DNA from: Deltaproteobacteria bacterium
GTDB taxonomy: Bacteria; Myxococcota; Myxococcia; Myxococcales; 40CM-4-68-19
Assembly (NCBI GenBank): GCA_005879535.1
Contig: VBKI01000047.1
Coordinates: 160,101 to 224,100, forward strand
Direction: 5' to 3'
DNA length: 64,000 nucleotides
The notes under the pieces are model-generated. The model was not told the origin of the DNA, did not search any database, and saw only the letters and a list, made by a program, of their open reading frames with translations. Below are positions 1 through 64,000 of the stretch, one piece after another. Positions within the stretch are counted from its first letter, which is position 1. Each line of letters opens with the position of its first letter. Made by a program: the position numbers and the translations under genes.

Positions 1-758
1 TTCTGCAGCGCGTCCATCAGATTGACGATCTTGCCGCGCGGCTCCTCCGCGGGCTCCTGGGCGACGATCTCCTCGCCCTCCGCCTTGCGCTCGAGCAGGG
101 CGAGGACCTGCTCGCGGTAGTCGTCCTTGTACTTGCGGATGTCGAAGTCGGCGGCGAGCGATCCGATGAGCTGCTCGGCCATCTTCAGCTCCCGCTCGCC
201 GGGCTTCGTGTGGGCGTCGGGAAGCGCTTCGAGCTCGTCCTGGGAGACCACCTCGTCGGCGTAGAGCATGGTGGAGATCGCCAAAGCGTGCTCGAGTGGG
301 CGCACGGCGGCGAGGTACTGCTTGGTGCGCAGGACGAAGCGGGCGATTCCGACCTTGTGCGTCCGCTTCATCGCCTCGACGAGCAGAGCATAAGGCTTCG
401 CCGCGCCGCGGTCGGGCACCAGGTAGTAAGTGCTCTCGTAGTAGATGGGATCGATCTGCGCCAGCTCGACGAAGTCCTCGATCTCGATGGCCTTGTTCGC
501 GCGCGGATTGAACGCTTCGAGCTCCTCGCGGGCGACGGTGACGTAGCGCCCCTTGCTGATCTCGAAGCCCTTGACGATGTGCTCCCAGGCGACTTCTTCG
601 CCGTCGATGCTGCAGACGCGTTTTTGCTGGATCCGGCCGCCGTCCTTGTCGTGGAGCATGTGGAAGCGCACTTCTTTCGGGGAAGTGGCGGAGAACAGCT
701 TCACCGGCACGCTGACCAATCCGAAGCTGATCGATCCGCTCCAGATGGGCCGGGCCAT
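1..758 (-). CDS. ku: Ku protein, DNA end-binding (3' end outside window)
   Basis: Bacterial Ku, the ring-shaped homodimer that binds double-strand DNA ends in non-homologous end joining and recruits a ligase. Reading from the ATG at 758 gives the family start MARPIWSGSISFGLVSVPV, then the Ku core (residues about 20-200, including YYLVPDRGAAKPYALL and the segment around KVGIARFVLRTKQYL). The frame is open to the window edge after about 252 residues, so only a short C-terminal tail is missing. It lies 2 bases downstream of the STAS-like gene on the same strand. LigD is not in the window; the ATP-dependent ligase at 8.6 kb is of another type. Identification is secure. Confidence 0.95.
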   Translation of the reverse strand, partial: MARPIWSGSISFGLVSVPVKLFSATSPKEVRFHMLHDKDGGRIQQKRVCSIDGEEVAWEHIVKGFEISKGRYVTVAREELEAFNPRANKAIEIEDFVELAQIDPIYYESTYYLVPDRGAAKPYALLVEAMKRTHKVGIARFVLRTKQYLAAVRPLEHALAISTMLYADEVVSQDELEALPDAHTKPGERELKMAEQLIGSLAADFDIRKYKDDYREQVLALLERKAEGEEIVAQEPAEEPRGKIVNLMDALQ

Positions 759-760
759 CT

Positions 761-1138
761 CTAGGCGACCTCCTTCGTCGCGCTCTGGGGCAAAGGCTCG
801 AGCGCGCTGGATGCCGGGCGACGCGGCCGGGCCAGCTCCGCGGGATCGACGCCGAAGTATCCGAAGAGGCGCTCCTGGTGCTGGCGCAGTCCCCGGAGCT
901 CGATGCGCTTTCGCGAACCGACCAGGGCGCCGGCGATGATCGCGACGCCGTAGTCGACGAACTCGCTCACCTGCGAGAAGTCGACCACCATGTCTCCCAA
1001 GGGTTCCTGCTCGAGGCGCCCGGACAGCTCCCACGCGCACGACGCTTCGAACCTGCCGTTCATCCTGTAGAAGGCGGTACTGCCGATCACTTCTCGCTCC
1101 AGGCTGCAGGCTGGCATGGGGAAGGGGCTCCGCTTCAT
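761..1138 (-). CDS. small STAS-like domain protein
   Basis: Predicted 125-residue soluble protein. The central part (residues about 15-105) looks like a STAS/anti-sigma-antagonist fold: a beta strand with GRFEASCAWELSGRL, a second strand DMVVDFSQVSEFVDYGVAII and a helix before SRKRIELRGL. The usual phosphorylatable Ser/Thr at the end of the second strand is not obvious. I chose the ATG at 1138; an internal ATG at 1117 (MPACSLE) is an alternative. It ends 2 bases before the Ku start, so it may share Ku's transcript. A regulatory role is inferred from the fold alone. Confidence 0.6.
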   Translation of the reverse strand: MKRSPFPMPACSLEREVIGSTAFYRMNGRFEASCAWELSGRLEQEPLGDMVVDFSQVSEFVDYGVAIIAGALVGSRKRIELRGLRQHQERLFGYFGVDPAELARPRRPASSALEPLPQSATKEVA

Positions 1139-1266
1139 CTGCTCATCGGTGGCGTAGCCGGCAATGCATGGGGACGGGAAGGCACGCCAGCAAGCGGGCG
1201 AGCGCTTTCCGACACCCCGAGCGATGTCCGATTTCAGGCAGGTTGCGCGCGGCCGGGATTGCCGAT

Positions 1267-2253
1267 TCAGGCGGGCGACTTGCGCCAGCGCGACCAGAGC
1301 CGGCGGCGCGTCCTCTGCGCGGTCTCGGCGTTCTTGGCGGCGCCCGGCGCCGCGATGCTGGGGCGCTCGACCGGCGGCGGAGGCGCTTCGCCCGCGGCGC
1401 GCGCTCCGCGCGCCTTTCCCTCCGCGGAGGCGTGCTCGATCACCGCGTTCACCTCGCCGCCGAGGATGAACACGAAGCCGCTGATGTAGAACCAGGTCAT
1501 CAGCACGATGACCCCGCCGATTGCGCCGTAGGTCTTGTCGTAGCTTGCAAAGTTCTCGGCGTATATCGAGAAGCCCCAGGTGAGCAGCAGCCAGAGCACC
1601 GTCCCGAGCAGCGACCCGGGCGTGATGTACCGCCACTCCTGCTTCACGTCGGGCAGGCAGTAATAGAGCAGCGCAAGCACCAGCATCACGCCGGCGGCGG
1701 TGATGGGCCAGCGCAGCCAACCCCAGAGCAGCGCCCAGAACTGGTCGACGTGGAGCTTCGCGGCGAGCCAGAGGCCGATGCTGCCGCCCAACGCCAGCAC
1801 GACGATGGCGATCAGCATCAGGGCGGAGGTGGCGATCGTCACGGCGAGAGCGATGACCTGCACCTTCCACCACGGGCGCGATTCCTTGACGTCGTAGGAG
1901 AGATTGAGCGCGGTGCGCAGCGCATCCACGCCGCGCGATGCGCTCCAGAGCGCGAGCACGAGACCGAACGTGAGCAGGTGTGGCCGCTGGCGGGTGGCGA
2001 GGTCGGTGAGCTGACCGCGGATGATCTGCATGGCCGCCTCGGGCATCAGCGGATCGAGCCGCGTCATCAGCTGGTCGACGGCGTCCTTCACCGGCAGGTA
2101 CGCGGCGAGCGTGACCAGCGTGAAGAGGAAGGGGAAGAGGGCAAAGACGAAGTAGTACGAGAGCTGCGCAGCGCGGTCGGTGACAGCGTTGTCGGAGACG
2201 CGCTTGCCGACCGTCTTGGCGAACTGCCAAAGGCCCGTTTCCGGCAGGATCAT
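1267..2253 (-). CDS. YihY/BrkB family inner-membrane protein
   Basis: Integral membrane protein of the YihY (formerly BrkB, once misannotated as RNase BN) family, 328 residues, the usual length. Six hydrophobic segments are visible, including QLSYYFVFALFPFLFTLVTL near the N-terminus and IGGVIVLMTWFYISGFVFILGGE near residue 265; the latter is the family signature ending in GGEVNAVIE. The tail after residue 285 is Ala/Pro/Arg-rich and cytoplasmic. The family's transport or envelope role is unsettled, so no substrate is assigned. The gene stands alone, with short gaps on both sides. Confidence 0.9.
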   Translation of the reverse strand: MILPETGLWQFAKTVGKRVSDNAVTDRAAQLSYYFVFALFPFLFTLVTLAAYLPVKDAVDQLMTRLDPLMPEAAMQIIRGQLTDLATRQRPHLLTFGLVLALWSASRGVDALRTALNLSYDVKESRPWWKVQVIALAVTIATSALMLIAIVVLALGGSIGLWLAAKLHVDQFWALLWGWLRWPITAAGVMLVLALLYYCLPDVKQEWRYITPGSLLGTVLWLLLTWGFSIYAENFASYDKTYGAIGGVIVLMTWFYISGFVFILGGEVNAVIEHASAEGKARGARAAGEAPPPPVERPSIAAPGAAKNAETAQRTRRRLWSRWRKSPA

Positions 2254-2304
2254 CGCGGGGAACTTAAGTCGCGGATACTTTCCGGGCGGCAGGCAGGGGC
2301 TTGG

Positions 2305-2778
2305 TCACATCCGATACAGCCCGCCGACGGCGACTCCAAAGACGATGTGCGCGATCACCACGGACAGCGGCGTGGTCACGCCATAGTGCAGCGCCATCGG
2401 CCCGGGCGGCTCGATCTGCCGCAGCTCTGTCGGGCCCTGGTGCAGGCTCGCCATGCGCGGGTGGATGAAGGGCAGGAGTGGAACGACCACCAGCAGGACG
2501 ACGACGGCATGCACAAGGCCGATGATCGCTCCGCGCAGCGCGCTGGCCTCGCCCGTGGCCCGGAAGATTGCCACGTACAAGAGCGCGAAGAGCTGGCCGT
2601 TGAGGAGGTGGGTGAAGAAGCCGATGACCTTCGCCCGATCGCGCCCCTTCGTGAACGCCGCTCCGAGCAGATACGGGATGCTCATCCGGGAAAGATGAAG
2701 CTGCTGCGCGCCTGCCTCCAGCGTGGTCAACAGCACGGTCCCCACGAATCCAGCCAACAGCGAGCTCGTCCAGTTCAC
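2305..2778 (-). CDS. small four-helix membrane protein, hypothetical
   Basis: 157-residue polytopic membrane protein starting at a GTG whose bases overlap the TGA of the GH15 gene (GTGA), a sign of translational coupling. Hydrophobic segments lie at about residues 5-20, 62-74, 84-104 and 135-155. No catalytic motif is recognised. Coupling behind two glycan hydrolases suggests co-expression with them, but nothing in the sequence shows a role in glucan metabolism. Uncharacterised. Confidence 0.75.
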   Translation of the reverse strand: MNWTSSLLAGFVGTVLLTTLEAGAQQLHLSRMSIPYLLGAAFTKGRDRAKVIGFFTHLLNGQLFALLYVAIFRATGEASALRGAIIGLVHAVVVLLVVVPLLPFIHPRMASLHQGPTELRQIEPPGPMALHYGVTTPLSVVIAHIVFGVAVGGLYRM

Positions 2779-4619
2779 GGACGCGCCTCCGGCAATTGGG
2801 CCCGCGCGCGCTCGGCTTCCCGCTTGCCGCGCTCCAGGCGGTCGCGCAGGGATAATGCGGCATTGATCAGGCCGACGTGCGTGTACGCCTGTGGAAAGTT
2901 TCCCAGCGCGGCGCCGCTGGCAGGGTCGATCTCTTCGGCAAAGAGGCCGACGTCGTTCGCGTACCCGAGCAGCGTGTCGAGCTGCTCCTCCGCCTCGGCC
3001 GGCGTTCCGCCGCCGAGCGCGAGGTATTCCGCCGCCCAGAAGCTGCAGATCCCGAATGCGCCTTCCCCGGCGGTGAGCCCGCCGTAGTAGCGCCGGAAGA
3101 GGCCCGGAGCGATCTCGAGGCGTTCCCGGATCCTGCCCCAGGTGGACCGCATGCGAGGGGCATCCGCAGGGCAATACCGATACCAGGAAAGGAGCAGCAG
3201 GCTGGCGTCGACGTCCGCGCCGGCGAGCGTGCGCGTGTAGCTGTGGAGCTGTTCGCTCCAGCCGAGCGTCTCGACCTCTTCGCGGATGCGGTTGCGCGCA
3301 GCGGCGAAGACGTCCACATCCGCCTTCGGCACATGCCCTTTGTCCGCCAGCTCGCAGAGGCGGTCGAGGGCTGACCAGCAGAGGACCCGCGAGTGCGTGA
3401 ACCTGCGCGGCACGTCGCGGACTTCCCAGATCCCCTCGTCGGGCCGGTCGAAGGAGCGCGCAACTTCGCGGCCGAAGGCGCAGAGCATGTTCGCGGTGGG
3501 CCGATCGATCTCGCCTCCGCTGCGGACGAAATGCGCGGCCGCTTCGATGACTTCGCCGTACGTGTCGAGCTGGACCTGCCCCGTGGCGGCATTGCCGATC
3601 CGCACCGGCCTTGCGCCTCCGTACCCCCTGAGGTGCTCGAGCGCCGTCTCCCGGCCGGGGCGCCGCCCATACAGGTCGTAGAGCACGTGCAGCTCCGGCA
3701 GCGACAAGCTGGTCGCCGTCAGCAGCCAGCTCATGAAGTTCTCCGCCTCCTCGCTGTGCCCGAGGCCGAACAGGGCGCGGGCGGTGAGCGCCGCGTCGCG
3801 CAGCCAGCAGAAGCGATAGTCCCAGTTGAGGTCGCCGCCGGGGCGCTCCGGGAGCGAAGTGGTTGGCGCCGCGACGATGGCGCCGGAGGGTGAATACTGC
3901 AGCAGCTTGAGCACCAGGGCGCTTCGGACCACCAGGTCCCGGGCGGGCCCGTCGTACTTCGTGCGCGCCGCCCACTCTTGCCAAAGTCGCAGCGCGCGCT
4001 CGAGCACTGCCACGCTCCGGTGGCGAGTGGGCGGCGGGAGCACGGCCGGGGCACCGCAGGCATAGGTGAGCGAGAAATGGATCTGTTCGCCTCCGCGAAG
4101 CCTGACGCGCGCGCGGCCTTCCGCTCCGAGCGGAGCGTCGGTGAGCAGAGTGACGATCGCGTCGCCACCGCAATCGACGTGCAAGCCGAGCTTTCCCATC
4201 GAGCGGATGGGCGCCTTGCGCCTGCCGTAGTCCGGGCGCGGATCGAACACGATCTCGACCTCGACCTCGCCGCGCTCGCAGCGGGCGATCCGGACCACTT
4301 CGTGGCCGGGGTGCATGCTCCGTGCCGAGTCGAACCGCGACAGCACCGGCATGAAATCGGTGAGCGCGAGCTCGCCCGAAGCGGTCTGAAAGCGCGTCTC
4401 GAGCACATTGGTCTCTCCGAGGTACGCCCGGGTGGAACGAAAGGGCACCCCCGGCGCGACGGAGAACCGGCCGCCGCGCTCCTCGTCGAGGATGGCGGCG
4501 AAGATCGACGGGCTGTCGAAGCGCGGCCAGCACAGCCAGTCCAGAGAGCCCGCCCGCGAAATCAACGCCGCGGAACGGCCGTCGCCGACGATGGCATAGT
4601 CGGCGATCGGCGTCGTCAC
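2775..4619 (-). CDS. glycoside hydrolase family 15 (glucoamylase/trehalase-like)
   Basis: 614-residue GH15 enzyme, an inverting hydrolase of alpha-glucosidic bonds (glucoamylase, glucodextranase or trehalase activity). An N-terminal beta-sandwich domain begins TPIADYAIVGDGRSAALIS, typical of bacterial GH15. The (alpha/alpha)6 barrel carries the signatures NWDYRFCWLRDA (near 270) and, near the C-terminus, EEIDPASGAALGNFPQAYTH. No signal peptide, so probably cytosolic. The GTG start at 4619 overlaps the upstream GH57 stop (GTGA), and its own stop overlaps the next gene in the same way, giving a coupled three-gene unit. Whether the substrate is glycogen, maltodextrin or trehalose cannot be read from the sequence. 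Confidence 0.92.
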   Translation of the reverse strand: MTTPIADYAIVGDGRSAALISRAGSLDWLCWPRFDSPSIFAAILDEERGGRFSVAPGVPFRSTRAYLGETNVLETRFQTASGELALTDFMPVLSRFDSARSMHPGHEVVRIARCERGEVEVEIVFDPRPDYGRRKAPIRSMGKLGLHVDCGGDAIVTLLTDAPLGAEGRARVRLRGGEQIHFSLTYACGAPAVLPPPTRHRSVAVLERALRLWQEWAARTKYDGPARDLVVRSALVLKLLQYSPSGAIVAAPTTSLPERPGGDLNWDYRFCWLRDAALTARALFGLGHSEEAENFMSWLLTATSLSLPELHVLYDLYGRRPGRETALEHLRGYGGARPVRIGNAATGQVQLDTYGEVIEAAAHFVRSGGEIDRPTANMLCAFGREVARSFDRPDEGIWEVRDVPRRFTHSRVLCWSALDRLCELADKGHVPKADVDVFAAARNRIREEVETLGWSEQLHSYTRTLAGADVDASLLLLSWYRYCPADAPRMRSTWGRIRERLEIAPGLFRRYYGGLTAGEGAFGICSFWAAEYLALGGGTPAEAEEQLDTLLGYANDVGLFAEEIDPASGAALGNFPQAYTHVGLINAALSLRDRLERGKREAERARAQLPEARP

Positions 4620-6988
4620 GCCGACGCCCGCGCCCGCCGCGCATCGCCGCGAGCGAGCAGGACGGCCTCGTCGAACCAGAGCGCGTGACCGAGGCGGGCG
4701 AGCGCCTCCGCGTGAATTCCGAGCCGCACCGCCAGCCCGATCAGGTCGGCCATCTGCAGGGCCGCCTCGCGCCGTCCCGCCAACGCCCGTTCGAAGAGAC
4801 CGCGGACGGCGGCGAGGAACGGCGGGCGAACGGCCTCGAGGTCGATGCGCGCTCCGAGCCGGCGCGCCAGCTGCGACAGGCCGTCGAGCTCTTCCTGGGC
4901 CTGGGACGGTTCGAGCTTGCCCGCCGCCAGGCGCCGGGCGGCGTCCACGGCTTCGTGCGTGACCGCCACGTCGGCAGCCACCTGCAGGGGACGGGGCACC
5001 GGCGAATCGATCTCGCGGAGGAAGTCGATCAGCCGCCGGTTCGCCTCGTAGATCTGGAGGTAGTCGCTCTCGTACCGCGCCATCGTTTCCCGCAACAGCC
5101 GCCCTGCAACCTCGCGGCGCTCGTCGAGGAAGAGGTCGCGCAGGGTGTACTCGCGGCCAGGGAACTCGCGGTCGATCTCGCGCGACACCTGCGCCAGCGA
5201 AAGCCGGTCGAACGACTCGAACAGGCGGTGCTCGGAGCGCGTGAACTTCTCGGGGTCGTAGGGACGGACGCCGCAGCGGAAGTCGGCGCCGGAGAAGTGC
5301 AGGACGCAGGTACTGAGATCGATCTGCTCTTGCGTGATCAAGCTCCGTACCTCGATGCGCGCGACGGAAAGCGCCGCCGTCCCGGCGTCCTCGCGGCGGC
5401 GGAAGCTGGTCTGGACCTCGTGGCAGAAGATGCGGGCCCTGCGAGGAAAGTCCTCCACCAGGCCGGCGATGGCGTAGTGAGCCGCCACCGTGTCCAGGCT
5501 GGCGATGGAAGGCTGCACCTCCTGCTCGTAGACGCGGCGGGCGTCGCCGCGCTCCGGAATGTTGGACGGCGCCTGCTCGAGCGACGCTTTGAAGGACGCC
5601 TCCAGCTCCGCGCCGCAGGCTTCCCGGGCAAGCTGCAGCGCACGGGCAGCGTACTTCAGGATCTGCACCGTCTCCAGCCCCGACACTTCGGCGAAGAACC
5701 AGCCGCAGCTCGTGTACATGAGCATCGCCTGCCGCTGCATCTCCAGCAGCTGGAGCGCCTTGATCCGCTCCAGAGCGCCCAGGTCCCGGGCCGCATGTCG
5801 GGCGACGAAAGCCGCTGCGTTCTTGCGCTCTGGATCGAGGATCACCTCGATGAACTCGTCGCGCGCGAGCCAGGGGTCGCGCAGGAGCCGTCCCGCTTCG
5901 CGCTCGTAGAGCACCGCGAGCTCGTCGCGGAGGATGTCGAGCGCGGCGCGGAGCGGGGCGCGCCAGTGCTGCCGCCATCCGGATCTTCCGCTTGTCGAGC
6001 AGCCGCAGTCGCTGCGCCAGCGCTCGATTCCGTGCGCGCAGCTCCAGGAGGACCCGTCGAAGATCTCCGCCTCGTGAGCGGGGGGGAACAGCTCCAGCGC
6101 CTGCGCCAGGTTCACCAGCTGGATGTCCCCGCGCTTGGAGAGCTTGCGGATCGCCGCAGCGACCACCTCGTCGCCGCCCTTGCGGTGGTGGCCGAACGTC
6201 TCACCGTCGACGGCGATCGGTAGCACCTCGTCGTGCTTGCGACCTTCGGAGAAGCCGGCCTCGACCCTCGCCATGAGGTCCTCGCCGCTGCCCAGCGCCT
6301 CGCCGAACGCCACCGCGCGCGCGATGGGCCCGTCGTAGAAGAACACCGGAAAATGCGCCCCGGAAGGGAGAGGGATGAGGTATGGCCGCGTCGGATCGAA
6401 TCGCGCCCCGGCGGCTTCCAGCCACTCGTCGCCCGGGGCCCGCACCCTGCGGCACTGGTACGGCGACAGCACGGTGAACCGGATGCCCTCCTCGTGGAGC
6501 GCCTGCAGCGTGCGCAGGTCGGCAGCCGTTTCCGGCAGCCACATCCCTTCCGGCTGGCGTCGAAACCGGTGGCGGAAGTCGCCGACGCCCCAGCGGATCT
6601 GCGTGCGCAGGTCGCGCTCGTTGCAGAGCGGGAGGATGGCGTGGTTGTATCCTTGGGCAATGGCGTTGCCGTGCCCCCGTTCCTGGACGCTGCGGACGTC
6701 GGCGTCGAGGACGGCGCGGTAGACCTCCGGAGCCTGCCGCTCGAGCCAGGCGAGCAGGGTGGGCCCGAAGTTGAAGGACAGATGGACGTAGTTGTTGACG
6801 ATGTCGCAGATGCGGCCGCCCTGTGCCTTCAGCCGGGCGGCGCCATTCGGGCCGTAACATTCCGCCGCGATGCGCTCGTTCCAGTCATGGAAGGGAGCGG
6901 CGGAGTCCTGGACCTCCACTTCCTCGATCCAGGGGTTCTCCCGCGGCGGCTGATAGAAATGTCCGTGCAGGCATACGGCTCGTTTCAT
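4616..6988 (-). CDS. GH57-type glycoside hydrolase with DUF3536
   Basis: 790-residue protein of the GH57-like DUF3536 family, with an N-terminal polysaccharide-deacetylase-like (alpha/beta)7 barrel and a long helical C-terminal domain. The start MKRAVCLHGHFYQPPRENPW contains the family's HGHFYQPPRENP motif. The barrel motifs PEGMWLPETAADLRTL and AVDGETFGHHRKGGDE follow; the Glu in the latter region is a candidate catalytic residue. DUF3536 proteins are usually annotated as alpha-amylase/alpha-mannosidase-like, and activity is mostly unproven. It is first in the set with GH15 and the small membrane protein, pointing to intracellular alpha-glucan turnover. Confidence 0.9.
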   Translation of the reverse strand: MKRAVCLHGHFYQPPRENPWIEEVEVQDSAAPFHDWNERIAAECYGPNGAARLKAQGGRICDIVNNYVHLSFNFGPTLLAWLERQAPEVYRAVLDADVRSVQERGHGNAIAQGYNHAILPLCNERDLRTQIRWGVGDFRHRFRRQPEGMWLPETAADLRTLQALHEEGIRFTVLSPYQCRRVRAPGDEWLEAAGARFDPTRPYLIPLPSGAHFPVFFYDGPIARAVAFGEALGSGEDLMARVEAGFSEGRKHDEVLPIAVDGETFGHHRKGGDEVVAAAIRKLSKRGDIQLVNLAQALELFPPAHEAEIFDGSSWSCAHGIERWRSDCGCSTSGRSGWRQHWRAPLRAALDILRDELAVLYEREAGRLLRDPWLARDEFIEVILDPERKNAAAFVARHAARDLGALERIKALQLLEMQRQAMLMYTSCGWFFAEVSGLETVQILKYAARALQLAREACGAELEASFKASLEQAPSNIPERGDARRVYEQEVQPSIASLDTVAAHYAIAGLVEDFPRRARIFCHEVQTSFRRREDAGTAALSVARIEVRSLITQEQIDLSTCVLHFSGADFRCGVRPYDPEKFTRSEHRLFESFDRLSLAQVSREIDREFPGREYTLRDLFLDERREVAGRLLRETMARYESDYLQIYEANRRLIDFLREIDSPVPRPLQVAADVAVTHEAVDAARRLAAGKLEPSQAQEELDGLSQLARRLGARIDLEAVRPPFLAAVRGLFERALAGRREAALQMADLIGLAVRLGIHAEALARLGHALWFDEAVLLARGDARRARASA

Positions 6989-7117
6989 GGTGCGAACGTA
7001 GACACTAGGCGCTCAACGGACGAGCAGGGCGGCGAGGAAGCGTTCAGTCGCGCGGGAATTTGCGTACCGCATGTGCAGTCCTCAACTTTCCGCGACGGAC
7101 CAAAGAGGAGGCGCGCC

Positions 7118-7603
7118 GTGAACGCGATTGAGCTCTTGAGGACGCAGCACGAAGAAGCGAAGGGGTTGTTCAAGAAGATCGAGAAGGCAGAGGACGACGA
7201 GAAGCTGGACCTCTTCGAACAGCTCGCGGACGCGCTCGCGGTGCACGCGACCATCGAGGAGAAGCAGTTCTATCCAGCGACGAAGAACGCGCGCACGGAG
7301 GAGCTGCTGCAGGAGGCGGTGGAAGAGCACCTCGCCGCGAAGCGGCTGATCGCGGACCTGCTCGAGATGTCCGTCGACGACCCGCAGTTCGACGCCAAGG
7401 TGGCGGTGCTGAAGGAGAACGTCGAGCACCACATCGAGGAAGAGGAGGAGGAGCTCTTCCCCAAGGTGAAGAAGATGCTGAAGGAGGAGGAGCTCGAGGA
7501 TCTCGGCGTCGTGATGGAGGACATGGCCGAAGACCTCAAGGCTGCCGGCGCCCCGCGCGAGTCCGTGCCCGCGGAGACCGGATCGGCGGCGCCCCTGGAG
7601 TAG
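7118..7603 (+). CDS. hemerythrin domain-containing protein
   Basis: 161-residue protein with one hemerythrin-like four-helix bundle that would bind a di-iron centre (oxygen, NO or iron sensing/buffering). Ligand residues are visible in order: His of RTQHEEAK, His-Glu of HATIEEKQFYP, His of EEHLAAKRL and HHIEEEEEELFP. The C-terminal 35 residues are acidic and low in complexity. I chose the GTG at 7118 because AAAGAGGAGG lies just upstream (about 7102-7111). It is followed after 12 bases by the exonuclease gene and then the ligase, so these three may be one transcript, linking redox/iron to DNA repair. Confidence 0.9.
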   Translation: MNAIELLRTQHEEAKGLFKKIEKAEDDEKLDLFEQLADALAVHATIEEKQFYPATKNARTEELLQEAVEEHLAAKRLIADLLEMSVDDPQFDAKVAVLKENVEHHIEEEEEELFPKVKKMLKEEELEDLGVVMEDMAEDLKAAGAPRESVPAETGSAAPLE

Positions 7604-7615
7604 TCTGCCCGGTGA

Positions 7616-8593
7616 GTGATCGTCGAATCGGAGCAGGGCCTCTACTGCCCTGAAGGCGGGTTCCACCTCGATCCGCTCCTGCCAGTGGAGCGCGCGGTGC
7701 TCACGCATGCGCACGGCGACCACGCGCGCGCGGGGTCCGCCTCCTATCTCTGTACTCCCGAGACCGCCGCCCTGCTGCGCCGCCGGCTGGAGGGTGCCCG
7801 CGTCGAGACGCTGCGCTACGGCGAGCGGCGGACGATCGGTGGGGTGACGCTTTCGCTGCATCCCGCCGGGCACATGCTGGGAAGCGCGCAGGCGCGAATC
7901 GAGGGCCACTCGGGCATCTGGGTCCTTTCCGGAGATTACAAGCGGGAGCCGGATCCGACCTGCGCTGCGTTCGAGCCGTTGCGCTGCGACGTCTTCATCA
8001 CCGAGGCGACGTACGCGCTCCCCCTGTTCCGCTGGGACGAGCCCACCTCCGTCGCGCGCGAGATCGTGGCCTGGTGGCAGGGCAACGCGAAGAAGACGTC
8101 GATCCTGTTCTGCTACGCGCTGGGCAAGGCGCAGCGTCTGTTGGCGGAGATCGCGCGCATCGACGATCGGCCGGTCTGGGTGCACGGGATGGTCGAGCCG
8201 TTCGCACAGGTCTATCGCGAGCAAGGCGTCCGGCTGGCGGAGACGCGGCACGTCGGCGATGAGCGCGGCCTGTTGGGAGAGCTGGTCCTCGCGCCAATCA
8301 CTGCACGGGGAACGCCCTGGATGAAGCGGTTCCGCAGCTTCGAGCAGGCGTTCGCCTCCGGCCTGCTGCGGATTCGCGGCACCCGGCGGCGACGGGGCTT
8401 CGATCGCGGGTTCGTCCTTTCCGATCATGCGGACTGGCCGGGCCTGCTCCGCACCATCCGCGAAACCGGCGCGGAACGGGTCTACGCCATGCATGGGCAT
8501 CGGGAGGCGCTGGTGCGTTACCTGCGGGAGCTCGCGGCGATCGAAGCCGCTCCCATCGGCGTCGCGCAGCCCGCCGATCCGGAGGGGGACTGA
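7616..8593 (+). CDS. ligase-associated DNA exonuclease (metallo-beta-lactamase fold)
   Basis: 325-residue metallo-beta-lactamase/beta-CASP family protein of the ligase-associated exonuclease type. The zinc motif HAHGDH lies at residues 31-36, a second ligand His in LHPAGHMLGSAQ, the Asp in LSGDYK, and C-terminal ligands in LSDHADW and YAMHGH. It would process DNA ends before sealing; the family is defined by its position next to an ATP-dependent ligase, which is the case here (5 bases upstream of it). Start is a GTG at 7616, 12 bases after the hemerythrin stop. Function is by family and context. Confidence 0.9.
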   Translation: MIVESEQGLYCPEGGFHLDPLLPVERAVLTHAHGDHARAGSASYLCTPETAALLRRRLEGARVETLRYGERRTIGGVTLSLHPAGHMLGSAQARIEGHSGIWVLSGDYKREPDPTCAAFEPLRCDVFITEATYALPLFRWDEPTSVAREIVAWWQGNAKKTSILFCYALGKAQRLLAEIARIDDRPVWVHGMVEPFAQVYREQGVRLAETRHVGDERGLLGELVLAPITARGTPWMKRFRSFEQAFASGLLRIRGTRRRRGFDRGFVLSDHADWPGLLRTIRETGAERVYAMHGHREALVRYLRELAAIEAAPIGVAQPADPEGD

Positions 8594-8598
8594 TCCCC

Positions 8599-10203
8599 TT
8601 GCGCAACTTCGCCGCCCTCTACGACGCCCTCGACTCGACTACTTCGACCAACGCGAAGGTGGTGGCGATGCAGGCCTACTTTGCGCAGGCCCCCGCCGCC
8701 GACGCCGCCTGGGCGCTGTATTTTCTCACCGGCGGACGCCTGAAGCGGCTGATCGCGCCCAGGCTTCTGGCTGCCTGGGGCTGCGAGCGCGCGCGCGTCC
8801 CCGGTTGGCTGTTCGAGGAATCATTCGGCGTCGCCGGAGATCTCGCGGAAACGATCGCGTTGCTCGTCGACACCGAGCGCGGCGGCCGGACGGCGAGCCG
8901 CGAGCCGCCGGCGCTCTCGCGCCTGATCGAGGACCGGCTCCTCCCGCTCCGCGAAGCGACGGAAGATGAGAAGCGACACGCTGTGCTGGAGCTGTGGGAG
9001 GCCCTGGACCGCCGGGAGATCTTCCTTCTCGACAAGCTGCTCACCGGGGAGCTGCGGGTCGGGGTTTCCGGCACGCTCGCCATCCGCGCTCTCGCCCAGC
9101 ATGCGGGACTGCCGCCCGCCACCGTCGCCCACCGGCTGATGGGTGCCTGGCAGCCGTCCGCCGATGCATTCGCCGCGCTGATTGCGCCGGAGACGGGTTC
9201 GGTGGACGTCTCGCGGCCCTATCCATTCTTTCTCGCCTCCCAGCTCGAGGACGATCCCGAGACGCTCGGCGATCCCGCCGAATGGCTGGTGGAATGGAAG
9301 TGGGACGGCATCCGCGCCCAGATCGTCCGCCGATCGGGAGGCGTCTTCCTCTGGTCGCGAGGCGAGGAGCTGATCACCGATCGCTTCCCCGACCTCTCCG
9401 GCGTCTGGGCGACGCTGCCGGAAGGCACCGTCCTGGACGGCGAAGTGCTTGCATTCTCCGGCGGTGCACCGATGCCGTTTTCCGTCCTCCAACGCCGCAT
9501 CGGCCGGCAGAAGCTGTCGCCGAAAATCCTCGCCGAGGCTCCCGCGGCGTTCATGGCGTACGACGTGCTCGAGGTCGGTGGCTCCGACGTGCGCAGCCGG
9601 GCCCTGCGCGAGCGGCGCGAGCAGCTCGCCAGCCTCGTCCAGGGGCGCAGTGACCGTCTGTCGCTCTCCGCCGCGGTGGAAGGACGAAGCTGGGCGGAGC
9701 TGCGCGAGCTTCGCAAACAGGCGCGGGAGCGCGGCGTGGAAGGACTCATGCTCAAGCGCTGGATCTCTCCGTACCGGCACGGCCGCCCGCGGGGCGACTG
9801 GTGGAAGTGGAAGATCGAGCCGTACGCGATCGACGCGGTGCTGGTCTACGCGCAGCCCGGCCACGGCCGCCGGGCAACGCTGATGACCGACCTCACGTTC
9901 GCGCTCTGGGACGGCGGCGAGCTGGTGCCGGTGGCCAAGGCGTACTCCGGCCTTACCGACGAGGAAATCGATCGCCTCGACCGCTGGATCCGCCAGCACG
10001 CCCTCGAGCGGTTCGGACCTGTGCGCGCGGTCGAGCCGGTGCACGTGTTCGAGCTGCACTTCGAGGGAATCGCCGAGAGCACCCGCCACCGCAGCGGAGT
10101 CGCCGTCCGTTTCCCCCGCATCGCCCGCTGGCGGACCGACAAGAAGCCGGCGGACGCCGACACACTGCAGACCCTGCGAGCGATGATCCGGGCTCCAAAA
10201 TAG
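8599..10203 (+). CDS. ATP-dependent DNA ligase (exonuclease-partnered type)
   Basis: 534-residue ATP-dependent DNA ligase. Domains: N-terminal helical DNA-binding domain (about 1-200), adenylation domain with motif I EWKWDGIRAQ (adenylated Lys at about 234), motif III LDGEVLA, motif IV around EGLMLKRW and motif V WWKWK, then an OB-fold domain with DRWIRQHALERFGPVRAVEP. This matches ligases paired with the metallo-beta-lactamase exonuclease (sometimes called the cisplatin-response type), not LigD: no primase or nuclease domain is fused. I read a TTG start at 8599, with GGAGGGGG at 8581-8588 as ribosome binding site. It converges on gvpK with only 3 bases between. Confidence 0.95.
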   Translation: MRNFAALYDALDSTTSTNAKVVAMQAYFAQAPAADAAWALYFLTGGRLKRLIAPRLLAAWGCERARVPGWLFEESFGVAGDLAETIALLVDTERGGRTASREPPALSRLIEDRLLPLREATEDEKRHAVLELWEALDRREIFLLDKLLTGELRVGVSGTLAIRALAQHAGLPPATVAHRLMGAWQPSADAFAALIAPETGSVDVSRPYPFFLASQLEDDPETLGDPAEWLVEWKWDGIRAQIVRRSGGVFLWSRGEELITDRFPDLSGVWATLPEGTVLDGEVLAFSGGAPMPFSVLQRRIGRQKLSPKILAEAPAAFMAYDVLEVGGSDVRSRALRERREQLASLVQGRSDRLSLSAAVEGRSWAELRELRKQARERGVEGLMLKRWISPYRHGRPRGDWWKWKIEPYAIDAVLVYAQPGHGRRATLMTDLTFALWDGGELVPVAKAYSGLTDEEIDRLDRWIRQHALERFGPVRAVEPVHVFELHFEGIAESTRHRSGVAVRFPRIARWRTDKKPADADTLQTLRAMIRAPK

Positions 10204-10206
10204 CCG

Positions 10207-10548
10207 TCAGATCAGCCGGCCGAGCGGGCCGAGATCGAGGTTCAGGTCCTCCGGCTTCAGCCCGAACCGGCGCGCCAGGTCGTGCACGGTCTCCTCCAGC
10301 CGCATCAGCGCCAGGCCGATGGCTTCGGTCTCTTCCGCAGTGAGGGTCCCCGCTTCCATCCTTCGGATGGCCTGCTTCTCCAGAAGCTTGCGCAAGAACT
10401 CGATCAGCGCGAGCACGAGACGGGCGACCGACTTCTGTACGTCCTTCGGGTCGGCGTTCCAGCGGGGCGCCTTTTCCGCCCTGCGCTCCACTTCCTTGCG
10501 CAGCGCTTCCAGCTCGCGCACCTGCATGGCGACGACGTCCTTCTTCAC
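10207..10548 (-). CDS. gvpK: gas vesicle protein GvpK
   Basis: Minor gas vesicle protein GvpK, needed for vesicle formation in other systems. The 113-residue product has the family core WNADPKDVQKSVARLVLALIEFLRKLLEKQAIRR followed by LTAEETEAIGLALMRLEE and the C-terminal GLKPEDLNLDLGPLG. I placed the start at the GTG at 10548, overlapping the previous stop (GTGA) like the other junctions in this operon; the frame also extends 12 codons upstream. It is the last gene of the gvp operon and converges on the DNA ligase gene. Confidence 0.93.
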   Translation of the reverse strand: MKKDVVAMQVRELEALRKEVERRAEKAPRWNADPKDVQKSVARLVLALIEFLRKLLEKQAIRRMEAGTLTAEETEAIGLALMRLEETVHDLARRFGLKPEDLNLDLGPLGRLI

Positions 10549-11171
10549 GGGAGAAGCTCCGGCGCGAACGACCACGCGGGCCAAGGCCCGGTCGCGCTGA
10601 TTCGCAGCGGCTCGATCCGGGCGGTTTCGACGGCGCGCAGGTACTGCGCGGAGCAGCCGCGGTCGATCAAGTGGTAGACGCTCGCGACCAGACGGGGCTC
10701 CGCATGCGCCTCGACCCGCTCGGCCCGGATGAGATCCCCCAGCGCCGTCCGCAGCGGCTCGAGCTCCGGCAGCGCTTTTGCCCGACGGCGCTCGTGGAGG
10801 TATCTGGTCCCCGGACCACCCGGCGCGCGAAGGGTCGGCAACGTCCCGTACACGCGCAGCGTCATCTGCTCGCGCCCGCGCACCAGCCGGAGGGCCTCCG
10901 CGAGCTCGGTCTCCCGCCCCGCGATCGCCTCGACGAGAGATGCCTCGTCGAGGGCCGTTGCGCCGAACCGCGCGGGCAGACAGGCCTGCGCCGTCTCGGC
11001 GATCCGGCGCACCGCGGCTTCATGCGCGCGCAGCGCGTCGGCGGACAGGTCCGGAGGAGCATCGCCGCACACCAACTCGAGGTCGTCCCTTGCGATCACG
11101 CGCAGCGGCTCTCCGCGCGCTCCCGACAGGCCGCGAGCTGCTCCCAGCGCGATCGCGTATACCCCGATCAC
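10545..11171 (-). CDS. gas vesicle protein GvpF/GvpL family (third copy)
   Basis: 208-residue GvpF/L family protein, shorter than the other two copies in the operon. It shows the N-terminal strand MIGVYAIALG (family YVYAIV-type start), the helical middle and the C-terminal strand ISATGPWPAWSFAPE, the GPWPxYxF signature with Ala-Trp in place of the usual Pro-Tyr. GvpF/L proteins are accessory, contacting GvpA during assembly. GTG start at 11171 overlaps the stop of the GvpA-like gene (GTGA). Which copy corresponds to F or L cannot be told. Confidence 0.88.
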   Translation of the reverse strand: MIGVYAIALGAARGLSGARGEPLRVIARDDLELVCGDAPPDLSADALRAHEAAVRRIAETAQACLPARFGATALDEASLVEAIAGRETELAEALRLVRGREQMTLRVYGTLPTLRAPGGPGTRYLHERRRAKALPELEPLRTALGDLIRAERVEAHAEPRLVASVYHLIDRGCSAQYLRAVETARIEPLRISATGPWPAWSFAPELLP

Positions 11172-11377
11172 TTTCCCGCCCGTGCGGGCAGCAGCCGATC
11201 CGCTGCGCAGAGCAGGGCGTTCAGTCGAAGGTAGACCAGGTCCACTCCGGCGACGCCCAGGATCACCTCTCCCCGCAGCATCACGCCTTTGTTCAGCACG
11301 TGATCGATGATCTCCAAGAGCGATGCGTCCGCGCCGTCGACGATGTCCTCCGCCGCGGAGCGCTCCCGCTTCTTCAT
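11168..11377 (-). CDS. GvpA-superfamily minor protein (GvpM/S-type)
   Basis: 69-residue member of the gas vesicle GvpA/J/M/S superfamily. The core ASLLEIIDHVLNKGVML plus GEVILGVAGVDLVYLRLNALLCAAD matches minor paralogs GvpM/GvpS (the VDLVYL segment), rather than the structural GvpA. It has no long C-terminal tail. It is sandwiched between two gvpF/L genes with 4-base overlaps on both sides, so all three are likely made in fixed ratio. Minor GvpA paralogs are thought to act at nucleation or at the conical caps. Confidence 0.88.
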   Translation of the reverse strand: MKKRERSAAEDIVDGADASLLEIIDHVLNKGVMLRGEVILGVAGVDLVYLRLNALLCAADRLLPARAGK

Positions 11378-12159
11378 TTCGGCTCCGGGTCGGTCACGAA
11401 GGTATATGCGGGCCAAGGCCCGGTGAGCGTGAGCTGGTAGTCGCGCCCGGCGAGCTTCCTGGTCTCGGTGCGGACCGCGGCCTGGAAAGCTTTCGTCTTC
11501 GTCCGCGGGACCAGGAAGGCGGCGTCGAGCAGCACCCGCTTGCCGATCTCGCCCGGGGGCGGCGGCCGGCGGCGAGCGTCCTCCGCCTTCGCCGCGACGC
11601 GTTCGAAGACTTCGTCGGCGCGGTTCCGGGCATGCTCGATCACCTCGCGCGCAGCATCGTGCTCCTTCTTCCTCCGCAGCAGGAACGCGGTCCCCGGGGC
11701 GTCGGAGGCGACCGTCTGCGCGTCTTCGCGCGCGCGGCGCAGGGCGGCCACCTCGTCGAGCAGCACCCGCAGCCCCCACTCCTCGCGCCCGCCGATTCGC
11801 TCGATCAGCCGATCGATGCGCTTGCGCTGACCTTTGACGTGCTCCAGCGCCCGCTCGTCGGTGCGAAAGAGCGTGAAGAGCTTCATCGGGACCACGGCGG
11901 TTCCGTTCTTCGCCAGGTGCTCGACGATGGCCTCGTGGGGAACGGCTACGGACGACACCCAGGCGAGGTCCTTCAGGCCGCGCTCGATCGCCTTCTCGCC
12001 GTATTGCCCGAGCGGAGCGTCCGCCGCAACCAGCCAGAGGCCGTCTCCGGCGTCGATCGCACGCGGGCGCCCGGCGCCCGGCAGCCCTGCCGGAGCATCG
12101 CGCAAGGATGGCTCCCTGGGCGAGTGCACGAGGCAGTAGAGATAGGTGGCGGTGCTCAT
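11374..12159 (-). CDS. gas vesicle protein GvpF/GvpL family (second copy)
   Basis: 261-residue GvpF/L accessory protein. Begins MSTATYLYCLVHS, has the internal HEAIVEHLAKNGTAVVPMKLFTLF segment (GvpF/L hallmark: His-Glu then a VxPMxFGTxF-like strand, here LFTLF) and ends with the signature LTLTGPWPAYTFV. A Lys/Arg-rich helix (about 165-200) lies between the two lobes. ATG start at 12159 overlaps the ArsA-like gene stop (ATGA). Predicted role: chaperone-like binding of GvpA at the growing vesicle. Confidence 0.93.
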   Translation of the reverse strand: MSTATYLYCLVHSPREPSLRDAPAGLPGAGRPRAIDAGDGLWLVAADAPLGQYGEKAIERGLKDLAWVSSVAVPHEAIVEHLAKNGTAVVPMKLFTLFRTDERALEHVKGQRKRIDRLIERIGGREEWGLRVLLDEVAALRRAREDAQTVASDAPGTAFLLRRKKEHDAAREVIEHARNRADEVFERVAAKAEDARRRPPPPGEIGKRVLLDAAFLVPRTKTKAFQAAVRTETRKLAGRDYQLTLTGPWPAYTFVTDPEPK

Positions 12160-14057
12160 TCCATTCTCTTCCAGGTCCGTGCGAAGCGCGCCAGCGCAGC
12201 GGCGCCCTGCGGCGCGGGTGCGATCCGCGGGGCCGCCAGCATAGCGCAGCCCCGGCAGATCCGACGAAGCCTCTCGATTTCCCGCTCTTCGTCGGCCGCT
12301 GCCCGGTTGCAGCGGGAGCAGCCCTGTGGGGTCCGCGCATTCACCAGCAAGGCGGGCGCGGCAATGCGCAGCTTCTTGAGATTTGTCAGAAGGCGGGCTG
12401 TCTCCAGGCGGGGAAGTGCCGCGCCCCGGGTCACCGGAACGAACCGGCAGCGGGCCGGATCCTGCAAGAGCTCCTGCAGCTCGCGAAGCTCGCGCGCGGT
12501 GTCGGTCAGGTCGCGTGCCAGATCGCCGAGGCCGGTGACACGGCGGTACTTGAGCTGGATCTGGAGCAGAACCTGGACCCATTCGCGCGCCTTCGCCGAG
12601 AGCTCGAGCAGCCGCAACGCATGTCCGGTGGGGGCTGTGTCCACCACCACCAGGCGGTAGCCCTGCAGCGCCTCGATGACGGCGAGAAGCGCGAGCACTT
12701 CGTCGAGGCCCGGCGGGCTCAGATCGATCAGGTCCTCCATCACCGCCCGGTCATACGGCGCGTCGAAGGATGAGCCGCCGCGAAGCGTCGCAAACAGCTC
12801 CTCGACGGCGGCCCGATACTGTCCCCGCCGCCGTTCGAACATGCGCCCGGCGTCGAGCTCGCGCGCCCGGAGACCCGGCTCGACTTCGAGCTCGGCGTCG
12901 CCCACCGGCATCTGCAACACGTCGGCGAGGGAATGTGCGGGATCGGTGGACAGCAGCAGCACGGGACCGCCGCGCCGGGCGATGGAAATGGCAGCCGCGG
13001 AGGCCACCGTGGTCTTCCCCACCCCGCCCTTGCCGCCGAAGAACAGGAGCCGGATCCCGGCCGGCGCCAGCTCGTCGAGCGCTGCGAGGAACGGCTCTTG
13101 CGCTTCGGGAGCCTTCCTGCCGTCACTCTTCAGGGGATCCGACCGGATCGCATCGCGCCGCAGGGGCTTTTCCAGCGCCCGGCCCAGGCGAGCGAGATCG
13201 TGCAGCCCGCGCGGCTCGTGATCCTCTTCCGGGACGCCGTACAAAGGGCCTCCGAGGCCGCGCGCCGCTTCGACCATTCGGGCCTCCTCTGCGCGGCGCG
13301 CGGCGCAGAGCCGGCAGCGCCGGTCGGGCCGCGGCGTGAGTCGGTTGACGATGACCCGCGCGACCCGCATGCCGGCCTCGTGAAGAGCGGAAACGCCATC
13401 CCGCGACTCGGCCAGCGAGAGCGGTTCCGCGACGGTGATCCAATGGACCTCCGCGTCGTCCGACTCGAGCAGGGCCCGAAGCGACGCCGCTTCCTCCCGC
13501 AGCTCGTCGATCACGGTGTCTTCAGCGTCGCGCCGGACGCTGCCGCGCAGCGATCGCGCCATCGCGCGGTGCTTGCCCTGCAGATCGTCGAGCACCTCGG
13601 CGAGCTTCGCCAAGGTCGCGGGCATGGCCAGCAGCCGGAGGGTGTGGCCCGTCGGCGCCGTATCCACCACGACTTCCTCGAATCCACGCGCCAGCCGGCG
13701 CAGCTCCACCAACCCCACCAGCTCGTCGACGCCGGGCAGCGAAAGGCGGAACAGGGAATCGATGTCTTCGTCGTCGAGATACGTGCCGCGCGACGCGATC
13801 ACCCGGAACGACCGCGCGCGGGCGCGGAGCCAGCGCGACAGCGCCCGGTCCGCGTCCAGCTGGACCGCGAACAGATTGCCGCGCATCCGGCGCGGCGACG
13901 CGGAGAGTCGCGCGTCCAGCGCGTCGGCGAGGGAATGGGCAGGATCGGTCGACACCACGAGGGTGCGCGCCCTTCGCCGCGACAGCGCGATCGCGGCGGC
14001 GGAGGCGCAGGTCGTCTTCCCCACGCCGCCCTTGCCCGCGTAGAAGCGGAACATCAC
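12156..14057 (-). CDS. double-domain ArsA/Get3-like ATPase in the gas vesicle operon
   Basis: 633-residue protein made of two ArsA/Get3-type ATPase halves. Each has a deviant P-loop (FYAGKGGVGKTT near residue 5; FFGGKGGVGKTT near 340), the STDPAHSLAD segment and VVDTAPTGHTLRLL / VVDTAPTGHALRLL. Each half ends with a Cys pair (CRLC near 253, CSRC near 585), reminiscent of zinc-binding CxxC in Get3-like proteins. ArsA energises arsenite export and Get3 delivers tail-anchored proteins, but no arsB or arsenic gene is near. Overlap with gvpG upstream (GTGA) and gvpF/L downstream (ATGA) argues for a role in handling hydrophobic Gvp proteins, which is inference. GvpN, the usual ATPase, is absent. 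Confidence 0.9.
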   Translation of the reverse strand: MMFRFYAGKGGVGKTTCASAAAIALSRRRARTLVVSTDPAHSLADALDARLSASPRRMRGNLFAVQLDADRALSRWLRARARSFRVIASRGTYLDDEDIDSLFRLSLPGVDELVGLVELRRLARGFEEVVVDTAPTGHTLRLLAMPATLAKLAEVLDDLQGKHRAMARSLRGSVRRDAEDTVIDELREEAASLRALLESDDAEVHWITVAEPLSLAESRDGVSALHEAGMRVARVIVNRLTPRPDRRCRLCAARRAEEARMVEAARGLGGPLYGVPEEDHEPRGLHDLARLGRALEKPLRRDAIRSDPLKSDGRKAPEAQEPFLAALDELAPAGIRLLFFGGKGGVGKTTVASAAAISIARRGGPVLLLSTDPAHSLADVLQMPVGDAELEVEPGLRARELDAGRMFERRRGQYRAAVEELFATLRGGSSFDAPYDRAVMEDLIDLSPPGLDEVLALLAVIEALQGYRLVVVDTAPTGHALRLLELSAKAREWVQVLLQIQLKYRRVTGLGDLARDLTDTARELRELQELLQDPARCRFVPVTRGAALPRLETARLLTNLKKLRIAAPALLVNARTPQGCSRCNRAAADEEREIERLRRICRGCAMLAAPRIAPAPQGAAALARFARTWKRME

Positions 14058-14353
14058 TCGTGCTCGAAGTCCGCCGTCGCCTCGACCCCGGTGACCTTGA
14101 AGTCGCCGGGCTTCATGGGCTGGCCCGCCTCGCCGAGCTGGCGCGCGCGGATCTCGCGCAGCCGCGCCAGCACGTCGGCTTCGAAGCGGGCGAACTCCTC
14201 CTGCGTCAGCTCGCCCAACTCGAGCCGCATCTGGGCAGCGAGTAGCTCTTCGCGCAGGCGGGAATCGTCGTTCAGCTCGGCATCGACCGCCGCGGCGATC
14301 TTGCCGAGCACGAAACGGATTCCCCCGACCAGCATGCGGTCGACGATCAGCAA
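14054..14353 (-). CDS. gvpG: gas vesicle protein GvpG
   Basis: 99-residue GvpG-type protein: an N-terminal hydrophobic stretch (LLIVDRMLVGGIRFVLGKI) followed by a charged amphipathic helix, LREELLAAQMRLELGELTQEEFARFEADVLARL, with the family LxxGxITxEEFxxxE pattern. GvpG binds GvpF/L and GvpA in assembly complexes. I use the TTG at 14353 because AAGGAGAAG lies 8 bases upstream across the previous stop; the ATG at 14335 would cut off the conserved hydrophobic start. A short Lys/Glu tail follows. Confidence 0.85.
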   Translation of the reverse strand: MLIVDRMLVGGIRFVLGKIAAAVDAELNDDSRLREELLAAQMRLELGELTQEEFARFEADVLARLREIRARQLGEAGQPMKPGDFKVTGVEATADFEHE

Positions 14354-14358
14354 ACCGG

Positions 14359-15267
14359 CTACTTCTCCTTCGCCCGCTCGAGCTTCAGGCGGATGTTGAC
14401 GAAGTTGTACGGCGGCCACGGTCCCGTGTACTTGAAGGTCAGCTTGTCGAAGCGGGCGCCGATCTCCTTCACCCGCTGGTCGAACGCCTGCTCCTTGTCG
14501 CGCGAGACCAGGAAGGCGGCGTTCATGATCATCTTGTCGCCGATGGGCTTGTTGGCGCGGGAGGCGACGGCGACGTCGCGCAGGGCCTCGAAGATCTCCG
14601 CCACGTACTTCTCCGAGTGCGCCTGCAGCGCGGCATCCACCAGCCGCCCGTACTGCATGCGCGCGAAGTAGGTGGAGCCCTTCTGAGCCGAGATCTCCTG
14701 CTTCAGGCGCCGCACGTCCTCGTCCTGGTTCTCGATCTCGCGCACCATCACGTCGCGGTCCCAGAGGATCTTGAGGCCGAACTCGAGCTTGTCCTGCATC
14801 TTGTCGAGCACGTCGTGGAAGGCATCGTAGGCGGAGCGGAGCAGCTCGACGATGTCGTCGCGCGTCTTGAACACGGTGCCGAAGCTCATCGGGATCACTG
14901 TGTGCTTGCGCATCACCGTCTCGTTGACCCGCTCGTGGGCGAGCACGTTCTCCCGGGTGGGGTCGTGCACCTCGATGGGCGTGTCGCTCACCACCGCGGC
15001 GATGTCGCGGTAGTTCACGGTGTGCACTTCGGCAGGGTCGGCGCCGATCCCCAGGGGGCCGAAGCGAAGCGGTTCGGTCGCCTGGATGATGCAGTAGACA
15101 TACTTGCCGCGGCCGTCGGACTGCTGCCGCAGGTTGCCGTTGCCGTTCTGCGGCTCCGCGCGCGGCGGAGTGCTCTTCGCTCGCGCCGCGGCGGGCGCCT
15201 TTCCTGCCTTCTTCGCGGCAGGCAGCGCCTTCTTTGCGGCCCTCTTCGTCTTCTCGACTGACGGCAT
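14359..15267 (-). CDS. gas vesicle protein GvpF/GvpL family (first copy) with basic N-terminal extension
   Basis: 302-residue GvpF/L protein. Residues 1-50 are an added low-complexity Lys/Ala/Pro extension (MPSVEKTKRAAKKALPAAKK...), absent from the other two copies. The conserved part starts KYVYCIIQA, contains HTVIPMSFGTVFK (the family VxPMxFGTxF motif) and ends FKYTGPWPPYNFV, the best match to consensus of the three copies. The basic extension may contact the acidic vesicle surface or nucleic acid, which is inference. It follows the response regulator gene after 3 bases and precedes gvpG by 5. Confidence 0.94.
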   Translation of the reverse strand: MPSVEKTKRAAKKALPAAKKAGKAPAAARAKSTPPRAEPQNGNGNLRQQSDGRGKYVYCIIQATEPLRFGPLGIGADPAEVHTVNYRDIAAVVSDTPIEVHDPTRENVLAHERVNETVMRKHTVIPMSFGTVFKTRDDIVELLRSAYDAFHDVLDKMQDKLEFGLKILWDRDVMVREIENQDEDVRRLKQEISAQKGSTYFARMQYGRLVDAALQAHSEKYVAEIFEALRDVAVASRANKPIGDKMIMNAAFLVSRDKEQAFDQRVKEIGARFDKLTFKYTGPWPPYNFVNIRLKLERAKEK

Positions 15268-15270
15268 GAC

Positions 15271-15699
15271 TTACCTGGCTCCCTTCGCCTTTCCGGGTGC
15301 TGACTTCCCACCCTCCAGCATCCTGCGGATCTCGGCGACCAACTGGTCCGGCAGGCACGGCTTGGCGAGGAACGAGTCGCAACCCGCTTCCTTCGCGCCC
15401 TTGGAATGCCCGGCAAGCGCGTGTCCCGTCAGCGCCACGATCGGGATCCGGCGGGTTCGCTCGTCGGCCTTCAGCTGCCGGGTCGCTTCCCAGCCGTCCA
15501 TCACCGGCAGGGAAAGGTCCATGATGATGATGTCCGGCAGCCGCTCGTGCGCGGCCTCGACGGCCTCGATTCCGTTCTTCGCCTCGATGACTTCATATCC
15601 CGAGAACGCGAGGTACTCGGAGTACATCTCGCGGTTGTCGGCAAAGTCGTCGACCACCAGCACGATCGACTTGCGCCGGGATGCGCCAGCCGCGGTCAT
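15271..15699 (-). CDS. single-domain response regulator within the gvp operon
   Basis: 142-residue receiver-only response regulator. Acidic pocket VDDFAD at 16-21, phosphoacceptor Asp at 61 in IIIMDLSLPVMDGWE, Thr in VALTGHA and the Lys of FLAKPC are all present. There is no DNA-binding or enzymatic output domain, only a short basic tail. Its ATG overlaps the stop of the histidine kinase (ATGA), so the two are a cognate pair. It sits between gvpA and the first gvpF/L, so its output is probably protein-protein, perhaps onto gas vesicle assembly or an unlinked partner. Confidence 0.92.
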   Translation of the reverse strand: MTAAGASRRKSIVLVVDDFADNREMYSEYLAFSGYEVIEAKNGIEAVEAAHERLPDIIIMDLSLPVMDGWEATRQLKADERTRRIPIVALTGHALAGHSKGAKEAGCDSFLAKPCLPDQLVAEIRRMLEGGKSAPGKAKGAR

Positions 15700-17840
15700 C
15701 GCTTCCCCCTGCGCGGGATCACGAGCGTGAAGCTGGAGCCCGCGCCGACGTTCGAGACGAGCTCGATGCGTCCATCCAGCATCTTCGCCAGGCGGCGGCA
15801 GATGGCAAGCCCGAGGCCCGCGCCCCCGTATTCGCGGGTCACCGAATTGTCCGCCTGCCGGAAGTCCTCGAATACCCTGTCGTGATCTTGCGGCGCAATG
15901 CCGATGCCGGTGTCCTCCACCGCGATGCGCACCTCGCGCCGCTCCTCGTCGCCGCGCACGATCACCTTGACGTGCCCGAGCGGAGTGAACTTGATGGCGT
16001 TGGTGAGCAGGTTGAGGACGATCTGCTTCACCTTCTGCCGATCGGACCAGGCCGGCTGGAGCCCGGGCTGCAAGTCCGTGAGCACCTGCAGCCGCGCCTT
16101 CTGGATCAGAGGCTCGACCTCGGCGAGAAGCTCTCCGACCAGGGCGGCCATCTCGACCTCCTCGAGGTGGAGCGGCATCTTTCCTGCCTCGATGCGGCTG
16201 ATGTCGAGGATGTCGTTGATGATGGAGAGCAGGTGGCGGGCGTTGGAGTCCACCCGCAACATCTTGTTCTTCTGCGGGGGAGACATGTCGCCCGAGACAC
16301 CCTGAAGCAGCATGCTGGTGTAACCGAGGATGGCATTGAGGGGCGTGCGGAACTCGTGCGACATGTTGGCGAGGAACTGGCTCTTGAGCTGGGAGGCCTG
16401 CTCCAGCTCGAAATGCTGCCGCTGCAACAGCTCGTTGCGCCGCACCAGCTCGCCGGTGGCCTCGCGGACCTTCTCTTCCAGCTGCTCGCTGGCGGCCTTG
16501 ACCTGCTCGTACAGGCGGGCCTTCTCCAGCGCCTCGGTGCGATCGTGGAGGATGGTGACCACGGCCGTGACCTCCCCGTGCTCGCTGAGCACCTTGCCCG
16601 CCACCGCTTCCACCGGCAGCGCCTGCAACGTGGAGGGATCGATGAGGGAGATCTCGCCGCGCCAACGCAGCCCCTTGCCGGTGAGGAACAGGTTGGAGAC
16701 GAAGGAGGAGAAGTGGGCGTCGTTGCTGCGCACGGCGCGCTCCGCCTCCGCGGTCTCGTCCGATTCCGGGGCCGTGAACAGGCGCTCGGCGGGCGAGTTC
16801 ATCAGCAGGATCTTTCCCGACGGATCGGTGACGAGGATGGGGTCGGCGACCGAATCGATGATCAGGTCCAGCCGGTCGCGCTCGGCGCGCACGTCCGCTT
16901 CCGCCACCTTCAGACGCCGGTAGTTCTCCTCGATCTGCTCGGTGGCGGCGCGCAGGTCCGTGACGTTCCGCAGGATGGAGACCACGCAGGTCCCCTCGCG
17001 CGGGTGCTGCACCACCGACGAAAGCAGCTCGAAGAGGAGGTCGGATCCCTCGGAGGGTGAAACCAGCAGCAGCTCGCGCCGGGTCGCGCCCGACTCGATC
17101 GCCTGCTGCGAGAGCGCCGCAGAGAAGAGCATGTTGTTCAGCGCCACCGCGCGATGCCGGCCCTCGCTCTCTCCCTCCTTGGTGGAGAAGAGCGCGTCCG
17201 CCCGCGCGTTCGAGATGATCATCCGGCCTTCCGGCTCGGTGAGCAGGATGGGATCCGGCGAGGCGTTGATGATGTTCAGCAAGAGCTCGCGCTCGCGCTG
17301 CAGCCGGTGCTCGCTTTCGAGGATGGCCGCGGTGGCGCGCAGGCGAGCGATCTTCTGTCCGAGCAGCTCGGCCGCCCACTTCGCTTCCGGCTCGCAGCGA
17401 GCGGGACTCACGAGCAAAAGGCCCTGCCGCGCTTCCCGTTTCTCGGAGAGCGGAAGCGGGATGGCGACGAAGTCGCCCCGCCATGGATCAGCCCCGTTGC
17501 GCCGGCCTTCCTTGCCGATCATCACCGCCTCGCGGCCCGCGAGCGCGAATACGAGGGGATGCTCGGGGTTCTCCATCGCGAGATGCAGGGTCTCGATCTG
17601 TCCCGCGGGGACGCCGCTCGCCGCGACGTGCTGCACGGTCCCCGACCCGGCCTCGATCAGCGCGCAGACGGCTTTGCGGGCGCCGATGCGCTCCGCCAGC
17701 CAGTCGACCGTCGCGCGCGCGCATTCCACCGGCTCCTCGCTGAAGAGCAGAAGCTCCGCCAACGCAAGCCTCGCCGCCGACGCCGCCTCGCGCGGCGTCT
17801 CGGTGCCGGAGCGTGACTGCGTCGGGACCGCTGCCCCCAT
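15696..17840 (-). CDS. soluble GAF-PAS-PAS sensor histidine kinase within the gvp operon
   Basis: 714-residue cytosolic histidine kinase with no transmembrane segment. Order: GAF-like domain (about 25-165), PAS (about 185-300, PDPILLTEPEGRMIISN), PAS (about 322-440, ADPILVTDPSGKILLMN), coiled coil (440-485), HisKA with phospho-accepting His 495 (MSHEFRTPLNAI), and HATPase_c with the N box LLTNAIKFTP and G boxes DTGIGIA and GGAGLGLAI. It starts 3 bases after gvpA and overlaps the receiver gene. A soluble GAF/PAS sensor suggests an intracellular signal such as redox, gas or a small ligand. No haem or flavin residues can be asserted. Confidence 0.93.
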   Translation of the reverse strand: MGAAVPTQSRSGTETPREAASAARLALAELLLFSEEPVECARATVDWLAERIGARKAVCALIEAGSGTVQHVAASGVPAGQIETLHLAMENPEHPLVFALAGREAVMIGKEGRRNGADPWRGDFVAIPLPLSEKREARQGLLLVSPARCEPEAKWAAELLGQKIARLRATAAILESEHRLQRERELLLNIINASPDPILLTEPEGRMIISNARADALFSTKEGESEGRHRAVALNNMLFSAALSQQAIESGATRRELLLVSPSEGSDLLFELLSSVVQHPREGTCVVSILRNVTDLRAATEQIEENYRRLKVAEADVRAERDRLDLIIDSVADPILVTDPSGKILLMNSPAERLFTAPESDETAEAERAVRSNDAHFSSFVSNLFLTGKGLRWRGEISLIDPSTLQALPVEAVAGKVLSEHGEVTAVVTILHDRTEALEKARLYEQVKAASEQLEEKVREATGELVRRNELLQRQHFELEQASQLKSQFLANMSHEFRTPLNAILGYTSMLLQGVSGDMSPPQKNKMLRVDSNARHLLSIINDILDISRIEAGKMPLHLEEVEMAALVGELLAEVEPLIQKARLQVLTDLQPGLQPAWSDRQKVKQIVLNLLTNAIKFTPLGHVKVIVRGDEERREVRIAVEDTGIGIAPQDHDRVFEDFRQADNSVTREYGGAGLGLAICRRLAKMLDGRIELVSNVGAGSSFTLVIPRRGKR

Positions 17841-17843
17841 CGA

Positions 17844-18164
17844 TTACTCGGTGCGCCGCCGCCGCCGCTCGGTGACGCCGGACGCGGAGGCAAGCTGTGC
17901 CTTGAGCGATGCGTTCTCGGCGAGCAGCGCTTCGTGCGTCTTGCTGTCGATCCCCTTCGGGGCGATGGCAGGCGCCTGGCCTACCGCCTCGGAGTACTTG
18001 AGGTAGGTGTCGATCGACGCGACGACCACGCGCGCTTCCACGGTGATCAGGTCGATGCCGACGAGCGAGACGCGAACCCAGGCGTCGATGACGATGCCCT
18101 TGTCCAGTACGCGATCGAGGACGTCGATGAGACTGGTACCGCCCGAAGCTCTTTCAACCGGCAT
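17844..18164 (-). CDS. gvpA: gas vesicle structural protein GvpA
   Basis: 106-residue GvpA, the small hydrophobic protein forming the ribbed gas vesicle wall. The conserved core runs [52 protein letters not shown]. Typical GvpA ends soon after this; here about 40 extra residues follow, ending in a very basic RRRRRTE. A tail beyond the core would project from the wall. The upstream gene is gvpJ (18-base gap); downstream the histidine kinase follows at 3 bases. GAAGGAGCGAGAC precedes the ATG as ribosome binding site. Confidence 0.95.
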
Positions 18165-18182
18165 TGTCTCGCTCCTTCTCGT

Positions 18183-18524
18183 CTACGTCCTGTTGCGCGC
18201 GGCGCGCTTCGCCGCTGGGGTCGAGCGCGTCAGGGATTCGACCTTGCGCTCGAGCAGCCGCACCTGCTCGCGAAGCTGCTCTCGCTCCAGCTCGACTTGC
18301 TTGCGCCCGGGAGCGAGGTGCTGGTCGTAACGCCACCAGTCGAGGCCGATCTGCTGCGCCTTGTCGATGGAACAGATGATCAGCCGCACGCGGATCGTCA
18401 GCAATTCGACTTCCGCGAGCGACACCTTGATGTCGCCGGCGATCACCAGCCCTTTGTCCAGGACGCGGTCGAGGACGTCGACGAGGCCGCTGCTGCTTCG
18501 TACAGGCTGAAGTTCGGATCCCAT
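18183..18524 (-). CDS. gvpJ: gas vesicle minor protein GvpJ (GvpA-like)
   Basis: 113-residue GvpA-superfamily protein with GvpJ features: [56 protein letters not shown], the last segment (IGxDWW) being the usual GvpJ mark. A charged coiled-coil tail (VELEREQLREQVRLLERKVESL) and a basic end follow. I chose the ATG at 18524; upstream in-frame sequence lacks coding character. It is first in the gvp operon. The 132 bases between it and the divergent DUF2071 gene must hold the promoters, but no clear -35/-10 or sigma-54 pair could be assigned. Confidence 0.92.
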   Translation of the reverse strand: MGSELQPVRSSSGLVDVLDRVLDKGLVIAGDIKVSLAEVELLTIRVRLIICSIDKAQQIGLDWWRYDQHLAPGRKQVELEREQLREQVRLLERKVESLTRSTPAAKRAARNRT

Positions 18525-18656
18525 GGGCGCATTCCCTTGTAGATCGATGACCGGGCCTTGGAGCAAGCCGTCAACAATACCGACAGTAAAATGGACAGCC
18601 CTGCGTTTGTTCGTGAACACTTCGGCAATTCCGTCCGTTCCAGGCGGCTGTAGCGC

Positions 18657-19352
18657 ATGGTCTTACATGCACCGACACGGGCAGGATCGGTGATCGTCGG
18701 CTACCAGGACTGGCGCGATCTGCTCTTCATCCATTGGCGCGTCCCGGCGGCGGAGATCGCGCCGCTCGTGCACCCGCGCCTCTCCGTCGACGAACGGGAC
18801 GGCACCGGCTGGGTCTCCATGACGCCGTTCACGCTGCGCAACGGGCGACTGCGGGGGTTGCCACCGTTGCCCGATTTCCACGAGCTGAACTTCCGTACCT
18901 ACGTGACGCATCCACGGCACGGGCCGGGGATCTGGTTCTTCAGCCTGGATGCCGCGAACGGGCTCGCCGTCGCCGCAGCGCGGCTCTCGGTGCGGTTGCC
19001 CTATTTTCCAGCGCGTATGGAGCGGGGCGAGGGCTGGTATCGCAGCGAGCGGACCATGGGCCGCGGCCGATTCGAAGCACGCTTCTCGATCGGACCGGGT
19101 CGCGGACGCGCGGCGCCGGGCTCATTGGAGGCATTCCTGGTCGAGCGATACCGGCTGTACTCGCGCGCCCTAGGGCCCGTGCTCTGGCATGGCCCGGTGC
19201 GCCACGAGCCGTGGTCCCTCGCCGACGCGGACGTCGCAGAGCTGAACGAGGATCTTTCGGCCGCCGCGGGGATGCGCCCGCTCGGTCGCCCTCACTCCTG
19301 CCAATGGTCCCCTGGCGTCTCGGTGGCGTTCGAGCACTTCCGACCCGTATAG
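18657..19352 (+). CDS. DUF2071 (YqjF-like) family protein
   Basis: 231-residue protein of the DUF2071/YqjF family, related in fold to acetoacetate decarboxylase. The typical start YQDWRDLLFIHWRVPAAEIAPLVHPRLSVDERDG, the middle ELNFRTYVTHPRHGPGIWFFSLDAANG and the tail HGPVRHEPWSLADADV fit closely. Function is unknown for the family. The ATG at 18657 is used; a GTG near 18690 is also possible. Transcribed divergently from the gas vesicle operon. Confidence 0.88.
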   Translation: MVLHAPTRAGSVIVGYQDWRDLLFIHWRVPAAEIAPLVHPRLSVDERDGTGWVSMTPFTLRNGRLRGLPPLPDFHELNFRTYVTHPRHGPGIWFFSLDAANGLAVAAARLSVRLPYFPARMERGEGWYRSERTMGRGRFEARFSIGPGRGRAAPGSLEAFLVERYRLYSRALGPVLWHGPVRHEPWSLADADVAELNEDLSAAAGMRPLGRPHSCQWSPGVSVAFEHFRPV

Positions 19353-19388
19353 CCTTGCGAATGTACGGGCGGCATCCATTTTCGATAG

Positions 19389-19811
19389 ATGGAGGACGTG
19401 CCACGCGAGAGCTGGTTCCGTGCATTCGCCTGCGCCGTGGCGAACGCCGTCGGCACGCACTGGGCGTTCTTGACCGCGTTCGCCGTCGTTCTCGTCTGGT
19501 TGGTGACAGGGCCTCTGTTCAACTTCTCCGACTCCTGGCAGCTCGTCATCAACACGGGCACGACCATCGTCACGTTCCTGATGGTGTTCCTCATCCAGGC
19601 CACGCAGAACCGCGACGGCAAGGCGATCCAGCTCAAGCTCGACGAGCTGATCCGGGCGCAGCAGTCCGCGCGGAACGTCTTCGCCGATCTCGAGCATGCG
19701 ACCGAGGACGAGCTGCGCGAATTCGAGGCGGAGTTCAAGGCGCTTCGCGCGCGAGGCCTTACCCAGAAGAAAGCCGCCCGCGCCGCCGCGGCCAAGGCAA
19801 CGCAAGACTGA
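19389..19811 (+). CDS. low-affinity iron permease family small membrane protein
   Basis: 140-residue protein of the family annotated as low-affinity iron permease. Two transmembrane helices (about 23-41, AFLTAFAVVLVWLVTGPLF, and 52-70, VINTGTTIVTFLMVFLIQ) are followed by the family signature QATQNRDGKAIQLKLDELIRA and an amphipathic helix rich in Glu/Ala. The iron role comes from similarity to fungal Fet4 and is not demonstrated in bacteria. It lies 36 bases after the DUF2071 gene on the same strand. Confidence 0.88.
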   Translation: MEDVPRESWFRAFACAVANAVGTHWAFLTAFAVVLVWLVTGPLFNFSDSWQLVINTGTTIVTFLMVFLIQATQNRDGKAIQLKLDELIRAQQSARNVFADLEHATEDELREFEAEFKALRARGLTQKKAARAAAAKATQD

Positions 19812-19885
19812 CGCACGTGCGTTTTGTGTACCTGCGTTCTCCCGCCGCCGACGGCGTCACAGAGAACGGGTAAACACTCAAAGAG

Positions 19886-20521
19886 TCAGTGCTGGAGGAG
19901 CGGCGCAATATGTCGGAGGTCGCGGATGAGGAGGTCCATTTCGCGATGGCGAGTCTCTTCATCCGGCGCTCGCAGAATCGACGAGGGATGAACGGTGGCC
20001 ATGATGGCGCGCACCAGCTCGTGTTGCAGGATCTCGCCGCGCATCTGCGTGACCTTGAACGACTTCCCCAGCAGCGCCTGCGCCGCCGTCGCGCCGAGAC
20101 AGACCAGCACGTCCGGTTTCAACACCGCCAGCTCCGCCTCGAGCCATGGGCGGCAGGCGGCGATCTCGCGGGCGTTGGGCTTCTCGTGCAGCCGCCGCTT
20201 CCCTCGCGGCGTCCACTTGAAGTGCTTCACGACGTTCGTGACGTACACCAGCTTGCGATCGATTCCAGCTTCCTCGAGGGCGCGATCGAGGAGCTTGCCT
20301 GCCGGGCCGACGAACGGGCGCCCGATCTTGTCCTCGCTGTCCCCGGGCTGCTCGCCGAGGAAGATTGCGCGCGCCTCGGAAAGACCCTCACCGAACACGG
20401 TCTGGGTGCCGGTCCGATAGAGCGGACAGGCGGTACAGCCGGCGGCGGCCGCCCGCAGCTTGTCGAGGGTCGGGCGTTCTGGCACGAGCGGGGCGGCGGT
20501 CTCGAGGACGGCGTGCGCCAT
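19886..20521 (-). CDS. udgX: UdgX, covalent uracil-DNA glycosylase
   Basis: 211-residue family-4-like uracil-DNA glycosylase of the UdgX group. Motif A is GEQPGDSEDKIGRPFVGPAG (from residue 56). The loop insertion KRRLH (108-112) is the UdgX hallmark; its His (H112 here) attacks the sugar and leaves the enzyme covalently joined to DNA after uracil removal in the characterised mycobacterial protein. Motif B is VHPSSILR. Cys 29, 32 and two later Cys fit the [4Fe-4S] cluster. It is divergent from the DUF72 gene and close to a second base-repair gene. Confidence 0.93.
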   Translation of the reverse strand: MAHAVLETAAPLVPERPTLDKLRAAAAGCTACPLYRTGTQTVFGEGLSEARAIFLGEQPGDSEDKIGRPFVGPAGKLLDRALEEAGIDRKLVYVTNVVKHFKWTPRGKRRLHEKPNAREIAACRPWLEAELAVLKPDVLVCLGATAAQALLGKSFKVTQMRGEILQHELVRAIMATVHPSSILRAPDEETRHREMDLLIRDLRHIAPLLQH

Positions 20522-20547
20522 GCCGGAAAGCTACGCACCTTCGGGAC

Positions 20548-21321
20548 GTGATCCATCTCGGCACCAGCGGCTTCGTCTACGACGACTGGCGCAACCTCTT
20601 CTATCCGAAGGGACTACCGACCAGGCAATGGCTCGACCACTATTCGCGGGTCTTCTCCACGGTCGAGCTGAACGCGACCTTCTACCGGCTGCCGACCGCG
20701 AGCACCGTGGACGGCTGGCGCCAAGGAACGCCGCGCGGATTCCGCTTCGCGGCCAAGGGAAGCCGGTACCTCACGCACATGAAGCGCCTGACGGATCCGG
20801 GCCCCGGCATCAAGAGGTATTTCGATCTCATCCTCGGGCTCGGAAAGAAGCTCTCCGTCGTCCTCTGGCAGCTGCCGCCGCAGATGAACAAGGCGGACCC
20901 CGATCGCCTGGAGCAATTCCTCGAGAAGCTGCCGCAGGGCAGCCTCCGCCACGCCGTGGAGTTTCGCAGTCCGGCCTGGTACGTCGGCGACGTCTGCGAG
21001 GTGCTCGAGGCGCACCGGGCCGCGTTCTGCGAGCACGATCTCGTTCGGCTGCGCCCGCCGCGGATCACCGGCGGGTTCCGCTACCTGAGATTTCACGGCG
21101 CCACCGGCAAGTATCGCGGCCGATACGGCAAGCGGGCCCTGCGGCCGTTTGCCCGCGACCTGCTGGCGTGGCGCGGCGACGCCTACGTCTACTTCAACAA
21201 CGACCATTTCGGTCACGCCATCCGCGACGCGCTGGACCTCAGCGATCTGCTCGGCGACCCGCTACACTGCGGCGATGCTGTTCGAGACCCGCGCAGGAGC
21301 CGTCCGGCTGCGGTGGAATGA
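20548..21321 (+). CDS. DUF72 (YecE-like) family protein
   Basis: 257-residue DUF72 protein with TIM-barrel character. The start IHLGTSGFVYDDWRNLFYPKGLPTRQWLDHYSRVF and the internal FSTVELNATFYRLP and YLRFHG are the family signatures; a FNNDHFGHAIRDAL segment near the end matches the YFNND motif. The biochemical role is unknown, though the family often neighbours DNA repair genes, as here. GTG start at 20548. Its last 47 bases overlap the start of the alkyltransferase/glycosylase gene. Confidence 0.88.
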   Translation: MIHLGTSGFVYDDWRNLFYPKGLPTRQWLDHYSRVFSTVELNATFYRLPTASTVDGWRQGTPRGFRFAAKGSRYLTHMKRLTDPGPGIKRYFDLILGLGKKLSVVLWQLPPQMNKADPDRLEQFLEKLPQGSLRHAVEFRSPAWYVGDVCEVLEAHRAAFCEHDLVRLRPPRITGGFRYLRFHGATGKYRGRYGKRALRPFARDLLAWRGDAYVYFNNDHFGHAIRDALDLSDLLGDPLHCGDAVRDPRRSRPAAVE

Positions 21322-22396
21322 CCGCGGCCTCACCGCCATCGAGATGCCCGAGTTGCCGCCGCGCGAGCTCCGCGCCCAGCTCGGCCGCCAGAACGGGAAG
21401 GACGCGCCGGAATTCGTGCAGGACGCTGTGCGCCTGCTGAAGCGGCATCTCGCGGGCGAGTCGCAGGACCTCGCCGCCCTGCCGCTCGATCTTTCCGTGC
21501 TCGCTCCCTTCCAGCGCTCCGTCTACGAAAAGGTCCGCGCGCTGCCGCCCGGGCGCACGGCAAGCTACGGCGAGATCGCCGCCATGCTGGGAAAACCGGG
21601 CGCATCCCGCGCCGTCGGACAGGCCCTGGGGCGCAACCCGTTCCTCGTTGCCGTTCCTTGCCACCGGGTCCTCGCCGCCGGCGGCGCGCCCGGAGGTTTC
21701 TCCGCCGAGGGAGGCCTGTTCGCCAAGCAGCGTCTGCTCGCGCTCGAAGGCGTGACGCTGGCCGTCGATCACGGATTGCCGTTCGACCCGCTCGCAGCGG
21801 TGGAGCACCTGCGCGCCCGCGATCGGCGCCTGGCGAAGTTCGTCGAAAAGATCGGCCCCTTCCGGCTGCGACCTGCCGAGCTCCAGAGCCCCTTCGAGGC
21901 CCTCCTCGAATCGATCGTGTACCAGCAGCTCACGGGCAAGGCGGCGTCGACCATCCTCGCCCGTGTGCTCGCGCTCTTCCACCCGCGGCGCTACCCGCGC
22001 GCGCAGGACGTCGCGGAGATCTCCGAAGAGAAGCTGCGCAGCGCTGGCCTCTCGCGATCGAAGGCGGCGGCCCTGAAGGACCTCGCAGCGAAGACGCTCG
22101 ACGGCACGGTGCCCGGCACGGCGCGGGCGCTGGAGAAGCTTTCGGACGCGGAGATCGTGGAGCGGCTCACGGCGGTGCGGGGGATCGGGCCGTGGACGGT
22201 GGAAATGCTGCTCATCTTCCGGCTGGCACGGCCGGACGTGCTCCCGGCGACGGACTACGGAGTGCGGAAGGGTTTTGCCCGCGTGCGCGGGGCGAGCGAG
22301 CTTCCCGCTCCCAAGGAGCTCCTCGCCTATGGAGAACGCTGGCGCCCTTACCGCAGCGTCGCGAGCTGGTACCTCTGGCGCGTGCTCGACCTCTGA
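21275..22396 (+). CDS. fusion of O6-alkylguanine-DNA alkyltransferase and AlkA-type 3-methyladenine DNA glycosylase
   Basis: 373-residue two-enzyme protein for alkylation repair. Residues 1-165 are an Ogt/MGMT suicide methyltransferase with GRTASYGEIAAMLGKPGASRAVGQALGRNP and the acceptor Cys 129 in VAVPCHRVL. Residues 175-373 are an HhH-GPD glycosylase: QSPFEALLESIVYQQLTG, hairpin LTAVRGIGPWTVEML and the catalytic Asp 327 in LPATDYGVRKG, ending SVASWYLWRVLDL as in AlkA. The Ada AraC-like regulatory domain is absent, so this is repair only. A single frame without stop supports a true fusion. It begins inside the end of the DUF72 gene. Confidence 0.93.
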   Translation: MLFETRAGAVRLRWNDRGLTAIEMPELPPRELRAQLGRQNGKDAPEFVQDAVRLLKRHLAGESQDLAALPLDLSVLAPFQRSVYEKVRALPPGRTASYGEIAAMLGKPGASRAVGQALGRNPFLVAVPCHRVLAAGGAPGGFSAEGGLFAKQRLLALEGVTLAVDHGLPFDPLAAVEHLRARDRRLAKFVEKIGPFRLRPAELQSPFEALLESIVYQQLTGKAASTILARVLALFHPRRYPRAQDVAEISEEKLRSAGLSRSKAAALKDLAAKTLDGTVPGTARALEKLSDAEIVERLTAVRGIGPWTVEMLLIFRLARPDVLPATDYGVRKGFARVRGASELPAPKELLAYGERWRPYRSVASWYLWRVLDL

Positions 22397-22400
22397 GAGT

Positions 22401-23162
22401 CTACCGGCGACGCGCCGGCGCGCGCGCGGCGTTGGCGGCGCGGGACGGGATCGTGTCGACCCGAATGCGGGGATCCTTGGGCTCGACCAGCGGTCCTTCG
22501 TAGCGGAGGAAGGCCGCGGGACCCTCGCCGTAGAGCCAGACCCGCTGGTCCGGGGCGGTGACGAAGAGCTTGGCGATGGCCGGGATCTCCGGATGGATCG
22601 TGTAGGGGTCCGCGGCGATCGTCCGGCCCGCCATGCTCACCCGTTCGGGACGCCCTCGCGTCACGCTCACCGGCGCGAGGCGCGGCTTCGGCGTGAATGC
22701 GACGGCCTTCAAATCGATCTTCCCGCCCGGTGCGAGCTCCGTGCGCAGCGCCTTGATCACCGCCACGAACGCGATGCCCGCGAACGTCTTGCCCGGCACG
22801 AGATCGAGATCTTCCTTCCACCGCTTGTGTTGATCGACGCGCGTCGCAACCGCGTGCCCGGTGCGGAAATCGACCTCGTACTGCCGGACCAGAGCGCCGT
22901 TCTTTCGCTCCGTCCAGTCCCAGCTCTCCTGCCGCAGCTCGGGCTCGAGGCGGAGCACTGCCCGCTCGACGATGACGCGCCCGTCGGGGAAGTCGTTGCG
23001 CGACTCGATGTGGAGCACGCCGCCTTCGACGCGCTGCGCATACCGGCCGTCCGCGATGGTCGCGCCCGATTCGACGTCGACGAGAGCGGTGACCGCCTGC
23101 GCGTCGCCCTCCTGAGCGTGAGGAGCGACGGCCAGCAGCACGGCGAGCCACGTGCCCGTCAT
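22401..23162 (-). CDS. secreted hypothetical protein
   Basis: 253-residue protein with a short hydrophobic N-terminus (MTGTWLAVLLAVAPHAQEGDA) that looks like a signal peptide cleaved after an Ala. The mature part is predicted mostly beta, with alternating strands such as GVLHIESRNDFPDGRVIVERAVLRL and GKTFAGIAFVAVIKAL, and no catalytic motif I recognise. The layout (wide beta sandwich, around 230 residues) recalls periplasmic DUF3108-like proteins, but only weakly. Convergent with the alkyltransferase fusion gene (4-base gap). Confidence 0.7.
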   Translation of the reverse strand: MTGTWLAVLLAVAPHAQEGDAQAVTALVDVESGATIADGRYAQRVEGGVLHIESRNDFPDGRVIVERAVLRLEPELRQESWDWTERKNGALVRQYEVDFRTGHAVATRVDQHKRWKEDLDLVPGKTFAGIAFVAVIKALRTELAPGGKIDLKAVAFTPKPRLAPVSVTRGRPERVSMAGRTIAADPYTIHPEIPAIAKLFVTAPDQRVWLYGEGPAAFLRYEGPLVEPKDPRIRVDTIPSRAANAARAPARRR

Positions 23163-23180
23163 GCCGGTAAGCTGCGCACG

Positions 23181-23879
23181 CTACGCCAGATCGAACAGCA
23201 GCACCTCGGCGGGATCGAGCCCCTGCAGCGTGAGCACCCGCTCGCCGCTCGCGGAGGCGCCATCCCCCGCGGACAGCTTCTGCCCGTTCAGCTCGATCGA
23301 TCCGCGCGCCACCTGCACCCACACATGCCTCGATGCGGAAGGCTCGAATGCGACCCGCTCGCCTTTACCCAGGAGCGACCCATAGACGGCCGCGTCCTGG
23401 TGGATGGTGACCGAACCCTCGCGCCCGTCGCGCGACGCGAGCAGGCGCAGCTTGCCGCTGCGGTCCTTCGACGCGAACGTCTTCTGTTCGTATCCCGGCT
23501 TCACGCCGCGCCGCTCCGGCACGATCCAGATCTGGAGAAAGTGCACCGGCTCCTTGTCCGACGCGTTGAACTCGCTGTGCACGACGCCGGTGCCCGCGCT
23601 CATCCGCTGGACATCGCCAGGCCGGATGACGCCTCCTCCGCCCGAGGAGTCCCGGTGCGAGAGGCCGCCCTCGAGCACGTAGCTGAGGATCTCCATGTCC
23701 TTGTGCGGATGCGTCCCGAAGCCCTGGCCGGGCTGGACGGTATCGTCGTTGATCACGCGCAGCGCGCGGAAGCCCATCTGGTCGGGGTCGTAGTGGTCGC
23801 CGAAAGAAAAGGTGTGCCAGGAGTCGAGCCAGTCGATCTGAGTATGGAAGCGATCTGTGGCTTTGCGTAGGTTGATCAC
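23181..23879 (-). CDS. pirin family protein (YhaK/YhhW-type bicupin)
   Basis: 232-residue pirin-like double cupin. N-terminal cupin shows the YhhW-type start with WHTFSFGDHYDP, then GFGTHPHKDMEILSYVLEG and metal-binding HSEFN. The C-terminal cupin is degraded and lacks the metal ligands, as is normal. YhhW has quercetinase activity in vitro; the physiological role is unknown. The gene diverges from the selenoprotein gene with a 75-base gap that must hold both promoters. Confidence 0.92.
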   Translation of the reverse strand: MINLRKATDRFHTQIDWLDSWHTFSFGDHYDPDQMGFRALRVINDDTVQPGQGFGTHPHKDMEILSYVLEGGLSHRDSSGGGGVIRPGDVQRMSAGTGVVHSEFNASDKEPVHFLQIWIVPERRGVKPGYEQKTFASKDRSGKLRLLASRDGREGSVTIHQDAAVYGSLLGKGERVAFEPSASRHVWVQVARGSIELNGQKLSAGDGASASGERVLTLQGLDPAEVLLFDLA

Positions 23880-23954
23880 GAGTGGTGGGATGCCCGACTA
23901 CCCTCTCCGATTCGAAAGCTGGCGGGTGCAGGGACGCGGGTTATCTTTTCGCGG

Positions 23955-24179
23955 ATGATCAAGATCCAGTACTGCAGCTCCTGAGGCTACAAGCCTCGAG
24001 CCGTCCGGGCGGCGGCTGCGCTGCAGAAGGAATTGGGGGTCGACGCGGAGTTGGAGGTAGGCGCTCCAGGCTCGTTCATCGTATTGGTCGACGGCGAGCC
24101 GGTCGCGGAGAAGCAATCCCTCGGATTCCCAAGTGAGGACGAGATCGTCGCGGCCGTGAGAAAGAAAATCGCCCTTTAA
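23955..24179 (+). CDS. SelW-like (Rdx family) selenoprotein with in-frame UGA (CxxU)
   Basis: Short gene broken for ordinary gene callers by one in-frame TGA at 23982-23984. Reading TGA as selenocysteine gives 74 residues: MIKIQYCSS-U-GYKPRAVRAA, then a helix, the strand pair GAPGSFIVLVDGEPV and FPSEDEIVAAVRKKI. This is the thioredoxin-like Rdx/SelW/SelT fold, with Cys 7 and Sec 10 forming the redox CxxU motif at the end of the first strand. Every other position is family-like and the reading frame is clean up to the TAA, which overlaps the convergent thioredoxin stop. Bacterial SelW-like selenoproteins are known. The alternative is a Cys-to-stop mutation or base error. The ribosome binding site is weak. 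Confidence 0.82.
23983..24017 (+). promoter_or_regulatory. candidate bacterial SECIS stem-loop downstream of UGA
   Basis: Two hairpins can form directly after the selenocysteine UGA. The proximal one pairs GAGGC (23983-23987) with GCCTC (23993-23997), with a 5-base loop. The distal one pairs AGCCGTC (23999-24005) with GGCGGCT (24011-24017), seven pairs including one G-U, with loop CGGGC. The loop guanine at 24007 is about 22 bases after the UGA, within the usual range for bacterial SECIS elements. High local GC makes hairpins common, so this is supportive only. Confidence 0.5.
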
Positions 24180-24553
24180 GCCTCGACGGGCGATTGTCCC
24201 TGCTTCGCGATTTCCGCGCGGACCTGTTCCATGTCCAGATCGCGCACCTTGCGCAGGATTTCCTCGAGCAGGTTCTGCGGAAGGGAGCCGGGCTGCGCGA
24301 AGAGCAGCACCTTGTCGCGGAAGACCATCAGCGTCGGAATGCTGCGGATGTTGAACGCCGCAGACAGCTCCTGCTCTTCGTCGGTGTTGATCTTCGCGAA
24401 GACGACATCGGGATTTGCTTCCGCCACCTTCTCGTACACCGGAGCGAACGCCCGGCAGGGCCCACACCAGGGCGCCCACCAGTCGATCAACACGATGCCG
24501 CCCTTCCCGATGGTCCCTTGGAAATCGTCCTTGCCGATGGCCACTGCGCCCAT
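24176..24553 (-). CDS. trxA: thioredoxin
   Basis: 125-residue thioredoxin with the active site WAPWCGPCRAF and the cis-proline segment IRSIPTLMVFRD. No signal peptide, so cytosolic. I use the ATG at 24553 because GAGGAGGAG lies just upstream; the frame extends 17 codons further without coding character. Its stop overlaps that of the convergent SelW-like gene by 4 bases. The C-terminal end is longer and more helical than E. coli TrxA. Both neighbours are thioredoxin-fold redox proteins. Confidence 0.93.
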   Translation of the reverse strand: MGAVAIGKDDFQGTIGKGGIVLIDWWAPWCGPCRAFAPVYEKVAEANPDVVFAKINTDEEQELSAAFNIRSIPTLMVFRDKVLLFAQPGSLPQNLLEEILRKVRDLDMEQVRAEIAKQGQSPVEA

Positions 24554-24600
24554 GCCGCTCCTCCTCGCCCGGATATGATGCAGGGCGTCAGCGGGAAGGT

Positions 24601-25575
24601 TCAATCTTCGGGCGGGCCACCGCTGCGCGCCAGGTCCTCGGTCTTGATTCGTGCCGGGTCCATTCCGCGGGCGCGCTTCGTCATCGTCTCCATCAGCTCG
24701 TCGAACGAAGGCGGCGTGCCCTTGATGAACCGCAGCGGGTTGATCCGGGCGACCACGAACGCCTTCAGATACGGAGAGGTGAGGCCGCGCTCCTTCAGCT
24801 TCTCCACCGCAGCGCCGACCGCGTCGTCCAGCTCGAGCAGCTTCTGCGCTCGCGCCTCGCGTTCGGAGAGCGTGTCGCGCAGGGGCTTGTCGAAATACTG
24901 CTCCACCTTCTTCAGCGCCGGCGCATAAGCGCCCCCGGAGAAGCGGCCCTTCTTCTCGTAGGCGAATCCCAGCGTGATCAGAGAGGGCTCCTCGAACTCC
25001 AGTCCGAAGTCGCTCTCCTTGCGGCCTCCGTCCAGCCGGGCGAGGTCGCGGTACATCCGCACCACTTCCAGCGCCTTCTCCCGCAGGTTGTGCGCTTTCT
25101 CGATGTTCAGCGCGAGGATCTGGTAGGCGACCTCCCGCTCCGGCACGACCAGCGCGAGGATCGCCTTCGCTCCCAGCTCCTTCAGCGCCGTCAGGCGGTG
25201 GCCGCCGTTGGGCGTCCGGAACCCGTCGGGCTCGTGGACCGCGATGATCGGGTCGAGGTAGCGGCGCGTCTTGTCCATCGCGCGCGTCAGCTTGAGGACG
25301 TGGGCGTCGGAGACGTCCCGCTGGAAGCTCGTCGGTTCCACCTTGTCGACGGGCAGCGCGGCGAAGAGCAGCGCGTTTCCGCCCAGCGGCTCCCGGTACG
25401 CCGCGAGCACCGAGCCTCCTTCGGACTCGACGTGGCCGGCGAGCGCCTTGAGCTCCTCCGGGATTGCTTCGAGGCGGAGCTGCGGCGGGATGAGCTCCGT
25501 CGGCTTCAGCTTCACGCCCTTGCGGGCGCGCGGCTTTCCAGACTTCGTCACTGGGCGCTTGCGGGGGGCAGCCAT
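24601..25575 (-). CDS. ParB N-terminal (sulfiredoxin-like) domain protein
   Basis: 324-residue protein with a ParB/Srx N-terminal domain: VDKVEPTSFQRDVSDAHVLKLTRAMDKTRRYLDPIIAV and the nucleotide-binding box TPNGGHRLTALKELGAKAI (near residue 118). After this comes a helical domain but no clear ParB helix-turn-helix, and no parA is adjacent. The N-terminal 30 residues are very basic. ParB-fold CTPase or nuclease activity is possible, but the gene is not the segregation ParB. It lies 48 bases upstream of thioredoxin on the same strand. Confidence 0.8.
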   Translation of the reverse strand: MAAPRKRPVTKSGKPRARKGVKLKPTELIPPQLRLEAIPEELKALAGHVESEGGSVLAAYREPLGGNALLFAALPVDKVEPTSFQRDVSDAHVLKLTRAMDKTRRYLDPIIAVHEPDGFRTPNGGHRLTALKELGAKAILALVVPEREVAYQILALNIEKAHNLREKALEVVRMYRDLARLDGGRKESDFGLEFEEPSLITLGFAYEKKGRFSGGAYAPALKKVEQYFDKPLRDTLSEREARAQKLLELDDAVGAAVEKLKERGLTSPYLKAFVVARINPLRFIKGTPPSFDELMETMTKRARGMDPARIKTEDLARSGGPPED

Positions 25576-25617
25576 GGCGCGCGCAGGGTAGCGCCTGCCG
25601 CCGACGTGTGCCAGCGC

Positions 25618-28236
25618 CTACGCCGCGCCGAGACGCCTCTTGAGCACCGCCGTAACCGTGTCCAGCTCGACCGGCTTCACCAGGTGCTCGTCGAAGCCCG
25701 CTGCCAGCGCGCGCTGGCGGTCGCTCTGCTGGCCGAATCCGGTCAGCGCCACGATCAGGGCTCCCCGCGCCTGCGGGAGCTCGCGCAGCCTGCGGACCAC
25801 TTCGTATCCGTCCATCGCCGGGAGCCCGATGTCGAGGAGGACCACCTCCGGCGAGAACGCTCGCGCCTGGTCCAGCGCCGACGGTCCATCGTGGGCGATG
25901 CGCACGTCGTGCCCGTCCAGCGCCACGCCTTCCGCCAGCGTGACGGCCGCATCGACGTTGTCATCGACCACCAGGACGCGACCGCGATGGGCGGCGGCGG
26001 CCATCGGCCGCACCTCGAGCGGTGTGACGCCCTCCATCGCGCCGGGAAGCACGACGGTGAACGTCGCCCCCTTCCCGAGGCCGGCGCTCTCCGCGCGGAC
26101 CGTTCCTCCGTGCAGCTCGACCAGCCCGCGCACGAGCGCGAGGCCGATCCCGAGGCCGCCCTTGGCGTAGTCCTTGGCGCCCGGCACCTGTACGAACGCG
26201 TGGAAGAGGGTCTCCAGCGACTCGGCCGGGATGCCGATGCCGCTGTCGCGCACGCGGACCTCGAGCTGGCCGTCCCGCTGGCGCGCCGACAGCTCCACGC
26301 TTCCGCCGTCCGGCGTGTACTTGATCGCGTTCGAGAGCAGGTTGCCGAGGATCTGCTCCAGCCGGACCGGATCGGCGTCGATCACCAGCGGATTCTGCGG
26401 AAAGGAGACCGTCAGCTTCTGGCCGCGGGCGCGCGCCATCGGCGACACCGAGTCCGCCGCTTTCGCGATCGCCTCCCGCACGGAGAGGCGACGCTTGCGC
26501 AGCTCGATCTTGCCGCGGCTGATGCGCGAGACGTCGAGCAGCTCGTCGACGATCCGCACCATGTGGCGGGCCTGACGCTCGATGATGGCCAGCTGGCGCT
26601 CGGCGGCGCTGCGATCCCGCTTCATCACCTCGAGGGCAGTCACCACCGGCGCGAGCGGATTGCGCAGCTCGTGCCCGAGCACGGCGAGGAACTCGTCCTT
26701 GCGCCGGTCGGCGTCCTGCAGGTCGCGCAGCAGCCGCGCGTTGTCGAGGGCGATGGATGCCTGGGCGGCGATGCCGGCGAGGAGCCGCTCGTGCTGGGCC
26801 GTGAAGTGCCCTGGCGCGCGGTGCACGAAAGCGAGCCCGCCGAGGAGTTGCCCGGTGCGCAGCGTGATCGGGGCTGCGAGGACACTGCCCACCCGTGCGC
26901 CTTCGAAATCGCCGGGCTTCACCGACTCGATCCGGACCGGGCCGGCGCTGCCGCGAACCCGTGCCAGCTTGTGCAGCGCCAGATCGCGGAACTCGTCGCT
27001 GCTCCGTCCGGCGGACGCGAGCATGCGTGGCTCGGCGGAAGCGTCGAACATGGCGCCGAACTCCGCTCCCGTCAGCGCGGTCGCTTCGTCGATGATGAGC
27101 TGCGCCAGCCGGTCGGGGTCGAGCTCGGAAGCGAGCGAGATCCCCAGCCGGCGGAGGATGGAGTTGACCCGGCCTTCCTCGCGCAAACGCACTTCGTACC
27201 GGCGTTGCTCGTCGAGCGAATGCTGCAGGCCGGCGAGCGCGTCTTCGGCGCGGCGGCGTGCCGCCACTTCCCGCCGGGAGAGCACGTAGATCACCATCGA
27301 GATGGCTGCGCCGGCCAGCAGCGTGGCGAAGGCGGGGACGAGCGATCCTCCACGCAGCGGCGGCAAAGCGATGAAGGCCAGCGTCCACTCCCGCCCGCCG
27401 AACTCGATGTGCTCGGTCTCGCGGAGCGTCTCGCCACTCAGCGCAGTCAGGCCACGGTCATGCAGCAGCCGCTCCGGATCCTCGGCCGGCCCGTCGTAGA
27501 CGCGGAACTCCAGTTGCGGCTCCGCCTCCATCCCGAAGATGGCGACGAACAGGTCGTCGGCGCGGAACGGCGCGTACGTCCAGCCGATCAGGGAGGAGCG
27601 CCGCGCCTCCAGCGTCTGCGGCACGTCGCTGCCTCGATAGACCGGAACGTACATGAGGAACCCCACCTGCCGGCGCGGATCGATCTCCTGCACGAGCGCG
27701 ACCCGCCCGGAGATGGCGGCGCTTCCTCCGTCGCGGGCCCGCTCCATGGCGTCGCGACCGACGGGATCGGTGTACATGTCGTAACCGATCGCCGCGCGGT
27801 TCCGGCGGTCGAGCGGCTCGAGGAGGACGATGGCCGTGCGTTCATCCCCGGTCCGCTCGGGCCAGAGCCGGAGCCCCGCGAAGCCTCGTGCGCGGAGCCC
27901 GTTCTCGACCGCCGTCGTCTGGCCCGGCCGCACGCGCTGGGCGAAACCGACGCCCTGGACACCTGGGTACCACTGCTCGATCTCCACGCGATCGGCGTAG
28001 GCATGGAACTCGTCCGCGGTGACCTCGGGGCGCGCCGCGAGCAGTCCGGCGCAGCCGCGGAGCAGACCCTCGTACGCATGCAGCCGCGCCTCGATGCGGT
28101 CGACGGCGGTGCCGATGGCGCGCGCGAATCGGACGCGATCGCCCATGCGCGCGTTCACAAAGAGAAAAGCCGTGGCGGCGACGGTCAGGGCGAGAGACCC
28201 CGCCAACGCCGAAATCGGTGCAGCCGACTTCCTCAC
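25618..28236 (-). CDS. CHASE-GAF hybrid sensor histidine kinase with receiver domain
   Basis: 872-residue membrane sensor. An N-terminal helix (about 5-27) and a second (about 300-319) flank a periplasmic CHASE domain (about 40-285; QWYPGVQGVGFAQRV and GYDMYTDPVGRDAMERARDGG), which in other proteins binds small ligands such as cytokinins. Then come a coiled coil, GAF (about 370-500), HisKA with His 522 in VLGHELRNPLAPV, HATPase_c (LLSNAIKYTP, GLGIGLALV) and a C-terminal receiver with acceptor Asp in VVLLDIGLPAMDGYE. The GTG at 28236 is chosen because it starts just before the first helix; the frame is open further upstream. Confidence 0.9.
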   Translation of the reverse strand: MRKSAAPISALAGSLALTVAATAFLFVNARMGDRVRFARAIGTAVDRIEARLHAYEGLLRGCAGLLAARPEVTADEFHAYADRVEIEQWYPGVQGVGFAQRVRPGQTTAVENGLRARGFAGLRLWPERTGDERTAIVLLEPLDRRNRAAIGYDMYTDPVGRDAMERARDGGSAAISGRVALVQEIDPRRQVGFLMYVPVYRGSDVPQTLEARRSSLIGWTYAPFRADDLFVAIFGMEAEPQLEFRVYDGPAEDPERLLHDRGLTALSGETLRETEHIEFGGREWTLAFIALPPLRGGSLVPAFATLLAGAAISMVIYVLSRREVAARRRAEDALAGLQHSLDEQRRYEVRLREEGRVNSILRRLGISLASELDPDRLAQLIIDEATALTGAEFGAMFDASAEPRMLASAGRSSDEFRDLALHKLARVRGSAGPVRIESVKPGDFEGARVGSVLAAPITLRTGQLLGGLAFVHRAPGHFTAQHERLLAGIAAQASIALDNARLLRDLQDADRRKDEFLAVLGHELRNPLAPVVTALEVMKRDRSAAERQLAIIERQARHMVRIVDELLDVSRISRGKIELRKRRLSVREAIAKAADSVSPMARARGQKLTVSFPQNPLVIDADPVRLEQILGNLLSNAIKYTPDGGSVELSARQRDGQLEVRVRDSGIGIPAESLETLFHAFVQVPGAKDYAKGGLGIGLALVRGLVELHGGTVRAESAGLGKGATFTVVLPGAMEGVTPLEVRPMAAAAHRGRVLVVDDNVDAAVTLAEGVALDGHDVRIAHDGPSALDQARAFSPEVVLLDIGLPAMDGYEVVRRLRELPQARGALIVALTGFGQQSDRQRALAAGFDEHLVKPVELDTVTAVLKRRLGAA

Positions 28237-28328
28237 GGAAGTGAAGTTTGCAGAGAGGAAAGGGCCGCGGAACCCCCTGCAAGGGCCGTAAGCGCGGTTC
28301 AGAACCCTTCGCGATACCGTCCTTTGCG

Positions 28329-28446
28329 GATGCTCCCTGCGCCGGTGAAAGCAATTCCGCCGGCGCTGGAACAAATTCGCGCGGCTCGCGCACGGTTTGG
28401 CGACCGGATCCCGGAAACGCCGGCGTGGCTCTGGCGGGGGCGCATC
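28329..28446 (+). pseudogene. possible remnant of a PLP-dependent dehydratase N-terminus
   Basis: The stretch reads MLPAPVKAIPPALEQIRA then ARARFGDRIPETPAWLWRG, with coding-like codon use. The pattern (helix IxAARxR, then RxPETPxW) resembles the start of threonine/serine dehydratases. It runs straight into the 3' end of the convergent methyltransferase gene with no further homologous sequence. No ribosome binding site is evident. It may be a decayed 5' fragment left by a deletion, or chance. Weak evidence. Confidence 0.3.
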
Positions 28447-29340
28447 TCACTTCGCGATCCGGAAAGCCTGGTGGACGGCGCGGTTCCGGTAGTCCTCCGG
28501 GATCGTGTCTTCCTCCGTGTAGCGCAGTCCCTCGAGCGCCGGCTTGAACCGCTGGTGATTGGTCGCGAACCAGAGGATTCCGCCGGGGGCGAGCGCGGCG
28601 AGGGTCCGCTCGATGAGGGAGCGGTGGTCGCGCTGCACTTCGAGGCTCTTGCCGCCGAAGTCGGAAAACGAGGGCGGATCGAGAACGCAGAGCGTCCATC
28701 TGCGTGACCCGAAGCCGTTCAGGAACTCGTCCACGCCCGAGCGCACCAGCTCTCCCGAGAGATGATTCAGCGCCAGATTGTCCGCCGCCCAGTCCAGGTA
28801 CGCCCGCGAGGCATCCACACTGGTCGTCTGCTTCGCGCCGCCGGCCGCCGCGGCGCAGGTGAAGCTGCCGGTGTACGCGAAGAGGTTGAGGAAGATTGCG
28901 CCCCGGGCCTCCGCCTTGACCCGCGCGCGCGTCTCGCGGTGATCGGCGAACAACCCGGTATCGATGTAGTCGTCGAGGTTGACGAGGAACCGGAGATCGC
29001 GCTCGCGCACCTCGATCCGTTCGCCGATGCGGGCGAGGCGCCCATACTTCTCGCCGCTGTGGCGCGACTTCAGATGGATGCGATCCGGCGGCACCGAGAG
29101 CGCTTCGGCGGCCGCCCGGGCCATCGTCTGCAGCCACGGCAGACCGCTGGTTTGCTCCCGTGCGTATTCCGCAAGGACGACGTGCCCCTCGTACCAGTCC
29201 ACCGCGGCGCGGATCTCCGGGATGTCGCGGTCGTAGAGCCGGAAAGCGCCGATGCCCTGCCGCTCGAAACGCGGGTGCAGCCGGCGGAAGTTCTTCCGCA
29301 GCCGATTGGCCAGCATCGCCGCCTGCTCGTCGAGCTTCAC
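28447..29340 (-). CDS. RlmK/RlmI-like SAM-dependent methyltransferase
   Basis: 297-residue class I methyltransferase resembling the C-terminal half (RlmK) of 23S rRNA methyltransferase RlmL. Visible features: NRLRKNFRRLHPRFERQGIGAFRLYDRDIPE, SAM motif I in FLNLFAYTGSFTCAAAAGGA, SVDASRAYLDWAADNLALNHL and the catalytic LDPPSFSDF. RlmK makes m7G2069 in E. coli; here the THUMP/RlmL part is missing, so it is a stand-alone enzyme whose target is inferred. GTG start at 29340 overlaps the dehalogenase stop (GTGA). Confidence 0.9.
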   Translation of the reverse strand: MKLDEQAAMLANRLRKNFRRLHPRFERQGIGAFRLYDRDIPEIRAAVDWYEGHVVLAEYAREQTSGLPWLQTMARAAAEALSVPPDRIHLKSRHSGEKYGRLARIGERIEVRERDLRFLVNLDDYIDTGLFADHRETRARVKAEARGAIFLNLFAYTGSFTCAAAAGGAKQTTSVDASRAYLDWAADNLALNHLSGELVRSGVDEFLNGFGSRRWTLCVLDPPSFSDFGGKSLEVQRDHRSLIERTLAALAPGGILWFATNHQRFKPALEGLRYTEEDTIPEDYRNRAVHQAFRIAK

Positions 29341-30257
29341 AGGCCGGCGGCCCATCGCTCCATCTGATCGAGGATCGCGCCGGGCGCGTCTTCCTGGAGG
29401 AAGTGCCCCGCGCCTTCCAGCCGATGCGGCCCGTCGACGCGCGTGAAGGCGTGTTGCCACCGTTCGAGATGCGCTTTGCGGAACCCGGGATCCTTCAGCG
29501 CCCAGCAGATCAGCGCCGGCTTCTCCCGCAGCCGCGAGAGGTGGTCCTCGATGAATGCCATGGCCGCGTAGGACTCGTGAAACGGGTTCTTCGTCTCCGG
29601 GATGAGCTGGGGGAAACGCGCAATGCCGACGCGGTCGTCTGGCGTGGGGAACGGCGCGCGGTAGGGGTCGAGGTCCTCGGCGGCCAGGTGCCGAGGGCCA
29701 CCCTTCGCGAGGAAGGTCTCGACGAAGATATTGGACCGGGTGCTCCGCTTCCACCCTCCGCGGCCAAGGACCAGGAACTTGAACAGCCAGGGAAGCTTCA
29801 TCCGTGGCTGCCGGACGAAGGCCCAGGTGTTCAGCACCACGATTCCCGCGATGCGGTCGGGCTGCCGGGTGGCCCATCCCATGCCGATGGGGCCGCCCCA
29901 GTCCTGGATCACGGGCACTACGCGGGAGGGCTGCAACTCGCGGAGCACGCGGCCGAGGTTGTCGATGTGGCGCTCCAGCGTGTACCAGCGCGGATCGCGC
30001 GGCTTGTCGCTGCGGCCGAATCCGACGTGATCCGGTGCGATGACGCGGTATCGCGGCGAGAGGCGCCGGATGAATTCCCTGTACAGATAGCTCCAGGTGG
30101 GGTTGCCGTGCAGCAGGAGGAAGGTGAGCGGCGCCTGGCGCGGGCCCTCATCCACCAGCGCCATCCGGGCTCCGTGGTCCACTTCGATGAGGCGACTCTT
30201 CCAGGGGAAGCGGCCGCCAAAGTCGGACCACACGTCGAGGCCGGTATAGACGCGCAT
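29337..30257 (-). CDS. haloalkane dehalogenase-like alpha/beta hydrolase
   Basis: 306-residue alpha/beta hydrolase of the haloalkane dehalogenase group. Oxyanion/halide motif HGNPTWSYLYR (50-60), nucleophile Asp 119 followed by Trp in VIQDWGGPIGMGWA, and the catalytic His in GAGHFLQED near residue 284. The Asn of HGNPTW and the Trp after the nucleophile are the usual halide-binding pair. The enzyme would cleave carbon-halogen bonds to alcohols, but epoxide hydrolase or ester activity cannot be excluded without tests. It is coupled to the methyltransferase and is divergent from the radical SAM gene (27-base gap). Confidence 0.88.
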   Translation of the reverse strand: MRVYTGLDVWSDFGGRFPWKSRLIEVDHGARMALVDEGPRQAPLTFLLLHGNPTWSYLYREFIRRLSPRYRVIAPDHVGFGRSDKPRDPRWYTLERHIDNLGRVLRELQPSRVVPVIQDWGGPIGMGWATRQPDRIAGIVVLNTWAFVRQPRMKLPWLFKFLVLGRGGWKRSTRSNIFVETFLAKGGPRHLAAEDLDPYRAPFPTPDDRVGIARFPQLIPETKNPFHESYAAMAFIEDHLSRLREKPALICWALKDPGFRKAHLERWQHAFTRVDGPHRLEGAGHFLQEDAPGAILDQMERWAAGL

Positions 30258-30284
30258 GGGCGCGCGCAAGATATCATCGCGGCG

Positions 30285-31520
30285 ATGCGGCGCGCGTTCG
30301 TCGTACATCATGCCAGGAGCGGGGTCGTCGCCCTGAACGTCGTCACCGCCGCGGTGCAGGGCCGGGTGCGCGTCGTCTTCGCGCGCGGCCGCGACGAGCT
30401 CGTCCGCGAGCTGACAGAGGCGAAACGCCGGGGCGAGCAGCCCATCGCCGGATCGAGCTTCTACTCCCCGGACTTCCCGGGCACGGCGGAGGATCTTCGT
30501 TTCGTGCAGGAACGCGTCGCCGCGGTCACGCACGTCGCCGGCGGGGTGCACGCGAGCGCGGAGCCGCTGCAGACGCTGCGGGCGGGCTTCGACCTCGCCG
30601 CCATCGGCGAGGGCGAGACGACGGCGGTGCGGCTCCTGGTCGAGGGTCAGGATCCGGCGACCATCCCCGGCCTCGCCTGGCTCGAAGGCAGTCGCCTGCA
30701 ATCGAACGGTCCGGGGGAGCGCCGGCCCCTCGACGACTTCCCCGCCTTCAATGCGCCGGCCGGGAAGTGGAACGCCATCGAGATCACGCGCGGCTGCGTG
30801 TACGCGTGCTCGTTCTGCCAGACGCCGTTCATGTTCAAGGCGCGGTTTCGCCACCGCAGCGTTTCCAACGTGCGCGAGCACATCCGCCGGATGAAGCGCG
30901 ACGGCGTCCGCTACATGCGTTTCCTCACGCCCACCTGCCTGAGCTATGGCTCGAGCGACACTTCGGTGAACCTCGATGCGGTGGAAGATCTCCTCGCCGC
31001 AGTGCGCGAGGAGATGCCGGGCGGACGGATCTATTTCGGGACGTTCCCGTCCGAATGCCGGCCCGAGCACGTCACCGAGGCGTCCTTGCGAGTGCTCCGC
31101 AAGTATGTCGACAACGATACGCTCGTGATCGGCGGCCAGTCCGGGTCGGAGCGCCTGCTCCGCGAGACGCACCGCGGTCATGGCGTCGACGACGTCGTCA
31201 CGGCGGTGCGCCTCGCGATCGCCTCAGGCTTTCGCCCGGACGTCGACTTCCTGCTTGGCCTTCCCGGGGAAACGGACGGCGATCGCGCGCAGTCGCTGTC
31301 GCTCGCCCGGCGCCTGGTGGAGCTCGGCGCGCGAATCCACAGCCACGCCTTCATGCCGCTGCCGGGGACGCCCCTGCGAGGCGCGGCGCCCTCGGCCATC
31401 GACGGCGAGACCGTGCGCGAGATGGAGCGGATGGAGTCCGCCGGTTCGATGTACGGGCAATGGCGCCGGCACCGTCAGGTGGCCGACCAGCTCGTCACCT
31501 TGCGCGCTGCACCACGCTGA
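30285..31520 (+). CDS. B12-binding/radical SAM domain protein (TIGR04013-like)
   Basis: 411-residue radical SAM enzyme. An N-terminal cobalamin-binding-like Rossmann domain (about 1-130; AGSSFYSPDFPG and HVAGGVHASAEP) precedes the radical SAM core with cluster motif CVYACSFC (Cys 171, 175, 178), then GGQSGSERLL and FLLGLPGE. The cobalamin His of the DxHxxG motif is not clearly present, so true B12 binding is uncertain. The substrate is unknown; such proteins perform methylation or C-C chemistry. It stands alone; the end overlaps the convergent P-loop gene by 26 bases. Confidence 0.88.
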   Translation: MRRAFVVHHARSGVVALNVVTAAVQGRVRVVFARGRDELVRELTEAKRRGEQPIAGSSFYSPDFPGTAEDLRFVQERVAAVTHVAGGVHASAEPLQTLRAGFDLAAIGEGETTAVRLLVEGQDPATIPGLAWLEGSRLQSNGPGERRPLDDFPAFNAPAGKWNAIEITRGCVYACSFCQTPFMFKARFRHRSVSNVREHIRRMKRDGVRYMRFLTPTCLSYGSSDTSVNLDAVEDLLAAVREEMPGGRIYFGTFPSECRPEHVTEASLRVLRKYVDNDTLVIGGQSGSERLLRETHRGHGVDDVVTAVRLAIASGFRPDVDFLLGLPGETDGDRAQSLSLARRLVELGARIHSHAFMPLPGTPLRGAAPSAIDGETVREMERMESAGSMYGQWRRHRQVADQLVTLRAAPR

Positions 31521-32055
31521 ATCCGCCTCCGGTCGCGATCCGCACGTCGTGGATCTCGTCGAATCCTTCCTCGAACGCTGGCGGCTGCAGCCTCTTCGCG
31601 GCGGTGAAGATGGCGACCTTCGGCACCTGGGGGGTGCGCTCCGCGTTGCGCTTGATCGAATCGGCGATGCGCGGCTCGAAGAAGTACGCCACCACCCGCG
31701 CCCCGTGCCGGTGGCCAATCTCGACGAGCACGGCGCGGTCCGCGGAGCGCGGATTGGTGTTGTCGACGACCACCGGGGTTCCAGCGGCGAGCGCGCGCTC
31801 AAGCTGCGCCATCTGCTGCGCCTGCTTGTCGCGCGCGGCACGGGGCATCAGGTCCTTGCTCACATGCGCGTGCGTGGCGGCGAAGCGCTCGCGAAAGAAG
31901 CTCGTCTTGCCCGCCGCGGGCAGCCCGATGAAGATGATCAGCTCGATCTCCCGACCTGTACTGCCAAAAGCAATCGCCGCAAAGCCGTTCGAGGCCCATT
32001 GACGGCGACGGCACCAGGTCCTATATGAAGAAGGTAACTTGGAGGCAATGCACAT
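31495..32055 (-). CDS. P-loop kinase, AAA_33 type (polynucleotide-kinase-like), start uncertain
   Basis: Zeta-toxin/polynucleotide-kinase-like P-loop protein: Walker A GLPAAGKTSF, then VSKDLMPRAARDKQAQQ, Walker B-like PVVVDNTNPRSADRA, and a lid with RNAER. The only ATG/GTG/TTG start upstream is the ATG at 32055, but the first 36 codons there are AT-rich and unlike the rest. Translation may really begin near 31941-31947 with a non-standard codon, giving about 150 residues. Substrate unknown. Its 5' region faces the Lrp gene, sharing an AT-rich spacer. Confidence 0.75.
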   Translation of the reverse strand: MCIASKLPSSYRTWCRRRQWASNGFAAIAFGSTGREIELIIFIGLPAAGKTSFFRERFAATHAHVSKDLMPRAARDKQAQQMAQLERALAAGTPVVVDNTNPRSADRAVLVEIGHRHGARVVAYFFEPRIADSIKRNAERTPQVPKVAIFTAAKRLQPPAFEEGFDEIHDVRIATGGGFSVVQRAR

Positions 32056-32069
32056 AATATCTCAAGCAC

Positions 32070-32567
32070 ATGACGCTAGATCCTATAGATTATAAGATCC
32101 TGGACCTGCTTCAGCACGACGCCCGCACGACCCAGGTGCAGATCGCCGAGGCGGTGCGGTTGTCGCAGCCCTCCGTCGCCGACCGCATCCGCAAGCTGGA
32201 CGCGAGCGGCGTGGTCCTCGGCTACGTGGCGCGCCTCGATCCGAGGCTGATGGGCAACGACATCCGGGCGTTCGTCGGCGTTCGCATCTCGCATCCGCGC
32301 CACCACGAGGCGTTCACGCGGCGGATCGATCAGATTGCAGACGTCCTCGAGTGCCATCGCGTCGCGGGACTCGACTCGTACCTCCTCAAGGTGGTTTCGA
32401 AAAACACCGAGACCCTCGACCATCTCATCTCCGGCACGCTGCGGCGGATTCCCGGCGTCATCCGCACCACCACCACCATCGTTCTGGCGACGGTGAAGGA
32501 GACCACCGTCGTTCCGCTTCAGGAAGCGCTCGGAGCGCCGCGGCGGCGCAAGGAGGCAGTCCCGTGA
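32070..32567 (+). CDS. Lrp/AsnC family transcriptional regulator
   Basis: 165-residue feast/famine regulator. N-terminal winged helix-turn-helix (DPIDYKILDLLQHDARTTQVQIAEAVRLSQPSVADRIRKLDASGVV) then the RAM ligand-binding domain (FVGVRISHP, HRVAGLDSYLLKVV). Lrp members bind amino acids and usually control their own promoter and a neighbouring metabolic gene. The stop overlaps the ATG of the aminotransferase gene (TGATG), so that gene is the likely co-regulated partner. Codons 4-10 are AT-rich and hold an imperfect palindrome, described separately. Confidence 0.95.
   Translation: MTLDPIDYKILDLLQHDARTTQVQIAEAVRLSQPSVADRIRKLDASGVVLGYVARLDPRLMGNDIRAFVGVRISHPRHHEAFTRRIDQIADVLECHRVAGLDSYLLKVVSKNTETLDHLISGTLRRIPGVIRTTTTIVLATVKETTVVPLQEALGAPRRRKEAVP
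32079..32099. promoter_or_regulatory. candidate autoregulatory operator inside the 5' end of the Lrp gene
   Basis: An imperfect palindrome with 9-base arms, GATCCTATA (32079-32087) and TATAAGATC (32091-32099), separated by GAT. Eight of nine positions pair. It lies within codons 4-10 of the Lrp gene and forces rare AT-rich codons (CTA, CCT, ATA, TAT) in a GC-rich genome, suggesting selection on DNA. Lrp-type regulators bind AT-rich palindromes near their own start. Inferred, not proven. Confidence 0.45.
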
Positions 32568-33784
32568 TGCAGTTCGCGAAGCGGATGTCGCGCGTGCAGG
32601 CCTCGGCGATCCGCGAGATCCTCAAGGTGGCGGAGCGGCCCGACGTCCTCTCGTTTGCCGGCGGCCTTCCCGCTCCGGAAGCATTTCCCGCGGAAGCGCT
32701 CGCCCGGGCGCACGCGGACGTCCTCTCGCACGATGCGGCGGCGGCCCTGCAGTACGGCGCCACCGAGGGATTCGGCCCGTTGCGGGCATGGGTGGCGGAG
32801 CGGATGACGCGTCGGGGCCTGCCGGCCACGCCCGAGGAGGTGCTGATCACCGCCGGGTCGCAGCAGGGGATCGACCTGGTGGGAAAGGCGCTGATCGATC
32901 CCGGGGACACCGTCGTAGTGGAAGCGCCCTCGTACCTTGCGGCCCTGCAGAGCTTCTCCACCTACGAGGCCCGATTCGAGACCGTGGCGTCCGACGACGA
33001 AGGGATGCAGGTCGACGCCCTCGAGCGCGTGCTCCGGCGCAAGCGGGCCAAGCTGGTGTACCTCGTGCCCACCTTCCAGAACCCGCGCGGGACCACGCTG
33101 TCGCTGGAGCGGCGCGCGCGCATCGCCCGGCTTTCAGCGGAGTGTGGCGTCACCGTGCTCGAGGACGATCCCTACGGCGAGCTGCGCTATCGCGGCGCGG
33201 CGCTGCCGCCCGTCGCCGGAATCGAGCGAGACGCGCCGGTGATCCATCTCGGCAGTTTCTCGAAGACGCTCGCGCCGGGCCTTCGGCTCGGCTACGCGGT
33301 GGCCGACGCGCGCACCATCCGCGCCCTCACCATTGCGAAGCAGGCTGCGGACCTGCACACCGGATCGCTGACGCAGCGCGCGGTCGCGCGCATGTTCGAG
33401 ACGTTCGACTACGAGGCGCACCTCGCCGGCCTGCGACGGCTCTACGGCGAGCGCCTCGACGCCATGCTCGCTTCGCTCGAGCGATCGTTCCCGGAAGGAA
33501 CAGTGTGGACGCGTCCAGAGGGAGGTCTCTTCGTCTGGGTGCGTCTGCCCTCCGGGGTCGACGCCCGCGAGTTGTTCGGCGACGCGATGCTGGCGCGCGT
33601 GGCCTTCGTCCCCGGCGCGCCGTTCTATCCCGCGGAGCCGTGCCTCGAGACGCTGCGACTGAACTTCTCGAACCGGGCGCCGCCCGCGATCGCCGACGGG
33701 ATGGCGCGGCTCGGCGCCTGCGTCGTCGCGAGGCTCCGCGAAGCGCGGGTGAGCCGCCCTCCACGGCGGCGCGTCGCGAGCTGA
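32567..33784 (+). CDS. PLP-dependent aminotransferase, class I/II (LysN-like)
   Basis: 405-residue fold-type I aminotransferase of the 2-aminoadipate/MocR-related group. Signatures: LSFAGGLPAPEAFP, TAGSQQGIDLVGKALIDPGDTVVVEAPSYLAALQ, PTFQNPRGTTLS, EDDPYGELRY and the PLP lysine in LGSFSKTLAPGLRLGY. No N-terminal GntR domain, so it is an enzyme only. Substrate probably alpha-aminoadipate, a branched or aromatic amino acid; the sequence alone does not decide. AGGAGG at 32551-32556 precedes the ATG at 32567, coupled to the Lrp gene. Confidence 0.93.
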   Translation: MQFAKRMSRVQASAIREILKVAERPDVLSFAGGLPAPEAFPAEALARAHADVLSHDAAAALQYGATEGFGPLRAWVAERMTRRGLPATPEEVLITAGSQQGIDLVGKALIDPGDTVVVEAPSYLAALQSFSTYEARFETVASDDEGMQVDALERVLRRKRAKLVYLVPTFQNPRGTTLSLERRARIARLSAECGVTVLEDDPYGELRYRGAALPPVAGIERDAPVIHLGSFSKTLAPGLRLGYAVADARTIRALTIAKQAADLHTGSLTQRAVARMFETFDYEAHLAGLRRLYGERLDAMLASLERSFPEGTVWTRPEGGLFVWVRLPSGVDARELFGDAMLARVAFVPGAPFYPAEPCLETLRLNFSNRAPPAIADGMARLGACVVARLREARVSRPPRRRVAS

Positions 33785-33832
33785 CGCGAATATCCGGACG
33801 GTTCCTCCGGTCGGACAGGGCAGGAGGAACCC

Positions 33833-34102
33833 ATGAACAAAATCGTCTGCAGCCTTCTTGCGGCGGGCGCCGCTGCGCTCGCCGCCGCCTCACCCGCTCG
33901 CGCCGAGCCACGCTTCGAATACCAGCAGCGGGACACCCGATACCGCTACGCGTTGCAGGAACGGCGTGAGCGCGAGTGGCGCGAGCTCTATCGGACCCGC
34001 CGGCAGTTCTACGCCCACTGGAACGGCAATCCTTGGCAGCGCGCCAGGTTCGAACGGTGGTACGGCCGCCGCTGCGCCGAGTTGCGGAACTGGCGCGGCT
34101 AG
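33833..34102 (+). CDS. small secreted basic protein, hypothetical
   Basis: 89-residue protein with a clear signal peptide (MNKIVCSLLAAGAAALAAASPARA, cleavage after ARA near residue 24). The mature 65 residues are rich in Arg, Tyr and Trp (YRYALQERREREWRELYRTRR and FERWYGRRCAELRNW) with one Cys. No known domain. A strong AGGAGGA at about 33821-33827 gives the start. It may bind an acidic surface or polymer. Free-standing between two unrelated units. Confidence 0.75.
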   Translation: MNKIVCSLLAAGAAALAAASPARAEPRFEYQQRDTRYRYALQERREREWRELYRTRRQFYAHWNGNPWQRARFERWYGRRCAELRNWRG

Positions 34103-34214
34103 CCCGGCGCGAGGTCGCGCCGGCTGTCCCGCAGCGCCGCGGTGGTCCGCGCGCTGCCGTGGGACTAAGCCGCTGCCTCTTGACGACCCGCTCCGGAAGT
34201 GGCGTGAAGGCCGC

Positions 34215-35183
34215 ATGCGAGCCATCCGGATCGAATCCGTCGGCGGACCGGAAGTGATGAAGCTGGTCGAGATGCCCACTCCCGCTCCCGGGAGTGGGCA
34301 GGCCTTGGTGCGGGTCGAAGCCGCGGGCGTGAACTTCATCGACATCTACCAGCGCAGCGGCGTCTACAAGCTTCCCCTGCCGTTCACCCCTGGGCAGGAG
34401 GGAGCGGGGGTCGTCGAGGCGGTGGCCGACGGCGTGCGGGAAGTGCGCGTCGGCGATCGGGTGGCCTGGGCCGGTCCACTCGGCTCCTACGCGACGCACG
34501 TGCTCGCCGCCGCCTCGCGGCTGGTCCCGATTCCCCGCGGCGTCGACAGCCGAAGCGCGGCGGCCGTCATGCTCCAGGGAATGACCGCGCATTACCTCGT
34601 CACCGATACGTTCCCGCTCCGCCCGGGGCACATGTGCCTCATTCAAGCCGCCGCCGGCGGAGTGGGCCAGCTCTTCTGCCAGCTCGCCTCGCGCGCCGGC
34701 GCGCACGTGATCGGCACCGCCGGCGCCCCGGAGAAGACGCGGCTGGCGAAGCAGGCGGGAGCGCACGAGACCATCGACTACCGCACGCAGGATTTCGAAG
34801 CGGAGGTGAAGCGGATCACCGGGGGCGCCGGCGTGCACGTGGTCTACGATTCGGTGGGCAAGGATACCTGGGAGAAGTCGCTGCGCTGTCTGCGGCCGCG
34901 CGGCATGCTCGTCCTCTTCGGCCAATCGAGCGGCAGCGTTCCGCCGTTCGATCCCCAGCTCCTCGCTACAGGGGGCTCGCTCTTCCTCACCCGGCCGACG
35001 CTTGCCTCCTACGTGCTCACCCGGGACGAGCTGCTCAATCGCGCAGGCGCAGTCCTCGGCGCGGTCGAGCGGGGCGACCTGAAGCTGAGCATCGAGGAGA
35101 CGCTGCCGCTCGCCAACGCGGCGAAGGCGCACGAGCTGCTCACTTCGCGCAAGACCAGCGGAAAGCTGCTGCTCCTTCCGTGA
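34215..35183 (+). CDS. NADPH quinone oxidoreductase, zeta-crystallin type
   Basis: 322-residue medium-chain dehydrogenase/reductase of the quinone oxidoreductase family. N-terminal GroES-like domain (AAGVNFIDIYQRSGVYKLPLPFTPGQEGAGVVEAV), then the Rossmann NADPH domain with AAAGGVGQLFCQLA. It lacks the zinc ligands of alcohol dehydrogenases. It would reduce quinones or alpha,beta-unsaturated carbonyls one electron at a time. The 3' end overlaps the ornithine cyclodeaminase gene by 4 bases (GTGA). Within codons 20-29, a 10-base-pair hairpin (34274-34299) is present. Confidence 0.92.
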   Translation: MRAIRIESVGGPEVMKLVEMPTPAPGSGQALVRVEAAGVNFIDIYQRSGVYKLPLPFTPGQEGAGVVEAVADGVREVRVGDRVAWAGPLGSYATHVLAAASRLVPIPRGVDSRSAAAVMLQGMTAHYLVTDTFPLRPGHMCLIQAAAGGVGQLFCQLASRAGAHVIGTAGAPEKTRLAKQAGAHETIDYRTQDFEAEVKRITGGAGVHVVYDSVGKDTWEKSLRCLRPRGMLVLFGQSSGSVPPFDPQLLATGGSLFLTRPTLASYVLTRDELLNRAGAVLGAVERGDLKLSIEETLPLANAAKAHELLTSRKTSGKLLLLP

Positions 35184-36106
35184 TCCTCCTCCGCCGCGAG
35201 GAAGTCCGGGCGCTCCTCGACCCCGAGGCGCTGATCGACGCCGTCGCGACGGCCCTGGTGGACGTCTCCGCCGGCACCGCTTCCGTCCCTCCGCGGATCG
35301 CGGCGCTCACGCCGCTCGGCCTCCTCGGAGCGATGGTCGGTTACGTGCCGTCGCTCGGCGTCCTCGCGGCGAAGCTCGTCGCCGTCTTTCCGCAGAACGC
35401 GGGAATGCCGACGCACCGGGCGCTGATCGCAGTCTTCGATCCGCGAACGGGGACGCCGGTGGCGGTGCTCGACGGCGAGGAGATCACCGCGCAGCGCACC
35501 GCGGCCGCGTCGGCGCTCGCGACGCGGCTGCTGGCGCGCGAGGAGGCCGCGGTTCTTGCCCTCGTCGGCACGGGTGTGCAGGCTGCGTCGCACGCGCGGT
35601 ACGTGGCGCGCGTCCGCCGCTTCCGCACGGTTCTCGTCGCCGGTCGCGATCCTGCCAAGGCGGCGAAGCTGGCGGCCGAGATCGGCGGACAGGCCGCAGC
35701 GATCGAGGAGGCCGTACGCTCCGCGGACGTGATCTGCGCCACCACGCATGCGCGCGAGCCCGTCGTCCGGATGCGCTGGGTCCGCCCGGGGACGCACGTG
35801 AACTCGGTGGGACTCAACCCACAGGGTCAGGAGCTGGACGGAATCGGCGGAGCGCTGCTGGCCGTGGAGTCCCGCGCGTCCGCCTTCGCTGCTCCGCCCG
35901 CCGGCGCCAACGAGCTGCGCGGCATCGCCCCGGAGACCGCCGTCGAGCTGGGCGCGCTGGTTTCGGGCTCCAGTCCCGGCCGGACGTCCAGGGAGCAGGT
36001 GACCGCCTACAAGTCCGTCGGAATCGCCGCCGAAGACGCGGCCGCGGCGGCGCTGGTCCTTCGCCGCGCGCGGGAAACCGGAGTCGGAACCCCGATCGAG
36101 ATGTGA
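35180..36106 (+). CDS. ornithine cyclodeaminase/mu-crystallin family protein
   Basis: 308-residue member of the ornithine cyclodeaminase/alanine dehydrogenase/mu-crystallin family. It has PPRIA near residue 35, the dinucleotide-binding VLALVGTGVQAASHARYV, VAGRDPAKAAKLA and the segment VNSVGLNPQGQELD in place of the usual IGSDxPGKxELD. Members deaminate ornithine to proline or reduce ketimines such as Delta1-pyrroline-2-carboxylate. The substrate cannot be read. GTG start at 35180 coupled to the quinone oxidoreductase. Confidence 0.9.
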   Translation: MILLRREEVRALLDPEALIDAVATALVDVSAGTASVPPRIAALTPLGLLGAMVGYVPSLGVLAAKLVAVFPQNAGMPTHRALIAVFDPRTGTPVAVLDGEEITAQRTAAASALATRLLAREEAAVLALVGTGVQAASHARYVARVRRFRTVLVAGRDPAKAAKLAAEIGGQAAAIEEAVRSADVICATTHAREPVVRMRWVRPGTHVNSVGLNPQGQELDGIGGALLAVESRASAFAAPPAGANELRGIAPETAVELGALVSGSSPGRTSREQVTAYKSVGIAAEDAAAAALVLRRARETGVGTPIEM

Positions 36107-36176
36107 TCCCCGGGACGTTCGACGGATCGGAGTCGAGCGCACCGCGGCTGCCCGGCAGGCATCCAAGGCAGACTTC

Positions 36177-39100
36177 ATGTGGATCGTTCGTCTCGCGCTG
36201 CGGCGTCCCTACACGATCGCGGTGCTCTGCGCGCTGATCGCCATCTTCGGCGTCCTCTCGGCCGGCCGGATGAAGACGGACATCCTTCCCGCAATCGACA
36301 TCCCCGTGGTCATCGTAGTCTGGAACTATCCGGGGCTTTCCGCCGAGGACATGGAACGGCGCGTCGTGTTCATCAGCGAGCGCGCCATGTCGACGACGGT
36401 CAGCGGGATTACCCGCATCGACTCGCAGTCGATGAGCAGCCTCGGCATCCTCAAGGTGTACTTCGAGCCGGGCAGCGACATCGGCGGCGCCATCGCGCAG
36501 ATCGTCTCCGTCTCCCTGACCGCGAGCCGGATCATGCCCCCGGGGATCACTCCGCCGAGCATCATCCGCTACAACGCCTCCAACGTTCCGGTGGCGCAGA
36601 TGACCATCGGGTCGAAGACGCTCTCCGAGCAGGAGATCTTCGACTATGGCCTCAACTTCATCCGCCTGAGGCTGTTCACGATCCCGGGTCTCGCCACGCC
36701 GGCTCCGTTCGGCGGGAAGTTGCGGCAGATCATGGTCGACATCGATCCCGCACGGGTTGCCGCCAAGGGATTGTCGCCCAACGACGTGGTGCAGACCGTC
36801 CTGCAGAGCAACGTCCTCGTGCCGGCGGGTTCCGCCCAGATCGGCGGGACCCGATTCGACGTCCAGCTCAACTCCAGCCCGGACACGGTGCAGGGCTTCA
36901 ACGAGCTGCCGGTCAAGGCCATGGATGGGGCCACCGTGCTCCTGGGCGACGTCGCGCGTGTGCGCGACGGCTACGCGGTGCAGGAGAACGTCGTTCGCCT
37001 CAACGGCCGCCGCGCCACCTACCTCGCCATCCTCAAGAAGGCGGACGCCTCGACGCTGGCGGTGGTGGACGGGGCGCGCGATCAGCTTCCCATCATCCGG
37101 GCGGCGGCTCCACAGGGCATCGAGCTGAAGATCGATTTCGATCAGTCGGTGTTCGTGCGGGCGGCGATCCAGAACGTGCTGCACGAGGCGGCGCTCGCGT
37201 CGATCCTCGTCTCGCTGATGATCCTCTTCTTCCTCGGAAGCTGGCGGGGCGCCGTCCTGGTGATGACCAGCATTCCCCTGGCGATCCTGGTGGGGCTCGT
37301 CGGGTTGTTCCTCTTCGGACAGACGCTCAACCTCATGACCATGGGAGGGCTGGCGCTCGCCATCGGCATGCTGGTCGACGACGCGACCGTCGAGGTGGAG
37401 AACATCCACCGCAACCGGCACATGGGGAAACCGCTCACCGTGGCAATCCTCGACGGCGCTCAGCAGATTGCCGTTCCGGCACTGGCGGCGACGCTCACCA
37501 TCTGCGTGGTGTTCTTCCCGGTCGTGCTCCTCGAGGGGCCCGCGCGCTTCCTCTTCACGCCGCTCGCGCTCGGCGTCGTCATCTCGATGATGGCTTCGTA
37601 CCTGCTCTCGCGCACCCTGGTCCCGACGCTCGCGCGGATCCTGATGGAGAAGGAAGCCCTCCATCCGGAGGGCGAAAGCATCGGGGCCCGCTTCAACCGG
37701 TGGCGCGACGCGATGTTCGGCCGTTTCCGGGATGCGTATGGCCGCACGCTGTCGGCCGTGCTCCACCACCGCGCTCTCGTTCTCGTCTCCGCAGGCCTGG
37801 TGCTCGCCTGCACCGCATTCCTTCCCTTCGTCGTTGGCCTCGATTTCTTCCCGACGGTGGACGCCGGTCAAATGCGTCTGCACTACCGCGCGCCCATCGG
37901 CACCCGCCTGGAAGAGACGGAGCGCCAGGTGGCCAAGCTGGAGCAGCGCATCCAGGAGATGATCCCGCCGGCGGAGCTGGACACGATCAACTCGAACATC
38001 GGGATGCCGATCTCCTACAACCTGGCGTTCGTGCAGACCGACAACACCGGCAGCCAGGATGCCGACGTCCTCATCGCGCTCAAGCCGACGCACGCCCCGA
38101 CGGAACGGTACATGGAGCGGATCCGGCGCGAGCTCCCGGACGAGTTCCCCGGGTCCACCATGTACTTCCAGCCTGCCGACATCGTCTCGCAGGTGCTGAA
38201 CTTCGGCCTGAGCGCGCCCATCGACGTGCAGATCGACGGTCCCGACGTGGAGGCGAGCTATGCGGTCGCGCGCGAGCTGCTGGCGAAGATCCGCGCCATC
38301 CCCGGCGCCTCCGATGTCCGCATTCCCCAGGTGCTCGCGTACCCCACGCTCCGCGTCGACGTCGACCGCGCGCGCGCGGCGCAGGTCGGGATTAGCCAGC
38401 GCGACGTCGCCAACAACCTGCTCGTATCGCTCGCCTCCAGCTCGCTCGTGGCGCCCTCGTTCTGGATCAATCCGAAGAACAACGTGAACTACCCCGTCGT
38501 GGTCCAGACGCCGCTGCGGCAGATCGATTCCATTCCTTCGTTGCTGGGAATGCCTCTGGGCCGCGGAACGGCGCTGATCTCTTCGACGGCTCCTGCGCCT
38601 ATGCCGGCGTCACCACCCGCGCCGGGCGAGCCGCCCGGCAGTGGCTCCTACCTCGGTGCCGTGGCCAGCCTCCGTCCCACCACCGGTCTCTCGATGATCA
38701 ATCACGTTTCCGTCCAGCGCGTCGTCGACGTCCAGGCGAGCGCCACCGGTCGCGATCTCGGTGGCGTCACCCTCGACATCGAGAAGGCCATCCGGAGCAT
38801 CCGCGAGCTTCCGAAGGCGACCCGCATCACGCTGCGCGGGCAGAGCGAAAGCATGTTCACCGCCTTCAGCCGGCTCGGCGTGGGCCTGATCCTGGCGATT
38901 GCACTGGTGTACCTGCTGCTGGTCGTGCTCTTCCAGTCGTTCCTCGACCCGTTCATCATCCTCGTCGCCGTACCCGGAGCGCTGATCGGCATCCTCTGGA
39001 TGCTGGCCGCCACCGGCACCACGTTGAACGTCGAGTCCTTCATGGGCGCAATCATGGCCGTCGGGATCGCCACCTCGAACTCCATCCTGCTGGTCAGCGC

Positions 39101-39428
39101 CGCCAACGGCGCGCGGGTCGAGCAGGGGTTGGGTGTACTCGAGGCGGCCGTCGAGGCCGGAAGGACGCGCCTGCGGCCGGTCCTGATGACGGCGCTCGCC
39201 ATGCTCCTCGGCATGGTGCCGATGGCGCTCGCGATCGGCGAGGGCGGAGAGCAGAACGCGCCGCTGGGCCGCGCCGTCATCGGCGGTCTGATCGTGGCGA
39301 CCTTCGTCACCCTGTTCGTGGTGCCGGCCGTGTACACGCTCCTGCGCAAGGCGCCTCCCAGCGCGCACGAGCTGGACGCGAAGTTCACGGCCGAGAGCCG
39401 CGGCGCTTCCGAGGCTTCCCATGCCTGA
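36177..39428 (+). CDS. RND efflux transporter permease subunit
   Basis: 1083-residue inner-membrane RND pump with the usual twelve helices and two large periplasmic loops. It shows the N-terminal LRRPYTIAVLCALIAIFG, the TM4 Asp pair in IGMLVDDATVEVENIHRN and repeats of PxP-type porter domains. The TM10 Lys found in AcrB (GLxAKNAI) is replaced here by GIATSNSILLV. A Pro/Gly/Ser-rich insert, ASPPAPGEPPGSG, near residue 810 separates porter subdomains. ATG at 36177; its last 8 bases overlap the adaptor gene. No outer-membrane TolC-like factor lies next to it. Substrate unknown. Confidence 0.93.
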   Translation: MWIVRLALRRPYTIAVLCALIAIFGVLSAGRMKTDILPAIDIPVVIVVWNYPGLSAEDMERRVVFISERAMSTTVSGITRIDSQSMSSLGILKVYFEPGSDIGGAIAQIVSVSLTASRIMPPGITPPSIIRYNASNVPVAQMTIGSKTLSEQEIFDYGLNFIRLRLFTIPGLATPAPFGGKLRQIMVDIDPARVAAKGLSPNDVVQTVLQSNVLVPAGSAQIGGTRFDVQLNSSPDTVQGFNELPVKAMDGATVLLGDVARVRDGYAVQENVVRLNGRRATYLAILKKADASTLAVVDGARDQLPIIRAAAPQGIELKIDFDQSVFVRAAIQNVLHEAALASILVSLMILFFLGSWRGAVLVMTSIPLAILVGLVGLFLFGQTLNLMTMGGLALAIGMLVDDATVEVENIHRNRHMGKPLTVAILDGAQQIAVPALAATLTICVVFFPVVLLEGPARFLFTPLALGVVISMMASYLLSRTLVPTLARILMEKEALHPEGESIGARFNRWRDAMFGRFRDAYGRTLSAVLHHRALVLVSAGLVLACTAFLPFVVGLDFFPTVDAGQMRLHYRAPIGTRLEETERQVAKLEQRIQEMIPPAELDTINSNIGMPISYNLAFVQTDNTGSQDADVLIALKPTHAPTERYMERIRRELPDEFPGSTMYFQPADIVSQVLNFGLSAPIDVQIDGPDVEASYAVARELLAKIRAIPGASDVRIPQVLAYPTLRVDVDRARAAQVGISQRDVANNLLVSLASSSLVAPSFWINPKNNVNYPVVVQTPLRQIDSIPSLLGMPLGRGTALISSTAPAPMPASPPAPGEPPGSGSYLGAVASLRPTTGLSMINHVSVQRVVDVQASATGRDLGGVTLDIEKAIRSIRELPKATRITLRGQSESMFTAFSRLGVGLILAIALVYLLLVVLFQSFLDPFIILVAVPGALIGILWMLAATGTTLNVESFMGAIMAVGIATSNSILLVSAANGARVEQGLGVLEAAVEAGRTRLRPVLMTALAMLLGMVPMALAIGEGGEQNAPLGRAVIGGLIVATFVTLFVVPAVYTLLRKAPPSAHELDAKFTAESRGASEASHA

Positions 39429-40542
39429 GACCTCTCCCCGCAGCCGCTTGATCGCGGCCGGCAGCATCGTCGCCGTCATTGCCGCGGCTGCGGGCACCAT
39501 CGCGCTCTTCGCCCGCGAGCGCAGCGCGCAGGCGCGCCAGTCCGAAGCGTTGCGGAAGGAGCTGGCGGAAGGACCGGTGGTGCAGGTCGCGCGCATCGAG
39601 CTGGCGGCGGCGGATCGCCTGGTTTCGCTTCCCGCCGAAGTCCGCGCCGAGCAGCGGGCGACGCTCTACGCCAAGGTGAGCGGCTACGTGAAAGAGGTGC
39701 GGGTCGAGCGCGGCGACAAGGTGCGCAGAGGGCAGGAGCTGGCGGTGCTCGAGTCTCCCGATCTCGACGCGCAGGTGGCGTCGGCGCAGGCGGAGCTGAC
39801 GTTCCGGCGCCAGCAGCTCGCGCGCGTCGAGCGCCTGGCTTCCTCGGGGCGCGTGTCGGTACAGGATCGCGAGGCGGCCGACGAAGGCGTGAAGGTGGCG
39901 CGGGCCGCGCTGGTTCGTGCCCAGGTGCAGAAGGAGTATCAGGTGCTGCGGGCTCCGTTCGACGGCACGGTGACGGCGCGCTTTGCAGACCCCGGGACGC
40001 TGCTGCCCGCGGCGACCGGAAGCACCTCTTCCGCGCAGCCGCTCCTGGAGGTGGCGCAGCTCGATCGGCTGCGCGTCGCCCTCCAGCTCGGTCAGGACGA
40101 CGCTGCCCGGGTGCACGTCGGCGACAAGGTCCAGCTGCAGACCTCTCCCGATCAGCCGCCCTTCGAGGCGCGCATCTCGCGGATCTCGCAGAGCCTGGAT
40201 CCCCGGACGCGAACCATGCTCTGCGAGATCGATCTGGCGCAGCCGCCCCAGGGTCTTTATCCGGGCGCCTTCGTTCAGTCCCGGCTGCCGCTCCACGGTC
40301 CGCCACGGCCGCTGCTTCCGACCGAGGCGCTCCTCGGCCGGGGCGGGCAGCTCCTCGTCGCGCTGGTGGAAGACGGAAAGCTCCATTTCCAGCACGTGCG
40401 CCTCGGCGTCGACGACGGCGCCAAGGTCGAGGTTCTCGACGGCTTGCGCGGCGGAGAAGTGGTCGCGCTGAATCTCGGGCCGGAAGTGCCCGACGGCTCG
40501 CCAGTGCGCGTGCAGCAGGAGCCTCGCCGCGAAGGCCGGTAG
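39421..40542 (+). CDS. RND efflux periplasmic adaptor (membrane fusion protein)
   Basis: 373-residue membrane fusion protein that would bridge the RND permease and an outer-membrane channel. It has an N-terminal anchor helix (about 8-30), the lipoyl/biotinyl half motif ATLYAKVSGYVKEVRVERGDKVRRGQELAVLESP, a short helical hairpin (about 110-165), the second lipoyl half KEYQVLRAPFDGTVTARFADPGTLL, then beta-barrel and membrane-proximal domains. It overlaps the permease by 8 bases. It converges on the TonB-like gene of the motor operon. Confidence 0.93.
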   Translation: MPETSPRSRLIAAGSIVAVIAAAAGTIALFARERSAQARQSEALRKELAEGPVVQVARIELAAADRLVSLPAEVRAEQRATLYAKVSGYVKEVRVERGDKVRRGQELAVLESPDLDAQVASAQAELTFRRQQLARVERLASSGRVSVQDREAADEGVKVARAALVRAQVQKEYQVLRAPFDGTVTARFADPGTLLPAATGSTSSAQPLLEVAQLDRLRVALQLGQDDAARVHVGDKVQLQTSPDQPPFEARISRISQSLDPRTRTMLCEIDLAQPPQGLYPGAFVQSRLPLHGPPRPLLPTEALLGRGGQLLVALVEDGKLHFQHVRLGVDDGAKVEVLDGLRGGEVVALNLGPEVPDGSPVRVQQEPRREGR

Positions 40543-40560
40543 CGCGTCCAGCGAGCGGGA

Positions 40561-41163
40561 TCAAGCGCCCGGGCTGAGCGCCAGCGTAGCGAACAGCTCG
40601 ACGTCCGAGGGCAACTCGACGTCCCGGAAGTTCCAGCCGGTCGCTACCTTGCGGAGGCATTGAGCTACGAGCGGTGTCGGTCCGCCACCCGTGAACTCGA
40701 GGCCCTTTACCGCGCCCGTCCGCGCGACGCGCAGGCGCACCGGTACAGATAGCGTCGCTGCGTCGCCCGGAACGCACGGGCTCAGCGACGCGGCGCGGGC
40801 CCGGACGGCGGCGAGCAGGAGATCCCGAGGGGCGCGCTGTAGCGGTGGCCGCTGTGCAGGCCTGAGGCGCTGGGACGGCGCCGTCGACGCCGGCGTCGAC
40901 GTCGGCGCGTCATCGGGCCTCGCCGCGCCGGGCGTCTTCTCAGCCGCCTTCGAAGGCCCCGAGGCGGACGGCTGATCCTGCTCTGGCGCCCCGGGCCACA
41001 ACGCCCACACGACCAGGACGGCCGCGACAGCGAGGAGTACGAGGCGCCAACGCCTCTTCGTTCGCCGCGCACCCGCCAGAGGCCGACGCACCTGGCGCAC
41101 CGGCCGCGCCAATCGCCGCCCGCGGCGTCGCGCCGACAGCGTTCTTGCGGCGACCGCCGTCAC
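40561..41163 (-). CDS. TonB/AgmX-like energy-coupling protein, last gene of the motor operon
   Basis: 200-residue protein with one membrane helix (about 50-66, LVLLAVAAVLVVWALWPG) after a basic cytoplasmic start. A Pro/Thr/Ala linker then leads to a C-terminal domain, LSPCVPGDAATLSVPVRLRVARTGAVKGLEF...LVAQCLRKVATGWNF. This repeats the pattern of myxobacterial AgmX/TonB C-terminal domains: Cys, a strand with RTGxVK, then a Cys-containing helix xxCLRKxxxxW. TonB-like proteins carry force or contacts to the outer membrane. GTG start overlaps the upstream stop (GTGA). Assigned by pattern; not a standard TonB. Confidence 0.7.
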   Translation of the reverse strand: MTAVAARTLSARRRGRRLARPVRQVRRPLAGARRTKRRWRLVLLAVAAVLVVWALWPGAPEQDQPSASGPSKAAEKTPGAARPDDAPTSTPASTAPSQRLRPAQRPPLQRAPRDLLLAAVRARAASLSPCVPGDAATLSVPVRLRVARTGAVKGLEFTGGGPTPLVAQCLRKVATGWNFRDVELPSDVELFATLALSPGA

Positions 41164-42131
41164 CGCAGCGTCTCCAGCACCTGGTACCAGCGCTTGGCGA
41201 TGTCTCCCCACAAGGCGGACGCGCCGGAGCCGAGCGCATCGCAAAGATCGATGCGGCTTGCCAGGTCGGGCTTTCGCGCATTCATCTGCGCGGCCCACGG
41301 GTCGAAGAACCCCATCGACGAAGGCGCCAGGACGTCGAGCGCAGCGAGCGGGAAACCGGGAATCGCGGCGCACCGCTGCCGCAGCGCGGTCAGGTCGCCA
41401 TTCTCGGAAGTGGCCAGCATCAGGAACAGCGTCTGCCTGATTCGCAGGATGCGATCGAGACGGGCCCATCGGACGGGGTCCGCATTCGAGAAATCGTCCG
41501 CGCGACAGTCGCTCAGGGGGTGCGGCCGGGCGCCGGCGTCGATCAGGATGACCATCAGCGCCCCAGGCCCCGGCGTGAAAGGCCGCACTCTGCCTGCGTA
41601 GGTCCACGCCCAGAGCGCGGCGCCCTCATTCAGCAGCGCATCCGTCGGGCAGGTCGTCGGCAGGGTACCGGCCCGCGAAGCGGACACGTCGCGCAACACT
41701 ACGGCGAGCGTATCGGGAACCGGATTGTTCGGGACATCCCTCAAAGCCCAGACCGTCTCCTCGGCGTACAGTTCGGAAACCGCAACCGAGGTCACGAGCA
41801 GTCCCTGCTGCGTCAGCGAGGTCGTAATCTGTTTCAAGAGGACCTGCAGGGGCGTAGCGAGATTCGCGGTGCCCTGGTCGATGCGGAGCATCACCAGGAC
41901 CGCGGTGCCGGTGTCGCCGTTCTTCCCCGTTCCCGGAATAGGTCCCGGACCTGCGTCGATACCGCCTCCTCCTCCGCCACCGCCACCGCCTCCGCCACCG
42001 CCTCCGCCTCCGCCTCCGCCTTCACCACCTCCACCCCCGCCCCCGCCGTCGGGCACCAAAGGAAGATCGATCTGGTACATGCACGCGCAGGTGCACGCCA
42101 GAACCAGCGCTGCCAGGAGGCAGCGGTTCAT
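41160..42131 (-). CDS. lipoprotein with long polyglycine linker
   Basis: 323-residue predicted lipoprotein. The signal peptide MNRCLLAALVLACTCACMYQ ends in a lipobox-like VLAC. Residues 29-60 are almost pure glycine with one Glu, making a very flexible tether. The C-terminal 250 residues form an alpha/beta domain with strands such as TAVLVMLRID and GALMVILIDAGARPHP and paired Cys; a vWA-like or Rossmann-like fold is possible. The ATG at 42131 overlaps the FliF/FliG-like stop (ATGA). General layout resembles the first lipoprotein of the operon. Confidence 0.75.
   Translation of the reverse strand: MNRCLLAALVLACTCACMYQIDLPLVPDGGGGGGGGEGGGGGGGGGGGGGGGGGGGGIDAGPGPIPGTGKNGDTGTAVLVMLRIDQGTANLATPLQVLLKQITTSLTQQGLLVTSVAVSELYAEETVWALRDVPNNPVPDTLAVVLRDVSASRAGTLPTTCPTDALLNEGAALWAWTYAGRVRPFTPGPGALMVILIDAGARPHPLSDCRADDFSNADPVRWARLDRILRIRQTLFLMLATSENGDLTALRQRCAAIPGFPLAALDVLAPSSMGFFDPWAAQMNARKPDLASRIDLCDALGSGASALWGDIAKRWYQVLETLR
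41962..42046 (-). repeat. GGN trinucleotide tract encoding polyglycine
   Basis: About 85 bases of imperfect GGC/GGA/GGT triplets (seen on the plus strand as CCG, CCA and CCT), broken by one GAG. It encodes the polyglycine tether of the lipoprotein. Because the unit is three bases, slippage changes linker length without breaking the frame. Confidence 0.85.
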
Positions 42132-43774
42132 GGCGCGGCCACCACGCGCGGACGCCATGAGCGCACGTCGGCGGGCTGCAGCCCGATGCGGTCCGCTTCT
42201 TCGCGGAGCTTGCGCAGGATGTCGCGGCGGGCGCCGAGGAACGCCTCTCGCGAGACGCCATTGCGCATCGACAGCTCCTCCTCCACTTCCGCGCGCAACC
42301 GCTGCGGGCAGGCCTTGAGCACATGTGTCCGCACGGTCTCGTCTGCGCCGGCGAGATAGGCGACGAGGTTCGCCGGCCCGATGGCCAGCGCCGCCGTGGA
42401 GAGCAGATCGAGCGGCGCCGAAGCCAGGGAGGACTCGGTCATCAGGCCCGGCAACGCGCGGCTGTCGCCTTCCCGGCGCAGCTTCTCCAACAAGGCGTCC
42501 TGCTCCTCGCGCGAGAGCGAATCCAGCATGTCCGCGAGAGCGCGATCCGCGGCGCTCGGTCCGGCGTGCAGGTCGGCGATCCGTGCACGCAGCTCGTCGG
42601 CCGCCGCGAGCGCGTACCCGGCGCTGACCTCCGGCTTTCGTGCCCAGGTGAGCGCGATCTCCTGCCGCTGCGCGGCGGGAAGCTCCCGCAGCGCAGCGGC
42701 CCGCAGGTGCGCCGGCGCGAGCCTGAGCGCGACCTCCTGCGCGCCGGGCGACAATCCTCGCCAGGCCGCCAGGAATGCCTCGGGGCGCACGCCCTCGAGG
42801 AACGCGAACGCGTCCGCTTCGCCGGCTCGCGAAAGCCGCGTGGCGAGCGTGCGTCCTTCCAGCGCCTGCAAGGTGGTGGCGCGCAGGGCGGGATCCAGCG
42901 GCTTTGCGACCTCGGATGCGAGCGCCTTCAGCGCCGGCGCGAGGGCGCCGTCGCCGCGGAGGTCCTCGAGCAGGAACTCGCCCAGCTCGCGGACCCAGCG
43001 CGCGACCAGGGCGTGCTCTCCCTTGCCCAACGCTTCCCGGACCACGGCGTTGCGGAGCGCTCGATCGTCGACGAGCTGCTTCTCCAGCTTCCGCGCCCGC
43101 ATGGCGGGGAATGCGTCGTCGCGTTGCGCCTCGGGCGAGGATTCCGGCGCCCCCTCGAGGAGGGGCAGATCCGCATACGCCGGCTCCGGCGGCCTGCGCG
43201 CGGCGAAGTAGAAGAGGCCACCCAGCACCAGCAGCACGCCGCCGAGCAAGATCGCGATGGCGAGGACGGGCGCCGAGTCGATCAACTTGTCGAGAATGCG
43301 CGAGGATGTCGGCGCCGCCGCGGCGAGCTCTGGCTTCTGCTCCGGCTCGGACGCCTTCTCCGGCGGGGTCTGCGGCTGCGGGTCCACGTAGGGTGGCGGG
43401 TTCCGCGGCGGGAAGCTCACCTGCGAGACCTGCACCGTCGCCGGCACCCCCGCGGCCGACAGCTTCTGCCCGATCAGCGCGCGCATGCGCGACCGGAAGG
43501 CGGAGGGGAGCCGCTGGTCGACGAGGATGTTCGCGCTCACCGAGCGCAGAACCGGGACCGTCCGCGCGCCCGGGGTGTCGAATCCGGGAGTGCGCTCACC
43601 GCCCGCGTCCTCTTCGTCGACGCGCGCGGCGACGGACAGCACCACGCATTGCTCCGGACAGAGCGTCCGGAGCAGGTCGGTGGCGTCCGCCCGAGCGCGC
43701 TCCTCGGCCTCGTGCTGCAGTGTCGCGCCAGCAAGGGGCGCAGCCGCGATCGCCGCTGCAATCAGGAGGAACAT
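42128..43774 (-). CDS. FliF-like/FliG-like fusion protein, rotor-type component
   Basis: 548-residue protein. A signal peptide (1-18) leads to a periplasmic region (about 40-125) whose strand-helix part SVSANILVDQRLPSAFRSRMRALIGQKL resembles the segment before the second helix of the flagellar MS-ring protein FliF. One helix (169-190) crosses the membrane and the rest is cytosolic. Residues 300-400 (LSPGAQEVALRLAP, LRELPAAQRQEIAL) resemble the FliG middle domain and 440-535 resemble the FliG C-terminal torque domain: LVAYLAGADETVRTHVLK, QRLRAEVEEEL. By eye, Arg 492 and Glu 499-500 fall where E. coli FliG has Arg 281 and Asp 288-289. It lies 3 bases downstream of the MotB-like gene. Confidence 0.75.
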   Translation of the reverse strand: MFLLIAAAIAAAPLAGATLQHEAEERARADATDLLRTLCPEQCVVLSVAARVDEEDAGGERTPGFDTPGARTVPVLRSVSANILVDQRLPSAFRSRMRALIGQKLSAAGVPATVQVSQVSFPPRNPPPYVDPQPQTPPEKASEPEQKPELAAAAPTSSRILDKLIDSAPVLAIAILLGGVLLVLGGLFYFAARRPPEPAYADLPLLEGAPESSPEAQRDDAFPAMRARKLEKQLVDDRALRNAVVREALGKGEHALVARWVRELGEFLLEDLRGDGALAPALKALASEVAKPLDPALRATTLQALEGRTLATRLSRAGEADAFAFLEGVRPEAFLAAWRGLSPGAQEVALRLAPAHLRAAALRELPAAQRQEIALTWARKPEVSAGYALAAADELRARIADLHAGPSAADRALADMLDSLSREEQDALLEKLRREGDSRALPGLMTESSLASAPLDLLSTAALAIGPANLVAYLAGADETVRTHVLKACPQRLRAEVEEELSMRNGVSREAFLGARRDILRKLREEADRIGLQPADVRSWRPRVVAAP

Positions 43775-43777
43775 GAT

Positions 43778-44410
43778 CTACTCCACCCGGATGAGGACAC
43801 GCCGGTTCGAGGCCCTGCGCTGCTCCACGTCCTGCTCGGCCGCCGGGGAGAGCGGCCGCGTGTCGGCGTAAGCGCGCGCGCTCATCCGGTCGCGCGCGAC
43901 TCCGCTCGTTTGCAGCGCCTGCAGCACGTTGATCGCGCGCTGCGACGACAGCTCCCAGTTCGAATGGAACGACGAGGTGTTGATCGGCACGTCGTCGGTG
44001 TGGCCCTCGATGGTGACTGGCCGTCCGGGCAGCTCGCGCAAGAGACGCGCAATCTCGCCGATCGCCGGCTGCGCCTCTTCGCGCAGCCTGGCGCTGCCGG
44101 AGTCGAAGAACAGCGCGTCGCGGAACTCGATCCCGAGGCCTTCCGCGTCGTCGCGGGTTCGCACCTTGTCTTTCAGCTCCGGGGTCCGGGCAATGAGCGC
44201 ATCGACCTTGTCGCGCAGGTCCTCGAGCGGCGCCTGGTGGGTTCCGGTGAGCGCCGCGGCAATCCGCTCGAACTGCGCCCGCTTCATCGGAACGGAGGCA
44301 ATGATGAGGACGAAGAATCCGACCAGGAGGGTGAGCATGTCGGCGTAGCTGATCAGCCACAGCTCGTCCTGCGCGCTCTCTTCCTGCAGCTCGCGGGTAT
44401 CGATTGCCAT
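43778..44410 (-). CDS. MotB-like stator protein with OmpA peptidoglycan-binding domain
   Basis: 210-residue MotB homolog. The cytoplasmic start and single helix read WLISYADMLTLLVGFFVLI (residues 18-36); Asp 24 corresponds to the proton-carrying Asp of MotB. After a short linker the OmpA C-terminal domain follows (GIEFRDALFFDSGSARL, VTIEGHTDDVPI, SNWELSSQRAINVLQAL, NRRVLIRVE), which would anchor the stator to peptidoglycan. It is shorter than flagellar MotB in the linker/plug region. It follows the MotA-like gene by 3 bases. Confidence 0.93.
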   Translation of the reverse strand: MAIDTRELQEESAQDELWLISYADMLTLLVGFFVLIIASVPMKRAQFERIAAALTGTHQAPLEDLRDKVDALIARTPELKDKVRTRDDAEGLGIEFRDALFFDSGSARLREEAQPAIGEIARLLRELPGRPVTIEGHTDDVPINTSSFHSNWELSSQRAINVLQALQTSGVARDRMSARAYADTRPLSPAAEQDVEQRRASNRRVLIRVE

Positions 44411-44413
44411 GCG

Positions 44414-45190
44414 CTACCCGAGGGCCACTTCGACGCGCGGGGCGCTGCCGGAGCCGTCGTCGCCGAACAGGGCCCGCACGTCAGCCAATGGCTTTCCTTC
44501 TCCGACGAGAATCAGCGCGCGCGACAGCAGCCGTGCCTCCTCCAGCGTGACCACCGCGTGCACGTGCACGAGCCGCGCGAGAGGCTGATACACGCCATTC
44601 GCCAGCACCAACCCGTACAAGGTGCAGAGCAGGGCGAGAGCCATCGAAGGACCGAGATGGTCGAAGTTGCGCAGATCCTTGAGCAGCGTGATCAGCCCCA
44701 GGGTGGTACCGACGAGGCCGACCGCAGGGGAGACGCGGGCCAGGGAAGTCAGCACGTCCTCGCTCCGCTTCATCACCGAAGCAAGTACCGTGCTGGCCGT
44801 CGCCGCGGTGCGCTCGATGTCGTCGGGCGAGTATTGCTTGACGACGAGCGGCGCGAGCTGACGCAAGAGCTCGTGCTGTGCGCCCTCGGCGATGGCCAGC
44901 GCCTCCGCCGGCCGGCCACGCCGCACTCCCGCCGCGAACCGTGAGAGCTCGTCGTGGAGGATGGCCCGGGAGCGGACCGCGGAAAAGCGCATCGCCTTCC
45001 AGATCGTGCGCGTGCAGACCGCCATCTCCTCCAGCTTGTGCGAGATGAGCGAGATGAACAGCGGACCGACGCAGAGCAGGAGGAGCGCGGGACGGTAGAT
45101 CAGTCCCGAGAAGGCCGCCTCCCGCTGCTCCAGAAGGACCGTGGCGGCGAGCACCGCGGCAAACCCCAACATTCCGACCGCGACGTGCAT
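44414..45190 (-). CDS. MotA-like stator protein
   Basis: 258-residue MotA/TolQ/ExbB family protein with four helices, the MotA arrangement: about 3-20, 32-50, 152-171 and 180-204. The conserved VSPAVGLVGTTLGLITLLKDL and LGPSMALALLCTLYGLVLANGVYQPLA include prolines 155 and 203 at the places of MotA Pro 173 and Pro 222. A long cytoplasmic loop (55-150) is rich in Arg/Glu, where MotA contacts FliG. With the MotB-like partner it would form a proton-driven stator. I chose the ATG at 45190 (TGATG with the previous stop); a GTG at 45193 is equally possible. Confidence 0.92.
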   Translation of the reverse strand: MHVAVGMLGFAAVLAATVLLEQREAAFSGLIYRPALLLLCVGPLFISLISHKLEEMAVCTRTIWKAMRFSAVRSRAILHDELSRFAAGVRRGRPAEALAIAEGAQHELLRQLAPLVVKQYSPDDIERTAATASTVLASVMKRSEDVLTSLARVSPAVGLVGTTLGLITLLKDLRNFDHLGPSMALALLCTLYGLVLANGVYQPLARLVHVHAVVTLEEARLLSRALILVGEGKPLADVRALFGDDGSGSAPRVEVALG

Positions 45191-45924
45191 CACTCCTCCT
45201 TCAGCGCGCGGAGCGCTTCGGCAACCGTGGTGTCGGACGGATCGATCTCCAGCGACTTCTTCCAGGCCTCGCGCGCGAGGGCCGCCTTCCCCAGTTTCTG
45301 GTAGAGCGATCCCTTCATCGCCAACAGGCGCGCGTCCTTCGGGTATTGCTGCTCGAGATCGACCACCTCGATCAGCGCCAGCTCGTAGCGGTGGGCGGAA
45401 TACATCTCGGAGAGCTTGGCGAGAGTCGCCAGATAGCTCCTCGATCGGCCCTCGGGCGGCGTCTTGCCCGCGAGCATCTCCTGGTCCGCAGCGGTCGGCG
45501 TCTCGATTCCCTGGCCGAGCGGAATGCGGACCTCGTAGCCACCGGTGCTCTCGGGCAGCTCGACTTCCCAGACGCGGCCACGGTCCACCAGCCGCAGCAT
45601 GTAGCGCTGGGAGGACTGGGTCGGCACGGCAGGGGAAACGAGCTTCTGCGGCGGCGGCACGGGCTTCGGTGTGGCGGCGCCGGCGACGGTGGTGGGCGCT
45701 GCCGCCGCAGGCCGCGGGGCGACCTTCGCCGGGTCGTCGGAGCCGACGGCATAGCGATCCACGCCGGTGATCTTCGATCCCTGGGCATTGCCGGCAGACG
45801 CTTCGCCGACGGATTGCCCGGTGGCGAGCGGCCGCCGCATCTCCTCCGGAATCACGAGCCGCTTCATCGGCTCCGAAGCGCAGCCGAGCAGAAGACAGGC
45901 GGACGCGGCGAGTCTCAGTTCCAT
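45190..45924 (-). CDS. TPR-containing lipoprotein of the motor operon
   Basis: 244-residue predicted lipoprotein. The signal MELRLAASACLLLGCAS has a lipobox LLGC (Cys 15). A Pro/Ala linker (about 65-105) leads to a beta segment (YMLRLVDRGRVWEVELPE) and then about two TPR units ending ALAREAWKKSLEIDPSDTTVAEALRAL. The Pro-rich linker may span the periplasm. Position: 10-base overlap with the barrel gene upstream and direct coupling to the MotA-like gene. A scaffold role at the outer membrane is inferred. Confidence 0.75.
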   Translation of the reverse strand: MELRLAASACLLLGCASEPMKRLVIPEEMRRPLATGQSVGEASAGNAQGSKITGVDRYAVGSDDPAKVAPRPAAAAPTTVAGAATPKPVPPPQKLVSPAVPTQSSQRYMLRLVDRGRVWEVELPESTGGYEVRIPLGQGIETPTAADQEMLAGKTPPEGRSRSYLATLAKLSEMYSAHRYELALIEVVDLEQQYPKDARLLAMKGSLYQKLGKAALAREAWKKSLEIDPSDTTVAEALRALKEE

Positions 45925-47027
45925 AGGAACCCCAATCCCACTTCGGGGCTGAAGCCGCCGTACTGCTCGGCCGCACTGCCGACCGTGAACGGCACCATGT
46001 AGCGGAGCGCCCCGTGCAGCCCGATCCGCGTCCCGACCTGCCAGCGCATGGTTGCGCCGAGCAGGGCGGTATTCGCCCCGTTGCCGGTCACGAAGACGCC
46101 CCCGTCGACGCCAAACCAGAACTCGGACAGATACACGTTGCCCCGCCCGGCACGGCCCTGGAACATCATCCCGAGGATGCCCGCTCCGAGGTGGTTGGGA
46201 CTGAAGAAACCCGCCGCCGTCAGGCCGGCTTCCCATTCCTTGTCGCCGCCGAATCGCTCCGTCAGGCGGTACCGGCCGATGCCGCCCCAGAATGCGCCGC
46301 TCTTCGCGTCGACCATCATCATTCCGAGCTCGATGGCAGCCGTGTAGCGCGGTCGCTGGTTGAGCTTGTCCTCCAGCTCCTTCAGCCGTTCCTCGCGCGT
46401 TTGCGCGCGGTCGGCGCCCCGGTAGAGCATCGCCCGATCCGCATCCATGCGGTATCCCTCGGCGAACGCAATCGACGAGTCCTCGGCGCGCACCACCTCC
46501 ACGTCCATGGAAAGGGACGCGGGCTCCTCGCGCATGGTCAGGGCGACGTCGAGGAACGTGCGCGCGCCATACTTCTTCGCGACGTCGCGCGCCTGCTCGC
46601 GCGTGGTGACGCCGCGGCTCACCACCCATTCGCCCCCCTCCACGCGGCTGCGCGTCGCATCGCATTCCGCGCAGCGCACCAGCGCCAGGTTCGCGGCCTT
46701 GAACACGGCCGCGGCCAGCCGGGCCTCGAAGATGTGCGCATATTCCGGGTTCATGTTGGCGGAGACGCGCACGCGATCGAGCAGTACCGGACTGATCTTC
46801 GCCGCTCCCAGACGCGCGATGTCGACGGAGAACTCGTCGAGCATCTCGTCGACGATGTCGTCGGCCCTCACGTCGTGGCCGGGAGTGACCATCGTCCCCT
46901 CGACGCGGTTCGGGTGGGCCGCTTCTGCCTTCTTGCGCGCATGGATCGCCGCCGCCGCGGGCAATTCGCCCTGCGGTTCCTGCGATGGCGCCACCGCCTG
47001 CGCGAAGAGAAATGCGAGCGCGATCAT
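45915..47027 (-). CDS. CsgG/LpoB-like domain with C-terminal outer-membrane beta-barrel region
   Basis: 370-residue secreted protein (signal peptide about 1-14). The N-terminal half (about 50-205; DRVRVSANMNPEYAHIFEARLAAAVFKAANLALVRC, AKKYGARTFLDVALTM) has the layout of CsgG/LpoB-type periplasmic domains, with a CAEC Cys pair. A coiled segment REERLKELEDKLNQ precedes a C-terminal half of alternating amphipathic strands (AAIELGMMMV, LTAAGFFSP, GVDGGVFVTGNGANTALLGATMRW) ending in a Trp-Asn, typical of outer-membrane barrels. The family match is weak; the topology is better supported. ATG overlaps the TPR gene's stop (ATGA). Confidence 0.65.
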   Translation of the reverse strand: MIALAFLFAQAVAPSQEPQGELPAAAAIHARKKAEAAHPNRVEGTMVTPGHDVRADDIVDEMLDEFSVDIARLGAAKISPVLLDRVRVSANMNPEYAHIFEARLAAAVFKAANLALVRCAECDATRSRVEGGEWVVSRGVTTREQARDVAKKYGARTFLDVALTMREEPASLSMDVEVVRAEDSSIAFAEGYRMDADRAMLYRGADRAQTREERLKELEDKLNQRPRYTAAIELGMMMVDAKSGAFWGGIGRYRLTERFGGDKEWEAGLTAAGFFSPNHLGAGILGMMFQGRAGRGNVYLSEFWFGVDGGVFVTGNGANTALLGATMRWQVGTRIGLHGALRYMVPFTVGSAAEQYGGFSPEVGLGFLWN

Positions 47028-48532
47028 GGTGGACCTCGGGCTTCGAACCAGTCGTGGAGAGCTCCATCCGGACCGGGAATGGCAAGCAGCGAGGCCGGCT
47101 CCGGGAGATCGAGGAGCACGGCGGGCTCCGGCGGAGGCTCGGGTGTGCGCACGACGTCGATCCGGCCGAGCGCGAGCCTTTGCTCGCCCTCGTCCGGCGC
47201 CGGCTGCAGCGAGGTGACGAGCGCTTCGATCTGCGCCGCATCCCTCGTGGGCAGCCGCTCGCGCAGCCAGGCGAGCTGCGACTTCAGCGCGTCGCGGTGG
47301 GTACCGCCCTCGGCTTCCCTCAGCACGATCGCGTGCGCCAGCTGCAGCGCGGCCGAGTCGCGCGACTCGCGCTCGGCGACCCGCAGCCGCTGCGTGAAGA
47401 GCCGCTCGAGCGCCGCCTGCGTTTCCTTCACCTCTCCGGAGGCCCAGCCGATCTCGCCGGCGAGCGCCAATCCTTGCGCGCGCCAGCGCGGGTCGCTTGC
47501 CGTTTGCAGCTGGAGCGCCGCATCGCGCGCGGTCTGGAGGTTTCCGGCGGCGAGCGCTCGTTGGGCCAGCTCCGTCCAGGCGGCGTCCCGCCCGGCGACG
47601 CCGATGAAGGGCTCGAGCCGCGCCGGATCCGCCGGCTGACGGGCGAGGGCGGACATCGCCAGCGCGCGGATCGCCTCCTGCCCCTTGCCCTTGCCGGGCA
47701 GCGATCGGGCGCGGGCGAGCACCTCCAGCATCTCCTTGTCGCGCCCCATGCTTTGCAGCGCGACGGCCCGCGCCCAGAGGATTGCGCGGACCATCTCCGC
47801 GCGGGTGGCGTCCGCCGGGAGCTCGATGGATGCGGTGAGGTCGACGACTTCCTCGTATCGACGCTGTCGCAAGAGCTCCGCCGATGCCCGCGTCACCACC
47901 GCCAATTGCGGCCACTCCGCAACGAGCGGGAGCCAGCCCTCCGGTGGATCGAGCTTCGCTTCCAGGCGCAGGAATTGCGTCGCGCGCCGCAAGCTCGGGT
48001 GCAGCCGCTGGACCTCGACGGCGGCGGCACCCTCCGTCGACCCCTTGCGCCAGAGCAGGATTGCGCGCTCGTAGGCAGCCCGCGCGGCGGGCTCGGGAGG
48101 CAGCGCCTTGACCAGCTCCGGAGTGAGCAGGGGCAAGGGCCCTGCGCCCTTGGCGGCCTTCCTGCAGTTCGATGGCACGGGACCGACGCGCAGCACTTCG
48201 CCGGGCCAGCGCTCTTCCTCGTCGGGCCAGAGCAGCGCGTTCCGTGCGTCCGGATTCCAGACCGTCCGCCGGAAGAAGTCGTCACGGAGCACGTCCGACC
48301 AGATCGTGTCGGGCGCTCCGCGGCGCGCCTCTTCCACGCGCACCATCGCGCGGAGCGGGTCCGGCTCGGCGAGCTTGTCCAGCGGATCGCAGCTGACGAG
48401 CCGCAGGAGGTCCGCGAAGAGCTCGCGCTGCTCGCCGGTCCGGTTCTCCTGCAGCTCGCGGTGGAGCGCGCCGAGGTCCCGTTCCCAGAAGGCGTCGAGA
48501 AATGGGGTGAGAAGGAGGAGGACCGCGATCAC
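47024..48532 (-). CDS. exported helical-repeat (TPR-like) protein of the motor operon
   Basis: 502-residue protein. The N-terminal hydrophobic stretch VIAVLLLLTPFLDAFWERD is an anchor or signal. Most of the rest is helical repeats (about 200-460), including AYERAILLWRKGSTEGAAAVEVQRLHP and AAWTELAQRALAAGNLQTARDAALQL, consistent with TPR or related solenoids. The C-terminal 50 residues are Pro/Leu-rich. I placed the GTG start at 48532, overlapping the upstream stop (GTGA). Likely a periplasmic scaffold; no catalytic motif. Confidence 0.72.
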   Translation of the reverse strand: MIAVLLLLTPFLDAFWERDLGALHRELQENRTGEQRELFADLLRLVSCDPLDKLAEPDPLRAMVRVEEARRGAPDTIWSDVLRDDFFRRTVWNPDARNALLWPDEEERWPGEVLRVGPVPSNCRKAAKGAGPLPLLTPELVKALPPEPAARAAYERAILLWRKGSTEGAAAVEVQRLHPSLRRATQFLRLEAKLDPPEGWLPLVAEWPQLAVVTRASAELLRQRRYEEVVDLTASIELPADATRAEMVRAILWARAVALQSMGRDKEMLEVLARARSLPGKGKGQEAIRALAMSALARQPADPARLEPFIGVAGRDAAWTELAQRALAAGNLQTARDAALQLQTASDPRWRAQGLALAGEIGWASGEVKETQAALERLFTQRLRVAERESRDSAALQLAHAIVLREAEGGTHRDALKSQLAWLRERLPTRDAAQIEALVTSLQPAPDEGEQRLALGRIDVVRTPEPPPEPAVLLDLPEPASLLAIPGPDGALHDWFEARGPP

Positions 48533-49107
48533 AGCCAACCTCCGACCGTGAGTACCGGCAAGAATCCAACCGCGAACACCGACGAGCTGCGATGCTCGAG
48601 CGAGCCGACCACGGTCAGATCGAGCTGGCCGTAGAGGCGGTCGCGCAGGCGCGCGACCAATCCGACGAACCCGCAAGCGGCCGGGGTGAGGGCCCGGTCG
48701 GTGAGAAGCGTTCCCAGATCGCCGCCGCCCTGCACGTCGAAGTGCACGACGGAGCCGCCCAGGGCGACCTTTCCGTAGGTGAACGAGTGCCGCCAGCCCG
48801 CTGCGACCAGCGACACCGGCTTGTGGGCGTCAGGGACGAGCCCGGTACTGTTCACGACTTGCGACCCCGAAGACCCGAGCCAGGAGGCGAACAGGGCGGC
48901 GCGAATCTCGATGGCGTCGCTCTCCCGCAGATAGTAGGCGCCCGAGAAGACCGCGCCCGGGCTGTTGTAGTAATCGCCGCGCTCGAGCCAGGTCAGGCCG
49001 CCGGAAAGGAAGTAGTGGTGGTCCTTGACGAACAGCCGCGGCTCGATGCGGATCTGCTGCGCGAATGCCGCAGGCGCGATCAGCGCTGCAAGGAGAAAGG
49101 CTTTCAT
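48529..49107 (-). CDS. small outer-membrane beta-barrel protein of the motor operon
   Basis: 192-residue protein with signal peptide MKAFLLAALIAPAAFAQQ, followed by repeated amphipathic strands (HHYFLSGGLTWLERGDYY, AIEIRAALFASWLG, PVSLVAAGWRHSFTYGKVALGGSVVHFDV, RDRLYGQLDLTVVGSL) compatible with an eight-stranded barrel. The C-terminus VLTVGGWL is not the usual terminal Phe/Trp-only pattern but close. ATG at 49107 overlaps the first lipoprotein's stop (ATGA). Function unknown. Confidence 0.72.
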   Translation of the reverse strand: MKAFLLAALIAPAAFAQQIRIEPRLFVKDHHYFLSGGLTWLERGDYYNSPGAVFSGAYYLRESDAIEIRAALFASWLGSSGSQVVNSTGLVPDAHKPVSLVAAGWRHSFTYGKVALGGSVVHFDVQGGGDLGTLLTDRALTPAACGFVGLVARLRDRLYGQLDLTVVGSLEHRSSSVFAVGFLPVLTVGGWL

Positions 49108-50036
49108 CCGTTCCTCACCAGGCAGCGCCGGGCTTCGTCCCACCGGGCGGGATCCGCGCCCGGTTCGTCGACATAGTAGCGATCGCAGTTCGCCGTGCAG
49201 CCCTCGACGGTCATGTCAAAGGTGGAAGTCTCGAAGAGCGACTTCGGCGTTGCGACCAGCTGCGGAACGGTAAACGTGATCGTGGGAGGATGGGCGCGAT
49301 CGAGGACGTGCGCCGGTCCCACCGGCGGATAATTGGAAGCTGCTGGGTCAGGGTTCTTGCACAGCTTGAACTCCCGCGTGCTCTCCAGCTGGGAAGCAGT
49401 CAAGAGCGGGACCGGCCCGCTGCTGAGCGCCGCGGTGGTCTGCAGCGGCAGATCCGTCCTCACCGCCGTGCCGACCCGCTTCACCAGGTCGGCGTCGCCC
49501 GCGTAACTCCAGGCCACTGCGCGGTCGGCGGCGAGCTGGCCCGCCACCGGCGGATGCGAAATCGTCCAGATCAGGGCGGGTGGATCGGACAGCGACCGCG
49601 CCGCGTGCAGCGCGGCCAACGTCTCTGCGGAAGTCGGCAGGTCGACGTCATCGACGTAGACGATCACCGGACGGACGTGCGCGCCGGGAAAAGTGGTCAA
49701 CGCCGAATCGAATCCCGCCCGCACCCGATCGAGATCGAGAGGCACCCGCCCCCGCTCCCGGCAATCGGGTGAGAGATCCTGCCCCGCCAGCTCGAGCTGG
49801 CGCGTTCCGGAGGAAGCGAATCCTTGCCGCACCGCCAGCAGCGTCGCCTGCCTGGCCCAATCGCAGCCGGTAGTGTCCTCGAAGAAGAGATCGAGAATGG
49901 CGATCCAGACCACGGGTTCTTCGATGGCCGCGGATGTGTACGTCGCCGACGTCGTGAACAGTCGTGGCGGATTCGGGTCGACGAAATGAACCTCGCCGCA
50001 TCCTGCAAGCAGGAGCGCGAAGAAAGCGGCGCGCAT
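49104..50036 (-). CDS. lipoprotein, first gene of the motor operon
   Basis: 310-residue predicted lipoprotein with signal MRAAFFALLLAGCGE (lipobox LAGC, Cys 13). The mature domain is alpha/beta with strands PVVWIAILDLFF, RPVIVYVDDVDLP and ALIWTISHP, and a Cys-rich tail (TVEGCTANCDRYYV). Order and style of strands resemble the polyglycine lipoprotein near the other end of the operon, suggesting distant paralogs; a vWA-like fold is possible. The 165 bases upstream, toward the head-GIN gene, contain a weak AT-rich patch near 50150-50180 and may hold the operon promoter. Confidence 0.75.
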   Translation of the reverse strand: MRAAFFALLLAGCGEVHFVDPNPPRLFTTSATYTSAAIEEPVVWIAILDLFFEDTTGCDWARQATLLAVRQGFASSGTRQLELAGQDLSPDCRERGRVPLDLDRVRAGFDSALTTFPGAHVRPVIVYVDDVDLPTSAETLAALHAARSLSDPPALIWTISHPPVAGQLAADRAVAWSYAGDADLVKRVGTAVRTDLPLQTTAALSSGPVPLLTASQLESTREFKLCKNPDPAASNYPPVGPAHVLDRAHPPTITFTVPQLVATPKSLFETSTFDMTVEGCTANCDRYYVDEPGADPARWDEARRCLVRNG

Positions 50037-50201
50037 GCCGAACACGCTAGTCGGACGTCGGCCCCCCATTGCCGGCCACAGGACTACGATCGACCACGGC
50101 TCGACTGTTCCGCGCGGCTGTCCTGTTCAATACTTATCAGCGAATGCCGCGAACGATATCAAATCAAATCATCACGCATTGCGCGATTTCGACCGCCTCC
50201 G

Positions 50202-50885
50202 TCAATCCTCGATCTCGACCGACGAGCCCCCCGACGTCGCGACCCTTGCCTTCGCTCCGCCACGCACGTGCAGCTCCGATCCGCCGGAGAGGCTCCCGCG
50301 GATGCGGCCGTTCGCCCGCAGGTCGCCCTCCGAACCGCCGCTGGCCTGCAGGTCGACGTCCTTCACGGAGAGATCCCGTCCATGCAGACGCGTGCCGCCG
50401 GATATCTGCAAATCCAGGCTGTCCGCGCGGCCCTGGACGTCCAGCTGCGCGCCGCCGGATCCGTGCACCGACAGACGGGCTGTGTCGATTCCGCGCGCGC
50501 GGATCTCGCTTCCGCCGCTGACCTCGATCGCGCTCTCGTCGGCACGGGTGAAGGTGGCGCGGACGATCGCGCCGCCGCTGGCGCCGATGGCGCGGAGGTC
50601 CGGCGTCTGGATGGTCACGGTCACCCGGCTCTCACCCTTCCAGCGGGAGTGCGGCTTGAATCCGATGTGCAGCGCCCCGTCCTCCACGCGCGTCTCCACC
50701 AGGTCGAGGACGTCGTCCTTGGCCTCGACGCGGACCGGCCTGCGCGGACCGATCTCGACGGTCGCCCGGATTCCCGAAGCCACGTTGACGGCGTTGAAAT
50801 CGGGGACATTGCGTTCCTCCGCGCGGGCGAGAGCGGCGGTGGAAGAGAGCGAGACGACAGCGAGAGCGAGAGCGCAGCGCGGCAT
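50202..50885 (-). CDS. head-GIN (DUF2807) domain secreted protein
   Basis: 227-residue protein with signal peptide MPRCALALAVVSLSSTAALARAEE. The mature part is a right-handed beta-helix-like repeat of the putative auto-transporter head-GIN type: RVTVTIQTPDLRAIGASGGAIV, IEVSGGSEIRA, LSVHGSGGAQLDVQG, LQISGGTRLHG, VDLQASGGSEGDL and SGGSELHVRGG, with SGG turns about every 20 residues. Such domains are surface or periplasmic; binding function unknown. Standalone gene. Confidence 0.9.
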   Translation of the reverse strand: MPRCALALAVVSLSSTAALARAEERNVPDFNAVNVASGIRATVEIGPRRPVRVEAKDDVLDLVETRVEDGALHIGFKPHSRWKGESRVTVTIQTPDLRAIGASGGAIVRATFTRADESAIEVSGGSEIRARGIDTARLSVHGSGGAQLDVQGRADSLDLQISGGTRLHGRDLSVKDVDLQASGGSEGDLRANGRIRGSLSGGSELHVRGGAKARVATSGGSSVEIED

Positions 50886-51018
50886 GGGGGCCTCCGTCGC
50901 AGTGGTGATCCTGGGCGCGATCCGGTTTCAACGGCACCTCCAAGACCGTATTTCGTCGCCCTGATTCGGTCACGCGGCCGATGCCGGCGAGCGGGACGCG
51001 CTGATATCTGCCGATCTC

Positions 51019-52149
51019 GTGCGCCCCATCCTGGCCATCGCCGCCTTCGCTGCCGGTCTTCCAAGTCTCCGCTGCGATCCGGGATGCCGGAACGATGCTT
51101 GCGGCGGACCCCACCGCGGCGCCGCGTCACCGACGGCCGCCTTGCACGGCGTGGCGCCCGGCGGACGCATCGGCGGCACCATCGCGCTGAGCGCGGACGC
51201 GGACGACGACGTCGGAGTCGTCTCCGTCGATTTCGCGGTCGACGGCCGGGCCTTCGCCACGGCCCGGCAGCCGCCCTGGAGCGTGACCTGGAGCTCCTTC
51301 GCCGCCGATAACGGCGCGCACACGCTTACGGCCATTGCCTACGACGGGGAGGGCAACTCGGGCGCCTCGGCTCCCGTCGCAATCACCGTCCTCAACGCGG
51401 TGGGTGCCTCCGTCAGCGCCCATACCGCGCTCGGCCTTCCCGGCGCCGCGTCCAGCAGCGTGGAGAGCGTAACCGCTTATCTCTCGGTCAAGCCGCAGTA
51501 CGTCGTCTCCTACGACGGCTCACGCAGGGTCCCGAACTGGGTGAGCTGGGAGCTGAACGCGCAGTGGCTCGGATCGGTCGCGCGGCAGAACGACTTCCGA
51601 ACGGACGATACGTTTCCGGAAGAGATTCCGCAGGCGCAGCTCTGGGACTATGCAGGAAGCGGGTGGGACCGCGGCCATGTCTGTCCGTCGGAAGACCGGA
51701 CGGCCACGGTGTCCGACAACCGCAGCACGTTCTATCTGACGAACGTCGTCCCACAGGCCGACGCCGCGAACGGAGGGCCCTGGGCGCGCCTCGAAGCGTA
51801 CCTGCGTCAGCTCGCGGAGTCGGGAAAGGAGATCGCCGTCGTGGCCGGCGGGCTGTTCGGCCAGCCGCAGAGGACCATCGGCGCCGGCGCCGTCGCCGTT
51901 CCATCGGCGACGTTCAAGGTGGCGGTGGTGCTGGACAGACCGGGGCAGGGCATCGCCGAGGTGAGCGAGCAGACGCGCGTGATCTCCGTGCTGGTTCCGA
52001 ACGACGCGACAGTCTCGAGGTCAGCCGACTGGCGTTCCTTCCGCGTGAGCGCCCGGGACGTGGAGAACGCCACCGGGTTCACGCTGTTCGCGGACGTGCC
52101 GCACGAGGTCCGCGAGGTGCTGCTCGATCGGATCGACCGGGAACCCTAG
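51019..52149 (+). CDS. secreted NUC1-type DNA/RNA non-specific endonuclease with Ig-like domain
   Basis: 376-residue exported nuclease. The N-terminus MRPILAIAAFAAGLPSLRCD is a signal/lipoprotein-like peptide. An Ig-like domain (about 36-127; VAPGGRIGGTIALSADADDDVGVVSVDFAVDG) precedes the NUC1 domain (about 150-370) with the catalytic DRGH motif (217-220, GWDRGHVCPSEDR) and the metal Asn in TNVVPQADAANGG. It would degrade extracellular DNA and RNA. The gene ends at a strong inverted repeat. Confidence 0.92.
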   Translation: MRPILAIAAFAAGLPSLRCDPGCRNDACGGPHRGAASPTAALHGVAPGGRIGGTIALSADADDDVGVVSVDFAVDGRAFATARQPPWSVTWSSFAADNGAHTLTAIAYDGEGNSGASAPVAITVLNAVGASVSAHTALGLPGAASSSVESVTAYLSVKPQYVVSYDGSRRVPNWVSWELNAQWLGSVARQNDFRTDDTFPEEIPQAQLWDYAGSGWDRGHVCPSEDRTATVSDNRSTFYLTNVVPQADAANGGPWARLEAYLRQLAESGKEIAVVAGGLFGQPQRTIGAGAVAVPSATFKVAVVLDRPGQGIAEVSEQTRVISVLVPNDATVSRSADWRSFRVSARDVENATGFTLFADVPHEVREVLLDRIDREP

Positions 52150-52179
52150 CAGGGGCACGCCACCGCGGCGTGCCCCTGC
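52149..52179. terminator. 13-bp perfect hairpin between convergent genes
   Basis: GCAGGGGCACGCC (52149-52161) and GGCGTGCCCCTGC (52167-52179) pair perfectly around the loop ACCGC. It sits exactly between the stop of the NUC1 nuclease gene and the stop of the small barrel gene. There is no strong T run on either side, so it may act as a bidirectional terminator or transcript 3'-end protector. Confidence 0.75.
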
Positions 52180-52192
52180 GCGGGCAATGCAT

Positions 52193-52774
52193 TTAGAACA
52201 GGCCCGCGAACTGGTACCCGACACCAGCGGAGACCATCATCAGGTCGCCGAAGTTGCCGAAGTCGTGCGAGTGCAGGTTCACGCGCGCGTTCCACTGCTT
52301 CATCTGCCAGCCGAGGCCGATGCCGCCGCCGAACTTGACGTCGTTCGAGCTGCCGGACGTGCCGCCGCTGGAGACGCTCGACATCAGGTCGAACATGCCA
52401 ATCTCGGCGGCCCCGAAGATGCCCTGGTGATCCGGCATCAGGTAGTACTTCGCCCCGAGCAGGACGGGGACCGAGTGCACGTGCACGTCCGTGCCAGCAA
52501 CCGGGCTCTTGTCGAGCTGGTAGTTGAACCCGATGCGGGCCGTGGCGGCCAGTTGCTCGATGATCGGGTACTCCGCGGTCAGCAGCACGCCGCCGCCAAC
52601 GCCGTTCACGTCAGCGTAGTTGCCGATGGGAAGACCAAACGAACCATCGATGCCGAGGAGCAACTTGTCGGCGTGGCTGCCGGAGACGGACGTCGAGCGA
52701 CGCGAGCTCTCCGCACGCGCCGAGACGGACAGACAAAGAACGAGGGCTGCTGCAATCGTGATCAGTTTCTTCAT
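52193..52774 (-). CDS. outer-membrane beta-barrel protein, small
   Basis: 193-residue protein with signal peptide MKKLITIAAALVLCLSVSARAE and an eight-strand OmpA/OmpW-like barrel pattern: LLLGIDGSFGLPIGNY, GGGVLLTAEYPI, LAATARIGFNYQL, SVPVLLGAKYYLMP, FGAAEIGMFDL, GGGIGLGWQM, ending VSAGVGYQFAGLF with terminal Phe. I prefer the ATG at 52774, since AGGAG is 9 bases upstream of it; an in-frame ATG at 52780 is too close. Function unknown. Confidence 0.85.
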   Translation of the reverse strand: MKKLITIAAALVLCLSVSARAESSRRSTSVSGSHADKLLLGIDGSFGLPIGNYADVNGVGGGVLLTAEYPIIEQLAATARIGFNYQLDKSPVAGTDVHVHSVPVLLGAKYYLMPDHQGIFGAAEIGMFDLMSSVSSGGTSGSSNDVKFGGGIGLGWQMKQWNARVNLHSHDFGNFGDLMMVSAGVGYQFAGLF

Positions 52775-52950
52775 TTCCATGCTCTCCTGGAGCGAGACCC
52801 GGCGCACCGTGCGCCCGTGCGATCGCTCGGTTGGTTGTCGAGAGAGTACGGGCACATGGATAGGGGGTTTCAACGCGTGCAAGTGCTCCGCGCGGAGCGT
52901 TTTTCGCCTGCTCTCACACCTGATCCGCGCGTCGCGATATCGTCTTCGCG

Positions 52951-53871
52951 GTGGCCCTCGCGTTCGTCACGCATTCCGACTGTCTCCTGCACGAGATGGG
53001 CGAGGGACACCCCGAGCGGCCGGAGCGTCTCGCGGCGATCGAGGACAAACTGATTACGTCACGTCTGGATTACGTCATCTCGCGCCACGAGGCGCCGCTC
53101 GCGACGCGCGAGCAGCTCCTGCGCGTGCACGACCGCGCCTATCTGGATTCGCTCGAGCAGATCGCTCCGTTCGCGGGAATGGTGCAGATCGATCCCGACA
53201 CCGCAATGAATCCGCACACGCTGCGAGCTGCGCTGCGCGCCGCGGGAGCCGCCGTCCTGGCCACGGACCTGGTGATCTCCGGCGCAGCGGAAGCCGCCTT
53301 CTGTGCGGTGCGCCCTCCGGGTCACCACGCGGAGCGCGCCCGTGCGATGGGGTTCTGCTTCTTCAACAACGTGGCCGTCGGCGCGGCGCACGCGCTGGAA
53401 TCGCACGGTCTCTCCCGCGTCGCCATCGCCGACTTCGACGTCCATCACGGCAACGGCACCGAGGACATGTTCCGCGACGATCCGCGCGTGCTCATGGTCT
53501 CGACCTTCGAGCACCCGTTCTATCCAGGGAGCGGACTCGAGGGCCGCTCGGAGCGGATGGTCAACGTGCCGTTGCCGGCGGGCGCCGGCAGCCGCGAGTT
53601 TCGCGCCGCCGTCGAGCAGGAGTGGCTTCCTGCGCTGGAAAGCTTCCAGCCGCAGATGCTGTTCGTCTCGGCCGGCTTCGACGCGCATCGCGACGACGGT
53701 ATGGCGTTCTTGCGCTTCGTCGAGCCGGACTACTCCTGGGTCACCGCCCATCTCAGGCGTGTCGCCGAGGCTTGCGCCGGCGGGCGGATCGTCTCGCTGC
53801 TGGAAGGCGGGTACGATCTCGACGTGCTCGGCCGGTGCGTCGCCGTGCACCTTCAGGAATTGATCGGGTAG
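52951..53871 (+). CDS. histone deacetylase superfamily hydrolase (acetoin utilisation/acetylpolyamine amidohydrolase type)
   Basis: 306-residue zinc amidohydrolase of the class II HDAC-like group. Active-site His pair in VRPPGHHAERARAMGFCFFNNVAVGA (125-126), zinc ligands in ADFDVHHGNGTEDMF and the Asp in SAGFDAHRDD are intact, as is the C-terminal LLEGGYDL. In bacteria such enzymes deacetylate polyamines or proteins. Starts with GTG at 52951. No acetoin genes are near. Confidence 0.93.
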   Translation: MALAFVTHSDCLLHEMGEGHPERPERLAAIEDKLITSRLDYVISRHEAPLATREQLLRVHDRAYLDSLEQIAPFAGMVQIDPDTAMNPHTLRAALRAAGAAVLATDLVISGAAEAAFCAVRPPGHHAERARAMGFCFFNNVAVGAAHALESHGLSRVAIADFDVHHGNGTEDMFRDDPRVLMVSTFEHPFYPGSGLEGRSERMVNVPLPAGAGSREFRAAVEQEWLPALESFQPQMLFVSAGFDAHRDDGMAFLRFVEPDYSWVTAHLRRVAEACAGGRIVSLLEGGYDLDVLGRCVAVHLQELIG

Positions 53872-53994
53872 GCCGGCGTGGCGCCTCTGTGGCGCCACCG
53901 TGTTTCGCCGGCGCAAATGGCCCTCCGGCCGTCCAGCGCCCAACCCGCATTGGCACGTTCGGTGCTCCAGGAAGCGCGCAAGGAGGGTACGAAA

Positions 53995-54156
53995 ATGCAG
54001 AAGCTGCGCGAGTGGGGGTTCCCGGTCATGTTGATCGCTGCCTGGATGGTCGCGGCCGCGTATACGGTTTCGCTTTTGATCGCACCGCCCGACAAGGCGA
54101 CGCCCATCGACGGGAACGGACCCGCGGTCGCGGAAACCGCGAAGCCTGTCTCCTGA
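53995..54156 (+). CDS. small single-helix membrane protein
   Basis: 53-residue protein: MQKLREWGFPVMLIAAWMVAAAYTVSLLIAP then a short acidic tail. One transmembrane helix (about 8-30). I use the ATG at 53995 because AAGGAGG (53980-53986) stands just upstream; the frame is open before it but without coding character. Function unknown; such short membrane proteins often regulate a neighbour, but none is obvious. Confidence 0.6.
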   Translation: MQKLREWGFPVMLIAAWMVAAAYTVSLLIAPPDKATPIDGNGPAVAETAKPVS

Positions 54157-54319
54157 GCCGCTCGCGCCGTTCTCCTCGCGGACATCCGGCGGCGCCGTGT
54201 CCGCGGAGCTCAAGGGGGGCCTGGGGGGCGCGGAAGGAGACCTGGTCCGCGCCTTCCGACTTTGGACGAGCCCATTGACGCACGCCTTCCGCCGGAGCAG
54301 CCTGCCGGCGGGAGCAACG

Positions 54320-56851
54320 ATGCAGCTGCTCGGCGATCGGTACCGGGTCGAGCGCGAGTTGGGTCGCGGCGGAATGGGCCGCGTCTTCGTGGCGCACGAC
54401 CTGAAGCTCGATCGGGACGTCGCGCTCAAGGTGCTGCCGCCGGGCGACCACGACGCCCGCGACGTGCTCCGCTTCGAGCAGGAGGCGCGCGCCGCCGGAG
54501 CCCTGGATCATCCCAACGTCGTCGCGGTCCATGACATCGGCACGCACGACGGGGCCCCGTACATCATCTCCGAGCTGCTCGACGGCCGGACCCTGCGGGA
54601 CGCGCTCGGCAGCGGACCTCTTCCCGCCGAGGTCGCGCTCGACCACGCCCGCCAGCTCGCGCACGGACTCGCGGCCGCTCACGCCAAGGGGGTGATCCAC
54701 CGCGACCTGAAGCCGGAGAACCTCTTCATCACGGGGCAGGGCGTGTTGAAGATTCTCGACTTCGGCATCGCCAAGCTCGCCGTCCGTCCCGAGCCGAAGC
54801 AGGGAATCACCGAGACCGGAGCCGTCATCGGCACCATCGGATACATGGCGCCCGAGCAGGTGCGCGGGCGCGAAGCGGACCCCCGCGCGGACGTGTTCGC
54901 ATTTGGCGCCATTCTCTACGAGATGCTCTCGGGCCAGCGCGCGTTCTCGCGCGCCTCGCGGATTGAGACCGCGTTCGCCGTCCTCAACGAGGAGCCCGCG
55001 CCGCTCCCGCCGGCAGTTCCCAGGTCGATCGAAAGGATCGTCCGGCGTTGCCTCGCGAAGGATCCCGCGGCGCGATACGCGTCCGGTGCCGAGCTGGAAG
55101 GGGCGCTGGTGGCCGCAGTGCCTCGTCGCCGCCGGCGTCTGTTGCTGGACGTCGGCTTGCTCCTGCTCGCGATCGGGATCACGCTCGCGCTTTCCACCTC
55201 TCCCGCGCTGCGCGACTCGGTCGCGCGCCTGCGCGGAAGTGCCGCGGCGGAGCGGCCGCTGAAGCAGCTTGCGGTGCTCCCCTTCCGATCCGTCGGCGGC
55301 GGACCGGACGGCGAAGCCTTCGCAGCAGGAATGGCAGAGGTGCTGAACAACAAACTCCGCCAGCTGGAGCAGTTCCAGGGAACCCTACGCGTAGTTTCCG
55401 GGAATGAGGTCGTAAGAGAAGGGATCTCGACTGCGCGCGAAGCGCGGCGGGTCTTTGGCGCCACTCTCGCGCTCACCGGCACGCTGCGCTGGTCGGGCGA
55501 GCGGCTGACGGTGACGTCGGAGCTGGTGGACACGGGCACGCAGCTGGTTCTGTCGGCGCGTGACGCCGACGTCGAACGGAAGGAGGCCGGAGCCCTCGCG
55601 ACAATCCTCCTCCGGCGCGCTTCGGAGATGCTGGAGCTGGAGCTGCGGCCGGAGGCGAACCGCGCGATCGGCCCAGGTGGCGACCCGGTTCCCGGCGCCT
55701 TTGAATTCTATCTTCAGGGAAGGGGGTACCTGCAGCGCTTCGATCGGATGGACAGCGTAGAAGCGGCCCTCGCACTGTTCGACAAGGCATTGGCGCGCGA
55801 CGAACGCTACGCGGCAGCCTGGGCAGGTCGCGCCGAGGCGCTCCTGCGCAAGTTCGAGCGCTTGAAGGATTCCACCCTCATTCCAACCGCGCGCTTCAGC
55901 GCCAGCCGCGCGGTGGAGCTCGACGATCGCCTGGCGGTGGCGCACGTGACCATGGGTCTGCTTCACCGCGTCGCCGGCGAACGCCCTCAGGCGATCGCCA
56001 GTTTCCAGCGCGCGCTCGACCTGGAGCCGCGCAGTCCGGATGCAACCCGCGAGCTTGCGCGAGCCTACGACGACGCCGGCCGCGTGCAGGATGCCGAGGC
56101 GACGTTCAAGCGCGCGATCGAGGTCCGGCCGGATTACTGGGCGGCATACAAGGACCTGGGACTCTTCTACAACCGCCATGGCCGCATCGCGGACGCCATT
56201 CCGCCCCTTCGACACGTCATCGAGCTGACGCCGGACAACTACAACGGCTACGCCAACCTTGCCGCCATGCACTTGCGGCTTGGGCACTACTCCGATGCCG
56301 CGGCCCTCCTCGAGCGATCGCTTGCGCTGAACCGCACCGCTCCTGCGTATTCCAATCTGGGAATGACGTATTATTTCCAGAAGCGATACGGCGACGCCGC
56401 GGAGATGTTCCTCAAGGCGGTGGAGCTCGATCCCGCGGATGACCGCGTCTGGGGAAACTATGCGGACGCGCTGCGCTACGTGCCTGGCAAGGCCGCCGAC
56501 GCGGCTCGCGGCTATCGCGAGGCCGCGGCACACGCTCGCAGGCAACTGGGCGTCAACTCGCGCGACGCCGAGCTCCGTTCGCGGCTCGCAATGTACGAGG
56601 TCTTCGCGGGTGAGAAGAAAGAGGCGCTCGCAGAGATCGAGGAGGCACTGCGGGACGGACGCGAGGAAGGATTGGTGTTGTTCCGGTCGGCGCTCGTCTT
56701 CGAGGAGAACGGAATGCGCGAAAGGGCCCTGCAGTCCGTGCGCGATGCGCTTGCAAGAGGTTATTCGAAGGAGGAGATCGAGAACGCGCCGCCCCTCGAT
56801 TCGTTGCGGCGCGACGACCGGTATCAACGACTCGTCAAGGGGGTCCCATGA
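54320..56851 (+). CDS. membrane Ser/Thr protein kinase with TPR repeats
   Basis: 843-residue Hanks-type kinase. Glycine loop ELGRGGMGRVFVAHD, catalytic Lys 37, HRDLKPEN with Asp 130, DFG at 148-150 and GTIGYMAPEQVRG are intact, so it should be active. A helix (about 276-298) follows an Arg run, then an extracytoplasmic TolB-N/FlgO-like domain (about 315-450, LAVLPFRSVGGGPDGEAFAAGMAEVL) and about eight TPR units (460-800). This architecture is common in Acidobacteria and Myxococcota. GGGAG precedes the ATG at 54320. The stop overlaps the next gene (ATGA). Confidence 0.93.
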   Translation: MQLLGDRYRVERELGRGGMGRVFVAHDLKLDRDVALKVLPPGDHDARDVLRFEQEARAAGALDHPNVVAVHDIGTHDGAPYIISELLDGRTLRDALGSGPLPAEVALDHARQLAHGLAAAHAKGVIHRDLKPENLFITGQGVLKILDFGIAKLAVRPEPKQGITETGAVIGTIGYMAPEQVRGREADPRADVFAFGAILYEMLSGQRAFSRASRIETAFAVLNEEPAPLPPAVPRSIERIVRRCLAKDPAARYASGAELEGALVAAVPRRRRRLLLDVGLLLLAIGITLALSTSPALRDSVARLRGSAAAERPLKQLAVLPFRSVGGGPDGEAFAAGMAEVLNNKLRQLEQFQGTLRVVSGNEVVREGISTAREARRVFGATLALTGTLRWSGERLTVTSELVDTGTQLVLSARDADVERKEAGALATILLRRASEMLELELRPEANRAIGPGGDPVPGAFEFYLQGRGYLQRFDRMDSVEAALALFDKALARDERYAAAWAGRAEALLRKFERLKDSTLIPTARFSASRAVELDDRLAVAHVTMGLLHRVAGERPQAIASFQRALDLEPRSPDATRELARAYDDAGRVQDAEATFKRAIEVRPDYWAAYKDLGLFYNRHGRIADAIPPLRHVIELTPDNYNGYANLAAMHLRLGHYSDAAALLERSLALNRTAPAYSNLGMTYYFQKRYGDAAEMFLKAVELDPADDRVWGNYADALRYVPGKAADAARGYREAAAHARRQLGVNSRDAELRSRLAMYEVFAGEKKEALAEIEEALRDGREEGLVLFRSALVFEENGMRERALQSVRDALARGYSKEEIENAPPLDSLRRDDRYQRLVKGVP

Positions 56852-57255
56852 AAAGCGCGCCGGTTTGGATCGTCATCCAGTCCGCCCAAGGGCCAGGTGT
56901 CCCCGAAGGGCCTTACGATTTCACATATGTGCCCAGCACCGTGCACGTCAGGGAAGGCGACCAGGTGAAGTTTGCGCTTCACCCCCATGCCCCGGTGCCC
57001 AAGGTCTGGGTCGTTTTCGACAAGCCGGTCGATGGGTACGAGTTCTCCCTGCCGGTGACGCGGCTGGATGCGAAGAAGGATGATTCGCCCAAGAAGCCCC
57101 CGCAGTTGACCATCCCGATGCCGATTCCAGACGACGCGGGAACAACGCTCAAGGTGAGCAGGCTGGGTCGCGGAGTGCACCATTACCGCGTCATCGGCGT
57201 CACCGATGACGAGCTGGTCGCGGACGTGTACTGTCCGTCCATCATCGTCAACTAG
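56848..57255 (+). CDS. kinase-coupled hypothetical protein, possibly cupredoxin-like
   Basis: 135-residue protein without signal peptide. It is predicted all-beta: APVWIVIQSAQG, TYVPSTVHVREGDQVKFALHPHAPVPKVWVVFD, RGVHHYRVIGV. The REGDQVKF segment and a His-rich patch recall the copper-site loop of cupredoxins, but the canonical Cys-His-Met ligands are not all present. Translationally coupled to the kinase (ATGA), so it may be a substrate or partner. Ends in an inverted repeat. Confidence 0.65.
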   Translation: MKSAPVWIVIQSAQGPGVPEGPYDFTYVPSTVHVREGDQVKFALHPHAPVPKVWVVFDKPVDGYEFSLPVTRLDAKKDDSPKKPPQLTIPMPIPDDAGTTLKVSRLGRGVHHYRVIGVTDDELVADVYCPSIIVN

Positions 57256-57266
57256 ACGGACAGTAC
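57228..57266. terminator. 12-bp inverted repeat at convergent gene ends
   Basis: GTACTGTCCGTC (57228-57239) and GACGGACAGTAC (57255-57266) are perfect complements separated by 15 bases. The left arm is inside the last codons of the kinase-coupled gene and the right arm follows its stop, 8 bases before the end of the convergent lipoprotein gene. Likely transcript 3'-end hairpin for both directions. Confidence 0.55.
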
Positions 57267-57274
57267 GGCCCGGC

Positions 57275-58054
57275 TCAGTTCTTGTGGTCGCGGGACGCCG
57301 TCTTGTCGACCGCACCGGATTCCGGAGCCGCCTTGTCGCATGCCGGAGGGACCTTCTCCGCCGCCTTGCCCGCTTTGGGCTTCGCCGGACAAGGCGCGGC
57401 CAGTGGCTTCGGGCTCGCCGGCGCCGCATTGACCACCGTCGTCGTCGGCGGTGGCGCAGCCAGCACCACCGTGGTCGGCGGCGGTGGAGCCGCCGGCTGG
57501 CTCGCGCTGCGCTGATCGCTTTCCGTCTTCGCCGTCCCGGTGCTCGTCGCCGTCGCGACGGCCGACGGAGTCGGCTTCTTCGCAGCCTCGCCGAGCGCGG
57601 TGATCATCTTGTCGCTGCTCTGCTCGAGGAACTCGCGGTCCTTGTCGCTCGCGTTGCGGAGCTTCTCCCGATCCTGGCTCAGGTCCGAGAGCCGCGACTT
57701 GAGCGCATCGTTCTGCACCTCGAGTCCGAGCGCCGACGCCGCCTGGCTCATGCAGATCTTCGAGATCTGCTCGTCCGACTCGGGCGGCGGAATGGGCTCG
57801 TTCCGCGTCCACGCCGCGAGCGCGCGGTTCTCCCACCGGTAGTCCGCCTGGGCCATGCATTCCTGCACGAGCCGCGCGAGCCGGTCCTCGGCCCACTCCG
57901 GCCGCTGCTTGCTGCAGAAGCCGAGCTCTTCGGTCGTCCCCCCGAGCGTCCGTTCCGTCTGCTTCACCCAGCAGCCTTCGCGCTGGACCATCTTCACCGA
58001 CGTACACGCCAACAGCGCGCAGGACAGCGCCGCCATTTCCGCGATCTTCCTCAT
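57275..58054 (-). CDS. predicted lipoprotein with coiled coil and Pro/Ala-rich tail
   Basis: 259-residue protein. The start MRKIAEMAALSCALLACTS has a lipobox LLAC (Cys 17). Residues 20-115 contain four Cys in a compact part (EGCWVKQTERTLGG, ELGFCSKQRPEW, RLVQECMAQADYRWENRAL, ISKICMSQ), then a coiled coil (NDALKSRLSDLSQDREKLRNASDKDREFL) and a low-complexity Pro/Ala/Lys tail of about 100 residues. Wall- or envelope-associated. Not a known family to me. Confidence 0.7.
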   Translation of the reverse strand: MRKIAEMAALSCALLACTSVKMVQREGCWVKQTERTLGGTTEELGFCSKQRPEWAEDRLARLVQECMAQADYRWENRALAAWTRNEPIPPPESDEQISKICMSQAASALGLEVQNDALKSRLSDLSQDREKLRNASDKDREFLEQSSDKMITALGEAAKKPTPSAVATATSTGTAKTESDQRSASQPAAPPPPTTVVLAAPPPTTTVVNAAPASPKPLAAPCPAKPKAGKAAEKVPPACDKAAPESGAVDKTASRDHKN

Positions 58055-58132
58055 GGTTCCCCCCTTCCGTCCTGTTCCGAACGATGGGGATGGAGGCGCG
58101 CGGGCGCACGGTCTGTCGGGGACCGGACAGAC

Positions 58133-58681
58133 TCAGCGCGCTGCGCGGAGCTGCTCGATCAGGTACGAGAGACCGAGCGAGCGCTCCGGATGGTTGCGCA
58201 GCGCCTCGATGGCGGCGCGCACGCGCGCCAGGGTCTCGGCGCCGAGCGCGCGCTCGATCTCCTGCAGGTGACGCTTCGTCGCCTGCTGCTCGCGGGCTCG
58301 ACGGCGCCACGCGGGATCCCACAGATCGTCCAGGTGCGTGAGCCATTCCGTGCTGGCCACCGCCGCCCACTCACCGGCGTCGAACCAGACTCCGGCGCAG
58401 GCGGGGCAGCGGTCGAGATGGAAAGGATGCGTCCCTTCGACGCGCGCGCGCACGAGCAGACCGAGGCACCCCGGGCAGAATCCCGGTAATCCGTCGGCAC
58501 CGGGAGGCACCCCGTCGCTGTCCGACGAGGGCGGCACGACGTGCTGCTCGATCGCGTCGTGCGGCAGCCACACGCCCCGGCAAGTCACGCAGCGCGAAGG
58601 CGGTATGACGTCGGGATCGCTGACCCGGTCGGGAGCGAGCGCCGCGAGCGTCGCCGTCTTGCACTTCGGGCACGGTCGCAT
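58133..58681 (-). CDS. double zinc-ribbon (zf-TFIIB-like) protein
   Basis: 182-residue protein with two zinc ribbons: CPKC...CVTCRGVWLP near the N-terminus and CPGC...CPACAGVWFDAGEW at about 65-105, the latter matching the zf-TFIIB pattern (CxxC, GxWFDxGE). The C-terminal half is helical and basic. I use the ATG at 58681, which starts just before the first CxxC; an in-frame TTG at 58717 has no ribosome binding site. Role unknown. Confidence 0.82.
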   Translation of the reverse strand: MRPCPKCKTATLAALAPDRVSDPDVIPPSRCVTCRGVWLPHDAIEQHVVPPSSDSDGVPPGADGLPGFCPGCLGLLVRARVEGTHPFHLDRCPACAGVWFDAGEWAAVASTEWLTHLDDLWDPAWRRRAREQQATKRHLQEIERALGAETLARVRAAIEALRNHPERSLGLSYLIEQLRAAR

Positions 58682-58750
58682 CGCGCGAGCGTCGCTTCTT
58701 GCCGCGATGCGTTTCAAGTGGACGGTGTGGTCGGCTCCACCACCCCGGAC

Positions 58751-59743
58751 TCATGCCTTGGGAGCGAGCGCGACCGCCTGCCGCAGCGCCTCCACCATGC
58801 TCCGTTCGTCCGCCTGGCCGGTGCCGGCAATGTCGAAAGCGGTGCCGTGATCGACCGACGTGCGCACGAACGGGAGCCCGACGGTGACGTTCACTCCCGC
58901 CTCGAGCCCGAGCACCTTCACCGGCCCGTGGCCTTGGTCGTGGTACATCGCGACTACCAGGTCGAAATCGCCCCGGCCGGCGCGGAAGAAGAGCGTATCC
59001 GCGGGCAGGGGGCCTTCGACCCCGATCCCGCGCTGGCGCAGCGACTCGATGGCCGGGCCGATCTTCTTCTCTTCCTCGCCGCGCCCGAACAGCCCGTGCT
59101 CGCCCGCGTGCGGGTTGATCCCGCACACCGCGATCCGCGGACGCGTGATTCCGGCGCGCCCCAGCGCTTCGTGCCCGCGCCGGATCGTGCGTTCCACCAG
59201 GCCGGGCTCGATCTTCTCGATCGCGTCGAGGAGCCCGATGTGCGTGGTGACGTGGATCACCCGCATCTTGGGCGTCATCAGCATCATCGAGACTTCCGGC
59301 GTGTTCGAGAGCTTCGCCAGGAGCTCGGTATGCCCGGGGTAGACGTGCCCTCCCGCATGCAGGGCTTCCTTGTTCAGGGGCGCAGTGCAGATGGCGGCGA
59401 TCTTTCCTGCCGTCGCCAGCTCCACCGCGCGGGCGATGAAGTGGTAAGCCGCGTTTCCCGCTGCCGCCGACAGCTTCCCGAAGGGAAGATCCTCGGGCAC
59501 CAGCGCGATGTCGATACAGTCGATCTCGCCGAAACGCCGGCCGGCGTTCGCAGGGTCCGGCACCGCGTGTATGGAGGTCCTGGCGCCGACGATCTCCGCC
59601 GCCTTGCGCAGGCGCCTGGCGTCGCCGATGACGACGGGACGGCACCATTCGTAGACCCCTTTCACGCCCAGGGCTTTGACGATGATCTCGGGACCGATCC
59701 CGGCGGCATCGCCCATCGTGATTCCGACGACCGGAGTTGCCAT
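58751..59743 (-). CDS. PdxA-family dehydrogenase, likely D-threonate/D-erythronate 4-phosphate dehydrogenase
   Basis: 330-residue PdxA-like NAD-dependent dehydrogenase/decarboxylase. VVGITMGDAAGIGPEIIVKAL, TAPLNKEALHAGGHVYPGHTELLA, HVTTHIGLLDAI and AMYHDQGHGPVKVLG include the metal His residues. Next to a four-carbon acid sugar kinase and a sugar-acid permease, it is more likely the PdxA2-type enzyme that oxidises 4-phospho-D-threonate or -erythronate, yielding dihydroxyacetone phosphate, than the PLP biosynthetic PdxA. ATG at 59743 overlaps the kinase stop (TGATG). Confidence 0.9.
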   Translation of the reverse strand: MATPVVGITMGDAAGIGPEIIVKALGVKGVYEWCRPVVIGDARRLRKAAEIVGARTSIHAVPDPANAGRRFGEIDCIDIALVPEDLPFGKLSAAAGNAAYHFIARAVELATAGKIAAICTAPLNKEALHAGGHVYPGHTELLAKLSNTPEVSMMLMTPKMRVIHVTTHIGLLDAIEKIEPGLVERTIRRGHEALGRAGITRPRIAVCGINPHAGEHGLFGRGEEEKKIGPAIESLRQRGIGVEGPLPADTLFFRAGRGDFDLVVAMYHDQGHGPVKVLGLEAGVNVTVGLPFVRTSVDHGTAFDIAGTGQADERSMVEALRQAVALAPKA

Positions 59744-60939
59744 CAAGTGCTCCTCGTGCCGAGCGCTGCCCGGCAGCGCTTCAGCGTGGACGGGTTCCCG
59801 AATGCTCCCGCCTTGGTGACGACGGCCAGCGGAGGCTCGGTATCGGTGATGCCGATCGGGACACCGGGTTCCACTTCCCCTGCCAGCCAGACGCCGCTCG
59901 CGCCGAGCGCAGCCAGGAGCGCCCGGGCGATGTCGCCGCCGGTAGCGATGGCCCCGGCAACGCGGCCGACGAGCGGAGCCGCCAACCTGGCCAGGGCCGT
60001 CGCCAGGCGAAGCGAATGGGAGAGGTCGACCTCGTCGCCGGCGCCGATGATCAAGACGACGTCGCGGCCCGCCTCCAGGGCATTGCGAGCCTCCGGCACC
60101 TCGCGCTCGGAGAACAGCGCATCCGCCGCGAGCTCGATGCACGCCGTCCCAGGCTGCGCGCAGAGCTCGCGCGCCTGCTCTCGCGCCACCGAGGATCGGC
60201 TGCCGACCAGCGCCAGCACCGGCCCTTCGCGAGGAGCAAAGCGGCGCGCGGCGGTGGTGGCCGGGCGCAAGCGAAGCGCGGCCGGCAAGTGACGCGCGAG
60301 TCCGCCGGAGCCGACCCAGACGACCGCGGCGTCGAGACGGGCGCCCGCTTCGGCTACGTGGCGCAGATCCTCCTCGCGGTCGGCGTCGCAGACGATGGCC
60401 TCCGCTCCGCGCGGAAGCATTTCGCTGCGGACGGCCTCCAGGTCGGCTCCCGCCACGCGCAGGCCGCAGGCCCGGAGCTGACTGGCGATGTCAGCGGGGC
60501 CGGTCATCCCCGACTTGCGCCAGACTTCGGTGCGCTCCAGCAGGACGCCATCCACGAACACCCTGCCGCCACTGGTCGTGCGGCCGAGCGCAGGGAACGC
60601 GGGGGCTGCGATGACCACGGGTCGTCGCCCCGCTTCCTTCCCGGCGGCGACCGCGGCGGCTACTTCTTCGCCGACGTGGCCGCGCAAGGTGGAATCGATC
60701 TTCTTGTACAGCGTCCGCGCGCCCCGTCCCCAGGCATCCTTCGCGGCTGCATGAACACGCCGGGACGCCTCCTCCGGCGAGGCCGCACGGCTGTCCGTAT
60801 CCAGCGCAAGCACCTGCGCGTCGCCGGGCGGCGGTCCTTTTCCGAAAGCCACGAAGGTGGGCAAACCGGCGAGAGCAAACGCAATCCCGCAATCCGCTGC
60901 GCCGGTCAGATCGTCGGCGATGATGGTCAGCTCCGGCAT
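59743..60939 (-). CDS. four-carbon acid sugar kinase (DUF1537; DtnK/DenK-like)
   Basis: 398-residue kinase that phosphorylates D-threonate, D-erythronate or a related acid. N-terminal domain: LTIIADDLTGAADCGIAFALAG (signature Asp-Asp-Thr-Gly), LDTDSRA, YKKIDSTLRGHVGEE and VIAAPAFPALGRTT. C-terminal domain: VLALVGSRSSV, and AIATGGDIARALLAALGASGV then PGVPIG near the nucleotide site. Coupled to the PdxA-like gene; 3 bases separate it from the permease gene upstream. The ligand (threonate versus erythronate) is not resolvable. Confidence 0.92.
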   Translation of the reverse strand: MPELTIIADDLTGAADCGIAFALAGLPTFVAFGKGPPPGDAQVLALDTDSRAASPEEASRRVHAAAKDAWGRGARTLYKKIDSTLRGHVGEEVAAAVAAGKEAGRRPVVIAAPAFPALGRTTSGGRVFVDGVLLERTEVWRKSGMTGPADIASQLRACGLRVAGADLEAVRSEMLPRGAEAIVCDADREEDLRHVAEAGARLDAAVVWVGSGGLARHLPAALRLRPATTAARRFAPREGPVLALVGSRSSVAREQARELCAQPGTACIELAADALFSEREVPEARNALEAGRDVVLIIGAGDEVDLSHSLRLATALARLAAPLVGRVAGAIATGGDIARALLAALGASGVWLAGEVEPGVPIGITDTEPPLAVVTKAGAFGNPSTLKRCRAALGTRST

Positions 60940-60942
60940 GCT

Positions 60943-61947
60943 TCACACCGAGGCCGTTTCCGCCTGCGCCTGCGTCAGACGCTCCTTTGGAGCCCCGGGG
61001 CGGCCGACCCGCCGATACCACCACGCGGTCACGATCGGCACCAGGATGGCGGTGACGACCACGCTCGTCGCCACCAGCACCGTGGCGGACGCCGCCGCGG
61101 GTTTGTACACCGGGTTCGCGGCGGCCACGATGGCCGGCACGGCCGCGGCGTTGCCCGCGGTCGAGGCTGCCGCCAGCCCGGCGACTCCGTTCCCGCCGGT
61201 CAGCCGGTCCACGACGAACAGCGCGGCGCCCGTGACGATCACCACTGCCACGCCGAGGAAGATCCCCAACAGGCCCGCCTTCCACACTACCGTCAGATCG
61301 ATGTTCGCCCCCAGCGCAAAGGCGAAGAAGGGAATCATCACCGGCACGGCGCGCGCGAGGAAGTCCCGCATCTCCCGATCGAGATTGCCGAGGATCATGC
61401 CGATCGCGAGCGGGAGGATGGCGCCCACCAGCGCTTGCCAGGGAAAGGCCGAGAGGCCGGCCACGCCGAGGGTCACCATGGTGAGGAACGGACCGGATTC
61501 GACGCTCATGATCGAGTATGCCGCGACGTCGCGCGCGCTCCCGAACTGCCCCATCAAGGCCATGTAGAGGCCCCCGTTGGTATCGTTCATCGCCGCCACG
61601 ACCGCCAGCGTCGAGAGACCGGCGAGCACGCCCGCGGTCACCGGCGCTTCACCCCAGATCCGTCCGAGGATGATTCCGGCGATCACCGCTACGCTCACCT
61701 TCGCGGCGAAGAGCGCTCCGCCTTTCTTCACGATGTAGGGAGTCGCACGGAACTCGATGGTCGCGCCCATGCAGACGTAGAACACCGCGAGGATGGTCAG
61801 CGCGCCGGTGAAGAGCGCGCCGGTGAACGAGCCGAAGAAGGTGGGGGTGCCCGGCGCGAGAGTGCGGATGATGGCGCCGAAGAAGAGCGGGACGATCATC
61901 ATCCCGCCCGGGACGCCCTCGATCGTGCGCTTGATGGGGACCTGCAT
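60943..61947 (-). CDS. KdgT-like 2-keto-3-deoxygluconate/sugar-acid permease
   Basis: 334-residue KdgT family transporter with about ten helices. [49 protein letters not shown] and [19 protein letters not shown] are the family signatures. Proton-coupled uptake of a sugar acid; in this operon probably D-threonate or D-erythronate. The ATG at 61947 follows GGAGG by 7 bases. It is the first gene of the module, and the 137 bases to the divergent desaturase gene should hold its promoter. Confidence 0.92.
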
Positions 61948-62084
61948 GCGAGGCCTCCGTGCGATGGCCTTCGAACAGACTGCGGATGCAGCCGCAAAAT
62001 CGCCAGAGCGTCCCGAGGGATTACGTGACAACCGAATGACACCCGTGCTCTAAGTTGCCTCCCTCCCCCTCAGGAGAGCCCCGG

Positions 62085-62939
62085 ATGCTACGCTACCGCG
62101 CGGACCGTAGAACGCTCGCCTATCTAGCCCTGACGACGTTGCTCACGGCCGTGAACTGGACGCTCGGGGCCGTGCACCCGGTCCTCTACCCGGTCACGCT
62201 GTTCATGTTCTTCACCACCGCGGTGATCAGTCACAACCACAATCATCTCGGGATGTGGAAGTCCAAGGGCCTGAATCTCCTGACCAGCTACTGGATCGCG
62301 ATCTTCTACGGCCATCCGGCCGTCGCCTGGGTGCCGACGCACAACCAGATCCACCACAAGCTCAACAACAAGCCCGGGGACAGCTCGCGCTCTCCCAAGT
62401 GGTTCGAGGGGAACCACCTGGCTGCCCTGCTGGTGTATCCGACCCTGACGAACCTGGCGCAGACGAAGGACATCAATGCCTTCCTCAAGGACCTGTGGAA
62501 GCGCGATCGCGCGGCGTTCTACTCCGCCGCATCCGAGTACGCGGTCTTCTTCGGGAGCATGGCGGCGCTCTTCGTCGCCGACTGGCGCAAGACCCTGCTC
62601 TTCTTCTTCATTCCGCAGCAGGTCGCGCTCTTCTCCATCCAGGTGGTGAACTACCTGCAGCACATCGAAACTGACGCCGACAGCCAGTGGAACCACTCCC
62701 GGAACTTCATCTCGCGGACGCTGAACGCGTTGCTCTTCAACAACGGCTATCACACCGTCCACCACCTCAAGCCCGGCGTTCACTGGTCCGAGCTCCCGCA
62801 CCTGCACAGCCAGCACGCCGCCTCGATTCATTCCTCCCTGCTGGTCGAGTCCTGGCTGCGGTACGTGGGCTACACGTACTTCGTACGTCCGCTTCTCCGA
62901 CAGAGGGCGCCGGCGCTTCCCGCCGAAGAGGTGCTCTAG
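62085..62939 (+). CDS. membrane fatty acid desaturase
   Basis: 284-residue membrane di-iron desaturase. Histidine boxes SHNHNH (49-54), HNQIHH (86-91) and NGYHTVHH near residue 230 are complete. Four or so helices surround them. It would introduce a double bond into membrane or carrier-bound acyl chains. The ATG at 62085 has AGGAGAG upstream (62072); the frame extends 10 codons before. An acyl carrier protein follows, which hints at an ACP-linked substrate. Confidence 0.9.
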   Translation: MLRYRADRRTLAYLALTTLLTAVNWTLGAVHPVLYPVTLFMFFTTAVISHNHNHLGMWKSKGLNLLTSYWIAIFYGHPAVAWVPTHNQIHHKLNNKPGDSSRSPKWFEGNHLAALLVYPTLTNLAQTKDINAFLKDLWKRDRAAFYSAASEYAVFFGSMAALFVADWRKTLLFFFIPQQVALFSIQVVNYLQHIETDADSQWNHSRNFISRTLNALLFNNGYHTVHHLKPGVHWSELPHLHSQHAASIHSSLLVESWLRYVGYTYFVRPLLRQRAPALPAEEVL

Positions 62940-63033
62940 TCTCTTCCAGGGGTGCGTCCACGTGCGCGAAGCAGCGCGCACGTGACCGTCCAATCCTTTA
63001 CAGCGGCGGCGTTCACCGTCGACTATCACTGGA

Positions 63034-63345
63034 ATGGGCCGGCCGCCCGAGCGAGGTGCCGTTCTGGTTTCGCGATCCCGCAAGCAGGATCCCGAGCTGT
63101 TCCCCCAGGTGCGCGGCGCCCTCGAGGTGCTCGTTCCGAAGAAGCTGCGCCGCCGGATTACCCCCCAGGCGTCGATCCTCGCCGATCTCGGTCTCGACTC
63201 GCTCAAGGTGGTCGAGCTGACCATGCTGCTCGAGAAGCAGCTCGGCCGTCCCGTCTTCCTGCCGGAGTGGATTGCCAGCGTCGAAGATCCCGCCGACCTG
63301 ACTGTCGAGTCGCTCGCCCGCTTTCTCGCCGCAGACAAAAGATGA
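63034..63345 (+). CDS. acyl carrier protein
   Basis: 103-residue carrier protein. The 4'-phosphopantetheine Ser 56 is in the motif DLGLDSLKVVELTMLLEKQLGR. The first 25 residues are basic and longer than in housekeeping ACP, so this is a dedicated carrier of a secondary pathway. The start is uncertain. The stop overlaps the ATG of the crotonase gene (ATGA). Confidence 0.87.
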   Translation: MGRPPERGAVLVSRSRKQDPELFPQVRGALEVLVPKKLRRRITPQASILADLGLDSLKVVELTMLLEKQLGRPVFLPEWIASVEDPADLTVESLARFLAADKR

Positions 63346-64000
63346 TTGCTGGTTGCACTGGCTCGCTGCGCGGCGGGATCCTCTACCTGACCCTCGACAC
63401 GCGCGGCTCGTCCGTGAACGTCTTCACGCCGGCGGTCGCGCTGGAGCTGGAGCGCGAGCTCCAGGCCGGACTCGACGCGGGAGCGCGGGCGGTGGTGCTG
63501 CGGAGCGCCAAGCCCGGCAGCTTCGTGAACGGAGTCGGGCTCTTGCTCGCTGCTTCGTCCCACGCGGAAGGGGCCGCGATGGAGCGCGCCCGGACGCTGC
63601 AGCGCTGTTACGAGCGGCTGGCGGCGGCGCCGGTTCCGACCATCGCGGCCATCGAGGGGAACTGCTACGGCTGCGGGCTCGAGCTCGCGCTGACCTGCGA
63701 CTACCGCATCGCCCGCGACAGCTACGACACGCACTTCTACATGCCGGAGCTGCGCGACTACGCGTTCATTCCCCTCTTCGGCGGAACGCAGCGCCTCCCC
63801 CTCCTCCTCGGCCTTCGCAACGGAATGCAAATGCTCCTCGGCGAGCGGATCGGCGCCCGCCGCGCAATGCGCATCGGTCTCGTCGATCGCCTCGCCGCCG
63901 GCGAGAGCGTCCAGGGGACCGTGGGTGCGTTGCTCTCGCGGTTGCGGGAAGCTGGCTGGCCCAAGCGCTCTCCGGGCGCGGCGAGGAAGTCGCCGCCGCC
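63342..64000 (+). CDS. enoyl-CoA hydratase/isomerase (crotonase) family, incomplete
   Basis: At least 219 residues of a crotonase-fold protein; the 3' end lies outside the window. Seen: SLRGGILYLTLDTRGSSVNVFT, RAVVLRSAKPGSFVNGVGLLLAA (oxyanion/adenine-binding region) and AAIEGNCYGCGLELALTCDYRIA, the family signature with Cys in place of the usual Gly. This start resembles the N-terminal domain of fused FadB/FadJ proteins, but such a fusion cannot be seen here. Coupled to the acyl carrier protein gene. Confidence 0.88.
   Translation, partial: MIAGCTGSLRGGILYLTLDTRGSSVNVFTPAVALELERELQAGLDAGARAVVLRSAKPGSFVNGVGLLLAASSHAEGAAMERARTLQRCYERLAAAPVPTIAAIEGNCYGCGLELALTCDYRIARDSYDTHFYMPELRDYAFIPLFGGTQRLPLLLGLRNGMQMLLGERIGARRAMRIGLVDRLAAGESVQGTVGALLSRLREAGWPKRSPGAARKSPP

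Follow-up and report, generated by a model that had tools for sequence, protein, structure and literature searches.

A tandem ArsA/Get3-family ATPase in a myxobacterial gas-vesicle operon, a candidate chaperone of gas-vesicle proteins

The gas-vesicle cluster of a soil myxobacterial relative carries a tandem ATPase of the ArsA/Get3 family. The likeliest reading, to which we give about an even chance, is that of a gas-vesicle-dedicated tandem member of the Get3/ArsA superfamily working alongside GvpF and GvpG as an ATP-driven accessory chaperone, whose clients would be proteins of the GvpA type. The observations beneath it are the linkage of the gene to gvp genes, the co-variation of its product with Gvp proteins, intact P-loops, a mostly kept CxxC motif, the absence of arsenite-binding cysteines and a closed fold in the structural model.

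Within the window, that is, the whole stretch of 64,000 nucleotides analysed here, the list of open reading frames and the Pfam searches reveal a single gas-vesicle operon, encoded on the minus strand. The genes follow each other in the order GvpJ-like, gvpA, PAS histidine kinase, response regulator, gvpF, gvpG, ATPase, gvpF, short GvpA-family gene, gvpF and gvpK, and the Pfam content of the cluster comprises GvpG, three GvpL_GvpF, three GvpA-family proteins and GvpK, as follows.

18183..18524, minus strand: GvpA-family protein, GvpJ-like (PF00741, 61.3 bits)
17844..18164, minus strand: gvpA, main shell protein (NF006874, 112 bits, cut-off 100)
15696..17840, minus strand: histidine kinase of the PAS type, lying within the gvp operon (HisKA, HATPase_c and PAS domains)
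15271..15699, minus strand: response regulator receiver protein (PF00072, 85.6 bits)
14359..15267, minus strand: gvpF/L, first copy (PF06386, 265 bits)
14054..14353, minus strand: gvpG, probable TTG start (PF05120, 54.6 bits); its stop and the ATPase ATG share one base
12156..14054, minus strand: tandem ArsA/Get3-fold ATPase, 632 aa (ArsA_ATPase), ATG start at 14054
11374..12159, minus strand: gvpF/L, second copy (PF06386, 157 bits); its start overlaps the ATPase stop (ATGA)
11168..11377, minus strand: short GvpA-family protein, GvpJ/M/S-like (PF00741, 50.2 bits)
10545..11171, minus strand: gvpF/L, third copy (PF06386, 91.6 bits)
10207..10527, minus strand: gvpK (PF05121, 109 bits)

The initial annotation had described a double ATPase lying between gvpG and gvpF/L and coupled to both, and the 632-aa frame indeed overlaps the two genes. 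The last base of the gvpG stop codon TGA (14056-14054) is at once the first of the ATPase ATG (TGATG), and the ATPase stop overlaps the ATG of the downstream gvpF at 12159 (ATGA). Since the gvpG stop shares a base with it, the ATG at 14054 is the likely start from the sequence, rather than the GTG at 14057. The statement that no arsenic gene is near also holds: Pfam found no arsenic-resistance gene in ten proteins of the cluster or in eight that flank it (6.2-22.4 kb). Several of these flanking proteins are DNA-repair proteins. As for the PAS histidine kinase, related gvp clusters have one at the equivalent position.

A scan of 84,980 genomes with two conserved peptides of the family provided the 79 best-matching loci used here, which do not amount to a census, since a longer list of matches exists. 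Another gvp gene lies beside the ATPase gene in 76 of these 79 loci, spread over more than ten phyla according to the record labels. As the loci were picked by sequence alone, this linkage goes beyond chance, and the anticipated co-occurrence with gvp genes is thereby confirmed. The three loci devoid of gvp neighbours sit on contigs of 3.6 to 6.3 kb. Among the same 79, gvpG is directly upstream of the ATPase in 63 of the 73 judgeable loci. The ATPase overlaps gvpG or lies within 20 bases of it in 43/60 cases, and the same is true of the next gvp gene in 48/68, as counted from the nearest possible start, which favours short gaps. The nearest named relatives among the matches listed are metagenome assemblies labelled Deltaproteobacteria or Myxococcales.

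Proteins with two P-loop motifs and 560-760 residues were taken as usable (77 in total). Alignment A2 contains 72 of these 77, the window protein, three relatives and one Nostoc protein, the five usable proteins left out being near or second copies or outliers; a 73-row tree was made without three near copies (L064, L068, L084). Pairwise distances between ATPases correlate with those between GvpG (r 0.85, n=64), GvpK (0.80, n=63), GvpA (0.70, n=53) and GvpF (0.70, n=57) proteins. None of 999 shuffles gave a correlation as high, these shuffles ignoring shared ancestry, and the two gvp-gvp pairs tested correlate about equally strongly (0.71 and 0.65).

The window ATPase matches Pfam ArsA_ATPase (PF02374) over two stretches with 345 bits, and more weakly CbiA (67.7 bits) and ParA (39.4 bits). 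It fits the kind described in 2010 (see below), being located inside a gvp operon, having two ArsA domains in 632 aa and keeping an intact P-loop in each half (residues 7-14 and 341-348). A CxxC motif follows each P-loop by about 240 residues (247-250 and 579-582). The P-loop GKGGVGKT and the switch DTAPTGH are those of Get3/TRC40 but are not discriminating, because ArsA has both as well. The P-loop lysines of both halves are kept in all 77 aligned proteins, the rows having been selected for two P-loop motifs. All four CxxC cysteines are present in 61 of the 77, none in 10 and some in 6; this loss or incompleteness (16/77) is found chiefly in Gemmatimonadota and cyanobacteria. The motif is absent from 4/4 ArsA proteins tested. 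It is not diagnostic of function, since it is lost or incomplete in those 16 proteins and since some Get3 proteins lacking CxxC still bind clients (PMC11170914).

The AlphaFold2 model of the ATPase, made from 76 sequences, has a pLDDT of 93.0 and a pTM of 0.93. The prediction is that both halves close up into a single pseudo-dimer, which would have two ATP sites and a CxxC in each half. The best structural match of the whole-chain model is the closed form of ArsA (525 residues, Z 33.6), and the C-half of the model matches archaeal Get3 (275 residues, Z 27.3). The helices following DTAPTGH seem more hydrophobic in gvp C-halves than in Get3, a suggestive comparison that carries no weight, since the motif picked a single ArsA C-half and its other picks were partial.

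Searched alone against the PDB, the N-half matched archaeal Get3 at 1.7e-34, human Get3 at 4e-34 and E. coli ArsA at 1.3e-26, and its CxxC aligns with that of Get3. The C-half alone matched E. coli ArsA at 2e-36, archaeal Get3 at 1.2e-31 and human Get3 at 5.5e-23. The top PDB sequence match of the whole chain, and of each half, is Chlamydomonas ArsA1 (5zme). By sequence, the overall similarity is thus mixed, the N-half being nearer to Get3 and the C-half nearer to ArsA, and as the C-half favours ArsA, greater closeness to Get3 is not asserted for the full-length protein.

A tree of 53 halves and single-domain proteins was built without L069 and without four loci proteins truncated at contig ends. 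In it, the 18 gvp N-halves form one group (100/98) and the 18 gvp C-halves another (99/97). Both are united (97/94), apart from the N- and C-halves of ArsA (100/100), and Get3 together with haloarchaeal single-domain proteins makes up a group (93/84) separate from the gvp halves. In this unrooted tree, the gvp family is therefore a third group beside Get3 and ArsA. The comparison that the initial annotation had proposed thus came out in two ways: the halves do stand apart from ArsA, but they do not branch with Get3. By this phylogeny, the ArsA and gvp tandems are products of separate duplications, unless the root should lie within the ArsA group. The ArsA halves again came together in a quick tree of 82 rows that included long-branch members. 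The gvp ATPase of Nostoc (L164) belongs to the gvp ATPase family on a long branch, and a tandem relative unlinked to gvp genes in Myxococcaceae-type genomes falls inside the family with both CxxC sites kept. The genome has two other ArsA-like genes (contig C87, L054), which encode distant single-domain proteins with long branches, and a third P-loop ORF with a far longer branch; all three were excluded from the final half-domain tree.

With Get3/TRC40 of yeast, human and archaea, the ATPase shares the fold, the P-loop signature, DTAPTGH and the aligned position of a CxxC. Get3 proteins are homodimers of a single domain, whereas the window ATPase joins two domains in tandem and its C-half gives the better score with ArsA; in addition, the gvp ATPase has no known Get1/2/4/5 partner and no known tail-anchored client. 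Chlamydomonas ArsA1 is likewise a fused two-domain protein and carries tail-anchored proteins, but it has no CxxC (PMC11170914), and its clients are chloroplast-localised.

With such a kinship to ArsA, an arsenite-pump ATPase lying in the gvp operon by chance has to be considered. The protein has the ArsA-family fold, with tandem domains and closed ArsA as its best whole-chain structural match; its C-half is nearer to ArsA than to Get3, and the genome encodes one ArsB-type transporter above the Pfam cut-off. This match, on a contig other than that of the window, reaches 53 bits against a low cut-off of 22.2. Near the ArsB-type gene, the ArsA family is matched only by a P-loop protein five kilobases away on contig C80, with 27 bits over about 35 residues; this protein is presumably Mrp/ApbC-like. 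On the other side, the window ATPase scores 186.6 bits with the ArsA equivalog TIGR04291, far below the cut-off of 650. At the positions of Cys113, Cys172 and Cys422, with a margin of two columns on either side, all 73 aligned family rows, the window included, are free of cysteine. In the same alignment, the second and third of these cysteines occur in every one of the four ArsA yardsticks and the first in three. A genome-wide search found no Acr3. With halves that branch apart from ArsA as a separate duplication, no linked pump partner and gvp linkage across phyla, an arsenite pump is very unlikely on sequence grounds, and its chance presence in the operon is extremely improbable. The initial annotation had named a place among arsenite pumps, with a genomic arsB or acr3 partner, as the outcome that would speak against it; what was found is an ATPase apart from ArsA, no Acr3 and a single unlinked ArsB match.

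The other known ATPase of gas-vesicle clusters, GvpN, is an AAA+ protein often found alongside the gvp ATPase, and its family is unrelated to ArsA/Get3. The window cluster has no gvpN, as first noted, and no protein of the genome passes the GvpN cut-off, the two weak AAA matches reaching at best 34.9 bits against 266.8. The window ATPase itself matches no GvpN model, including the AAA+ domain model TIGR02640. Among Myxococcota, gvpF occurs in 75/195 genomes; in five of these 75 GvpN is above cut-off, in ten the ATPase lies at the gvp locus, and no genome combines the two, the loci having been read directly in 21 of the 75, the window included, and by match coordinates in the others. In the 73-row tree of best-matching loci, the clade of the window (support 98) is GvpN-negative in 31/31 rows, and the other 42 rows comprise 37 GvpN-positive and 5 negative. 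Single absences are weak, since most rows are metagenome assemblies; unlike these, the clade-wide absence is not.

The idea that the ATPase stands in place of GvpN therefore holds for the window clade and for the Myxococcota sampled, but not as a rule: for 39 of the 79 best-matching loci, GvpN is encoded in the cluster or elsewhere in the genome. The predicted inverse occurrence also failed to appear when loci were centred on gvpK. In the phylum of a Desulfarculales genome, 32 loci divide into 9 with both genes, 7 with the ATPase only, 9 with GvpN only and 7 with neither; in Acidobacteriota, the 23 loci give 2, 9, 5 and 7, respectively. Neither set shows an inverse association (Fisher p 1.0 and 0.37). 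Many of these loci touch contig ends, and the centre genomes of both samples are themselves ATPase genomes. Whole clusters alone give 4, 1, 3, 2 in the former phylum and 1, 5, 4, 5 in Acidobacteriota. The ATPases of L225-L228 lie about 3.5 kb beyond the gvp cluster and are of the same family (51-77% to L130/L136); scoring them as absent changes the former counts to 7, 5, 11 and 9 (p 1.0). A general replacement of GvpN was consequently rejected, the gvp-centred counts showing no inverse link.

Several clusters contain neither ATPase nor GvpN. In Myxococcota, L070 and L071 have the window gene order, their gvpG and gvpF matches lying about 130 and 320 bases apart. L177 and L188 also follow the window order, the genome of L188 having GvpN in a second cluster (L184). 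Of the seven acidobacterial loci scored as having neither, L188 among them, L182 is cut off, the genome of L176 has the ATPase elsewhere (L159), and L179 and L180 have no gvpG in the stretch read. In type II clusters lacking the ATPase (L197, L200, L207, L214), gvpG is directly followed by gvpJ. Since similar gvp clusters exist without it, the ATPase appears to be a common but dispensable accessory.

Two other roles within the gas-vesicle system were weighed. The ATPase could have taken over from GvpN the energy-dependent widening or lengthening of vesicles in the GvpN-free lineage. Such a takeover would agree with the 31/31 GvpN-free rows of the window clade, with the 15 Myxococcota genomes that have a cluster ATPase or GvpN and never both, and with the small size of model vesicles lacking GvpN (PMC11445434, PMC9501494). 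However, 37 of the other 42 tree rows are GvpN-positive, gvp-centred counts give no inverse association, GvpN-free clusters of the same order exist without the ATPase, and the two families are unrelated; we regard it as unlikely. Alternatively, the ATPase could energise or regulate another gas-vesicle step, such as recycling of a GvpG/GvpF complex or ParA/MinD-like positioning, and have no hydrophobic clients. Its membership in the same broad P-loop class, its weaker matches of the CbiA/ParA type and its tight coupling to gvpG and gvpF fit such a role, but the sequence is firmly ArsA/Get3 (345 bits versus 67.7 and 39.4) and the Get3-type CxxC sites are mostly conserved, which makes this role improbable as well. 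A ParA/MinD positioning factor in particular was set aside, the matches of that type being the weaker ones.

Returning to the chaperone reading, delivery of GvpA by the ATPase, as originally suggested, is plausible. A Get3-type clamp fits because the gene sits between gvpG and gvpF in clusters of the window type. In published work, GvpF binds GvpA first and is then superseded by GvpG, chaperone roles being proposed for both (PMC11445434), and GvpA, GvpJ and GvpM made without chaperones tend toward inclusion bodies (PMC9501494). The ATPase could then take hydrophobic subunits of the GvpA/GvpJ type from GvpF and GvpG, shield these putative clients, and free them at the growing vesicle edge upon ATP hydrolysis. 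The closed pseudo-dimer with its paired CxxC sites would be comparable to a zinc-held Get3 homodimer, if zinc is indeed bound. When a gvp set of cyanobacterial origin was cloned into E. coli and no ArsA-type gene went with it, irregular vesicles were formed (PMC7204071); since vesicles were still made, the ATPase would improve assembly rather than permit it. Counting against the chaperone reading are the gvp-unlinked tandem relative with the same CxxC in Myxococcaceae-type genomes, the C-half and whole-chain structure nearer to ArsA, the 16/77 incomplete CxxC sites and the ATPase-free clusters.

Part of this picture was already known. Two-domain ArsA homologues were tied to gvp clusters in four phyla by Castillo and Saier in 2010, whose clusters 4 and 6 agree with the present family in having two domains, about 640 aa, gvp neighbours, an operon without arsenic genes and ArsA cysteines that are not conserved; their acidobacterial cluster is likewise listed without gvpN. 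In contrast to the present analysis, the sections of their paper cited here proposed only the energising of a biogenic step and do not mention a Get3-type CxxC, a separate duplication or a GvpN-free clade (PMC2963123). The gvp association and the missing ArsA cysteines are thus published (PMC2963123). In the open-licence literature, no paper linking gas vesicles and Get3 was found, the 2010 paper (PMC2963123) alone was found for gas vesicle, ArsA and gvpN, and none for bacterial Get3, ArsA and tail-anchored. Within that literature, what is new is the presence of a Get3-type motif in each half, a tandem duplication separate from that of ArsA, a survey spanning more than ten phyla, a clade without GvpN and the clusters that naturally lack the ATPase.

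How the gas-vesicle shell protein stays soluble and gets inserted is described as an open question (PMC11445434). Going further, a GvpN-free gas-vesicle class in Myxococcota, Rokubacteria, Acidobacteriota, Gemmatimonadota and Planctomycetota might be built by a fused Get3-type chaperone feeding shell protein into a protein-only organelle, a membrane-protein targeting machine being reused without a membrane; we advance this as a doubtful extension. An 'ArsA' annotation near gvp genes need not imply arsenic resistance; in one genome paper, such a gene was filed as arsenate-related, its adjacency to gvp genes being deduced from locus tags (PMC3610870). A widespread and dedicated Get3-type ATPase would also be a candidate part for vesicle building in engineered cells. 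If a dedicated Get3-type ATPase is truly widespread, an energy-driven delivery step in gas-vesicle assembly would become open to testing, with natural clusters carrying and lacking the ATPase available for comparison.

Tandem ATPases of the gas-vesicle family, retaining both CxxC sites (Get3-type cysteine pairs, one per half), are present at loci L050, L053 and L055 of Myxococcaceae-type genomes, and no gvp genes were found around them within the 13-14 kb examined. The gvp clusters L051 and L082, likewise of Myxococcaceae-type genomes, carry gvpA, gvpF, gvpK and gvpJ genes, and both GvpN and the tandem ATPase are absent from the stretches examined there. Two differing copies of the tandem ATPase, whole or partial, occur in the gvp clusters L092, L122, L152, L156 and L162. 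In one order-level relative the ATPase of the cluster extends over two reading frames, reflecting either a broken gene or an assembly error.
L073, 6433-8128: cluster ATPase split across two reading frames

DNA-repair genes lie on both flanks of the gvp operon in the window, namely those for an ATP-dependent DNA ligase, a member of the uracil-DNA glycosylase family and a methylguanine methyltransferase fused to an HhH-GPD glycosylase.
Window, 8599-10203: DNA-repair genes, one flank
Window, 19886-22396: DNA-repair genes, other flank

A separate module of Myxococcaceae-type genomes combines a GvpA-like fragment and gvpF with a histidine kinase and a response regulator.
L052, 6053-9802: GvpA-like fragment module
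L061, 3228-6574: GvpA-like fragment module
The fragment retains the first helix motif only (e.g. SLVDVLDR), and no further shell genes were found within the stretch examined around the module, which may represent a gas-vesicle part reused in signalling.

Within the operon of the window, a PAS histidine kinase and a response regulator are positioned between gvpA and gvpF.
Window, 15271-17840: PAS histidine kinase and response regulator
Among the clusters compared with the window, such a pair occupies the equivalent position in those of Myxococcota, Rokubacteria and Acidobacteriota. This arrangement suggests that sensory control of vesicle formation is built into the gvp operon.

Follow-up and report, generated by a model that had tools for sequence, protein, structure and literature searches.

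A conserved ten-gene myxobacterial operon pairing a flagellar-type stator with a FliF-FliG fusion in a genome without flagellar export, rod or switch genes

A ten-gene cluster, known here from soil myxobacteria and relatives lacking a flagellum, pairs MotA and MotB stator proteins with a fusion of FliF-like and FliG-like parts, and is likely to encode a non-flagellar rotary machine in which an ion-driven FliG-ring motor is coupled to an outer-membrane complex. The gene content, homologies, motor residues, gene order and purifying selection of the operon, and the lack of a flagellum or injectisome in its host, are shown below; ring assembly, rotation, coupling and output are inferred in the absence of any experiment. 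To our knowledge, FliG rotors are not known to work outside flagella. A recent survey found flagellar stators to form one group separate from their non-flagellar homologues (PMC12505986), and the question of whether rotor proteins without filaments might have another function has been raised (PMC12199754). No description of such a system was found in the open-access literature searched. If our reading is correct, the operon adds a further type to the known bacterial machines, and is informative as to how flagellar motors gain new uses.

Layout and conservation of the operon

An initial annotation of the window (the whole 64,000-nucleotide stretch of DNA analysed) had described a MotA/MotB stator and a FliF-FliG-like fusion, with no flagellum, among ten close-packed minus-strand genes; the observation is confirmed and the interpretation supported. 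The genes, all on the minus strand, run from J to A and span positions 50036 down to 40561. Of the nine junctions, seven overlap by 4 or 10 bases and the other two leave gaps of 3 bases. The codon-position GC pattern is of the coding type in all ten open reading frames; a start at 42131 suits B better and makes its overlap with C 4 bases. That all ten belong to one transcript is an inference from this layout only. No conserved flanking genes were seen around the operon across the genomes compared; the flanks differ, and the ten-gene unit is therefore self-contained. In the window, genes for an RND efflux pump and a periplasmic adaptor (36177-40542, opposite strand) end beside the 3' end of the operon and are probably unrelated to it, and a minus-strand gene for an exported protein (50202-50885), located 165 bases upstream, was not seen in the operon flanks of other genomes.

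The complete set was found in the same order at ten other loci, four of them in the family of the host (L023, L024, L026, L028), the remaining six in a second one (L027, L029-L033). Some short contigs carry partial loci (L021, L022, L025), and other families of the phylum have diverged versions (L034-L038, L078). Archangium lansinium (L044) is a cultured carrier, and, of 195 genomes from the phylum, 18 have gene G. That the genes are fully co-linear elsewhere rules out a chance arrangement; a failure of the genes to co-occur elsewhere, which would have spoken against the initial annotation, did not occur, the order being kept in many genomes. Comparison of the window with genome G022 gave dN/dS values of ~0.09 (D), ~0.10 (E), ~0.16 (C), ~0.18 (F) and 0.26-0.30 (A and B); the stator and rotor genes are thus under strong purifying selection. 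The in-depth search was limited to one phylum and most of the genomes are MAGs; a GTDB genome pattern scan found only members of the same group, with patterns built from the operon family's own motifs. We note that in G013, a genome with flagellar genes as well, the diverged operon (L078:848-6642) encodes a tandem pair of G-like proteins.

A flagellar-type stator

Protein E (44414-45193; start at GTG 45193 or ATG 45190) is a MotA-type stator subunit matching MotA_ExbB of Pfam (PF01618, 4e-16), and D (43778-44410) is a MotB-type subunit with matches to MotB_plug (2.5e-11) and to the peptidoglycan-binding OmpA domain (3e-20). The stator features initially read in these proteins, namely two prolines, Asp24 and the OmpA domain, held, since P155 and P203 of E and Asp24 of D are invariant in all 14 homologues of each. 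To assess the ancestry of the stator, 59 proteins of the MotA/ExbB family were placed in a maximum-likelihood tree. The MotAs of the operon form one group on its flagellar MotA side (support 100/100), separate from the ExbB/TolQ/AglR-type proteins that these genomes also encode. As some branches of this tree are long, the exact branching on the flagellar side is not certain. The stator is probably proton-driven, the driving ion being inferred. An assignment to the Zorya defence system (ZorAB) was rejected: only D resembles ZorB, a generic MotB similarity, and the MotA-like protein E has no ZorA match. The same tree contains an orphan MotA-like family (L125, G061:C1:10203764; L132, G150:C39:69841) as a deep branch on the flagellar side.

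Torque in E. coli involves contacts of MotA R90 with FliG D288/D289 and of MotA E98 with FliG R281 (PMC12505986). The counterpart of R90 is invariant in the operon MotA family (14/14), and the counterparts of D288/D289 are E499/E500 in 11 of 12 sequences of the C family. MotA E98 is not kept in the operon family, and the position of FliG R281 is occupied by R, K or S. By sequence, one MotA-FliG contact is thus retained and the other lost or loosened on both sides. The FliM-binding EHPQ motif, as read from the alignment, is absent from C, which fits the absence of FliM.

A FliF-FliG fusion

Protein C (42128-43774) consists of an RBM3-like periplasmic domain, a single membrane helix near residues 170-190 and a full-length FliG-like cytosolic part. 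It matches FliG_C of Pfam (5e-8, above the curated cut-off) and, below threshold, MgtE_N. A profile of the C family built from 12 homologues matched the M and C domains of the FliG structure 1lkv in the PDB (4e-7), and the family aligned by HHalign with flagellar FliGs of the same phylum at 7e-8 over 268 columns. Structure prediction of the fusion points to the same proteins. In the AlphaFold model (pLDDT 72, from 12 sequences), a periplasmic domain of helix-strand-strand-helix-strand order with a long hairpin precedes the membrane helix, and the cytosolic part is helical throughout; the best 13 Foldseek matches of this model in the PDB are all FliG (probability 1.00), with alignments to full-length FliG chains of ~320 columns and an rmsd of 2.0 Å to the C domain of T. 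maritima FliG. AF2 confidence for C is moderate, the alignment is shallow and ring formation is outside the scope of the model. Taken together, the profile, profile-profile and fold searches show the FliG relation of C to be solid.

After FliG, the Foldseek search returned PrgK and the FliF RBM3/collar with probability 1.00 and E-values of 0.02-0.1 (0.05 for the FliF RBM3/collar 6sd1); unrelated OsmC folds match the model at similar E-values. HHalign similarity of the window's C to FliF is weak (probability ~2%, only two collinear segments), and was set aside as sole evidence because it is too weak alone. The FliF relation of this protein is thus a prediction from the model, resting mainly on fold and domain order and weak by sequence; support by sequence comes from a compact sister family, described below, which matches FliF more strongly. 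Accordingly, the FliG-like cytosolic part of the initial annotation held by Pfam, PDB profile match, HHalign and AlphaFold/Foldseek alike, and its FliF-type periplasmic segment held mainly by fold and, in the sister family, by sequence; an absence of any FliG or FliF relation in profile searches, which would have refuted it, was not what these searches returned.

Absence of a flagellum or injectisome

In the host genome, which is 100% complete with 1.1% contamination, there is no match to FHIPEP (the FlhA/SctV export gate), Flg_bb_rod (rod/hook proteins), the FliM/FliN switch or YscJ/FliF (a separate MS-ring protein, SctJ), and the sole FliG_C is that of fusion C. Given that FlhA, rod, FliM/N and FliF/YscJ are all missing, the host has neither flagellum nor injectisome, and the lack of rod, export and switch genes previously noted in the window extends to the whole genome. 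A full flagellar set elsewhere using the operon's stator, which would also have overturned the initial reading, did not occur in the host genome. An ordinary flagellar stator was rejected as an identity for the operon, the host being without a flagellum, as was an injectisome, there being no FlhA or YscJ in that genome. With neither export gate nor rod, no filament would be expected in the host, although flagellin was outside our searches.

Rod genes are absent from 16 of the 18 genomes that have gene G. Genomes G013 and G017 carry the operon and a flagellum whose own ordinary FliG sits at another place, and the operon is therefore not their flagellar motor. FHIPEP matches without rod genes in the Myxococcaceae carriers are what we take to be the Myxo-type T3SS (PMC3459982). 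Mutual exclusion of operon and flagella is unsupported (Fisher p=0.17).

Envelope components

The other seven genes encode proteins assigned to the cell envelope. Lipobox-type signals are found in J (49104-50036), the first gene, encoding an outer-membrane lipoprotein of no known family with an LLAGC lipobox and invariant cysteines; in F (45190-45924), with an LLLGC lipobox and a C-terminal TPR (TPR_8, 3e-5); and in B (41160-42131), a glycine-rich lipoprotein of no known family. I (48529-49107) is an outer-membrane beta-barrel of the myxobacterial OMP_myx_plus type (TIGR04565, 1e-8, below the model's curated cut-off). G (45915-47027), which has an invariant CxxC, is modelled with a periplasmic domain of the LpoB/CsgG kind (4q6l, 1e-4) and, after it, an eight-stranded outer-membrane barrel (NspA, 3e-5). 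H (47024-48538) is a helical protein, exported or anchored and possibly TPR-like, without a family match, and A (40561-41163) has a single TM segment and ends in a small domain weakly resembling AgmX/PglI (TonB-like) tails, on the basis of its domain layout and of a lone NF033768 match (0.005) obtained when its homologues were scanned. The three lipoproteins, one with TPR, and the two beta-barrel proteins initially proposed are therefore upheld; the TonB/AgmX-like label of A has weak support, and the TPR-like label of H is weak, without Pfam support in the window protein.

Each of C, G, J and A has invariant cysteines, from which disulphide-stabilised periplasmic parts are inferred. Profile-profile comparison of the operon's own families revealed only a faint relation between the G and I barrels, and several components have no known homologues. 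No rod-like transmitter from ring to outer membrane is recognisable among the operon proteins, and no surface filament or adhesin was recognised.

Comparison with known systems

In common with the flagellar motor, the operon has a flagellar-clade MotA, a MotB with plug and OmpA domains, a FliG rotor, an RBM3-like domain and an R90/D288-D289-type contact. Unlike the flagellum, it has its FliF and FliG parts joined in one protein with a single RBM, is devoid of FliM/FliN, export gate, rod, hook and filament, and is linked to outer-membrane barrels and lipoproteins. The Tol-Pal and ExbBD-TonB systems resemble it as ion-driven two-component motors acting on the outer membrane, but belong to another motor-protein clade and have no FliG rotor. 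Non-flagellar T3SS, including the Myxo type, are likewise exaptations of flagellar parts; they keep the export gate whereas the operon keeps the motor, in a host without FlhA/SctV or YscJ.

The Agl-Glt (and Nfs) machinery of Myxococcus also unites an ion-driven motor with lipoproteins, barrels and TonB/AgmX-like parts; its motor is the TolQR-type AglRQS instead of a flagellar-type MotAB, and the operon differs further in containing a FliG rotor. NCBIfam names GltC, GltE, GltG, GltJ, CglC and CglE in the Myxococcus-like genome G121, and none of these models matched an operon protein. Operon profiles found only an I-like barrel beside gltC (6e-10) and, for A, a marginal tail match (0.02), so that barrel I and this AgmX-tail match are all that the search for Glt homologues in the operon yielded. 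I is possibly a GltA/GltB-type barrel, in that it matches OMP_myx_plus, to which two barrels beside gltC also belong and which is a broad family. The MotA tree and the missing Glt matches support the initial claim that the system is distinct from Agl-Glt, with the reservation that I shares this broad family. The host itself carries two Glt-like clusters, L142 (C77) and L143 (C70), with GltG, GltC and CglE-like genes; it thus probably has an Agl-Glt or Nfs-type machine as well, to which the operon would be an additional system.

Proposed machine and alternative explanations

In the proposed mechanism, E and D would form a stator anchored to peptidoglycan through the OmpA domain of D, and C the rotor, its RBM3-like domain and membrane helix assembling into a small MS-ring-like ring. 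MotA would push the cytosolic FliG part of C as in the flagellum and, with no FliM/FliN, the rotor probably has no switch. With its periplasmic face the ring may work on an envelope complex (A, B, F, G, H, I, J) that would extend to the outer membrane in place of rod, hook and filament, and thereby move or energise something at the cell surface. The proton-driven, envelope-spanning machine built from flagellar parts that was first suggested for these genes is thus supported, and what gets moved is a guess. Surface movement or gliding is the leading one, held with clearly more doubt than conviction; gliding or movement of surface components would be plausible in these surface-living bacteria. 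On a bolder reading, for which we see as much reason to hesitate as to believe, MotAB and a FliFG ring driving a trans-envelope complex without export apparatus, rod or filament define a distinct class of rotary nanomachines, which would then relate to the flagellar motor as injectisomes relate to the flagellar export apparatus.

Among the alternatives, a second Agl-Glt-type gliding machine whose motor was swapped for MotAB-FliFG remains possible, and overlaps with the rotary machine as a specific version of it. The similar part list (lipoproteins, barrels, TonB-like protein), the matches of I to OMP_myx_plus and to the gltC-adjacent barrel, and the Glt-like clusters of the host speak for it; against it, that barrel family is broad, and clear matches to Glt proteins or to their NCBIfam models are absent from the rest of the operon. 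An energiser of the TolQR/ExbBD kind, with A and the lipoproteins transmitting the ion-gradient-driven pull of MotAB to the outer membrane and C reduced to a static FliG-derived docking scaffold, would account for the TonB/AgmX-like A, for the peptidoglycan and outer-membrane components and for the loss of one of the two MotA-FliG charge pairs. It is unlikely, however, as MotA falls in the flagellar clade and outside the TolQ/ExbB clade, and as the acidic pair, its MotA arginine partner and the full FliG architecture are all retained.

A sensor of load or envelope stress, in which peptidoglycan-bound MotAB-C would sense the mechanical or ion-gradient state and signal through the FliG part, is more doubtful still. 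Flagellar stators are mechanosensitive, and the lack of a recognised surface filament or adhesin is compatible with such a role, but the conserved unit contains no signalling gene, its flanks vary, and seven envelope proteins exceed what a sensor needs. The remnant of a decaying flagellum can be all but dismissed: a sister genus, g2, is flagellated and without the operon, as this explanation would have it, yet seven non-flagellar genes lie inside a unit whose order is kept across families, dN/dS is low, and operon and flagellar genes coexist in G013 and G017.

A compact sister operon and a possible FliG relic

A second, compact operon encodes a FliF-FliG fusion, a TPR protein, MotA, MotB and a further MotB (MotB'), and was found in Anaeromyxobacter-type and other genomes (L066, 7933-12321 in G041; L067, L069, L070, L071, L072), several of which are without flagellar rod genes. 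Its fusion matches FliG_C at 4e-21, FliF by HHalign at 3e-8 and, just before the membrane helix, the FliF C-terminal domain PF08345 at 8e-4, below cut-off. Like the ten-gene operon, it combines a FliF-FliG fusion with a flagellar-clade MotA and a MotB outside a flagellar locus; unlike it, it has two MotB genes and neither barrels nor a lipoprotein set. Its fusion is closer to true FliG and FliF_C than is C, and its MotA groups more closely with flagellar MotA than does that of the ten-gene operon.

Weak FliG_C matches were also seen in proteins of two other genomes (L073:8936-11260 in G121, ~22 bits; L075:8587-10311 in G144, 32 bits). The gene for the G121 protein directly follows a putative SctJ-like lipoprotein gene in a Myxo-type T3SS region, and the protein may possibly be a FliG relic within that secretion system.

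Follow-up and report, generated by a model that had tools for sequence, protein, structure and literature searches.

We identified, in the 64,000-nucleotide stretch of DNA from a soil myxobacterium analyzed here (the window), a 548-residue FliF-FliG-like fusion protein, FG, probably the rotor subunit of an envelope-spanning motor that is not part of a flagellum and whose output is directed at outer-membrane proteins. Homology, predicted fold, operon structure, conservation, and the lack of flagellar genes are what the analysis shows; the ring, the stator contact, the rotation, and the output are what we infer. FG is encoded directly downstream of MotB and MotA in a block of ten genes (positions 40561-50036) with several stop/start overlaps, listed here from the first gene together with the evidence for each annotation.

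49104-50036, minus strand: g1, Cys-rich lipoprotein, first gene of the block (lipobox LLLAGC; conserved in 10 loci)
48529-49107, minus strand: g2, outer-membrane beta-barrel protein (NCBIfam OMP_myx_plus, 1e-8, below the cut-off of that model; conserved)
47024-48586, minus strand: g3, protein with an N-terminal transmembrane (TM) helix, start uncertain (conserved in about 11 loci)
45915-47027, minus strand: g4, secreted protein with a C-terminal aromatic residue, possibly in the outer membrane (conserved in 14 loci)
45190-45924, minus strand: g5, TPR lipoprotein (Pfam TPR_8, 2.7e-5; lipobox LLLGC)
44414-45190, minus strand: MotA, flagellar-type (PomA-like) stator subunit with invariant Arg90 (NCBIfam PomA, 5e-22; PDB profile match to PomA, 1e-21; tree)
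43778-44410, minus strand: MotB, with a plug/TM segment carrying invariant Asp24 and an OmpA-type peptidoglycan-binding domain (Pfam OmpA, 3e-20; MotB_plug, 2.5e-11)
42128-43774, minus strand: FG, FliF-FliG-like fusion protein, 548 aa (Pfam FliG_C, AlphaFold2 [AF2] model, Foldseek, VIA-align)
42173-42445, minus strand: FliG C-terminal domain of FG, residues 444-534, with the torque helix R492/E499/E500 (1qc7, alignment)
41160-42131, minus strand: g9 (ORF332), lipoprotein-like, with a poly-Gly linker and a vWA/integrin-I fold (AF2 model, Foldseek/VIA)
40561-41163, minus strand: g10, TM protein with a conserved C-terminal domain that looks TonB-like by eye (conserved in 12 loci)

Architecture of FG and type of its stator

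From its N- to its C-terminus, FG comprises a signal peptide, a periplasmic RBM3-like domain (about residues 20-122), a TM helix (about residues 168-192), and a helical FliG-like part (residues 224-534). A preliminary description, made from the letters of the DNA, had recognized a FliG-like domain in this open reading frame and placed it in one polypeptide with its membrane anchor. Both points are borne out: the TM helix precedes the FliG-like part, the Pfam FliG_C model matches residues 465-528 (E = 5.3e-8, 33.5 bits against a cut-off of 23.3), and FliG structures occupy all of ranks 1-13 when the FG model is searched against the PDB with Foldseek, followed by PrgK/SctJ and the FliF RBM3/S-ring. 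The AF2 model was built from 14 homologs and has a mean pLDDT of 70.9, with about 90 in the C-domain; its pTM is only 0.34, and the domain arrangement is therefore not read from it. The FliG-C fold proposed in the preliminary description is present in the model, which superposes in VIA-align on T. maritima FliG-C (1qc7) with Z 12.9 and 1.9 A over 89/89 residues.

The N-terminal domain (residues 9-122) aligned to FliF RBM3 in VIA-align with a Z of about 10, which taken alone is weaker evidence because the fold is ferredoxin-like and common, and the MamB CTD scores alike. An hhalign comparison of the N-terminal domain of this first, window family with FliF was not significant, and the likeness of the domain to FliF is one of predicted fold only. 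The FliM-binding EHPQ motif of the FliG middle domain (EHPQT in H. pylori FliG) aligned to unrelated FG residues in the HMM alignment.

The best-scoring models for MotA were PomA, MotP, and MotA. A maximum-likelihood tree placed the stators of the two fusion families (the second is described below) together with flagellar MotA/PomA at a support of 100/100. The tree also held 26 TolQ/ExbB-type proteins from five genomes, all of which fell apart from MotA and among which AglR was not identified by name. Judged by their sequences, MotA and MotB thus form a flagellar-type stator, with placement in the flagellar clade and the torque arginine on the one subunit and the TM aspartate, plug, and OmpA domain on the other.

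Torque-helix charges and their predicted stator partners

We aligned the C-domain of FG with 30 canonical Myxococcota FliG proteins in MAFFT; these had been collected by phmmer with a self-written, generic FliG-like query, and the counts refer to the genome sequences found, with the query excluded. E. coli FliG numbering was put on the alignment by motif, following the residue assignments in the literature. The torque helix aligned without gaps, with R492 at the position of R281, E499/E500 at D288/D289, and A475 at K264, so that the mapping made by eye in the preliminary description is confirmed, and an HMM alignment of FG to H. pylori FliG agreed with it.

Conservation across homologs, a check named in the preliminary description, holds for the acidic pair and is incomplete at the R281 position. 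E499 and E500 are invariant in 14/14 close homologs, and in a 13-sequence set that includes two distant members position 499 is acidic in 12/13 and position 500 in 13/13. At the R492 position that set has R in eight sequences, K in two, and S in three, all three of the last coming from the Myxococcaceae-type relatives, a group that includes Archangium; the K264 position is K in 0/13 and R in two, and the R297 position is not conserved. In canonical FliG-C, 14 columns keep one and the same charge in 90% or more of the sequences, and only four of these survive in the FG family, three of them being R281, D288, and D289 (hypergeometric P about 0.09, hand-computed). E500 is the sole column of the 91 in the C-domain that is fully acidic in the FG family, the second fusion family, and canonical FliG. 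The charge pattern supports function without proving it and by itself is only suggestive; the homology of FG to FliG is based on HMM and structure comparisons.

In E. coli, MotA R90 contacts FliG D288-D289, and MotA E98 contacts FliG R281 (PMC12505986). The equivalent of R90 (R88 in PomA) is R in 15/15 stators of the first family and K or R in 7/7 of the second, and E98 has no conserved counterpart in the first-family stators, where the alignment is uncertain by a few residues and the column shifts between alignments. Within a MotA/FG set of about 15 sequences forming essentially two clades, the R90-D288/D289 pair thus appears to be kept on both partners and the E98-R281 pair to be relaxed on both; of the two charge contacts with MotA implied by the preliminary description, one is conserved in the adjacent stator and the other relaxed.

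Operon, relatives, and a second fusion family

FG homologs were found in 13 other genomes by single-sequence search, and the order MotA-MotB-FG-ORF332 is identical in every genome where the contig allows it to be followed. The ten-gene block is kept in about ten of these genomes, and its conservation crosses family boundaries and in part class boundaries within the phylum. Archangium lansinium is a named holder of the system. More distant versions elsewhere in the phylum combine homologs of MotA, MotB, FG, g2, g4, g5, and g9 in various ways on short contigs, and a profile search of genome contigs returned eight loci where a single-sequence scan of the same contigs returned none. Comparison of the window with its nearest relative gave dN/dS values of 0.16 for FG, 0.10 for MotA, and 0.09 for MotB, indicating purifying selection.

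The genome of the window, listed as 100% complete, contains no match to FliG_N (PF14842), the domain that binds the FliF tail, to the FliMN_C domain (PF01052) of FliM/FliN or SctQ-like proteins, to the FlhA/SctV export gate (PF00771), or to the YscJ_FliF domain (PF01514) of FliF/SctJ. FlhA is also absent from four further holder genomes (G001, G002, G007, and G010). Such absence is not universal, as type III genes are present in some Archangium-type holders.

Among the other products of the block, the start codon (ATG) of g9 overlaps the stop codon of FG. In the AF2 model of g9 the domain has a pLDDT of about 93, and its structural matches are vWA and integrin I domains (Foldseek E 1e-4; Z reaching 12.5), with the metal-site motif typical of vWA domains degenerate by eye. 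PDB profile matches of g9 were discarded as poly-Gly artefacts; it was the model that later matched vWA domains. The long poly-Gly linker that follows the lipoprotein signal of g9 (41962-42047, minus strand) is encoded by an imperfect 6-base tandem repeat and varies in length among relatives. No family match was obtained for g4 or g10, and the PDB profile search gave no match for g1 or g4. The vWA-fold lipoprotein, the barrel, the further lipoproteins, and g10 together suggest that force could be carried to the outer membrane. Beside the operon on the opposite strand (36177-40542, plus strand) lies what appears by eye from the translation to be an RND-type efflux pair, consisting of a large transporter and a periplasmic adaptor.

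A phylum-wide FliG_C scan identified eight more fusion-type proteins in as many Myxococcota genomes (loci L057, 7589-12102, and L088-L094). Seven of the proteins are about 485-530 aa long once the start is trimmed, the eighth is truncated by its contig, and some of the genomes encode an ordinary FliG as well. Where the contig allows, the neighbours of the fusion genes are MotA-MotB-MotB, with a TPR gene between in L057. A search with the profile of this second family hits canonical FliG at about 1e-20, the window protein at 2.5e-7, and, via RBM3 and the TM helix, FliF at about 1e-5; hhalign from the second family gave 1.5e-9 for FliF and 2.9e-11 for the window family, and TIGR00207 (fliG) matched one member at E = 2e-16, below the full-length cut-off of the model. 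An RGD motif is common to FliF RBM3 and most second-family members, and the equivalents of R281 and D289 are invariant in the family. With FliF and FliG sequence clearer than in the window protein, the second family establishes the FliF-FliG fusion as an architecture at the level of sequence, and it supports the same reading of FG by homology. In an unrooted tree of FliG sequences, the two fusion families branch to the same side of the canonical proteins (89/100), and the motor may therefore be either a reduced derivative of the flagellum or a sister to its rotor.

The scan also touched proteins of other kinds. Common in Myxococcaceae are cytosolic proteins, about 340-680 aa long, that begin with a FliG_N-like segment, match FliG_C weakly, and mostly have a Pro/Arg-rich tail (L095-L101 and L103); no MotA or MotB lay within the stretch examined around them. 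Weak FliG_C matches of about 460-680 aa in other genomes were set aside as a cytosolic family distinct from the FG system. A 200-aa open reading frame in another genome (L102, 4803-5405, genome G178) combines a TM helix with a FliG_C match of 45 bits and is perhaps a smaller rotor-like protein.

A proposed machine, its alternatives, and known systems

In the machine that we propose, the RBM3-like periplasmic domain and TM helix of FG would form or seed a FliF-like ring in the inner membrane, and the cytoplasmic FliG-like part would be the ring turned by the adjacent, peptidoglycan-anchored MotA/MotB, with MotA Arg90 against FG Glu499/Glu500 as the contact kept and the MotA E98-FliG R281 contact relaxed. 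Fusion of the FliF-like and FliG-like parts would remove the separate joint between MS-ring and switch. Torque would cross the periplasm via other operon proteins to outer-membrane components, including the vWA/integrin-I-fold lipoprotein, and the output may be the movement of adhesins, as in gliding, or of surface material. As FliM, FliN, and an export gate are missing, the machine should neither build a filament nor switch via the CheY-FliM route. That the stator pushes FG is the best inference from the sequences. The preliminary description left the choice between a rotor and a track, and the presence of a FliF-type ring-building domain ahead of the TM helix favours a rotor ring. The preliminary description was thus right on homology and topology and partly right on the charges, and the motor it envisaged is plausible. 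The broader claim, that this is an undescribed class of envelope-spanning rotary machine in which flagellar-type stators drive a minimal FliF-FliG ring, with no switch complex, export gate, or filament, to turn outer-membrane adhesin-like lipoproteins, we hold with about even confidence.

FG could instead be a track or fixed anchor: stators would travel along patches of FG, or be held by them, and hand the force on to the outer membrane, a scheme put forward for the focal adhesions of myxobacteria. The outer-membrane vWA-fold lipoprotein, recalling the gliding adhesin CglB, speaks for such an arrangement, which we nevertheless consider unlikely: FG carries an RBM3-like ring-building domain, for which the second family has actual FliF RBM3 sequence, and its stator is of flagellar type with an OmpA anchor, unlike the TolQ/ExbB-type paralogs. 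Slightly less likely again is a reading of FG as a protein of ARM/MgtE_N-like fold that the stator does not turn and that serves it structurally or in regulation, as an activator, a brake, or a scaffold. FliG and the MgtE N domain have related superhelical folds, MgtE_N scores 22 bits on FG (below its cut-off of 25.9) and 33 bits on one distant relative, and half of the torque charges are lost; yet FliG outscores MgtE on FG in both sequence and structure, and the acidic pair and the stator arginine survive together. An MgtE-like origin of FG was itself rejected, as the match is weaker than that of FliG, no MgtE is among the Foldseek matches listed, and the MgtE transport domain is absent from FG in the Pfam search. 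It is most improbable that the locus is what a degenerating flagellum has left behind. Its rotor and stator parts do share ancestry with flagellar ones, but they are under purifying selection, the ten-gene operon with its non-flagellar partners is kept across families and partly across classes, and other flagellar genes (FliG_N, FliMN, FlhA, FliF/SctJ) were not found in the genome; we rejected decay on the grounds of selection and operon conservation.

The FG system resembles the flagellar rotor (FliF, FliG, PomAB/MotAB) in the FliG-M/C fold, the acidic pair of the torque helix, the RBM3-like domain followed by a TM helix, and the flagellar-clade stator with its OmpA-type MotB. It differs in that the FliF-like and FliG-like parts share one polypeptide, in the lack of RBM1/RBM2 and of a FliM-binding motif, and in the loss of K264 and R297 with a variable R281; the genome has no FliM/FliN, export gate, or filament genes, and the operon partners are others. 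Like the non-flagellar type III basal body (SctJ/SctK/SctQ), it has a putative inner-membrane ring protein with RBM-type folds, and PrgK is among the structure matches of FG, whereas the genome lacks an export gate and a SctQ-like FliMN_C and MotA/MotB are present. Zorya (ZorA/ZorB) is likewise a non-flagellar motor of MotA/MotB type, and the MotB here scores with ZorB models; this identity was rejected, as PADLOC gave no ZorA match for MotA and no defence partner was found among the genes tested.

Like the proposed FG motor, the Myxococcus AglRQS/Glt machinery sits in the inner membrane, is driven by ions, and is believed to act on proteins of the outer membrane, and the vWA-fold lipoprotein of the FG operon recalls CglB, an M. 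xanthus gliding adhesin described as a von Willebrand A-domain protein in a title cited in PMC11444678. Agl proteins have been grouped with generic ion transporters (PMC12505986), whereas the MotA of the FG system is of flagellar type, and two reviews of gliding mention no FliG-like part. We found no description of FliF, FliG, or MotAB outside flagella in myxobacteria in a literature of which subscription sources were partly covered, which is not proof of novelty.

Flagellar-type stators have been treated as one flagellar group, with the torque-generating interface tied to flagellar motility (PMC12505986), and here a stator of this type is accompanied by what appears to be a rotor of its own, in genomes that lack both a flagellum and a type III apparatus. 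If FG is indeed a rotor, the system would be a naturally minimal motor in which torque could be studied free of switching, export, and filament; it would bear on whether rotor and stator could evolve apart from secretion, and it would give the myxobacteria a candidate surface motor besides Agl/Glt.
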